Made by a program: the position numbers and the translations under genes
The notes under the pieces: model-generated
The model's input: only the letters and a program-made list of their open reading frames with translations
The model's database searches: none
What the model was told of the DNA's origin: nothing
In this document: piece by piece, positions 1-36,604 of the stretch
Position numbering within the stretch: the first letter of the stretch is position 1
Layout: each line of letters opens with the position of its first letter
From: an archaeon
GTDB lineage: Archaea > Iainarchaeota > Iainarchaeia > Iainarchaeales > GW2011-AR10
DNA length: 36,604 nt
Direction of reading: 5' to 3'
Assembly: GCA_030651515.1 (NCBI GenBank)
Contig: JAUSEO010000030.1
Coordinates: 1 to 36,604, forward strand

Positions 1-67
1 ACAAAAAGAAAAGTCAAGGTTTTACGACTATTTCCCTTGCTTTTCCCGCAGAAATTTTCCCTTTCTT

Positions 68-1366
68 TTAGCCAACGACTGTTCCAACTGCCGCTTTGTC
101 TGCAGCGTCAATGAGCCTTTTTGTGATTATCCCGTCAAAGACCACTGTTGAAACCCCCGGCGTTTTTGAGATTTCGTCCACGAGTTTTTTTGTCTCAACT
201 TCTTTTATTACCTTGAGGTCTTTGTCGTAAAGCCTTGCCTTAAGCGAGTTTTTAAGTTCGCCCATTGCAGGTGCAAATTTTTGGCTCTCATCAGTTGTCG
301 GAGTCGCGTCCACTTCAGGTGCAGAAAACACTTCAGGTTGCTGCTGCCCGAATGAAAAGCTTTCAATGCTTCGTGGCCCGCGTGGTGAGAATTCTCTGCG
401 TTCCCTGTGCTCCATTGGTGGGCCGTCCATTCCTCGTCTTGGCCCGCGTGGAGAAAATCCCCTTCCCATTCCTGGCCGCCGTGGAAAAATTTTTCTCGGG
501 CCACGAAAACCATTTTCAGCCATCATTGGGGGGCCGTGGCTTGAGTACCTGAGGAATTCCTCCATCGTGATTTTTTTTTGCAGTGACTGGATGATTTCTT
601 TTCTTGCAAGTTCCTCGACTTCTTTCCCGTCGGGGGCTTTTGCAACAAAACTTGCGCGTGCAATCTGTGCAAAATTCCTTGCAATCAGGGTCCCGCCCCT
701 GTCACCATCCACAAAGACAGTCACTTCTTTTTCGCGGCTTAAGTCAATGACTGTTTTTGGTATCTGTGAACCATTCATTGCGATGACGTTTTTTATGTTG
801 TTCCGAAGCAGGTTTATGACGTCAGCGCGCCCCTCAACGACAACGATTTCGTTGCTTGTTGCAATGTCCGGGCCTGCCGGGAGGTTTTCCGGGCCGAATG
901 CCACAAGTTCTGCTGACCTTGAATCTTCGCGCAGCGACTCTGTGAGTTCTGTTGCGTCAGGGATCTTTGAGCGGAACTGTTCAAGTATCTGCTGTGCCCT
1001 TGTTTTTATTTCCTGCCTCTTTTCAGAGCGCACGTCGTCAACGCTTGTTATTTTGAATGAAGCGTCATAAGGCCCGACTTTGTCAACAGATTCAACTGTT
1101 GCAGCCAAGAGGCTTGTCTGGACCATGTCCATGCTGCTTGGGACAAATATTTCCCCGCGCGTTTTTCCAAGCACGTTTGAGTGCGTGATTTCAATTCTCC
1201 CGATTTTCCCGTTCTTTTGCAGTTCTTTCAGGTCCATTTCATCGCCAAGCAATCCTTCGCTTTGGCCGAACACTGCACCGACTATGTCTGGCTTGTCAAC
1301 GACCCCCTGTACTTCAAAAGAAATTTTAACCATGTATTTGACGTTGTTAACGTAAGTTTTTGCCAT
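68..1366 (-). CDS. dnaG: Archaeal DnaG-like primase (TOPRIM domain) with an Arg/Gly/Pro-rich linker
   Basis: 432-aa ORF. N-terminus KYMVKISFEVQGVVDKPDIVGAVFGQSEGLLGDEMDL and TOPRIM-like VVEGRADVINLL...VFVDGDRGG are typical of archaeal DnaG. Confidence 0.96.
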   Translation of the reverse strand: MAKTYVNNVKYMVKISFEVQGVVDKPDIVGAVFGQSEGLLGDEMDLKELQKNGKIGRIEITHSNVLGKTRGEIFVPSSMDMVQTSLLAATVESVDKVGPYDASFKITSVDDVRSEKRQEIKTRAQQILEQFRSKIPDATELTESLREDSRSAELVAFGPENLPAGPDIATSNEIVVVEGRADVINLLRNNIKNVIAMNGSQIPKTVIDLSREKEVTVFVDGDRGGTLIARNFAQIARASFVAKAPDGKEVEELARKEIIQSLQKKITMEEFLRYSSHGPPMMAENGFRGPRKIFPRRPGMGRGFSPRGPRRGMDGPPMEHRERREFSPRGPRSIESFSFGQQQPEVFSAPEVDATPTTDESQKFAPAMGELKNSLKARLYDKDLKVIKEVETKKLVDEISKTPGVSTVVFDGIITKRLIDAADKAAVGTVVG

Positions 1367-1462
1367 TTTTTATTCAACTCCTTTGCAAAACTATTTTTTT
1401 TCCAGAGAACCAGGTTTTTTTTTGATTGGCAAAAATTTTTTTTGTTTGAAAAGCTTTTTTTT

Positions 1463-1726
1463 TCAGAGTGATTCAAGAAAGCGCATGGCGCTTTCCTTTT
1501 TTTCGACCAGGATTTTCTTGTTTTTTGATTTATGGCCTGAAACAATCACTGTTTTTGCCCCCAATATTTTTCTGAGGGTTTTTTCGATTTCCTTGTTTGC
1601 TGCGCCTTTTAGTGCAGGGGCTTTTGTCTTCACTTTTAGTGAATTGGTTTGCCTGTCAAACGAAACGATTTTGAATTGCCTGGCGTTTGCATTCACGCTT
1701 AAGCCAAGAACCATTTCCTTAGGCAC
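1463..1726 (-). CDS. DUF167/YggU family protein
   Basis: 87 aa. VKTKAPALKGAANKEIEKTLRKILGAKTVIVSGHKSKNKKILV matches the DUF167 core (KAPPxxGxANxxL...GxxSRxK). Confidence 0.85.
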   Translation of the reverse strand: MPKEMVLGLSVNANARQFKIVSFDRQTNSLKVKTKAPALKGAANKEIEKTLRKILGAKTVIVSGHKSKNKKILVEKKESAMRFLESL

Positions 1727-1831
1727 AAATAAAACCCATTGAAAAACTTTTCAAAAAAAAGGCTTCGTTTTTTTTGGAGCCTTTTTCCAATTTTTTCCCT
1801 AAAACCTTTGTATTTTCTGAAAAAACAACAA

Positions 1832-1853
1832 ATGTAATGTATAATTATTACAT
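1832..1853. promoter_or_regulatory. 7-bp perfect inverted repeat ATGTAAT-N8-ATTACAT in the DUF167/hjc divergent region
   Basis: Read directly; A+T-rich and overlapping a TATA-like tract upstream of hjc. Confidence 0.45.
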
Positions 1854-1908
1854 AAAGTGTGTGAATATAAATGCTTTTTAAGCTATTAGTTTTGGGGTGT
1901 TTTTTGGC

Positions 1909-2316
1909 TTGACGCGCTATTCAAAGGGTTCTAATGCTGAGCGCGAGCTCATTAAAGTGCTTTTTGGCAAGGGCTTTAGCGTGGTCCGCGCCGCGGGTTC
2001 AGGCAAGACTTCCCTGCCATCCCCCGATATAGTGGCCCTTAGTTCGACGAAAAAACTGGCTTTTGAGTGCAAGGCCTGGGATTCCGAATACCTGTCCATT
2101 CCGGTTGAGCAGATAGAGGAGCAGCTTTCCTGGGCACTCCGTGCGGGGGCAGAGTTTTTCGTGGCATGGAAAATGCCCCGGAGCGGCTTTTTTTTCCTTG
2201 CGCCAACAGACTTTGTCCGCACCGAAAAAAGCTTTGCAATCACCAAAAAAACTGCCTGCGAGAAAGGCGTGCGCCTTGAAGTCTTGCTTGGGGAACAGGA
2301 GAGGCTCAAGGTTTAA
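1909..2316 (+). CDS. hjc: Holliday junction resolvase Hjc
   Basis: ORF 1897..2316. The TTG at 1909 preceded by GGGGTG is the likely start. RYSKGSNAERELIKVL...VVRAAGSG...PDIVAL...FECKAW is the Hjc motif set. Confidence 0.92.
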   Translation: MTRYSKGSNAERELIKVLFGKGFSVVRAAGSGKTSLPSPDIVALSSTKKLAFECKAWDSEYLSIPVEQIEEQLSWALRAGAEFFVAWKMPRSGFFFLAPTDFVRTEKSFAITKKTACEKGVRLEVLLGEQERLKV

Positions 2317-2351
2317 AATAACCACGACGCCTAATATATAGGTGCTGTTTC

Positions 2352-2519
2352 TTGATTGAACTTGAGTTAATGATAAACGATTTAGGCAAAATCCTTGAAA
2401 AGGAAAAAGGGTTGCGGAACAAGCACCTGCTTGAAACCGCCGTGATTTCCCTCAAGGAATACGAAATGGCGATTTCGCGCGGGGATGCCACGTACGTCCA
2501 GAAAAGGAACATGCAATAA
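2352..2519 (+). CDS. Small helical hypothetical protein (55 aa, TTG start; ATG alternative at 2370)
   Basis: Manual translation LIELELMINDLGKILEKEKGLRNKHLLETAVISLKEYEMAISRGDATYVQKRNMQ*. Same strand as hjc and 35 nt downstream; not in the ORF track. Confidence 0.5.
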   Translation: MIELELMINDLGKILEKEKGLRNKHLLETAVISLKEYEMAISRGDATYVQKRNMQ

Positions 2520-2555
2520 AGCTATTTTCTTCTTTCCATAAAGTAAACTTTTCTT

Positions 2556-3200
2556 TCAGATAACCGTTGCGACAAACAGCATAGTTACGCTAATCACTGC
2601 CACAAGCACCATGACTATGATTGAGTCGATGCTTGTGCCTGCAGAGTAACTCGTGAAAAAAAGGTAAAGGTCCGCCAGGCCAAAGAGTATTCCAAGGCCG
2701 ATGAGGGTGCGGCTGATGTTTTGGTTTCTGCCGCTGATTCCCTTGACTTTCATTTCATCCAAGTCAAGTTGCACGGTCCGGACTTCTGATGCTAGCTCCT
2801 CGATTTTTTCCTTGACTTTGTCGCCAAGGAAGGAAACTTTTTCTATTTTTTCCTGTGCCTGCTCGCGGAACAAACTCAGTTCTCCGCGCATGTCTTTTTC
2901 GTACTGCTGTATTTCAGTGATTGATTTTTTCGTCACGTCATCCTGTATGCTGCGCGCGGTTTTCTGCGTTTCATCCTCAATCGCTTTTTCAAGTCCGGGA
3001 ATTTCATTTTTGATGTTTTCCTTCACGATTTTTGACAACTCGCTTCTCAAGAGTGCAAACGTGTCGGCTTCCCCGATGAGAAGCAGTTTTTTTGCTTTTT
3101 TCTCGTCTACCCCAAGCTCTTTTAATGTCTTGACTATTGTTTCCTCGCTTTCCCCCTCTTTCACCATTTTCTGGATTATTTCAATTATGCTTGAATCCAC
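2556..3200 (-). CDS. Coiled-coil protein with C-terminal transmembrane segments
   Basis: 214 aa. Charged heptad-like middle region, C-terminal hydrophobic segments (LIGLGILFGLADLYLFF, IIVMVLVAVISVTMLFVATVI). Confidence 0.75.
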   Translation of the reverse strand: MDSSIIEIIQKMVKEGESEETIVKTLKELGVDEKKAKKLLLIGEADTFALLRSELSKIVKENIKNEIPGLEKAIEDETQKTARSIQDDVTKKSITEIQQYEKDMRGELSLFREQAQEKIEKVSFLGDKVKEKIEELASEVRTVQLDLDEMKVKGISGRNQNISRTLIGLGILFGLADLYLFFTSYSAGTSIDSIIVMVLVAVISVTMLFVATVI

Positions 3201-3212
3201 TTTTTGTGCCGT

Positions 3213-3881
3213 TTACTTCACTTCCAGTATTTTTTCAATTGATTCGTTATAATTTTCTCCTTTGATGTTAAAAACAATTGCTCCACTTCCTGTTTTTAGC
3301 GGAGTGATGATGAATGACTGTGGCGAACAATCACCCGATTCTACAGTGACAAAGCTGTCCAGTTTTTGCTCTTCAAAAAAACCATTTTCAAGGACAATTT
3401 CAATCGTGAGTGTCTTTGGCTTTGTTGACCTGTTGCATAACTGTACGCCTGCAATTGTTTTTTCCCCTGCAAATGCGTTTTGTGGTGTTTCAATCAGGAC
3501 TTCTATTTCTTTTAATCCTCCGCCGAGGAAAAGCGTTTTTCTTGTTTCCTGGTAAAAAGGCGCTTTTGCAACCAGCACGGCTGTTTGCTGCCCGCTGATT
3601 TTTTCTGTGGGCACGCTTACTTCCTGCAATGCTGAAAGGATTTGTTCTTCAAGCAGCACGATTTCTGACCCGTTGATTATTGCAGTGACTTTCGCGTTTT
3701 TTATTTCCCGGGCCGTGGAATTTTTGAGGATTATTTTTCCTTCCTGCCCTTCGAGCAGGTCAAGGCCGGAGTTGAAGAAAAGAACCCATGCAAGCAGGGT
3801 GAAAAGCACCAGGTAAATGAGTGCAAAGACTTTGACTGATTCTTTTTTTTTCCCGTACAGCATGAATAAAAGGTTTTTCAA
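3213..3881 (-). CDS. Membrane-anchored protein with extracellular beta-sandwich-like domain(s)
   Basis: 222 aa. One N-terminal TM (VFALIYLVLFTLLAWVLFF) followed by a beta-rich domain; 12 nt upstream of the coiled-coil gene on the same strand. Confidence 0.65.
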   Translation of the reverse strand: MKNLLFMLYGKKKESVKVFALIYLVLFTLLAWVLFFNSGLDLLEGQEGKIILKNSTAREIKNAKVTAIINGSEIVLLEEQILSALQEVSVPTEKISGQQTAVLVAKAPFYQETRKTLFLGGGLKEIEVLIETPQNAFAGEKTIAGVQLCNRSTKPKTLTIEIVLENGFFEEQKLDSFVTVESGDCSPQSFIITPLKTGSGAIVFNIKGENYNESIEKILEVK

Positions 3882-3890
3882 ACCGGTATT

Positions 3891-4652
3891 TTAACCCGCG
3901 TTTTTTTTGAGTGTGATTTTTCCCTTTTGCCAGGCGCTGATTATCTGAAAAGTGATTGTTGAAACGTCTGGTTGTCCGCCTTGTTTGAGCCTTTTTTTCT
4001 TGAAGGCGATTTCTTCAAGAAGCTGTTCAGTGCTTTTCCCAGCCAGTTCGACTCCCCAGAGTTCTTTTGCTCCTTCTTCCCTCAGATAGTTGAAGATTTT
4101 TTGCACGGCTTTTTCCGGGTTTTTGAGTGCCTGTGGGTTTTTCGCGGCTATAAGTGTAAGGGTTGCCTCGCCGCCCTTGAAGAAAGGCATTACTCCTGGC
4201 GTGTCAACAAGCATTATTTTTTTGTCAAGGCGGATTAATTGTTCTCCTTTTGTCTGCCCTGCAGTGGAAGAAACGGGTGCGCTTCTTTTTCCCCTTAGGT
4301 AATTTATGATGCTGCTTTTGCCCGTGTTTGGGTATCCAAGCACGCAGACAAAGAGCTCTTTTTTCGCGGAAAAAATCTTTAACAGGCGCATGAGGTCGTT
4401 TTTTCCTTTCCTTTCGCGCGCTGAAAAAAGCAGTGCGGGAAACTCCTTTGAAATGCTGTTTTGGAGTTTTATTGCCTCGTGCTTTGAAACCAGGTCCGAC
4501 TTGTTTATCACGACAACCAGTTTTTTGTCTGCCTTGATTGCGCTTTTCTCAAGCTCCACATTCCGGGTCTGGTTTGGGAAACGCGCGTCAATTATTTCAA
4601 GCACCACGTTGCTTCCGCGCATTATTTTTCTTACACGTTTCCAGTAGTTCAT
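3891..4652 (-). CDS. Circularly permuted GTPase (YlqF/MMR1-HSR1 family)
   Basis: G4 NKSD precedes G1 GYPNTGKSS and G3 DTPG, the circularly permuted order. Confidence 0.93.
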   Translation of the reverse strand: MNYWKRVRKIMRGSNVVLEIIDARFPNQTRNVELEKSAIKADKKLVVVINKSDLVSKHEAIKLQNSISKEFPALLFSARERKGKNDLMRLLKIFSAKKELFVCVLGYPNTGKSSIINYLRGKRSAPVSSTAGQTKGEQLIRLDKKIMLVDTPGVMPFFKGGEATLTLIAAKNPQALKNPEKAVQKIFNYLREEGAKELWGVELAGKSTEQLLEEIAFKKKRLKQGGQPDVSTITFQIISAWQKGKITLKKNAG

Positions 4653-4665
4653 CTATTTCCCTCTA

Positions 4666-5493
4666 TTATGCTTTGGGTCGTTTAATTCTTTTAAATTTCA
4701 ACTTTTTTTCTTGTGCTGCTTTTTTTCTTCGAATTTCTTTTGCTGTATAATATACTCTCAATTCATCTAATCTTCTTCTTAGATAACTTTCTATAGCTTC
4801 GTCAGAAGGGGCTTTGCCATGCCATATCATATTTTTAGGTTTCATTGTTTTGTACAAATAAGCTGCGTGGCCCATTGCTGCAATTACTAATGCCGGTTTT
4901 TTTGCTTGGATTTTTCTTTGGAATGAAATGTCTCGTCTGGGGCCTGCCAATACATCTCGCCTAGATTCTATTCTGGCATGCTTTCTGAATTCAGATTCAT
5001 TGGATTTTGGCGGCTGCACGGCTGTCCTAGATAATCTGCTATTAGGTGTGTTAACTCCCTGTTCGAGTGATAAAACCTGCCTTCCATGGCTTTCTGCATA
5101 TTTTGCAAGCTCATGATACATATTAAGTTGGTGTTTTATTATGGCTTCCCAGAATTGTCTGTTCGCAATAGGTTCAGGATACCTCATTTTCATGAATGAT
5201 TCAAAAGTCCATTCTTCCGGGCTTTCAAGCATTACTATGTCACCAGGTTTGCTATTTTCATCAATTATTTTTTTACCATATTCAATTCCTTCTTTTATTC
5301 TATCCAAGGCTATCTTACTTGCTCTTAGCTCTGCTGTACCCTGTTCATATATTGCATCATGTACTGTTATATCTCTATGAATCTTTGAGGCAAAATCAAA
5401 CAAGTCTTCAATTCTCAAGTGGTTTAATTGAACCAATGTGAAATCCCTGTAAGGTCTTCTAATTAGTTTTCCAAGCCGGTCTAAGAACTTCAT
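4666..5493 (-). CDS. Hypothetical protein (275 aa) with atypical composition
   Basis: Long ORF. Visibly more A+T-rich codon usage than its neighbours. Segments GDIVMLESPEEW and PALVIAAMGHAAYL are faintly like TraB/ChaN-type proteins (weak). Confidence 0.75.
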   Translation of the reverse strand: MKFLDRLGKLIRRPYRDFTLVQLNHLRIEDLFDFASKIHRDITVHDAIYEQGTAELRASKIALDRIKEGIEYGKKIIDENSKPGDIVMLESPEEWTFESFMKMRYPEPIANRQFWEAIIKHQLNMYHELAKYAESHGRQVLSLEQGVNTPNSRLSRTAVQPPKSNESEFRKHARIESRRDVLAGPRRDISFQRKIQAKKPALVIAAMGHAAYLYKTMKPKNMIWHGKAPSDEAIESYLRRRLDELRVYYTAKEIRRKKAAQEKKLKFKRIKRPKA

Positions 5494-5499
5494 TTTTTT

Positions 5500-5718
5500 T
5501 CACTTGAAGTAGTTTTTCATTCCTGCCACGCCTGCTTTGAGGAAATAAAAACCGGCTAATACGACTGCGCCCATGATGACGATTATTCCAACTGGGTTTG
5601 CGACTGAAAAGAACCCCTGCCCACCCGCGTCTTTTTGGAGTGCTGCAAGGAGTGCAAACATTTCAATTGCCAAAAACGCGAGGATGATTCCGCCAATCAG
5701 GTAACCGATTTTTTTCAT
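5500..5718 (-). CDS. Small two-TM membrane protein (72 aa)
   Basis: MKKIGYLIGGIILAFLAIEMFALLAAL...VGIIVIMGAVVLAGFYFLKAG; two hydrophobic helices. Confidence 0.65.
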   Translation of the reverse strand: MKKIGYLIGGIILAFLAIEMFALLAALQKDAGGQGFFSVANPVGIIVIMGAVVLAGFYFLKAGVAGMKNYFK

Positions 5719-5730
5719 CCGTTTTTCCTC

Positions 5731-6084
5731 TTAAAGCAACTTGAGTTTTCCGGTGAACTTGTCGATTTTTTCTTCCGGTGCGGGCCCGATGCCAAGTGCT
5801 GTTGCAGAGCCAGGTGCGACTTGTGTGTGCCCCGCGTCTTTGATTAGCGCGCATGGGAGTTCTTTTTTTGCATGTTCAAAAAGCTCCAGTAACTCTTTTT
5901 CCGAACCAACTTTGAGGACGACTTTTTGCTGTCCCTGGCTTTTCCATTCTTCTGCCCATTGAGGGTTTTTTTGCTGTGTTTTTTCAAAGGCCGAAAGCGA
6001 AGCGTGTGCGGATTGGGCGGCTATTTTTCCTTTTCCCATTTTTAGGTCTGTCCTGACAACGATTGCCTGTTTGAATTCTGCCAT
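5731..6084 (-). CDS. pth2: Peptidyl-tRNA hydrolase, Pth2 type
   Basis: [25 protein letters not shown]...[26 protein letters not shown]. Confidence 0.98.
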
Positions 6085-6137
6085 GTGTTTTGCCTTTTTA
6101 CTAGAAAAGTGGGTGGTCTAAGAATTTATTTCTTTGC

Positions 6138-6147
6138 CGCACCGGCA
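6138..6147 (+). repeat. Intergenic 10-mer CGCACCGGCA, copy 1
   Basis: Exact match, pth2/nurA divergent intergenic region. Confidence 0.7.
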
Positions 6148-6193
6148 ACTCAGCCTGTAAGCGTTTAAATACATCTGGCTTTTCCTTTCTTTT

Positions 6194-7279
6194 ATGGGTT
6201 TTTCTGCTTTTATTGACCGGGCTGTGAGTTTTATTCATTTTTCGGAGGACTCCAAAAAAAAGCTTGCCGAAAAGCTTGTCCCGCTGCGTGAAAAAAAGTT
6301 GGTGGTTTCAGGGGAGATTCTTGAGGACAGCCTGGTTTTGCCCGTGCATGAAAAGGCTGTTGCCGGAAGGATTGGTGGCGTTGACTCTGGTTTTGTCGGA
6401 AAAAGGCTTTCTTCGCTTGACGTTTTGCTCGTGCGCGCTGTTGGCGTGGTTTTTGATTTTGAAGACGGGGCCGTGAAAAAATGCAGTTATGTCCCGACCG
6501 CTTATTCTTTCCCTGTCCCTTTCATCACCAAGGCGGGGCTTGAAGCTGATGAGGCAAATGCAAGCAACAGCCTGCTTCGCCTCAAAGAGGAAATCAAGAC
6601 TGCAATTGCTGTCATCAAAGAGCACTCTCCGTCAACAATGTTTCTTGATGGGAGCATTGTCCCCCAGTACGTGGACAAGCCAAGGTCTGACTCTGTTGTG
6701 AATAATGAATACCTGTCCACGATAAAATTGTTTGAGGAGCTTTTTGAAACAGCGACCCAGAACAATTGCCTGCTTGCAGGGTGTGTCGAGGACTCGCGCG
6801 GAAAAAGATTTGTTGACATAATTGAAACAGGCGTGATTGCGGGAAACGGTTTGGGTTTTTCCCTTGAACACATTTTCGACGCGTCTTTGCTTGATTATTT
6901 TTTGGAGCAGGGGCAGAGGACTTTTTGCTTTCCGTACACCAAGGACGCTTCACGCCACCCGATTCTCAAGGACTTTGACTCAAAGTGGTCGTCTTCTATT
7001 TTTTCTTTTTACGTCAAGCCAGCGGTGTTTGACCGCCCTTTGCGCGTGGAGTTCCTAAGCAGCCCTGCAAGGGCAAGCGCGACTGCGTCTGAAATAGCGT
7101 CGACTGTTTTTTCCCTCAGCAGCCATCACCGCGAGTATGCATATCCAAGCGTGCTGATTGAGGCTGACCTGCGAGCGCGGCTCACCCCGCAGGAAATTGA
7201 CACGGTGTATAACAAGATTGTTGACAAGGTTTCAAGGACAATCAAGCTTCGCTTGCGCAGGGACAAGAGGCCGTTTTAG
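6194..7279 (+). CDS. nurA: NurA 5'-3' nuclease
   Basis: 361 aa. IGGVDSGF...TMFLDGSIVPQY...GCVEDSRGKRF, immediately upstream of a Zn-ribbon gene and herA. Confidence 0.9.
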   Translation: MGFSAFIDRAVSFIHFSEDSKKKLAEKLVPLREKKLVVSGEILEDSLVLPVHEKAVAGRIGGVDSGFVGKRLSSLDVLLVRAVGVVFDFEDGAVKKCSYVPTAYSFPVPFITKAGLEADEANASNSLLRLKEEIKTAIAVIKEHSPSTMFLDGSIVPQYVDKPRSDSVVNNEYLSTIKLFEELFETATQNNCLLAGCVEDSRGKRFVDIIETGVIAGNGLGFSLEHIFDASLLDYFLEQGQRTFCFPYTKDASRHPILKDFDSKWSSSIFSFYVKPAVFDRPLRVEFLSSPARASATASEIASTVFSLSSHHREYAYPSVLIEADLRARLTPQEIDTVYNKIVDKVSRTIKLRLRRDKRPF

Positions 7280-7306
7280 GGAATTAAAACGATTTTGGTG
7301 GATTTC

Positions 7307-7525
7307 ATGCTTATGTCAGCGCAAAAGGAAAAGTTTTTCAAGTTCTGCCCGGACTGTGGTTCTTCCAACTGGAAACTCACGGACATTCCTGCCTTAATTG
7401 CATATAGGGAGCTTTACGTGCGGTGCGTTGACTGTGGCTTTCAGGCAAAAGAGTTTCCCGAAGGCACGGCGGAGTTCATTGAGGGTTTCCGCAGGCAAAA
7501 AAACAAGGCAAGTGATTTGCGTTGA
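7307..7525 (+). CDS. Small zinc-ribbon protein between nurA and herA
   Basis: ORF 7295..7525. ATG at 7307 preceded by GGTGGAT. CPDC-x(n)-CVDC zinc-binding pairs; overlaps the herA start. Confidence 0.85.
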   Translation: MLMSAQKEKFFKFCPDCGSSNWKLTDIPALIAYRELYVRCVDCGFQAKEFPEGTAEFIEGFRRQKNKASDLR

Positions 7526-9057
7526 CTGAAGAAATCGGGACGATTATAAGCACGCTTGAGGGGCCGTCACCCGGCAAGGTGAGTTTTGTTGTCACGAGTG
7601 GCATAATGAACCGCGGCCAGTTTGTGGAAATTGACTACTCGCAGGGCCGGCTTGTGGGGCTCGTGGTTGACGTGTTTAAGACCAATAAGTATTTTGAGCG
7701 CGCAGAATCAGTAAAGGAATTCGAGTCTTCCGGTAAAAAGTTGTTTGAGCAGTTCCCTGTTTCTGAGTGGGAGTACCTGGTTGCTGAAACCAAGCCAATG
7801 GGCGTGTACACAAACGATGGCAAGATTATCCGCCATTCTTTTCCCCCAAGCCCCGGGGACAAGGTCAGGGTTGCGTCGTCTGAGACTATTGAAAAGTTTC
7901 TGGGCTTTGACAAAAATGGCGTGCACTTGGGTGAAATAAATTTTCACGGCACGATTGTGAAGCCAAATCTTTCGCGCCTGCTGAAAAAGCACCTTGCAAT
8001 ATTGGCCATGTCTGGTGCAGGCAAGTCAACTGCGGTTAAAACAATTATTGAGGAAGTGCTTGACAGAAAAAAGGAAAATGGAAGGCTTGCAGTTGTAGTC
8101 ATTGACGTGCATGGCGAGTACACTTGTTTTGGCGAGCCTGCAACAAAGCCCGGTGAAGTTGATTACACAAAAAAAACTTTTATCATAAGGTCGCATGAAA
8201 TAAAAATCGGCGTGCCCAAACTGAATGTCGGGCTTGTTTCAAGCATTGTGTCTGGTTTGAGTTCGCCGCAGAAACGCGAGCTTGAAAGGATTCTCAATTC
8301 CCTGAAGTCTGAAATGAAGCAGGGTGCAGGCCCGTTTGACTTGAACCGTGTTGAGGCCGTGATTTCCCAGGACAAGTCAATCAATGATGCAACCAGCAGG
8401 ATTTTGCTTTCATGGATTTCAAGTTTGAAGGATCTTGACTTGTTTGGGAAAACTGATTCACCAAGCGTTTTTGATGTTCTGCGCCCGGGGCATTTAACTG
8501 TCTTTGATTTGTCGGATGAAATAAACCTGAAAAAAAAGCAGATAATCGTTTCTTATTTCACACAGAGGTTTTTCTTTGAACGCAAGAATGGCGCGATTCC
8601 GCCTTTTTTGCTTGTTATCGAGGAAAGCCATCAGTTTGCACCCCAAGAGGCAAAGGAAGAGTATGCAATTTCCAGAAGAATAATTGAGACTATTGCGCGT
8701 GAGGGGCGAAAGTTTGGCGCTTGCCTTTGCCTTGTGTCCCAGCGCCCGATTAACCTTTCCACAACGGCTTTGTCTCAGTGCAATTCAAACATCATTCTGC
8801 GTGTAACTAACCCTTATGACTTGAAGCACATTGGGGAGTCAAGTGAGGGAATTGACTCAAAGAGCCTTGAAATGATTACCACTCTTGCAGTTGGAGAGGC
8901 CCTGCTTGTCGGCGAGGCCGTCAATCACCCTGTTTTTTTCCGCGTTAGGAAAAACAAGTGCCCGGAGTCAAAGCATGAAATTTCCCTTGAACAGGCTGCG
9001 CGCGTGTTTGAGGAAAAAAAAGAAAACTTAAATAAGGAAGCTCTGCAATTCCTTTGA
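7522..9057 (+). CDS. herA: HerA-type bipolar DNA helicase/translocase
   Basis: 511 aa, TTG start overlapping the upstream stop. Walker A AMSGAGKSTA, VVVIDVHGEY, PPFLLVIEESHQFAP, SQRP. Confidence 0.95.
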   Translation: MTEEIGTIISTLEGPSPGKVSFVVTSGIMNRGQFVEIDYSQGRLVGLVVDVFKTNKYFERAESVKEFESSGKKLFEQFPVSEWEYLVAETKPMGVYTNDGKIIRHSFPPSPGDKVRVASSETIEKFLGFDKNGVHLGEINFHGTIVKPNLSRLLKKHLAILAMSGAGKSTAVKTIIEEVLDRKKENGRLAVVVIDVHGEYTCFGEPATKPGEVDYTKKTFIIRSHEIKIGVPKLNVGLVSSIVSGLSSPQKRELERILNSLKSEMKQGAGPFDLNRVEAVISQDKSINDATSRILLSWISSLKDLDLFGKTDSPSVFDVLRPGHLTVFDLSDEINLKKKQIIVSYFTQRFFFERKNGAIPPFLLVIEESHQFAPQEAKEEYAISRRIIETIAREGRKFGACLCLVSQRPINLSTTALSQCNSNIILRVTNPYDLKHIGESSEGIDSKSLEMITTLAVGEALLVGEAVNHPVFFRVRKNKCPESKHEISLEQAARVFEEKKENLNKEALQFL

Positions 9058-9064
9058 AGGAAAA

Positions 9065-10210
9065 ATGGTTTTCATAGAACTTGCCTTGTTTGCCGCAGGC
9101 CTCCTGGTTTTGGTGCGGTCTAGTGATATTTTCGTAGAGTCTGCTGCGCGCTTGGCAAAGCTTTTTGGAATAAGTGCCTTTGTAATTGGCTTGACGATTG
9201 TTGCTGTGGGCACATCCTTGCCGGAGCTTGCAACTTCCATTGACGCATCCCTGAAAGGAGAATCCGGCATAGTGGTTGGCACTCTTATTGGAAGCAACAT
9301 TGCAAACATTGGGTTGATTCTTGGCCTGTTTGTCCTGGTTTCGGGGAGCATGGTTGTTTCAAAACAAGTTTTTGACAAGGACTTGTTCTTGATGCTTGTA
9401 GCGACCCTTGTTTTTTTTTATTTTATTTCTGATGGTGTGATAGGTTTTCTTGAAGGAGCTGTAATGTTTTTGATGTTTGTCGGCTATGCCTTGTTTTTGC
9501 TGCATTTTGTGCCGCGTTTTGAAACGATTTTCAATTTCCCCGTTTTTTTGAAATCCTTTGCCGGTGTAGGTTCTTTTTTTCTCAATGTGTCAGTTTACAA
9601 GGAGATTTTGCGCAGCGGAATTTCGCCTTCGACTTATGCTTCCCTTATAAGGGATGAGCCGGATGTGTTTGAAAAAAAATTCGGAAAGCACCTTGAAGGC
9701 AGTGAGAGAAAAAATTTTCTTGAGAAATACAAGTCAGAGGTACTGTCAAGGGTAGCCAGGCATTCTTTGCTTTTATTGTTCAGCCTTGCAGGGGTAATAG
9801 TGGGTGCTGACCTCCTTGTGGCCAACACGATTGTTTTGGCGTCAATTTTTGGGATTTCTTCACAGCTAATCAGCCTTACAATCATTGCAGTGGGCACTTC
9901 CCTGCCTGAATTGTCTGTTTCCATTTCAGCTGTAAGGAAGGGCGTGCCGGGCATTTTTCTTGGCAACATTATCGGGAGCAACATTGCAAACCTTTTGCTT
10001 ATCGGGGGCCTGAGCGCAATTGTTGCCCCGCTTGTGGTGCCCCTTGCAGGGGTTTCGTTGCCGCTTCTTTTCATGATTTTGATAAGCGTTTTTTTCTGGG
10101 CCGCGGTTTTTGGTTCATGGAAACTCACGCGTGCGGCAGGGCTTGGGCTTTTCCTGGTGTACGCTGCGTTCATTTACCTGCTTGCAATGGGGTATTCTCT
10201 CTCCGTGTGA
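9065..10210 (+). CDS. CaCA-family Na+/Ca2+ exchanger-like membrane protein
   Basis: Two inverted alpha-repeat motifs: GTSLPELATSIDASLKGESGIVVGTLIGSNIANI and GTSLPELSVSISAVRKGVPGIFLGNIIGSNIANL. Confidence 0.96.
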   Translation: MVFIELALFAAGLLVLVRSSDIFVESAARLAKLFGISAFVIGLTIVAVGTSLPELATSIDASLKGESGIVVGTLIGSNIANIGLILGLFVLVSGSMVVSKQVFDKDLFLMLVATLVFFYFISDGVIGFLEGAVMFLMFVGYALFLLHFVPRFETIFNFPVFLKSFAGVGSFFLNVSVYKEILRSGISPSTYASLIRDEPDVFEKKFGKHLEGSERKNFLEKYKSEVLSRVARHSLLLLFSLAGVIVGADLLVANTIVLASIFGISSQLISLTIIAVGTSLPELSVSISAVRKGVPGIFLGNIIGSNIANLLLIGGLSAIVAPLVVPLAGVSLPLLFMILISVFFWAAVFGSWKLTRAAGLGLFLVYAAFIYLLAMGYSLSV

Positions 10211-10273
10211 AGTGCCTTCGCAAAGAGTATTAAATAAGTTTTTACTTTTATTAATAGTAATTTTTTACTGGTC

Positions 10274-12727
10274 GTGGGGGTCATGAAGCGCGTTTTTGCA
10301 GCCGCAATTTTTTTACTCGTTTTTTTTTCCCTGAACGCGTTTTCCGGAATTGTGACTGACAGGGTTTTTGAAATATGTGACGTTGTGGAGGATAAGTGGA
10401 ACTTCAACCCCCCACAGAATTATGAGGAACCAGGCTACTCGTATAATGGCTCGTATGGTGAACGCGGCGAGATGAGCCCGTATGGGCTAGGAAAGTATAT
10501 TTTTTCAGATACTTATTCTTACCACTTTTTCAAGGAACAGGGAAACCCCAATTGGCAGGGAGACGGGGGCTTTAGCCATGTAGGCAATGATTTTGGCGGG
10601 CCTGAAACAAGTGTCGGGCTGTACCTCAACTGGGAAAGAAAGTTCGTGGTTGACGGTAAAAGAATTGACTCGGAATCGTTTGATGTGAATGAGTCACAAA
10701 GGCTTTTTCCTTTTCTAAGGGAAAGCTTTCCCACTTTTTTTGGCGGCAAAATCAGGAACATTCCCAACATCTACAACCCCGAACTTCTTGGAACTTTTTT
10801 TTATCTTATCCCAAATCCTAAGTGGCCCAACTATCAATGTCTCCAGTCGTGGATGGATTATGGTGATGGGCGTGGAGAAGTGCCGTATGGGCCGTATGTT
10901 TGCCCGGAGTACGATTATGAGCCTCCGTTACAGGTGGAAGTTGTCTGTCCGCGTGTGTGCGACCGGTACCCAATAGATTTTGCTGGTGACCTCGGGGTTT
11001 ATGGGCTTTTCCAAAACAAGGGTTTCCAGATAATTGACGACGAGTATAATCCATGCGTGGGCGTAACTGTCACAGAGTATGACATTACCTGTGAAGGCGC
11101 GCCGCCTCTTCCTGTTAAAGAGGGTGGGCCTTTGGACAGCTGGCAGATTGCTAGTGGCTATAATTTCAGGGTTGAAGGCGTGTGCGATGCCTGTGGAAAC
11201 GGCTACCGTGACAAGTTCTGTGAAAAAGGCGACATGTTTGAGGGCGCGCCATGCACATCGGATGGTGAAAGATATATACCTGGAAGCTGTGAGGGCGGGG
11301 AACAAGCCTGCAAGTACAATGATTATGAGCAGTGTGACGATGGAAATGGGCGGTGGGATGATGGTTGCTCCCCGTTGTGCATTCTGGACGACACGCGGAA
11401 ATGCGGTAACGGAATCCTTGACTCTGATGAGCAGTGCGAGATTTTTAACCCATGCCCGAACAGGCAGGCGTGCACGCTCAACTGCCAGTGTGGTGCCGTG
11501 TGCGGCAACGGCATCCCTGAAATTGGGGAAGACTGCGATGACGGCATAGTTGACCCTGATGACACGCACTTGAATGGCTCTGCTGACGATGACGGTATAT
11601 GCGTGATTGACGTGGAAAGGCGTCCGGAGTCCTGCAAGACTAATTCTTGCGGTGACGGTTACCTTGACCAGCGCGTAGAAGAGTGTGATGATTGGAATAA
11701 TTCTGATGGAGACGGTTGCAGCGCTTCGTGCGAGATAGAAGAGGGCCCTGTTTGTGGTGACGGGAACATTGAGCCGCCAGAACAATGTGAACAGAACAGT
11801 GATTGTTCCAGCGGTAATGTGTGCCAGAACTGCAAGTGTGTTGAGGAAGAGTTTTGCGGCAACGGCAACCCTGACCCAGGCGAGCAATGCGATGACGGCG
11901 TAGACACTGACACTTATTACACGGAAAACAAGGCTGACGATGACGGGATGTGCGTGATTGATGGCCAGAAAATGCAGGTGTCATGCATGGATAATTTTTG
12001 CGGTGACGGTTACTTGTTCGGGTCTAGGGAAGGGGGGTCAGAAAAATGTGATGACGGCAGTCACTGTGAAGACGGTAGTGTATGTGAAAATGATGTTGAG
12101 TGTGCCGGCATAGGCGGTGGTTTGTGCCTGCCAAGAGACAATGATGGTTGCAGTGCTTCCTGTGTCATTGAGTATTGTGGCGACCGGATTATACAGCCTC
12201 CGCGCGAGCAGTGCGAAGCAACCCCTGACTGTGGCCCTTTTGGTGGTGACTTGGTTTGCTTCCAGTGCCAGTGCGTTGAAGAGCTTGACGACTATTACCA
12301 GCTTGGAATTTCTTCTGAAAGCGTTTATGGGCTCGGCAACCCACTTGTCGCTACCTATAATCTGGATAGAACCGTTTCAGATGGCCAAGTGACGACAAAA
12401 CTACATTACTATATTTCTAATCTAAAGGGGGAAATAATTGGCGGGGAAACTGCCAAGGATATAACTTTTTTAAATGGCGAAACTGGTTTCTTGCATCTCT
12501 GGAATGACTTGCAGCTTTCATCTGAAAATGGCTTTCAGCCTGGCACATACATTTTGTTTGGCAGGGTTGAGCCGTTTGATGGGGAAAAATTCACTGCAAA
12601 CAACCATGCAAGCAAATACATTACAATAACCAGCCAGGAAGTTCAAGTGAACATCCCTGAAACAAACCTGTTGCTTGTTGTTGTGTCTGCCTTGGCGGTG
12701 GTTTTCATTGTCCGCAGAAAAAAGTGA
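10274..12727 (+). CDS. Large secreted Cys-rich surface protein (DUF4215/Myxococcus-type Cys-rich repeats) with C-terminal TM anchor
   Basis: 817 aa. Sec-like signal MKRVFAAAIFLLVFFSLNAFS, many C(G)DGxx...EQCDDG...DGCSxxC repeats, C-terminus IPETNLLLVVVSALAVVFIVRRKK. Confidence 0.9.
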   Translation: MGVMKRVFAAAIFLLVFFSLNAFSGIVTDRVFEICDVVEDKWNFNPPQNYEEPGYSYNGSYGERGEMSPYGLGKYIFSDTYSYHFFKEQGNPNWQGDGGFSHVGNDFGGPETSVGLYLNWERKFVVDGKRIDSESFDVNESQRLFPFLRESFPTFFGGKIRNIPNIYNPELLGTFFYLIPNPKWPNYQCLQSWMDYGDGRGEVPYGPYVCPEYDYEPPLQVEVVCPRVCDRYPIDFAGDLGVYGLFQNKGFQIIDDEYNPCVGVTVTEYDITCEGAPPLPVKEGGPLDSWQIASGYNFRVEGVCDACGNGYRDKFCEKGDMFEGAPCTSDGERYIPGSCEGGEQACKYNDYEQCDDGNGRWDDGCSPLCILDDTRKCGNGILDSDEQCEIFNPCPNRQACTLNCQCGAVCGNGIPEIGEDCDDGIVDPDDTHLNGSADDDGICVIDVERRPESCKTNSCGDGYLDQRVEECDDWNNSDGDGCSASCEIEEGPVCGDGNIEPPEQCEQNSDCSSGNVCQNCKCVEEEFCGNGNPDPGEQCDDGVDTDTYYTENKADDDGMCVIDGQKMQVSCMDNFCGDGYLFGSREGGSEKCDDGSHCEDGSVCENDVECAGIGGGLCLPRDNDGCSASCVIEYCGDRIIQPPREQCEATPDCGPFGGDLVCFQCQCVEELDDYYQLGISSESVYGLGNPLVATYNLDRTVSDGQVTTKLHYYISNLKGEIIGGETAKDITFLNGETGFLHLWNDLQLSSENGFQPGTYILFGRVEPFDGEKFTANNHASKYITITSQEVQVNIPETNLLLVVVSALAVVFIVRRKK

Positions 12728-12732
12728 AAAAC

Positions 12733-13623
12733 TCACTTGCTGATTTCAAGTGCCTCAAACAGCCATGAGGCGTCCTTGCCCGTGATTTTTTCTGTTTCCT
12801 GTTTTATGATTTCATTTGTCGGGAAAGGAGAAGCATGTGAAAAACCTTTTCCCTGCGCAATTTTTTCCACGCGCAGTGCATGGAGCTGTTTGAAAAGCCG
12901 TGCAGCGCATTCTTTCCCGCACTCCAATTCTTTTTCAAGCGCGTAAAAAAAAGCTGCCCCCCTGTCATGCTCTGTAGGGTGTGCAATTATTTCACTGATT
13001 TTTTCCCCGTTTTTTAGCTGCAGCAAAACAGGCCCGAGTTTTTCATCGCCCATTCTTTTTTCAGGGAACTGCTTTGGGTGGCAGTTTAACCGCGCGTCTG
13101 TCTGGATTGCAAGGCCCTCATCAAACCACTTTGGTATCCCCGACCCAAGTGCGTGGAACTCAAATGCGTGGGCTGTTTCGTGCACGTCTGCTTGGATGTT
13201 TCCATTTTCGGGCAGTTCTCCAAAACGTGTTATTGACGGGAATTCTGCAAAAGACACTGCCCCGTTGAACGAGATGCCTTCGTTTATGCAGGCATCGCGC
13301 GTGCACAATGTTCCTTTTGGCTCCCTGACAATGTAAAAAATTTTTTTTGGCGGTGCAAAACCAAAGTAATCAGAAAGGCATTCTGCAACGGTTTCCTGGT
13401 ATTCACTCATTGTCCGAAGGAGTGCCAATTGTTCTTGTTTGCAGCCATTGCAGGTTACTTCTGTTTTCTCGCCGCAGTATTTGTTTTCACCGCAGGAAGC
13501 GGTTTTTTCTGCACTCCCAAAGAGCACGGCTTGGCCTGCATTTTTTGTTTCAGGATAGTCAAAAGCCAGGAAAAAAACCGGCAGGAAAACCACTGCCAGA
13601 ACAACTGCGAGTTTTTCTTTCAT
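12733..13623 (-). CDS. Membrane-anchored/secreted HExxH metallopeptidase-like protein
   Basis: ORF 12733..13668; the internal Met (MKEKLAVVLAVVFLPVFFLAF) is the likely start. HETAHAFEFHALGSGIPKWFDEGLA is a gluzincin-like HExxH...EGxA signature. Confidence 0.75.
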   Translation of the reverse strand: MKEKLAVVLAVVFLPVFFLAFDYPETKNAGQAVLFGSAEKTASCGENKYCGEKTEVTCNGCKQEQLALLRTMSEYQETVAECLSDYFGFAPPKKIFYIVREPKGTLCTRDACINEGISFNGAVSFAEFPSITRFGELPENGNIQADVHETAHAFEFHALGSGIPKWFDEGLAIQTDARLNCHPKQFPEKRMGDEKLGPVLLQLKNGEKISEIIAHPTEHDRGAAFFYALEKELECGKECAARLFKQLHALRVEKIAQGKGFSHASPFPTNEIIKQETEKITGKDASWLFEALEISK

Positions 13624-13644
13624 ACAAATGCCTTTTTCCAATTC

Positions 13645-13654
13645 CGCACCGGCA
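13645..13654 (+). repeat. Intergenic 10-mer CGCACCGGCA, copy 2
   Basis: Exact match, divergent region between the metallopeptidase and the 492-aa orphan. Confidence 0.7.
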
Positions 13655-13704
13655 ACGCGGTGTTCCAAAAGAATGTTATTCCAGGTTTTTTCCTTTTATA
13701 TTTA

Positions 13705-15180
13705 ATGACTCCCAATCTTTTTTATTTATCGAATGTATTGTACGTTCCGGAAAAAAGGCAGATAGTTGCCGAATTCACTTGCGGGTGTGGGAAAAAATCC
13801 TGCCGCTATTCTTTTTTTCCTTTTCTCCACCTCCCAAAAACCGGCTCGGTTTCTTCAGTGCTTTTTTCCTCTGACCGCAAAAAAATAAAGCTTGAAGAAA
13901 AAGACGGTTCATTTGAAGTAATCGGCTCAACCATGGAAGAGCTTGAAAAAATCCTTTCCACCCTGAGGCAAAAAGGCATTGATTTTTCAGCCATTGAGCC
14001 TGAGCGCCAGTTTTTGCTTCTTTCAGGCTGGAGTTTTTTTGACGCATTTTCTTTTGAAAATGGTTCTCCGCAAAAAACTGGTTCTTTTCCTGACAATTCA
14101 GCCTTTTCGGCGATTGAAAAAAGCCTTTCAGGTATTTTTGGCCTTTTGTACCGCGACTCTGGTGAAAGCGCAGGGGTTTTCCTCAAAAAAATATGCCTTT
14201 CACACATTCTCCGGCTTCACCCCTCAAAATCAATGGCCGGGGTTTCCCTGCAGGTTCTTTTCGAGAACTGGTTTTTTTCAAATTCCAAACCCATTCCCAC
14301 CGGTTTTTCAGAGCCGGCAAAAAAACCGCTTTCTTCCACTGGCCCAGGTGCATTGTTTGACTTTTCACCGGTGCTGGCAGCCCTTTTTTCGGAAAACAAT
14401 CTTGGCATTGAAACCATTAACTGTGAGTGCTGCACCCCTTCATCAGTCAATGATTCAAACGTCCTGCCTGATTCGCTTGTCAGTGCAGAGTTTTTGCTGA
14501 ATGGTTTTTACTTTGAGTCAAAAAACCCGTTTTGGCTTGAAAAATTCCACTCTTCAAAACCGTTTGCAGAACACAGGGTGAACCGCATGAATGAATGGTT
14601 TCTTCCCTCTGTCCCTGCCGGCCCGTTCTACAAAAATGAAATTCAGGCAATACCGCTTGTTGATGCAAAGTCTCTTGACAAAAAAGCAGTAAAAATCATT
14701 GGCGATGAAAGCCTGTCATGGTCCTGCAGGAAAAAAAAGTCTTTTCTTGCAGAAGGGCTTGGCGCTCTTTTGTCTTTGAGGGGCAGGGCATTGCAGACAA
14801 TGGGCTCTCTTGAGTCTGAAAACCTTGCAAAAAGCGGTGTTTTGTTTTTTGCTTCAAAGCAGCAGAGCTTCCACGTGTCCTGCATTGAACAACTTGCAGT
14901 AACCGCAGAAGAGCTTGCATTCAGTGTCCCTATGGCTGTTTCTTCAAACAGGCATTTTTTTGGCGGGCATTTGGCCAGCGCTTTTTTGTGCCTTTCAGAA
15001 GAGTGCTTTTCGCGCTTTTGTTCCCTTGCAGAGAAAAACAGTTTTTGCGTACTTTCGAGGTGTGGCAACAGGGTTTTTGCAGAGTGTGAAAAACCCCTTG
15101 CATTGGCTGAGCTTTTTTCCTGTTCTTTTGGCCTGCCTCGGCCCCTCATTTTGAGCCAGAGCCTTCCAGAAAAGACTTAA
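13705..15180 (+). CDS. Hypothetical protein (~492 aa), function unknown
   Basis: ORF 13429..15180; the first 276 nt overlap the opposite-strand peptidase gene, so ATG 13705 (or TTG 13738) is the likely start. Cys clusters (FTCGCGKKSCRYSFF, NCECC). Confidence 0.7.
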   Translation: MTPNLFYLSNVLYVPEKRQIVAEFTCGCGKKSCRYSFFPFLHLPKTGSVSSVLFSSDRKKIKLEEKDGSFEVIGSTMEELEKILSTLRQKGIDFSAIEPERQFLLLSGWSFFDAFSFENGSPQKTGSFPDNSAFSAIEKSLSGIFGLLYRDSGESAGVFLKKICLSHILRLHPSKSMAGVSLQVLFENWFFSNSKPIPTGFSEPAKKPLSSTGPGALFDFSPVLAALFSENNLGIETINCECCTPSSVNDSNVLPDSLVSAEFLLNGFYFESKNPFWLEKFHSSKPFAEHRVNRMNEWFLPSVPAGPFYKNEIQAIPLVDAKSLDKKAVKIIGDESLSWSCRKKKSFLAEGLGALLSLRGRALQTMGSLESENLAKSGVLFFASKQQSFHVSCIEQLAVTAEELAFSVPMAVSSNRHFFGGHLASAFLCLSEECFSRFCSLAEKNSFCVLSRCGNRVFAECEKPLALAELFSCSFGLPRPLILSQSLPEKT

Positions 15181-15232
15181 AAAGGATTCGCTTCGGAATT
15201 GTTTTTACAAGCCTTAAAAGGTGTTTTTTTTC

Positions 15233-15430
15233 ATGGGTAAAGCTGTTCCAAAGGGAATAAAGTCAAAGTCAAACCTCTTGGTTGCCAAGTTTGCAGACAG
15301 GTTCTCGCCTGATTTTGTCCAGAACAAGGACTTCATAAAGACCCTTGAACTGCCGTTTTCAAAAAAGGAAAGAAACTTGATGGCCGGCTTCATTACAAGA
15401 AAAATGAAGCAGTTAAAACAGGCCGCATAA
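15233..15430 (+). CDS. rps17e: Ribosomal protein S17e (eS17)
   Basis: MGKAVPKGIKSKSNLLVAKFADRFSPDFVQNKDFIKTLELPFSKKERNLMAGFITRKMKQ matches the eS17 pattern (IKxxxxxL...F..DF..NK......SK..RN.IAG.IT..). Confidence 0.92.
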   Translation: MGKAVPKGIKSKSNLLVAKFADRFSPDFVQNKDFIKTLELPFSKKERNLMAGFITRKMKQLKQAA

Positions 15431-15462
15431 ATCCATGTTTTTTTTTAGTTCAAATTTTTAGT

Positions 15463-17520
15463 TCAAATAATTTCCTGTGCTGTTGGCCTTGAAGGCATTT
15501 CTTCCCCCCTTTCTCTTTCAATGAAGTAGAGGGTTGCGCTTGCCGCTTTCTCCATTTCTTTTTCGTGCGTGATGATGAAAACCTGTTCGACCAGTTCCGG
15601 CAGGTGGGTTTTGAGGAACTCGCTGAGTTTTTTGACAGTGTTTTTGTCAAGGTTGTGCGTTGGCTCGTCCAGTATCATCAACCCAATGTTTTGCGTTAAG
15701 ACCAGTGCTATTGCCATTCTGACTGAGAGTGCTGCACAGCTTCGTTCGCCGCCGCTCAATATGCCTTCTACTTTTTTCCATGCAGTGTTTTTTTCCTGTA
15801 CGAGTATTTCGTAGTTTCCGTCCACAGTGATGTTTACGCGGCAGTTTGTCAGGTCACTGTATGGGTAGATGTTTGCCCAGATGTCGCTTATTGCCTCGTT
15901 GATTGATTCAATGAGGCTGTTCCGCAGCTCTGATTGCGCTGCGCGAAGTGCGTTCACAAAGATGCTGAGTTTTTCTGTCTTGTTTGACAGGTTTTCCACT
16001 TCTTTTCTCAGCTCGCTTGTTTTCCGCAGTTCATCCTCTGCCATTTTTGTTCTATTGTGTAGTTCCAGAATCATTTCTTCAATGTTTTTGGCTTCTTTTT
16101 CCATTGAGCGGAGCTTTTCGCTTGCCTCAACCAGGGCTTTTTTTTGCTCTTCAAATCTTTTTTCGTCAAACGAAAGCACGCTGATTTTTTGCATTGTTTC
16201 TTTTTTTTCTTTTTCAAGCCTTTCAAGCTCCAGGGTCGCATTGTGTTTTTCTCTTGCTTTTTCTTCAAGCCCCAAAGCAGCGAGCTCTTTTTTCCTTGCT
16301 TCAAGGATGCTTGTTTCAAGGAGTGAAGCCGCCTTTTCAGTGGCGAGTATTTTTTCCCTTACAAGCCCGTGTTCTTTTTCAAGTGACAGTATTTTTTCTT
16401 CAAGGCTCTTTTTTTCTTCCAACGCCTCTTTTGTTATTTGTTCCTTCATTTTGTCGTCAAGCTCTCTTCTGCACACGGGGCATGATGCATGGGAATTCAC
16501 CAACTCTGCCAGGTGCTTGCCTGTTTTTGCAAGCTGTTCCCTTGCAAGCCCTGCTTCCTGAAATGATTCCAAGCTTTTTTTGCGGAGCTCTTCAATGTCT
16601 TGCCGTGCCGCTAAAAGTTTTTTTTCACTGGTTTTTTTTTCTTCGCTGGCTAGCCGTGCGGCAGTTTTTGCCTCAAGAGTTTCTTTTAGCGCCTTTTCCA
16701 GTTTTTCAATTTCCTTTTTTTTCGCACTTGCAGCGGCATCTGCCCTTATTGCGTGTTCAGCAAGCTCTTTGTGGCGTTTTTCATTTTCCTTTGACGCGAG
16801 GCTGCTTTCTTCAAGCGCGTTTTTTTGTCGTGCAAGCCCTTTTTTTTCTTCTTCCAGGGCTTTTTTTTGCCCTTCTTTTTGCACTGTTTTTTTCTTTAAC
16901 TCCAGTAATTCGCTTTCAAGGTTTCTTTTTTCCTGTTCTTTGGCCCAGTTTTTCTTGAGTTCGAGCTCTTTTCTGAACCTGTTCTGCAGGCTCACCGCGT
17001 TTTGCCTCACGTTCTCGTATTTTTTTATCAGCAAGAGGTCGTCTATTTTTTCTTTCCTCTCCTGGTTGTTCAGCCGCAGGAAATAGTCTGCCTGGTTTTG
17101 CTCAGTGTAAACCGCGCGCGAAAATAATTCATAAGTTACTTCAAGTACTTCTTCGACGCGTGAAGTGACTTCTGTGGGGCGGGGCCCTGCAATGAGTCTC
17201 CCGTTTTCAAAGAGCTTTGCTTCGTTCAGGCCTTTTTTTTTGATTGTGCGCTCAACCGTGAAATCCTTTCCTGCATATGAGAAATCAACGCTTACAACCG
17301 CGTGTTCCCTTTGCACGGGCTTTGACATGATTACTTCTTCGAGTTTCACTGTTTTTGAATTTGCAAGGGGGAACGTGCCGAACAACCCAAAGCAGAGTGC
17401 ATCCATGACTGATGTTTTTCCTGAGCCGCTGATTCCTACAAGGACGTTTGTGCCTTTGGAGAAAGAGAGTTCGGTTTTTAAGTGGCTTTTCCAGTTCTCA
17501 AGGGTTATTCTCTTTATCAT
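15463..17520 (-). CDS. rad50: Rad50-like SMC-family ATPase
   Basis: Walker A GISGSGKTS, coiled coil with CPVC zinc hook, signature LSGGERSCAALSVRMAIA, Walker B LMILDEPTHNLD. Confidence 0.95.
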   Translation of the reverse strand: MIKRITLENWKSHLKTELSFSKGTNVLVGISGSGKTSVMDALCFGLFGTFPLANSKTVKLEEVIMSKPVQREHAVVSVDFSYAGKDFTVERTIKKKGLNEAKLFENGRLIAGPRPTEVTSRVEEVLEVTYELFSRAVYTEQNQADYFLRLNNQERKEKIDDLLLIKKYENVRQNAVSLQNRFRKELELKKNWAKEQEKRNLESELLELKKKTVQKEGQKKALEEEKKGLARQKNALEESSLASKENEKRHKELAEHAIRADAAASAKKKEIEKLEKALKETLEAKTAARLASEEKKTSEKKLLAARQDIEELRKKSLESFQEAGLAREQLAKTGKHLAELVNSHASCPVCRRELDDKMKEQITKEALEEKKSLEEKILSLEKEHGLVREKILATEKAASLLETSILEARKKELAALGLEEKAREKHNATLELERLEKEKKETMQKISVLSFDEKRFEEQKKALVEASEKLRSMEKEAKNIEEMILELHNRTKMAEDELRKTSELRKEVENLSNKTEKLSIFVNALRAAQSELRNSLIESINEAISDIWANIYPYSDLTNCRVNITVDGNYEILVQEKNTAWKKVEGILSGGERSCAALSVRMAIALVLTQNIGLMILDEPTHNLDKNTVKKLSEFLKTHLPELVEQVFIITHEKEMEKAASATLYFIERERGEEMPSRPTAQEII

Positions 17521-17526
17521 CCAAAA

Positions 17527-17549
17527 AACAGTTTGGGCAGAAAACTGTT
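17527..17549. promoter_or_regulatory. 8-bp perfect inverted repeat AACAGTTT-N7-AAACTGTT just upstream of the rad50 start
   Basis: Read directly; lies 7-29 nt upstream of the rad50 ATG. Confidence 0.45.
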
Positions 17550-17735
17550 AAAAAGACTCTCTGCCAAGGTTCACAAAGCGTATGTGCCCATTCTTCGGTG
17601 GACAGTGATTTGGTGGAAAATTAGAAGAATATAAACAGCTCAAAAAATAGCTAAGGTGACCACGAAATCACAAAGTGTAGCCACCTATCCTGGTGTTAAC
17701 AACTGCATTTTTTTTAGCGATGATGAAGTTATTAT

Positions 17736-17999
17736 TCAGAGCAGTGTCATTGCGTCGGTTTCCGCGTCCTTAACCCGCGTGTTTTTCCTTATTTCTTCAA
17801 GGGTTTTTTCAACCGCGTCAGGGTTCTTCTCGTCCACAAGCACGCCGACTTTGATTATCTCAATTCCAAAGCCTATGGGTTCGGTTTTAACGTCTTTTAC
17901 AACAGCATTCTTGAGGCTCTTTAATTCTTCCGCGAGTTTTTTCGTTTCATCAGGGTCTTTTGCGCTGACCTTGTAGATTACAAAAATTTTTCCAGGCAT
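17736..17999 (-). CDS. ef1b: Elongation factor 1-beta (aEF1B)
   Basis: ORF 17736..18008, likely ATG at 17999. VIYKVSAKDPDETKKLAEELK...IGFGIEIIKVGVLVDE matches archaeal EF-1beta. Confidence 0.93.
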   Translation of the reverse strand: MPGKIFVIYKVSAKDPDETKKLAEELKSLKNAVVKDVKTEPIGFGIEIIKVGVLVDEKNPDAVEKTLEEIRKNTRVKDAETDAMTLL

Positions 18000-18004
18000 G
18001 AAAA

Positions 18005-18523
18005 TCACTTTTCCAATAGTTTTCCTTTTTCTAAATCATGCAAAATAAGTGCCCCGATTATTGTCCCCGCTATTTTCCCTGCTTTTCTTGGGTCGGTTGG
18101 TTCGCCTTGTATTTTATCCAGTAACCGTAGCGCCCTGTCATGTAACGGGCTGCTTTCTGAAAAAAGCGCCCTTTCATAAATTTGAAGTGTTTGTAACATA
18201 CTCGTTTGGTCTCTGTCTCCCAATTTGCCCATTGCCTCTTTTAGCCTTGTGCTTTCCCTAAGCCCTGTTATGTATTCGCTTTTTTTGTCTCTTTTCATTT
18301 CCTGGATTTCTCCCAGTTTTTCCGCCGCTTCGAACCACTTGGTTACCTGGTCTTCCCTGACTGGAGTTCCTTTTCTAGTTAATCTTCTAAAGAGATTCTC
18401 TTGCTCTTTGGGAGGCAACAAGTTTGGTTCTTTTGGTTTTACGGGTTTTTGTACCTGTGGAGCTGGTTTTGTTGTCTGCAGGGTTTTTGGCTGTTTTCTG
18501 AATCTGTTGAAAAACCCTGGCAT
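18005..18523 (-). CDS. Hypothetical protein (172 aa), Pro/Lys-rich N-terminus
   Basis: Intact ORF between ef1b and a Zn-ribbon gene, same strand; no recognised family. Confidence 0.7.
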   Translation of the reverse strand: MPGFFNRFRKQPKTLQTTKPAPQVQKPVKPKEPNLLPPKEQENLFRRLTRKGTPVREDQVTKWFEAAEKLGEIQEMKRDKKSEYITGLRESTRLKEAMGKLGDRDQTSMLQTLQIYERALFSESSPLHDRALRLLDKIQGEPTDPRKAGKIAGTIIGALILHDLEKGKLLEK

Positions 18524-18544
18524 TTTTTCCCTTCAAAATAGCTT

Positions 18545-18700
18545 TTATGGCCCGCCGAAGCTGCATTCTGGGCAGGAATAGCTTTTGCTTGTGGTCCTGC
18601 AGTGGCTGCATCGGACAATGCTTGCCTGCCCGCATTGTGGGCACTTGAATTCAACGAATTTGCCGCTGATGACAGAATTGCAGGTAGTGCATGTTTTCAA
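18545..18700 (-). CDS. Small Zn-ribbon protein of the archaeal COG2888 / HVO_2753-like type
   Basis: Manual translation from a TTG start: MKTCTTCNSVISGKFVEFKCPQCGQASIVRCSHCRTTSKSYSCPECSFGGP*. Four CxxC pairs and a terminal CPxCxFxGP. Absent from the ORF track. Confidence 0.88.
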   Translation of the reverse strand: MKTCTTCNSVISGKFVEFKCPQCGQASIVRCSHCRTTSKSYSCPECSFGGP

Positions 18701-18831
18701 GAAAAAATCACTTTTTTTGCCAAAAAGAATTGGTTATACATTTTCTTTCCAGTAACCTTTAAAAATGTTAAATCGGGGGCTTTTTGGCGTTTGTAAAAGG
18801 CCTTAAATATTTTGGGCAGCCATAGTTTGTT

Positions 18832-18930
18832 GGGCCCGTAGCATAACGGACTGTGCGCTTCGCTTCGGCTATTGTCTTTTAGGCTTTAGAGGCAACGAAG
18901 TGGTTGGGGGTTCGAGTCCCTCCGGGCCCG
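18832..18930 (+). tRNA. tRNA-Arg(TCG) with a 26-nt intron at 37/38
   Basis: Acceptor GGGCCCG/CGGGCCC; TA at 8-9; D-stem GCAT/GTGC with GG in the loop; anticodon stem CTTCG/CGAAG; anticodon TCG at 18865-18867; T-arm GGGGG-TTCGAGT-CCCTC; discriminator G; no encoded CCA. Confidence 0.93.
18869..18894 (+). other. tRNA-Arg intron, bulge-helix-bulge type
   Basis: Exon CTTC (18863-18866) pairs with intron GAGG (18889-18892), leaving 3-nt bulges GG|C and CA|A cut after the second base, the canonical archaeal BHB geometry. Confidence 0.85.
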
Positions 18931-18933
18931 CTT

Positions 18934-20325
18934 TTAGAGGAAAACCTCTTTTCCGCGCATGAATGAAGAAAAGAACTCCGCAAACTTTTTGTCAGAAGAG
19001 TATTTTTTGAGTATTTCCTTGCTGGAAAGTATTTTTGCCTTTTTTTTGAGTGCTTTCCTTATTTCCTCTTTTTCGGTTTTTTTTGAGTGTTCAAGCGTTT
19101 TTTGCACAAATTTTTTGGCGTCCCACTCCTGCCGTTCTATTTCAACTACCCATCTCCCGTTTTCAATCATCGGCCCGCTCAGGTTTTTTTTGTGAGCTGA
19201 CAAAAAACTGTCTGAATTGTGCCCGTCAAAAACCTCCGGGCCCGTCCTCATCATTGCTTTTTCCAAAACATTTGCCTTCAAATCAAAAACAAGCACCATG
19301 TAGTTTTTCTCGTCAGTGAAAACTTCTCTTCGCAGCACAGCAAATTCTTTTTGTTCAAACTCGTTCTGGATTTTTTTTGACAAGCGCTTCAACTGCCCCC
19401 ATGCAATGTCCCACACCACGTTTGGGTAACCGGTTTCAATCACGAGCGGCTCTTCTTTTTCAAGCCTTTTTTTGATTTCGCCTGCAGAAAGGGTTTTTTG
19501 TTTGTGTGAGAAAAAAAAATGTTCACCTGGCTTTTTCAAAAACTCTCGTGAGGCTGCAATGAACCTGGCCATCTGGTTGAGTGAAAGCGCCGCGGCAACG
19601 TTTCTGTTTTTGTCAACAGGGTCGATTATGATGAGCGGGCTGTCAAATGTTTCACTGGCTTTGTTTTCCGCAAGCCGTTTTTCTATGTCAATGACTTCAT
19701 GTTTTTTCCAGTTTGATGCGGCTGCCAGTGCTTCAAGAAAAGAGCCATAGTGGATGATTAGCAGTTCTGTGACGTAGCCTGGCACGCTCTCGGTTTTTAT
19801 TTCCGCGCCGTAAGCCTGTATCCCTTTAAGGAATTGTTTGAGGAGGCGCACTTCGTCTTTTTGTTTTTCAGAAAGTTTGTGTACAACGTATTTTGCGTGA
19901 AGCGGGCTTCTGTCAACCGCGCTTTTCAGGTTTTCAGCGTTTTCAACCTTGTAGCCTGGAACTATTTCAATGACGTGTTCGCCGATTTTTCCGCGTGCGT
20001 ATGGGTGCTGTGAGAAAGCTTTTTCCCATTTTTTTTTGCCAAACACGTGGTCGGCTATCCTTGAAGTGTGTGATTCAAGCTCGTTTTCGTTGACGTTGGA
20101 CGGGAAAAGGGTGAATACATCAATGTCTTTGTCGTTTTTGAGGTGGGTATTTCTTGCAACAGAACCGGCAAGGACCACTTCAATGTGTTTTCCTTCAAGG
20201 CCGCGGATTTTTTGTACAATTTGTTCTGCGAATTTTTGGTCATTTTCCTGTTCTTTTGGCAGCGGTTTTATTTTTTCCAGGACGCTTTGCATTATGCCGC
20301 GTGTTTTGTCTCTTCCGATTGGCAT
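18934..20325 (-). CDS. cca: Archaeal class I CCA-adding tRNA nucleotidyltransferase
   Basis: VVLAGSVARNTHLKNDKDIDVFTLF nucleotidyltransferase motif; IVPGYKV, SAVDRSPLHAKYV and overall length fit archaeal CCA. Confidence 0.96.
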   Translation of the reverse strand: MPIGRDKTRGIMQSVLEKIKPLPKEQENDQKFAEQIVQKIRGLEGKHIEVVLAGSVARNTHLKNDKDIDVFTLFPSNVNENELESHTSRIADHVFGKKKWEKAFSQHPYARGKIGEHVIEIVPGYKVENAENLKSAVDRSPLHAKYVVHKLSEKQKDEVRLLKQFLKGIQAYGAEIKTESVPGYVTELLIIHYGSFLEALAAASNWKKHEVIDIEKRLAENKASETFDSPLIIIDPVDKNRNVAAALSLNQMARFIAASREFLKKPGEHFFFSHKQKTLSAGEIKKRLEKEEPLVIETGYPNVVWDIAWGQLKRLSKKIQNEFEQKEFAVLRREVFTDEKNYMVLVFDLKANVLEKAMMRTGPEVFDGHNSDSFLSAHKKNLSGPMIENGRWVVEIERQEWDAKKFVQKTLEHSKKTEKEEIRKALKKKAKILSSKEILKKYSSDKKFAEFFSSFMRGKEVFL

Positions 20326-20387
20326 GATTTAATTAACAGGGTAGTTTATTAATATAGTTAACCATTTTTTTTGACGGGGTTTTTTTT

Positions 20388-21968
20388 GTGCCGGCGATTG
20401 TCAGCCAAGCAAAGGGAAACATTGTTGACTCAAGCGTAGAAACACAGATTGTTGAGGGGTTTCCTTTCTTTTTTTACGAGGTAAAAAAGCCAGTGCTTCC
20501 TGAAAACGAGCGCCTGATGCTGTCATCTCTCACACAGATTCTGCAGGGGAAAAAAACTGACGAGCTTTCTGCGGAAAAAGAGCGCGGCATAATCACCGTT
20601 GGTTTTTTTTCCGAGCTTCAGCGCGAGGTTTTTTCAAAAGGTTTTTTCCGCTTTGGCGGTTCAAAACTTTTGAGTTTTCAGGAAATAGACGATCTTGCAT
20701 CCCTTATTGAAAAGATTCTTGGCTCTTTTTTTCCAAAGCTGCAGTCAAAAGAGTTCATTGCAAAAACCGCTGTGGACAATGTTTTTGGGTATGGTTTTGT
20801 AGGCGTGCTTTTGAGGGACCGCGAGCTTGAAGAAATAATGGTGAACGGGTATGGTTTTGACGTGTTTGTTTTTCACCGCCGTTACGGGATGTGCAAGACA
20901 AACATTGTTGTTGAAGAAAAACAGCTGGACAACCTGCTTCAGCGTATTGCTTTTACTGCAAACAAGTCTTTTGGGGAAGCCTCCCCATTTCTTGACGCGC
21001 GGCTCCTTGGAGGCAACAGGGTGAACGCGACGTTTGCAAACGTCACTCCGTTTGGATCCACTTTGACAATCAGGAAGTTCACGACCACGCCTTTATCGGT
21101 TGTTGACCTGCTTGCAAACCGGACGCTGTCAAGCGAGCTTGCAGCGTTTCTGTGGGTCATGGTTGAAGGAATGAACGTCCAGCCCATGAACGTCATAATA
21201 ACCGGCGGGAGCGGCTGCGGGAAAACCACGACCCTGAATGTGCTGAGTTTTTTTGTCAGGCACAGTGACCGTGTGGTTACAATCGAGGACGCGCTTGAAC
21301 TTGACCTTGGCAGCCACGACAACTGGGTCCGCATGGAGACAAAGCCAAAAATAATGGATTCGCCCGAAGTCACAATGGATGATCTCCTCAAGAATTCTTT
21401 GCGCATGAGGCCTGACAGGATAGTGCTTGGTGAAGTGAGGAGCGCTGAAGCCCAGACTCTTTTTGTTGCAATGGATACAGGGCATGACGGCAGCATGGGG
21501 ACGCTTCATGCAAACAATTCAAAGGAAGCAATTCTGCGCATGACTTCACCGCCCATGTCTGTACCGGAGTCAATGATTTCGCTTCTTGACCTGATTGTTG
21601 TCCAGAACAGGTTTTACGTGAAAGGCAAGGGGATGTTAAGGAGGGTTTCGCAGGTGGCGGAAGTTTCTTCAATGGAGAGAAAGGCACTTGTGGGGACTCT
21701 TTTTGAGTGGGACAGGAAAACCGATGAAATCAAGCGCACTGATGTTCCAAGCAGGCTAATGGAGGAGCTTGCAGACCGGCTCCAGGTCACGAAAAAAGAA
21801 ATAATGCGCGAAATAACCGTGCGGAAAAAAATATTGGAGTTTTTGCTTGAGGAAAAAATCACTTCAAACATTGAAGTCGAAAAAATAATCCAGCAGTACT
21901 ATTACAATCCTGAGTCAGTCCTTGAGCTTGTGGTCAAGCAGTCCGGGGATGTCGAAGAAGTTGAATAA
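20388..21968 (+). CDS. Type II/IV secretion / archaeal type IV pilus ATPase (TadA/CpaF/GspE-like)
   Basis: 526 aa. LEEIMVNGYGFDVFVFH, Walker A IITGGSGCGKTTTLNVL, RPDRIVLGEVRSAEAQTLFVAMDTGHDGSMGTLHANN. Confidence 0.95.
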   Translation: MPAIVSQAKGNIVDSSVETQIVEGFPFFFYEVKKPVLPENERLMLSSLTQILQGKKTDELSAEKERGIITVGFFSELQREVFSKGFFRFGGSKLLSFQEIDDLASLIEKILGSFFPKLQSKEFIAKTAVDNVFGYGFVGVLLRDRELEEIMVNGYGFDVFVFHRRYGMCKTNIVVEEKQLDNLLQRIAFTANKSFGEASPFLDARLLGGNRVNATFANVTPFGSTLTIRKFTTTPLSVVDLLANRTLSSELAAFLWVMVEGMNVQPMNVIITGGSGCGKTTTLNVLSFFVRHSDRVVTIEDALELDLGSHDNWVRMETKPKIMDSPEVTMDDLLKNSLRMRPDRIVLGEVRSAEAQTLFVAMDTGHDGSMGTLHANNSKEAILRMTSPPMSVPESMISLLDLIVVQNRFYVKGKGMLRRVSQVAEVSSMERKALVGTLFEWDRKTDEIKRTDVPSRLMEELADRLQVTKKEIMREITVRKKILEFLLEEKITSNIEVEKIIQQYYYNPESVLELVVKQSGDVEEVE

Positions 21969-21979
21969 CTATTTTTTTT

Positions 21980-21989
21980 CGCACCGGCA
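21980..21989 (+). repeat. Intergenic 10-mer CGCACCGGCA, copy 3
   Basis: Exact match between the secretion ATPase stop and the 45-aa Zn-ribbon gene. Confidence 0.7.
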
Positions 21990-22037
21990 GAGTGGTCTGG
22001 GGAGCTTTTAAAGCTTTAGAACCGTTTTCTTTTCTTT

Positions 22038-22175
22038 ATGCAAAAAGTTGTTGAGTTCAACCCGCTTGAGGATTACAAGAACTGCCCGTCGTGCGGAGCA
22101 GGGCTTGTGGAAATCCATGCAAAAACCGTGTGCACGCGCTGTGGTTATCGGCGCGGTTGCTGTGACCTTATGTAA
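22038..22175 (+). CDS. Tiny Zn-ribbon protein (45 aa)
   Basis: Manual translation MQKVVEFNPLEDYKNCPSCGAGLVEIHAKTVCTRCGYRRGCCDLM*; two CxxC pairs; TTTTAAAG-like TATA about 27 nt upstream. Below the ORF track size limit. Confidence 0.75.
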   Translation: MQKVVEFNPLEDYKNCPSCGAGLVEIHAKTVCTRCGYRRGCCDLM

Positions 22176-22185
22176 ATAAATTTCC

Positions 22186-22722
22186 TTATTCTTCCAGTTC
22201 TTTTGAAAACACGGGCGCGTAAACTGCTCCGCGTGGCGAGAGCCTTGACTCAAATAACACGGTTTCTTTTGCCAAAAAAACAAGTTTTTCCTTGCCTTTG
22301 CCAAGTTTTTCAACAAACTTTACGAATTCTTCTGGCCTCATTTTTTTGTTGCGTGCAAGCGTGACGTGGGAATGGAATTTTCCCTCGCACATCCCAGTCT
22401 GCTCTGCTAATTCCATGCTTATTTTTTCCAGTTCCCCTGCTCCGCTGGTGATTTGCAAAAAGAGAACTCTTTTGTCAAAGTGCGAGATTCCAAAAAGCCC
22501 AACTTCAAATGGCTTCTGCTTTATTTTTTCAAGCGCGTGTTCGGCTTTTTTTTGTTCTTCAGGCGTCCGGTTTCCGAGAAAGCACAGTGTCACATGCAGG
22601 TTGCCCTTGTCCACAACCGATAGCTGGCCTTTTGGAAGTTTTTTTCCTGTGCTCTCCCATATTTTTTCCTGTATTTCCTGTGGCAGTGGTAATGCAATGA
22701 ATACTCTTTTTGTTTCATTCAT
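22186..22722 (-). CDS. thpR: RNA 2',3'-cyclic phosphodiesterase / 2'-5' RNA ligase (ThpR/LigT family)
   Basis: Two HxT motifs (LHVTLCFLG, SHVTLAR). ATG at 22720-22722 overlaps the taw3 TGA (ATGA). Confidence 0.92.
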   Translation of the reverse strand: MNETKRVFIALPLPQEIQEKIWESTGKKLPKGQLSVVDKGNLHVTLCFLGNRTPEEQKKAEHALEKIKQKPFEVGLFGISHFDKRVLFLQITSGAGELEKISMELAEQTGMCEGKFHSHVTLARNKKMRPEEFVKFVEKLGKGKEKLVFLAKETVLFESRLSPRGAVYAPVFSKELEE

Positions 22723-23330
22723 GTCAAGCTTTTCCTGCATTCCTGTTCGAACTTTTCAAGGGACTGGTAGTTTTTTGCAAGTTTTTTGTTTGCGCGTGCA
22801 AGGATTTCCCGTGCATATTCCTCAGTAAACAAAATCCTGTCTTCTTTTTTTGCAGGGCATGAAATGCGCTGCGTGCCTGTCAGTTCAAGGATGATTTTTC
22901 CTTCCTTTAATACCTGTATCCCGCCTCTTTTGATGCCGCATTTTTTCATTATTTCAAGGAGTTTTTCAGCGTTTTTTACTGTGCCTGTCCCGATGTGGAT
23001 AATGAATGGCTCCATTTTGAACCAGAGTTCCTCGGCTGATTTTTTGTTTAGTGCGGCCCATAGTTCGGGGAACTCGACTTCCCTGTGCCATTTTGCGTGA
23101 AACGCGGCTTCTTTTTTTGTTTCCTGTTCGTTCACCTTCAAAAGCACTATCCTCCCTGAGCACGTGCTTGAAGTGAAAAAGTTTTCCGCACCTGCAATGA
23201 AAGTGCACAAAGAAATTATCTGCGGGTCGGCTCTTTTTTTTTCAACTGCCTCAAAAAAGGTCTGGCAGTGCCGCTTCTTGACCATTGAGAACCTTGTGCT
23301 TGCTTTGTCCCGGGAAACCAAAAAAAACAA
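22719..23330 (-). CDS. taw3: tRNA-wybutosine synthesis methyltransferase Taw3 (TYW3 family)
   Basis: FFTSSTCSGRIVLL, AALNKKSAEELWFKMEPFIIHI and HIGTGTVKNAEKLLEIMKKCGIKRGGI match TYW3. Confidence 0.9.
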   Translation of the reverse strand: MFFLVSRDKASTRFSMVKKRHCQTFFEAVEKKRADPQIISLCTFIAGAENFFTSSTCSGRIVLLKVNEQETKKEAAFHAKWHREVEFPELWAALNKKSAEELWFKMEPFIIHIGTGTVKNAEKLLEIMKKCGIKRGGIQVLKEGKIILELTGTQRISCPAKKEDRILFTEEYAREILARANKKLAKNYQSLEKFEQECRKSLT

Positions 23331-23405
23331 CCCCCTATTTTATGTATACTTTTCTTTTTTTTCTTCAGGCAATTTTTAAACTCTTTTGGTGCGTTATTAC
23401 TTTTT

Positions 23406-24218
23406 ATGAAGCCATTGTTTAAAGCACTTGTTTTCCTGTTTTTTTTCTCTTTGCCCGTTTTTTTTGTTTCGGCTGAAGTGTCTCTTTTCGAGCCGGTTGA
23501 AACGCGTGTTTTTGACGGTGACAGCGTGGAACTTGGCTCGGCCGCATTTGGGGAAACCTTCAGGATTATTGCCTCAACTGAGTCCGGCTTTGAGGGGATA
23601 ACCTGGGACTCTCTTTCGGCGCAAGCTTTGGGCGCGGCTTCCATATGGGCTTTTGAGTCAGGCCACGAGAATGCAAAGAGGATTTTTTTGCAGGTGACCC
23701 TTCCAAAGGAAATGAAGGAAGGAATTTACGAGTTTGAGGTTAGTGCATCCAACTCTGCACTTTCATTCACTGAATCTTTTACTGCCCGCCTTGAAGTGCG
23801 CAGAAAACTGGTGAAAATAGCGGTTTCCGAATCAGAGCCGTCTTCCCCGGTTACTGTGAACGGCGTGAAAAAGTACCGGCTTACTTTTACCAATCCTTCA
23901 ATTGCACCCGAGTCGCTTGAAGTCGGGTCAAGCCTTCCGCTTGACTGGTTTTCCGGCAAAACCCTGGTTGTGCCGTCAAAAAAGACTGTCGAGGAAACGG
24001 TTGAGGTAAGGCCGCTTGTGCATGGCAAAAAGGATTTTTCTCTGCAGGTTGTTTCAGGGCAAAGCGGGGACACTGTTTCTTCTTTTGGCTTGGCAGTTGA
24101 ATCAACTCCGACTTTTGCCGGAAAATTTTCTTCTGTTGCATCTGGTTTTCCATTTTTTGCTCCGACTCTTTTCTCTGCATATTTTTTCACCGGTTTTGTG
24201 GGTTCTTTTTTTTCATAA
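23406..24218 (+). CDS. Secreted or membrane protein with beta-rich domains
   Basis: Signal MKPLFKALVFLFFFSLPVFFVSAE; repeated beta-strand patterns similar to NEW3/CARDB-type domains (weak); C-terminal hydrophobic segment. Confidence 0.6.
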   Translation: MKPLFKALVFLFFFSLPVFFVSAEVSLFEPVETRVFDGDSVELGSAAFGETFRIIASTESGFEGITWDSLSAQALGAASIWAFESGHENAKRIFLQVTLPKEMKEGIYEFEVSASNSALSFTESFTARLEVRRKLVKIAVSESEPSSPVTVNGVKKYRLTFTNPSIAPESLEVGSSLPLDWFSGKTLVVPSKKTVEETVEVRPLVHGKKDFSLQVVSGQSGDTVSSFGLAVESTPTFAGKFSSVASGFPFFAPTLFSAYFFTGFVGSFFS

Positions 24219-24236
24219 ATCTGTGGTGGTGCCTGC

Positions 24237-25835
24237 TTGAAGCAAAGCGCAGCGTCAGTCATTCTTGAAGAAATAAGGTCCGGAAAGCTTTCCACCCAGT
24301 CTGAATTGAATAGTTTTCGGTTAAAGGTTTCGCGTGACTTTTCCCTTTCAAGCCTGCCGTCCAATGCTGAAATAATTTCTCTTGCGTCTTCTGCTGATAG
24401 AAAAAAATTCCGCGGCCTGCTTAGCATCAAGCCTACGCGCCGAAGTTCCGGGGTCACAGTGGTTGCAGTCATGACAAAGCCTGCTGGCTGTGTCGGAAAA
24501 TGCATTTTTTGCCCTTCTTCGCTGGTGCCTGGAAAAAAGACTCCAAAGAGTTATACTGGGCGTGAGCCTTCGACCATGCGCTCGATGATGTTCAACTATA
24601 ACCCTTACCTTGTTGTGCAGAACCGGCTTGAACAGTACATTGCTGCAAACAATTTTTCCCCAAAAATAGAGCTCATTTTGCAGGGTGGCACGTTTACTGC
24701 AGAGCCCTGGCATCGCCAGAAATATTTTGTCAAGCGCTGTTATGACGCGGTTCTTGGCTTTACTGCAAAAAATTTTTTGGAAGCAAAAAAACTCCTTGAG
24801 TCTTCAAGCCGCCGTGTTGTTGGATTGACGATTGAGACCCGGCCTGACTGGTGCATGGAGAAAGAAATCAACCGTATGCTTTTTCTTGGTGCAACGCGTG
24901 TTGAGCTTGGAGTACAGGTCCTCGATGACGGGGTTTACAAAAAAAACGTGCGCGGGCACCTGGTGAAAGATGTTGTAAAGTCAACTTGCCTTCTGCGCGA
25001 CTCGGCGTTCAAGGTTTGTTATCATCTCATGCCAGGTTTGTATGGTTCAACTCCTGAAATTGACTTGGATTCTTTCAGGCAGGTTTTTTCCGGCCCTGAC
25101 TTTAGGCCTGACATGGTGAAAATTTATCCATGCCTTGTCATAAAGGGCACGCCTCTTTACAGGCTGTGGGCGCAGGGGAAGTTTGAACCACTTTGCACTG
25201 AAGAGGCGGCTGACATGATAGTTGAACTAAAAAAAGCCATTCCGCCCTATGTGAGAATCATGCGCATTCAGCGCGACATTCCCTCAACGCTGGTTGATGG
25301 TGGCGTGAAAAAAACGAATTTGCGCCAGATTGTTGAAGAAAAAATGAAGAAAAAGGGGCTTAAATGCAGGTGCATCAGGTGCAGGGAAGCGGGGCTGAAT
25401 GCTTTGCGTGGAAATTTTTCTTTTTCAGAGCCGGAACTCTGTAGGCTTGACTATGAAGCCGGGGGTGGAAGAGAGGTTTTTTTGTCGTTTGAGGACAAGA
25501 AAAACGATTTGCTTTATTCTTTTTGCAGGTTCCGCGTGCCGCACGCACCGTTCAGGAAGGAAATCACTGCCAAAACAGGCCTTGTTCGGGAACTGCACGT
25601 GTATTCAACAGCTCTTGCGCTTGGTGAAACGCCTGGCGAGTCTGACTTTCAGCACAAAGGCCTTGGCACCCGCCTTGTAAAGGAAGCCGAAAGAATGGCT
25701 ATTGAAGAGTTCAATTTGGAGAAAATGGTGATAATTTCAGGCCTAGGGGTCCGGGAATTTTACCAAAAAAAACTGGGTTACAAGCCTGACGGGGCGTACA
25801 TGTCAAAGAACCTGAAAAAACCACTCAATTTATAA
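24237..25835 (+). CDS. elp3: Elp3-type radical SAM/GNAT tRNA U34 modification enzyme
   Basis: GCVGKCIFCPSS radical SAM motif, ILQGGTFTA, and a C-terminal GNAT-type segment QHKGLGTRLVKEAERMA. Confidence 0.97.
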   Translation: MKQSAASVILEEIRSGKLSTQSELNSFRLKVSRDFSLSSLPSNAEIISLASSADRKKFRGLLSIKPTRRSSGVTVVAVMTKPAGCVGKCIFCPSSLVPGKKTPKSYTGREPSTMRSMMFNYNPYLVVQNRLEQYIAANNFSPKIELILQGGTFTAEPWHRQKYFVKRCYDAVLGFTAKNFLEAKKLLESSSRRVVGLTIETRPDWCMEKEINRMLFLGATRVELGVQVLDDGVYKKNVRGHLVKDVVKSTCLLRDSAFKVCYHLMPGLYGSTPEIDLDSFRQVFSGPDFRPDMVKIYPCLVIKGTPLYRLWAQGKFEPLCTEEAADMIVELKKAIPPYVRIMRIQRDIPSTLVDGGVKKTNLRQIVEEKMKKKGLKCRCIRCREAGLNALRGNFSFSEPELCRLDYEAGGGREVFLSFEDKKNDLLYSFCRFRVPHAPFRKEITAKTGLVRELHVYSTALALGETPGESDFQHKGLGTRLVKEAERMAIEEFNLEKMVIISGLGVREFYQKKLGYKPDGAYMSKNLKKPLNL

Positions 25836-25858
25836 ATATTATATAATTATATATCATT

Positions 25859-26206
25859 ATGGATAAGGTTTTTATCGCAAGTTTGGGTGTCGGAAAGGGC
25901 ACATGGGGCCATGTTGCAAGGATTATTTCTGACCAGGAATTTGACAAAAGGCTGCTTATTGCCACTGAATGGGTGAAGGAAAACTTTGTCCCCCCCAAGG
26001 AATGCGAATGGATTCTGATTAACAACCGCGCTGGCTTTGACGTCATAAAAGATGAAATAAAGTCCAAGCTCCCCAAGGGTGAGTTTTTGGTTTCACTTGT
26101 TTCAGGTTCTGGAAAAGAACACATGGCACTCATTGCGGCTTTCAGGGAAATCGGCGTTGACTACAAGCTTGTTACCCTGACTGGTGACGGCGTCAAATAC
26201 TACTAG
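25859..26206 (+). CDS. Stand-alone CARF-like Rossmann-fold protein (115 aa), function unknown
   Basis: MDKVFIASLGVGKGTWGHVARII...FDKRLLIATEW...FLVSLVSGSGKEHMALIAAFREIGVDYKLVTLTGDG: beta-LG start, alternating beta/alpha, and a C-terminal S-G-S-G-K helix as in CARF-like folds. The CDS is certain; the family is tentative. Confidence 0.6.
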   Translation: MDKVFIASLGVGKGTWGHVARIISDQEFDKRLLIATEWVKENFVPPKECEWILINNRAGFDVIKDEIKSKLPKGEFLVSLVSGSGKEHMALIAAFREIGVDYKLVTLTGDGVKYY

Positions 26207-26225
26207 GCAAAAGGGGTTATTTTTT

Positions 26226-26594
26226 TTGGCAGACCTGGTCCTCCTTGTCCTGCTCTCCCTGGCAATGCTTCTTGGAATTGCCGCTTTTTTTCTCCTGCAA
26301 AAAATTTCTGTGCTTGAACAAAAAATTTCCAGCCTGTTGTTTGACAAGTCAAGTTCTGCCGTGCGGTTTGGAAAAATGTCAGAGCAATTAATGCCTTTTT
26401 CCGGCAGGACTCCTTTTGCTCCTGAAAATTTCCGCTTCATTGGAGCGCCTATTGACGGCATTGCCTTTGAAGACGACAGGATTGTTTTTTGCGAGTTCAA
26501 GTCCGGTGGCGCTGTCCTTTCGGAGCGGCAGAAAAAAATCAAGAAACTGGTTGAAGAAAAAAAAGTGCGCTGGGAAGAAGTCAGGCTTTCCTAG
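26226..26594 (+). CDS. Membrane-anchored endonuclease distantly related to archaeal Holliday junction resolvase (COG4741/Endonuc_Holl-like)
   Basis: TTG 26226 preceded by AGGGGTTA. N-terminal TM LADLVLLVLLSLAMLLGIAAFFLL, then FIGAPIDGIAFEDDRIVFCEFKSGGAVLSERQKKIKKLVEEKKVRWEEV with the D...ExK nuclease core. Confidence 0.85.
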   Translation: MADLVLLVLLSLAMLLGIAAFFLLQKISVLEQKISSLLFDKSSSAVRFGKMSEQLMPFSGRTPFAPENFRFIGAPIDGIAFEDDRIVFCEFKSGGAVLSERQKKIKKLVEEKKVRWEEVRLS

Positions 26595-27634
26595 TAATTC
26601 ATCCTGTAACGCAACAGGCACGCGGTTCCGCCAAGGCCGCTGAGTTTTTTCCCTGCCTCTGTTTTTGAAGAAAGTATGTGGATTTTTCCGCCGTTTTGCT
26701 CCACCATTGCCAGGAGTTCTTCTGCGTGCTTCCTGTTTTTCAAAAGGTAATCATCGCTTAAGAGAAAGTGTTCGACTGCGCCTGCCTGGATTGCTTTTTC
26801 AGAGTCTTGTGAACCAACCACTGCCATGCCGCTTCCGCGTCCCAGTTCTTCAAGGATTTTTTCCACAAGCTTTGTTTCTTTTGCCAGTTGTGACTGTGCA
26901 ATTATTTCCTCTATTGCACCGCTTTTTATAAGCTCGTTTAATCCTGTCACTCCGACTGAGTCAGTGTGCAGGTAAAAGGCTGGGAGTTTTATCCTCTTGT
27001 CTTCGAGAAATTTTTTGAAATTGTCTTTTGTAAAGCCCGGGCCTGCAAAAATTATTTTTTGTGGTGCTTCTTCAACCACTTTTTTTGCTATTGTTTCAAA
27101 GAAAACGTCTTTTTTTTCCTGGGTGAAAAACATTTTCCCGCTTTTTTGCGACCGTATGCGCGCCTTTGTCTCAAAACCCTTTTCTGCAAGCAATGCGATT
27201 TCTGCTTCCTCGTCATCAAGCACTACGATGAGTGTTTTTCCTCTTCCTGAAGCCTGTTTGGCTTCTTCGAGTCGTTCAACCTGGTAATTTTTGAGGGCTT
27301 TTTTTTTCACAAGGGTTTCTTTTGAGGGAAAAATCTCAAGTGAGTGGTGTGCCTTCATTTCCACCAGTTCAACCGGCTTTCCACCTACTATTACCCCAAG
27401 TACCCTTAGGTGCCCGCTTGACTCGTGGAATTCTATGCGCTCTGCCTCGATTTCGTAGTAAACGTTTTCCTTGGTTACCTCCATGCCTTCCTCTTTGGGC
27501 TTTATTTTTCTCTCAGTCTTAGCGCACACCACGTCCTGCGGCTCAATTATTCTTTCCAGGTGCCACAGGTCATCCATGTTGTCCGGCACGACCTCGAAAA
27601 AATTGTTTTTCCTGTCAATCTTCAAAATGCGCAT
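26591..27634 (-). CDS. pelA: Pelota (Dom34), ribosome rescue factor
   Basis: MRILKIDRKNNFFEVVPDNMDDLWHLERIIEPQDVV, IIFAGPGFTKDNFKKFL, GRGSGMAVVG and C-terminal GGTACLLRY. Confidence 0.96.
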   Translation of the reverse strand: MRILKIDRKNNFFEVVPDNMDDLWHLERIIEPQDVVCAKTERKIKPKEEGMEVTKENVYYEIEAERIEFHESSGHLRVLGVIVGGKPVELVEMKAHHSLEIFPSKETLVKKKALKNYQVERLEEAKQASGRGKTLIVVLDDEEAEIALLAEKGFETKARIRSQKSGKMFFTQEKKDVFFETIAKKVVEEAPQKIIFAGPGFTKDNFKKFLEDKRIKLPAFYLHTDSVGVTGLNELIKSGAIEEIIAQSQLAKETKLVEKILEELGRGSGMAVVGSQDSEKAIQAGAVEHFLLSDDYLLKNRKHAEELLAMVEQNGGKIHILSSKTEAGKKLSGLGGTACLLRYRMNY

Positions 27635-27757
27635 AAAAACCGCTCATTGAGCCAATAAAGCCTAAAAGAGTTAAAATACCCTCTCTGGAAAGCATTTAAA
27701 AAAAGAATTATGTTTAAGTATTTGGGCTTTTTTTGTGCCTAAGTGGGGGTAACTTTA

Positions 27758-28711
27758 ATGGTTTTTGGAAAATTTTTTGGAAGAATTTTTTTAATCATGG
27801 TTTTTTCAGTTATTGGCTCTTTTAGTGCTTTTGCCCTTGCATGCGGCGACACAATTGCAACTGACGCCATTCTCACAGAAGACCTCCTTAACTGCCCCGC
27901 AGATGGAATCACCGTTGGCGCAGACAATGTAACGCTTGACTGCCAGGGGCATAAAATAACTGGAAACGGAGACGGCTCTGGAATAGTTATTGTAGGCGTT
28001 AAAAGGACGTCTGTGGAGAATTGCTTTGTTGAGAATTTTTCAAACGGGTTTTATCTTGAAGCAACGAAAGAAAATAATTTAACCAATAATGTCATGCGGT
28101 ACAATGATAGTGGAATCTCTTTGTCTACAAGGAGCAACTACAATCTGGTTTCAGATAACCTTGCCGAAAACAACATTAACGGGTTTGAACTGTCTGGTAT
28201 AGGTCTAAACCATAACCTGGTTACCCGTAACACAGCCATAAACAACAATGTCGGTTTTTTTTCAAATGGCAGAAATAATCAGGATAATAATTACACTTAC
28301 AACCGTTCTTTTTCTAACCAATATGGGTTTATTGTGGGTGCTTGGGCATATTTTTCTGGGCCTAATGAGATATCTTCAAATGTAATTGCCAATAATTCAA
28401 AGGCCGGTATAAAAGTAAAAAATGCAATCCGGAATTTGGTTTATAATAATCTTGTTAGAAACCAGATTAACGCCACTCAAGAGAATGCCACGACTTTTTG
28501 GAATATCCAAAAAACGCCCGGGATTAATATAGTTGGTGGTCCATTCTTGGGCGGAAACTACTGGTCAGATTATAGGGGGCTTGACCTGAATGACGACGGT
28601 TTAGGTGATACCGAGGTTCCCTACGATTCCAATGGGCAAATACCGCATGATGGAGATATGTTGCCACTCGTCAGCCGAATACCGATGATAGTCCCGCCAA
28701 GGATACCATAA
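27758..28711 (+). CDS. Secreted right-handed beta-helix protein (NosD-like)
   Basis: ORF 27743..28711; ATG 27758. Signal-like N-terminus, NVTLDCQGHKITGNGDGSGI and multiple N-x-hydrophobic turn repeats. Confidence 0.85.
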   Translation: MVFGKFFGRIFLIMVFSVIGSFSAFALACGDTIATDAILTEDLLNCPADGITVGADNVTLDCQGHKITGNGDGSGIVIVGVKRTSVENCFVENFSNGFYLEATKENNLTNNVMRYNDSGISLSTRSNYNLVSDNLAENNINGFELSGIGLNHNLVTRNTAINNNVGFFSNGRNNQDNNYTYNRSFSNQYGFIVGAWAYFSGPNEISSNVIANNSKAGIKVKNAIRNLVYNNLVRNQINATQENATTFWNIQKTPGINIVGGPFLGGNYWSDYRGLDLNDDGLGDTEVPYDSNGQIPHDGDMLPLVSRIPMIVPPRIP

Positions 28712-28738
28712 CGGGTTTTGTTGAAACTCTCGTTTTGC

Positions 28739-28792
28739 TAAAATAAAAGTTATGCCAGTTTACGGGGTTTCAGCCATAACTTCCTTATTTTA
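28739..28792. repeat. Imperfect 16-bp inverted repeat (hairpin)
   Basis: TAAAATAAAAGTTATG pairs with CATAACTT-CC-TTATTTTA, 16 bp with a 2-nt bulge and 20-nt loop. Confidence 0.8.
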
Positions 28793-28851
28793 TTTTGCAG
28801 CCAGTGGCTCACTCAAATTATTATATATGTTAATCTTTTACTTAATATTGG

Positions 28852-30168
28852 ATGTTTTCCAAGAAAGGGCAGGGCGCGCTTGAATTATTGCTTTTAATCG
28901 GTGGGGCAGTACTGGTTTCAGTTATCGCTATAACCATAATTACTTCTGCAAGCGAACCGGCCGGCCAGCAGACAACAGGGAATTCTGCAGAAGCCATTTG
29001 CAGGACAAGGGGAATCGGTGGCCCATCCAGCTGCACTGGCCAAGTTACCATAAATAAGCGGGTTTTTGAGTGTAAGATTGACCCGCCAGGCAGTGGGCAA
29101 TGCACAGCTTCTTTTGGGGAAGAGGCAGGGGAATGCGGTGATGGCAAGTTGAATCCCGGGGAAGACTGTGATGGCAGTGAGTTTAATAGCGCTACTTGTT
29201 TGTCTGTTACCCAAAATGAGGATCCGCCCAGGGACGGGTCAATAGAGTGTTTTCCTCCTGAGGCCATAAACGGGTGTAACTTTGACATTTCTGACTGCAC
29301 CTGTGGAGATGGCATTAAAAATGGTGGCGATGACTGTGATGGAATTGATTTGGGTGGAGAAAATTGTTACAATCTTACTAGAAAAGACGGCGAGCTTGGT
29401 TGTTATCCTCCTGGCACTCTAAATACTTTTTGCACGTTTGATACTTCTGGCTGCAACATTGACATAGTCTGCGGTGATGGAAAAATTGGTTCTAGCGAGC
29501 AGTGTGATGATGGTGAACAGCCTCCGGATAATGGTGATGGTTGTAGCTCAACTTGCCAACTTGAGGTAAATTATTTCTGCCAAGGAGAGCCAAGCGAGTG
29601 TGGCCTAGAAGTAGATAGTTGTATTCCTCTGAGTGGAAGTGGAACTAACATTTATTTCCTAACGCAAGATGTGAGTACCCCGGATGCATACAGCTACTGC
29701 TTTTCAATAGCCTCACCTGGTATAACACTTGACTGCAAAGGCAACACCATTAATGGTGGATCAAGTGATGAAGGTGGAATAAGAGTTAATAGTACTGCTT
29801 CAAACTCGGTTGTAAGGAACTGTGACATAATTGCCGAGGGTTCTTTTAACGGTATTCAGGTTAGAGGAAACTCTAGAGAAAACGCTTCAAATGTCAAGTT
29901 GGAAAACAATACTATACATGTTAATGGCACCGGGAAAGCCATATTTTTGGAATCATATGTTACTAATGCCCTGCTTATCGGAAACGACGTGTGTGGTGGA
30001 ACCACAGACAAGTCAATCGTCATAAACAATGCGGGCAATCCGCAGGGCCAGTCCTCTGGTAATACATGTGCTGTGGATTTTTGCAGCCACGGTAACCCAA
30101 ACAGCGGGGTTTGCAAGAATATTGTAGGCGATAATGGCAACAACGACTGCGACCTTCAATGTCCATGA
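28852..30168 (+). CDS. Surface protein with class III (prepilin-like) N-terminus, DUF4215-type Cys-rich repeats and a C-terminal beta-helix-like region
   Basis: MFSKKGQGALELLLLIGGAVLVSVIAITII; CGDGKIGSSEQCDDGEQPPDNGDGCSSTC; ITLDCKGNTINGGSSDEGGIRV. Confidence 0.9.
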   Translation: MFSKKGQGALELLLLIGGAVLVSVIAITIITSASEPAGQQTTGNSAEAICRTRGIGGPSSCTGQVTINKRVFECKIDPPGSGQCTASFGEEAGECGDGKLNPGEDCDGSEFNSATCLSVTQNEDPPRDGSIECFPPEAINGCNFDISDCTCGDGIKNGGDDCDGIDLGGENCYNLTRKDGELGCYPPGTLNTFCTFDTSGCNIDIVCGDGKIGSSEQCDDGEQPPDNGDGCSSTCQLEVNYFCQGEPSECGLEVDSCIPLSGSGTNIYFLTQDVSTPDAYSYCFSIASPGITLDCKGNTINGGSSDEGGIRVNSTASNSVVRNCDIIAEGSFNGIQVRGNSRENASNVKLENNTIHVNGTGKAIFLESYVTNALLIGNDVCGGTTDKSIVINNAGNPQGQSSGNTCAVDFCSHGNPNSGVCKNIVGDNGNNDCDLQCP

Positions 30169-30211
30169 CTTTTCCTTTTTTTAACCCTTTTTCTCTGGAA
30201 TTTTCTTTAAC

Positions 30212-31633
30212 ATGTGTTCCATTGCTGGTGCTGTTTCAAAAGGGAAAAAAGGCGTTTTTTCCGTGCTTGTGGAAATGCTTTCCTTCATGAGCCACAGGGG
30301 GCCTGACGGCTTTGGCGTGGCAATCAGCGGGCAAGCGGTGAAAGCAAAGTCCATCAAGGAGTTAAGGCAAAAGCATTTGCCGGGCCAGTTGGGAATCGGG
30401 CATTCCTTGCTTTCAATTACCGGCCACGGGGCACAGCCTTTTTCTTCGTGTGATGGTAAAACCTTTTTGTGCCACAATGGCCAGTTGTACAATTACCTTG
30501 AGCTAAACGAAAACCTCGGGCAAAAGCACTCTTTTGCCTCGACTTCCGACTCTGAGACAATCCTGCATTTTCTCGAAGAGAATCGTTTTGACCCAAAAAA
30601 ATTTTTCCCAGTTTCGCGTGGAGTGTTTTCATGCGCAGTTTCTTTCAAAGACCGCCTTGTCGCCTTCCGCGATGTAATCGGTGAAAAGCCCTTGTGGTTT
30701 GGGGAAACCGAAGAATTTTTTGTTTTTGCTTCCGAACCACAGGCACTCAAGAGAATCGGTGTTGCGTTTCCATCGTCACTTTCACCAGGTTTTTCTTTAA
30801 CCGTTTCCAGGAAAGGTTTTTTGGTGAAAAAAGTTTTTTCCCTTTCAGGCTTCAAAAAAACTGTCCCAAAAAAAGCTTCTTTTGAATCTTTGCTTGGCGC
30901 ATTTGGTGAAAGCGTTTCCCTGATGGCAAAAAATGTTTCGCGTGCAGGGGTTTTGTTTTCCGGCGGAATAGATTCAAGCGTGATTGCAAAAGCGGTTTCT
31001 GAAAGCGTGAAAGAAACATGCCTTTTCACCTGCGGGGTTGAAGGAAGCCATGATCTTTCGGTTGCAGACAAGACTGCTCAAACGCTTGGCCTGAAACTTG
31101 TTGAAGCGGTCGTTGCAAAGGACGAAGTCCCGCAAATGGCATTGAGTGCTTCAAATTCTTTGTTTTTTTTTGACAAAATGCAGCTTGGAATCGGTTTGCC
31201 ATTGTTTGGAGCATGCAAAGAAGCTTCAAAAAAAGGTTTTCGCGTGGTTTTTTCAGGCCAGGGAAGCGACGAGGTTTTCTGTGGTTATTCTTATTACATA
31301 AAGGCGCTGCAGGAGAATGGTTTTTCCGGTGTGGAGAAAGAAATCCGGTCTTCTCTTGAACGAATGTGGCACCGTGACTTGTTCCGTGATGATGCCTTGT
31401 CAATGGCAAACTCTGTGGAACTGCGCCTGCCTTTTTTGGAGACAGAATTTTTGAGGCAGGCACTTGCTGTCCCTGCTTCAGAAAAAATAAAGTCACCAAC
31501 AGACGCGCTTAGAAAGCACCCTGTGCGAAAAATCGGTGAAAAACTCGGCCTGTCAGCAGAAATTGTCTCCCGCCCCAAAAATGCAATGCAGTACGGGTCC
31601 GGTTTTGCAAGAGAGCTTGAAAAATTGTTTTGA
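30212..31633 (+). CDS. asnB: Asparagine synthase (glutamine-hydrolysing)-like protein
   Basis: MCSIAGAV with Cys2 nucleophile, MSHRGPDGFG, GVLFSGGIDSSVIAKAV, SGQGSDEVFCGYSYY. Confidence 0.95.
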   Translation: MCSIAGAVSKGKKGVFSVLVEMLSFMSHRGPDGFGVAISGQAVKAKSIKELRQKHLPGQLGIGHSLLSITGHGAQPFSSCDGKTFLCHNGQLYNYLELNENLGQKHSFASTSDSETILHFLEENRFDPKKFFPVSRGVFSCAVSFKDRLVAFRDVIGEKPLWFGETEEFFVFASEPQALKRIGVAFPSSLSPGFSLTVSRKGFLVKKVFSLSGFKKTVPKKASFESLLGAFGESVSLMAKNVSRAGVLFSGGIDSSVIAKAVSESVKETCLFTCGVEGSHDLSVADKTAQTLGLKLVEAVVAKDEVPQMALSASNSLFFFDKMQLGIGLPLFGACKEASKKGFRVVFSGQGSDEVFCGYSYYIKALQENGFSGVEKEIRSSLERMWHRDLFRDDALSMANSVELRLPFLETEFLRQALAVPASEKIKSPTDALRKHPVRKIGEKLGLSAEIVSRPKNAMQYGSGFARELEKLF

Positions 31634-31637
31634 TAGT

Positions 31638-32174
31638 TCACGGCGGGAATGTGTTTCCGGAGTCAAGGTCTCTTATTGTCACAGTGCACGGGCCACTGCC
31701 GTTTGAGCGCGTCATGTTGTAGTCATAGTTTTTCTTTACTTTTACAAAAAGCGCTTCATCCTGTTTGCCTGCAGTGCATTTTATTTCCACTGCTACATTG
31801 TATTGTTCTAGCCCTTCGTTTCCCGGTTGGTCAAGGCGAGAGCCCAGAAATGTTACTTCACACTCATAGTTTTCTGGAGTGTCGTTTATTGTTTTGAGAT
31901 AACCATTTGTTTTTGTGTCAAGTTCTCCCGGGTTTGAAGGTTCTTCACAATTTCCACCTTCTGTTTGTTCAAGCGCGTGGTCCGCGAATGCTTCCGTGAT
32001 TGCCTGGTTTGCCATGAACCAGATGACCTGTTTTTTGTAGTCTGTTTTTTCAATGAATGAGTAAATCGGGCTTTTCTCGTTTTCAAGTTCAAATGGCCTT
32101 GAAAGCACAAGGGCAGTAACCAGCACGCTGATGCCGATTAAGGCGATGACTGAGTTGGTCATTCCTTTTTCCAT
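31638..32174 (-). CDS. Pilin-like or membrane-anchored exported protein (fourth in run)
   Basis: 178 aa. N-terminal hydrophobic helix NSVIALIGISVLVTALVLS, then a soluble Cys-containing domain; co-directional with three pilin-like genes. Confidence 0.7.
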   Translation of the reverse strand: MEKGMTNSVIALIGISVLVTALVLSRPFELENEKSPIYSFIEKTDYKKQVIWFMANQAITEAFADHALEQTEGGNCEEPSNPGELDTKTNGYLKTINDTPENYECEVTFLGSRLDQPGNEGLEQYNVAVEIKCTAGKQDEALFVKVKKNYDYNMTRSNGSGPCTVTIRDLDSGNTFPP

Positions 32175-32506
32175 TCAATCACCCTGCAGTAGTTTTTCAT
32201 CTCGCCAAATCTTGACTGGTTTATGCCGTTGGGCTGAAGGTCAAATATCTGGTGTCGTGCACACTCGTAGAATTCCTGGTTGTCGATTGTGTCATTGAGC
32301 CCCAGTTCTGCGCCATTCTTGTTTGTGTAAAAACCTACAATTGCCCCGTCGTTTGTTTCAGAGCCGGTTTTTTTTGCAAAACTGCCAGTGGTTGTTGCCC
32401 CGGTGTAGTAAAATGACAGCATGCTTAGTACAAAGAACACTGCAAGCAGTCCGTACGTGGCGTCAACAGAAAAAATTATTCCCCTCTTCAATCTCATTGC
32501 CTCCAC
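32159..32506 (-). CDS. Pilin-like protein (third in run)
   Basis: 115 aa. LKRGIIFSVDATYGLLAVFFVLSMLSFYY: basic residues, short polar stretch, hydrophobic helix. Confidence 0.72.
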   Translation of the reverse strand: MEAMRLKRGIIFSVDATYGLLAVFFVLSMLSFYYTGATTTGSFAKKTGSETNDGAIVGFYTNKNGAELGLNDTIDNQEFYECARHQIFDLQPNGINQSRFGEMKNYCRVIEWKKE

Positions 32507-33027
32507 ACGGCTATTGTCAGATTGGCGTCAGTCAACAGGCAGTTCCCGTTGTTGTTCCCATTGTTTATGCATTCTTCCAGCTGTCCCTTTGTGACATTCT
32601 GGTCATTGTTGTTGACCACTATTTTTCTTGTCACTGAATAATAGTTGTTCACGTCATTGTCTATTGCCTCTCCACACCCTGTGGCAGTGAAAATTTCCCC
32701 AGGCTCGGTTATTATTGCGCACCCAAATTCAAGAGGTATCCAAATGTTTTCTTTTGTCAGCCTTCCTGGTTCACTTGGTATGCAGTTTGGCAGGACCCCA
32801 ATGTATTTTGTGTAGTCATTGTTTGTGAGCCTGCATGCAATGTCCGGGCTTGCAAGCGCAAGCCTCGCAGCTCCCTCTGCAAGGGTTTCAAGTTCGCTGC
32901 TTAGCTGTGCTTCTTTTGCGTTCACTGTTTGCAGTTCGAAAAAATTCAGGAGCAATCCAAGTGCAAGCAGTACGAGTATGAGTGAAATCACGTAGTCAAG
33001 TGACAAAATCTGCCCGCGTTTATCCAT
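32494..33027 (-). CDS. Archaeal class III signal / pilin-like protein (second in run)
   Basis: MDKRGQILSLDYVISLILVLLALGLLLNFFELQ; prepilin-like (K/R)GQ...SLD plus hydrophobic helix. Confidence 0.78.
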   Translation of the reverse strand: MDKRGQILSLDYVISLILVLLALGLLLNFFELQTVNAKEAQLSSELETLAEGAARLALASPDIACRLTNNDYTKYIGVLPNCIPSEPGRLTKENIWIPLEFGCAIITEPGEIFTATGCGEAIDNDVNNYYSVTRKIVVNNNDQNVTKGQLEECINNGNNNGNCLLTDANLTIAVWRQ

Positions 33028-33033
33028 GTTTTT

Positions 33034-33483
33034 TCAGCTTCCGTCCGTTTTCTTTATTTCAAGCGTGCTTCCGCAATTGGCGTTAAACGAGTGCACTCCG
33101 ACAATGTATGGTGTGGTTTCTGTGATTGTTTCGTTTTCCAAAAGCTTGTTGTAGTCTGCATGGCCAATTGAGAGGATTATGATGTCATTTTCGGGATTGA
33201 CTGTAATGTCACAGCTTGTAACTGCAGGCCCCCCGTCCCCCTGCGAGGAGGAAAGGCTTATCCACGGGATAACATATTTGATGGTGTAATCGTCGTTTTC
33301 TTCCAAAGTATGAGCATATTTGAGTGCCTTGCCAAGGTCGCTGATTATGTGCTTTGCCTGCAGTTTTATTGAAGTTTTTTCTTGGTTGAACAAAAAGTTT
33401 TCCCCAAAAGCAGACAATGCCTGTATGAGGATGAGTGTCATCACTATTGCAATCATTAAATCCAGGCTTAGTTGTCCTTTCAT
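33034..33483 (-). CDS. Archaeal class III signal / pilin-like protein (first in run)
   Basis: MKGQLSLDLMIAIVMTLILIQALSAFGENF; KGQLSLD plus hydrophobic helix; AGGAG just upstream of the ATG. Confidence 0.82.
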   Translation of the reverse strand: MKGQLSLDLMIAIVMTLILIQALSAFGENFLFNQEKTSIKLQAKHIISDLGKALKYAHTLEENDDYTIKYVIPWISLSSSQGDGGPAVTSCDITVNPENDIIILSIGHADYNKLLENETITETTPYIVGVHSFNANCGSTLEIKKTDGS

Positions 33484-33515
33484 CTCCTAGATATTGTTTT
33501 TAGAGTTATTTAATA

Positions 33516-35066
33516 TTAGCGGCTTTTTTCGGTCAGGGGCGTTCCGGTCATTTCCTTTGGCTTTTCAAGCCCAAAGAGTTCAATGATTGTTGGCGCAATG
33601 TCTGACAGTGCGCCGTTTTTTCTGAGCCTTGTTTTCTCCAGTTTTTTGTCTTTTGAAGCAATTATGAATGGCACGGGGTTTGTGGAGTGGCTTGGGATTT
33701 TTTCGCCCAAAGGAGTTAGTTTTTCTTCTGCATTCCCGTGGTCAGAAGTGACCATTGCCGTGTAACCATTTTCAAGGGCTGTTTTGCACACTTTTTTCAG
33801 GCAGTCATCAACCACTTCAACGGCTTTAATGATTGCGGGAATGTTTGCAGAGTGCCCTACGAGGTCGGGGTTTGCATAGTTTATCACGACAAAATCAAAT
33901 TTTTTTGCAGCAAGCTGTCCGCACGCCTTTTCAGTTATCTCCTGTGCGGACATTTCTGGCGCCATGTCATAAACAGGGACTTTTTTTGACGGGACGACTA
34001 TTCTCTCCTCGTTCCTGTTCGGTGCCTCAACCTGTGAATTAAAGAAATAAGTCACGTGCGCGTACTTTTCTGTCTCGGCTATCCTTAACTGTTTCAGCTT
34101 GGCTTTTGCAATCACTTCCCCAAGGGTGTTTTTCACTTCCACTGGGTTGAAAACCGGCACGCATTTGTCTTTTGGGATTGTTTCATCTGTCTGGACAAAA
34201 GAGTAAAAGTCCACGCGTGGTTTTTTTGCCCTTGCAAAGTGGTGGAAATTTTCTTCCGTGAAGCACTTGATTAACTGCCGTATCCTGTCAGTGCGCGTGT
34301 TGAAAAAAATCACTGTGTCGCCGTCGTTTATTGCTGCAACGGGTTTTCCATTTTCCATTATGGCGGTTGGCTGGATGTAATAGTCTGTCTGGTCACCGCG
34401 TGCATAGGCGTTGTCAATTGCTTCAAACACGTTTTTTGCAGAAAAGCCTTTGCCAAGCACAAGCAGCTCAAAGGCTTTTTGTGTGCGGTCGTAATTGTTG
34501 TCCCTGTCCATGGAGTAGAATCTCCCGCAAATCCCGGCAATTTTCCCAACCCCGAGTTCCCGTGTTTTTTTCCCTATTTGTTCCGCATATTTTTTCGCGC
34601 TTTTTTCAGGTACGTCGCGGCCGTCTGCAAAAAAATGGATGAACACTTTTTCCATGCCTTCTTTTTTTCCAAGTTCAAGAAGTGCAAAAAGATGGTTTAA
34701 CGAAGAGTGCACTTGGCCATCAGAGCACAGGCCCATTAAGTGGAGTGCAGTTTTGCGCTCTTTTGCACTCCTGATTGCCCCGCGCAGAATATTGTTTTTG
34801 TAGAACCCGCCGTTTTTTATCTGGGCGTCAATCAGTGCAAGCGGCTGCCACACGGTTCTACCTGCTCCTATGTGCAGGTGGCCGACTTCGCTTGTCCCCA
34901 TTGCGCCTTGCGGCAAGCCCACGGAGTTTCCGCTTGCGCAAAGCTCTGTGTGCGGGTATTTTTCAAGCAGTGAATCATAAAAAGGCGTTTTTGCAAGTGA
35001 AATGCAGTTGCCTTTCCCTGGCGGGGCGATTCCAAAGCCATCGATTATTATGAGGGCTATTTTCAT
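33516..35066 (-). CDS. gpmI: 2,3-bisphosphoglycerate-independent phosphoglycerate mutase, bacterial GpmI type
   Basis: IIIDGFGIAPPGKGN, GAMGTSEVGHLHIGAGR, FADGRDV, GRFYSMDRDNNYDR, TSDHGNAE. Confidence 0.97.
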   Translation of the reverse strand: MKIALIIIDGFGIAPPGKGNCISLAKTPFYDSLLEKYPHTELCASGNSVGLPQGAMGTSEVGHLHIGAGRTVWQPLALIDAQIKNGGFYKNNILRGAIRSAKERKTALHLMGLCSDGQVHSSLNHLFALLELGKKEGMEKVFIHFFADGRDVPEKSAKKYAEQIGKKTRELGVGKIAGICGRFYSMDRDNNYDRTQKAFELLVLGKGFSAKNVFEAIDNAYARGDQTDYYIQPTAIMENGKPVAAINDGDTVIFFNTRTDRIRQLIKCFTEENFHHFARAKKPRVDFYSFVQTDETIPKDKCVPVFNPVEVKNTLGEVIAKAKLKQLRIAETEKYAHVTYFFNSQVEAPNRNEERIVVPSKKVPVYDMAPEMSAQEITEKACGQLAAKKFDFVVINYANPDLVGHSANIPAIIKAVEVVDDCLKKVCKTALENGYTAMVTSDHGNAEEKLTPLGEKIPSHSTNPVPFIIASKDKKLEKTRLRKNGALSDIAPTIIELFGLEKPKEMTGTPLTEKSR

Positions 35067-35081
35067 GAAAAATTGGTGCTG

Positions 35082-35447
35082 TTAAATGGTTTTAATTTTA
35101 ACTTCTTGGCCGCTCTGGTCATATGCCCTGATGGCTTCCATTGAATACGGCCTGCAGGCAATGAAGTGGATGGCCCCTGTTTTTGAGAATGTGTGCACGT
35201 CCTGTGGCGAAGGCCTGTTTGAGAATGAGGGGTGTGAGTGGCAAGTGCCGATAATGGATTCATCAAGTGGCAGCATGTGGAAGTAAATCTGTGAAAATGT
35301 TTCCCCGAAAATTGCCGGCACTACAACCAGTTCTTCGACTGTTTGTGTTTTTTTGTTGCCTGCAAGCATGCCGATGAACTCGTTTGGAAAAGTGTTCCTG
35401 GCAGCTTCAAGGAATGCCTCAATGGCTTGTGTTTTCACGCGAAACAT
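35082..35447 (-). CDS. JAMM/MPN+ domain metallopeptidase-like protein
   Basis: 121 aa. N-terminal E (FIGMLAG context) and HSHPSFSNRPSPQD (HxHx7SxxD). Confidence 0.92.
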   Translation of the reverse strand: MFRVKTQAIEAFLEAARNTFPNEFIGMLAGNKKTQTVEELVVVPAIFGETFSQIYFHMLPLDESIIGTCHSHPSFSNRPSPQDVHTFSKTGAIHFIACRPYSMEAIRAYDQSGQEVKIKTI

Positions 35448-35463
35448 TGCAAATATTTTTTGT

Positions 35464-36588
35464 TCAGTGGGTTACATAAAACAATATCGCGGGCACAATC
35501 AGGAAAGCCATGCACGTGCTCCTGTTGACCCTGCACGAAACTGCAAGCAGGCCAATGCAGGAAGCTATTGCAAGTGCAATAAATCCTATTGGCCCGCTGA
35601 GGAAAAAAACAAGCAAAAGCACGAACGCAAACACTGCCCTGCTGAGGAGGCTATAGTCTGTTTTTTCGAATTTTTTTACCGCGGTTTCGGCGAGCGTTTC
35701 TGTAATCAGGGCTGCAAGAGCGCCTGCAGTTATCACTGTTGCCATTGCAAGGAAAAAGTTTTCATCTGTAAGCGGCAGTGCCTGTTTTAGGAAAACTGCT
35801 GCGCCAGTCCGGGTTTTTCCGATTAAGAAAAGTGCGGCAAAGCTTGTCACAAAGTTTGCGGTGCTGACCCCTCCGCTTAGCAAAAGGTATTTTGTGCGGG
35901 ATGGTTTTTTCGAAAGATTGGCTGACGCGAGGATTGCCTCGTTTGGCCCGATTGCCGGCAAAAAAACCGTGAAACAGGAGGCGATGCCTGAAAGAAAACC
36001 TGCTGCTGCTGCTTTTTCAAGGCGTATTTTTTTTGGCGTGCCCAGTTGTTTTGGAAGCGCGTTTTTTTCTGAAATCGAAAGCAATAGCCCCGGCACAGTG
36101 AAAAAACCCGTGACGAGCACAAAAAGGTTGCTTGTGAAAAGCGAGTTGTTGAGGAGTGCAACGCCGCTTAATGCAGAGAGTGCGACCACTAAAAGCGTTA
36201 GTGCTTTTTTTTCAGGCGTTTTTTCCCGCCAAACCATGGATGCGAGTATTGCGGCAAGTGCAAGGGGCGTGAATGGGAGAAAATACTCAAAAGTTTGTTC
36301 AAGGAGTTTTCCAAGGAGCGGTACAAAAGCGACTGAGAAAAGGAGCCCCAAAAAACCGCCGATGGTTGTGAGCCTTATTGCGTGCAGTGCAAGGCCTTTT
36401 TTTGCAAAGTAGTGGCCTGGGAGTACGGAAAGTGCCTTGTCCTCGGTTGGGATTCCAAGGAGCGTGCTTGGAATAAAGCCGACAAAAGAGTGCGTAACAG
36501 CAAGTGCAACTATCCCCAGTGCAAGTTGTGCCTGTAATTGTCCGGGCAGGGCAACCAGGGTGGAAAGGAGGGCAAGCAGGGTATTCAC
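35464..36588 (-). CDS. TctA/DUF112-like multi-TM permease (archaeal COG1784-like)
   Basis: 374 aa, multiple hydrophobic helices; GFIPSTLLGIPTEDKALSVLPGHYFAKKGLALHAI. The 5' end is close to the window edge. Confidence 0.8.
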   Translation of the reverse strand: MNTLLALLSTLVALPGQLQAQLALGIVALAVTHSFVGFIPSTLLGIPTEDKALSVLPGHYFAKKGLALHAIRLTTIGGFLGLLFSVAFVPLLGKLLEQTFEYFLPFTPLALAAILASMVWREKTPEKKALTLLVVALSALSGVALLNNSLFTSNLFVLVTGFFTVPGLLLSISEKNALPKQLGTPKKIRLEKAAAAGFLSGIASCFTVFLPAIGPNEAILASANLSKKPSRTKYLLLSGGVSTANFVTSFAALFLIGKTRTGAAVFLKQALPLTDENFFLAMATVITAGALAALITETLAETAVKKFEKTDYSLLSRAVFAFVLLLVFFLSGPIGFIALAIASCIGLLAVSCRVNRSTCMAFLIVPAILFYVTH

Positions 36589-36604
36589 GTGCAGTCCGGG
36601 AACT

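Follow-up and report, generated by a model that had tools for sequence, protein, structure and literature searches.

CARF domains are the modules through which type III CRISPR immunity senses nucleotides, and to our knowledge, nearly all characterized ones receive cyclic oligoadenylates (cOA) made by CRISPR systems. In the window, by which we mean the whole 36,604-nucleotide stretch of archaeal DNA analyzed here, a 115-amino-acid protein had been read as CARF-like and, together with the membrane-anchored nuclease encoded just behind it, proposed to form a sensor/effector unit. The questions raised by this locus are whether the small protein has a CARF fold, whether the nuclease is its partner, and what kind of signal it would receive.

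Layout of the locus

Gene A (positions 25859 to 26206, forward strand) encodes the 115-residue, single-domain protein, and gene B (26226 to 26594, forward strand) encodes a minimal PD-(D/E)XK nuclease with an N-terminal membrane anchor. Both neighbors of the pair are conserved: upstream lies the gene for Elp3, a tRNA-modifying enzyme with radical SAM and GNAT domains (24237 to 25835, forward strand), and downstream is the convergent gene for Pelota, with eRF1 domains 1 to 3 (26591 to 27634, reverse strand). Only 23 nt separate Elp3 from gene A in the window, while the equivalent place in most relatives is occupied by a further gene, called W here. Gene B ends at 26594 and has two candidate starts, a TTG at 26226, 19 nt past the stop codon of gene A, and a GTG at 26184, which would put 23 nt of gene B inside gene A. 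The TTG start appears plausible because the homologues begin at the hydrophobic helix, and the GTG stays an alternative.

Gene A homologues were found in 35 of 57 near relatives, and dN/dS against a congener was 0.075 for gene A and 0.13 for gene B. The coordinates, the homologues, and these ratios bear out the two open reading frames of the original prediction, and judged by sequence comparison, both are real genes, each under purifying selection. Cotranscription of the two is likely. Elsewhere in the window, two long Cys-rich proteins (10274 to 12727 and 28852 to 30168, forward strand) carry repeated CGDG...EQCDDG motifs and are probably surface proteins.

Gene A has the fold and motifs of a CARF protein

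An AlphaFold2 model of the gene A product (m514ace948cc2), built from an alignment of 75 sequences, had a pLDDT of 96.7 and a pTM of 0.89. Strands are modeled at residues 3 to 8, 30 to 35, 50 to 53, 75 to 79, 102 to 108, and 111 to 114, with helices in between, and the resulting element order b-a-b-a-b-a-b-a-b-b with a terminal hairpin places the six predicted strands in CARF order, which is the published definition of the CARF core topology (PMC4012209). When the model was searched against the PDB, ranks 1 to 43 were all CARF proteins, and the first non-CARF match, UBA5, came at rank 44. Can2 (8q3y) was the best match (E value of 2.2e-5), and Csa3, Sso2081, Csm6, Cam1, Cdn1, Cad1, and VC1899 were among the top 43. 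Structure prediction, which had been suggested as a check, thus gave a CARF topology rather than a mismatching fold.

Profile comparisons pointed in the same direction. With hhalign, gene A aligned to a set of stand-alone CARF proteins from Thermococcales at 9.9e-6, to another CARF set at 0.0018, and weakly, at 0.022, to the CARF set of Csm6. CARF, Csx1, and Csm6 models made up 17 of the 25 matching families listed in a PADLOC scan of the 75 homologues (best E value of 7.1e-6); these CARF matches were weak, and the window's own protein matched none of the PADLOC CARF, Csx1, or Csm6 models. Scans of the window protein and the 75 homologues against Pfam and NCBIfam gave no real family, a PDB sequence search with gene A returned nothing, and a BFVD fold search returned only small uncharacterized viral proteins and was uninformative.

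The invariant residues of gene A fall mainly after strand 1 and strand 4, where the ligand pockets of CARF domains lie (PMC4012209). The first motif, L9-G-x-G-K-G-T-W16-G-H, follows strand 1 and has an invariant G12 and W16 and a near-invariant K13, G14, G17, and H18 in the homologue alignment. In the second, S82-G-S-G-K86-E-H88, which follows strand 4, S82, G83, G85, E87, and H88 are invariant and K86 is near-invariant (at least 90%). The spacing of S82 and K86 fits the [ST]XXX[RK] part of the CARF signature [DN]X[ST]XXX[RK]; where that signature calls for [DN], the window protein has a leucine, L80. TtCsm6 and TTHB144 need the lysine equivalent to K86 (K137 and K94, respectively) to bind cA4. 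Open frames across the homologues are all of single-domain size.

Fold, profiles, and motif spacing agree, and on the model and the alignments together, we assign gene A as a predicted CARF protein, as had been done by eye. CARF dimers whose structures are known suggest that it would homodimerize and that the strand-1 LGxGKGTWGH and strand-4 SGSGKEH motifs would form a pocket for a nucleotide-type ligand.

Gene B is an ordinary COG4741 nuclease with its own distribution

The COG4741 family was described in 2005 as having an N-terminal transmembrane helix, an E-xD-ExK motif, and a nuclease domain predicted to be cytosolic (PMC1189080). Gene B matches the corresponding Pfam model, PF10107 (Endonuc_Holl), with an E value of 3.5e-19, has a 19-residue N-terminal stretch with a mean Kyte-Doolittle hydropathy of 2.9, indicative of a transmembrane helix, and retains an intact E-xD-ExK core in which E53, D77, E90, and K92 are invariant in 23 homologues; the window protein reads EFK where the family has E(V/I)K. 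The family assignment, the membrane helix, and the nuclease core of the original prediction are all upheld by these data, and gene B is an ordinary family member with no notable difference. Its model (pLDDT of 84.7) had Hjc and VRR_NUC proteins as its best, weak fold matches (E values of 0.06 to 0.2). A separate open reading frame at 1897 to 2316 (forward strand) resembles the canonical archaeal Holliday junction resolvase Hjc by eye and is distinct from gene B.

Occurrence was tallied over 92 genomes of the phylum Diapherotrites/Iainarchaeota that are 60 to 99% complete, so some absences may be assembly gaps. Gene A is present in 51 and gene B in 70 of them; outside the phylum, gene A occurs in Methanofastidiosales, Woesearchaeota, and others. 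Of the 41 genomes that have both, 38 have gene B within 1 kb behind gene A on the same strand, and the proposed adjacency therefore holds within the order. Presence of the two genes is nevertheless uncorrelated over the 92 genomes (41 with both, 10 with only A, 29 with only B, and 12 with neither; p=0.33), within the order (41/9/24/6; p=1.0), and at the genus level (p=0.72). In genomes with gene B that lack gene A, gene B mostly still lies just behind Elp3, with a gap that is commonly 100 to 190 nt, and outside the order (Woesearchaeota, Nanoarchaeota, Methanofastidiosum, and MAGs labeled Thermococci), no gene B adjoined gene A, the outcome that had been named beforehand as refuting the pair. 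Because presence is independent, gene B keeps its place without gene A, and gene A persists in genomes without gene B, the pairing is positional and not obligate. The co-occurrence test thus speaks against an obligate unit, and the earlier step from adjacency to a functional pairing was premature. Gene B would be a membrane-anchored PD-(D/E)XK nuclease of the Elp3-Pelota neighborhood that is maintained separately from gene A.

The correlated partner of gene A is a putative winged-helix gene

The partner whose presence correlates with that of gene A across relatives is W, not the adjacent nuclease. W is a gene of about 102 codons in the roughly 400-nt gap between Elp3 and gene A at most Iainarchaeota loci, and its members match the winged-helix Pfam models PadR, HxlR, HTH_45, and TrmB weakly but consistently (1e-4 to 1e-2). 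Counting strong W matches, 38 of the 92 genomes have both genes, 13 only A, 5 only W, and 36 neither (Fisher p=1.3e-9; such p-values are optimistic because relatives share ancestry), and the association holds at the genus level (p=0.0099), the one adjustment for phylogeny in these counts. In 35 of the 38 genomes, W is the gene immediately before gene A and shares its strand; the median gap is 78 nt. In another family of the class (genome G091), the two genes are arranged tail to tail, neither is adjacent to Elp3 or gene B, and a gene that is GatE-like by eye lies beside them. Two MAGs labeled Thermococci have a different, unrelated winged-helix-turn-helix (wHTH) gene 21 to 22 nt upstream of gene A, matching HTH_24 at 1.8e-7 in one of them.

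Genomes G053 and G015 have W but not gene A, and a tblastn search of them detected no remnant of gene A. With W absent beside gene A in the window and from 13 of the phylum's 51 A-bearing genomes, it can explain only part of the picture. Elsewhere in the window's genome, which is 73% complete, there were just weak, generic wHTH matches.

CRISPR and cyclase genes are rare in genomes with gene A

Cas10 was found in 1 of the 51 A-bearing genomes of the phylum (and below the cutoff in 1 more) and in 2 of 36 other A-bearing genomes, giving 3 of 87 overall; none was found in the window's own genome at its 73% completeness. Cas1 was above the cutoff in 4 of the 51 phylum genomes, and DAC, the c-di-AMP cyclase family, was also found in 4 of the 51, all in one family. 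We rejected CRISPR-made cOA as a candidate ligand on the near absence of Cas10 and Cas1, and c-di-AMP on the confinement of DAC to those few genomes. With both Cas10 and DAC so rare, Cas10-made cOA or c-di-AMP is an unlikely ligand of gene A in most hosts, and gene A is a member of an archaeal CARF family that is independent of CRISPR.

Gene neighborhoods outside the order

In Woesearchaeota, the frequent neighbors of gene A are Orc1/Cdc6, a methyltransferase, and a conserved 150-amino-acid protein without a clear Pfam match. At L088, L091, L110, and other woesearchaeotal loci, the vicinity of gene A includes this protein of about 150 amino acids and the methyltransferase, and Orc1/Cdc6 often flanks gene A from the opposite side. 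By eye, the small protein resembles a winged helix; Pfam gave no support for an identity as a ribosomal protein. In Methanofastidiosum, gene A is found with an aminotransferase and V-ATPase subunits. Another stand-alone CARF-like protein, of about 160 amino acids and with the sequence LGRSTWAMIN...DITSGRKALVA, occurs in the class that includes the Methanofastidiosum relative G096 (loci L133, L136 to L139, L141, L142, L144, L145, L147, and L148). At L133 and L144, the gene next to it reads as a PIN-domain gene by eye, and a second CARF pair is possible.

Discussion

The reading that we consider probable, with some reserve, is that gene A encodes a CRISPR-independent, single-domain CARF ligand sensor that was ancestrally part of a split Csa3-like CARF/wHTH regulator. 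Csa3 and MM_0565 are CARF-wHTH transcription regulators (PMC7465815), and the fold search placed Csa3 among the top matches of gene A. In those proteins, CARF domain and wHTH are in one polypeptide, whereas here they are encoded by separate genes with no CRISPR link, and in the window, the wHTH beside gene A is missing altogether. We interpret the ancestral unit as a split regulator of the Csa3 type because in most relatives within the phylum, the gene immediately before gene A is a separate one for a wHTH protein; the ancestral order would have been Elp3-W-A-B-Pelota, with A sensing and W binding DNA. Dimerization, ligand binding, and signaling through W are parts of this best explanation that we infer. 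In the window, gene A would work by itself, together with a wHTH protein whose gene lies elsewhere, or through binding or turnover of its ligand.

What the ligand might be is a more speculative matter. An RNA-end signal is a reasonable but unproven candidate because of the precedent of RtcR and the Elp3 and Pelota surroundings: the CARF domain of RtcR answers to RNA damage and binds RNA with 2',3'-cyclic phosphate ends, not cOA (PMC9650030). As a possible, though doubtful, extension, the split CARF/winged-helix regulator would respond to a nucleotide signal other than cOA, for example the 2',3'-cyclic-phosphate RNA ends that arise when tRNA is damaged or ribosomes stall, and would serve translation quality control next to Elp3 and Pelota; it would then be a CRISPR-independent branch of CARF signaling in archaea. 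A direct counterpart of the RtcR CARF domain, sensing RNA ends or tRNA and ribosome damage in the service of translation quality control, seems to us rather unlikely. The RtcR CARF domain (PF06956) is, like gene A, a CARF outside CRISPR, and it is tied to translation and RNA repair; the conserved Elp3 and Pelota neighbors and the GatE-like gene adjoining A and W in G091 would fit such a role. However, RtcR carries its CARF domain fused to a sigma-54 AAA+ activator and usually has no counterpart of the basic strand-4 residue that the single-domain gene A product keeps as K86. Moreover, Elp3 and Pelota are near universal in archaea, gene order may persist without function, and the contexts of gene A in Methanofastidiosum and Woesearchaeota are mixed.

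A comparably low probability is given to the possibility that gene A is a stand-alone ring nuclease resembling Crn1 or Csx15/16/20 that destroys a cyclic oligonucleotide, for example one from invaders or from an unrecognized cyclase. As a single-domain CARF protein of ring nuclease size, it has Sso2081 (Crn1) among its best fold matches; Sso2081 and Csx15/16/20 are likewise stand-alone, small CARF-like Rossmann proteins, and Sso2081 also has a strand-4 lysine. W16, H88, and K86 recall W14 and H132 of ToCsm6 and K106 of Sso2081, as matched by motif position only. However, these ring nucleases reside in type III CRISPR loci, whereas gene A is found in genomes almost without Cas10 and is retained in conserved housekeeping neighborhoods.

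A split version of Can2/Card1, in which gene A senses a cyclic nucleotide and activates the nuclease, is improbable: the top fold match of gene A is a CARF protein with a PD-(D/E)XK domain and an intact nuclease of that superfamily lies right behind gene A within the order, but Can2/Card1 is fused and cA4 activated, whereas here the genes are separate and uncorrelated in presence, gene B is of the membrane-anchored type and stays beside Elp3 without gene A, the two are not neighbors outside the order, known cyclases are nearly absent, and COG4741 is widespread without gene A, both in control genomes and in the literature (PMC1189080).

The gene A product is small and compact, which makes identification of its ligand directly testable. 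A widespread single-domain CARF protein in small archaeal genomes that lack Cas10 points either to another archaeal signal or to CARF sensing that is older and broader than its use by CRISPR.
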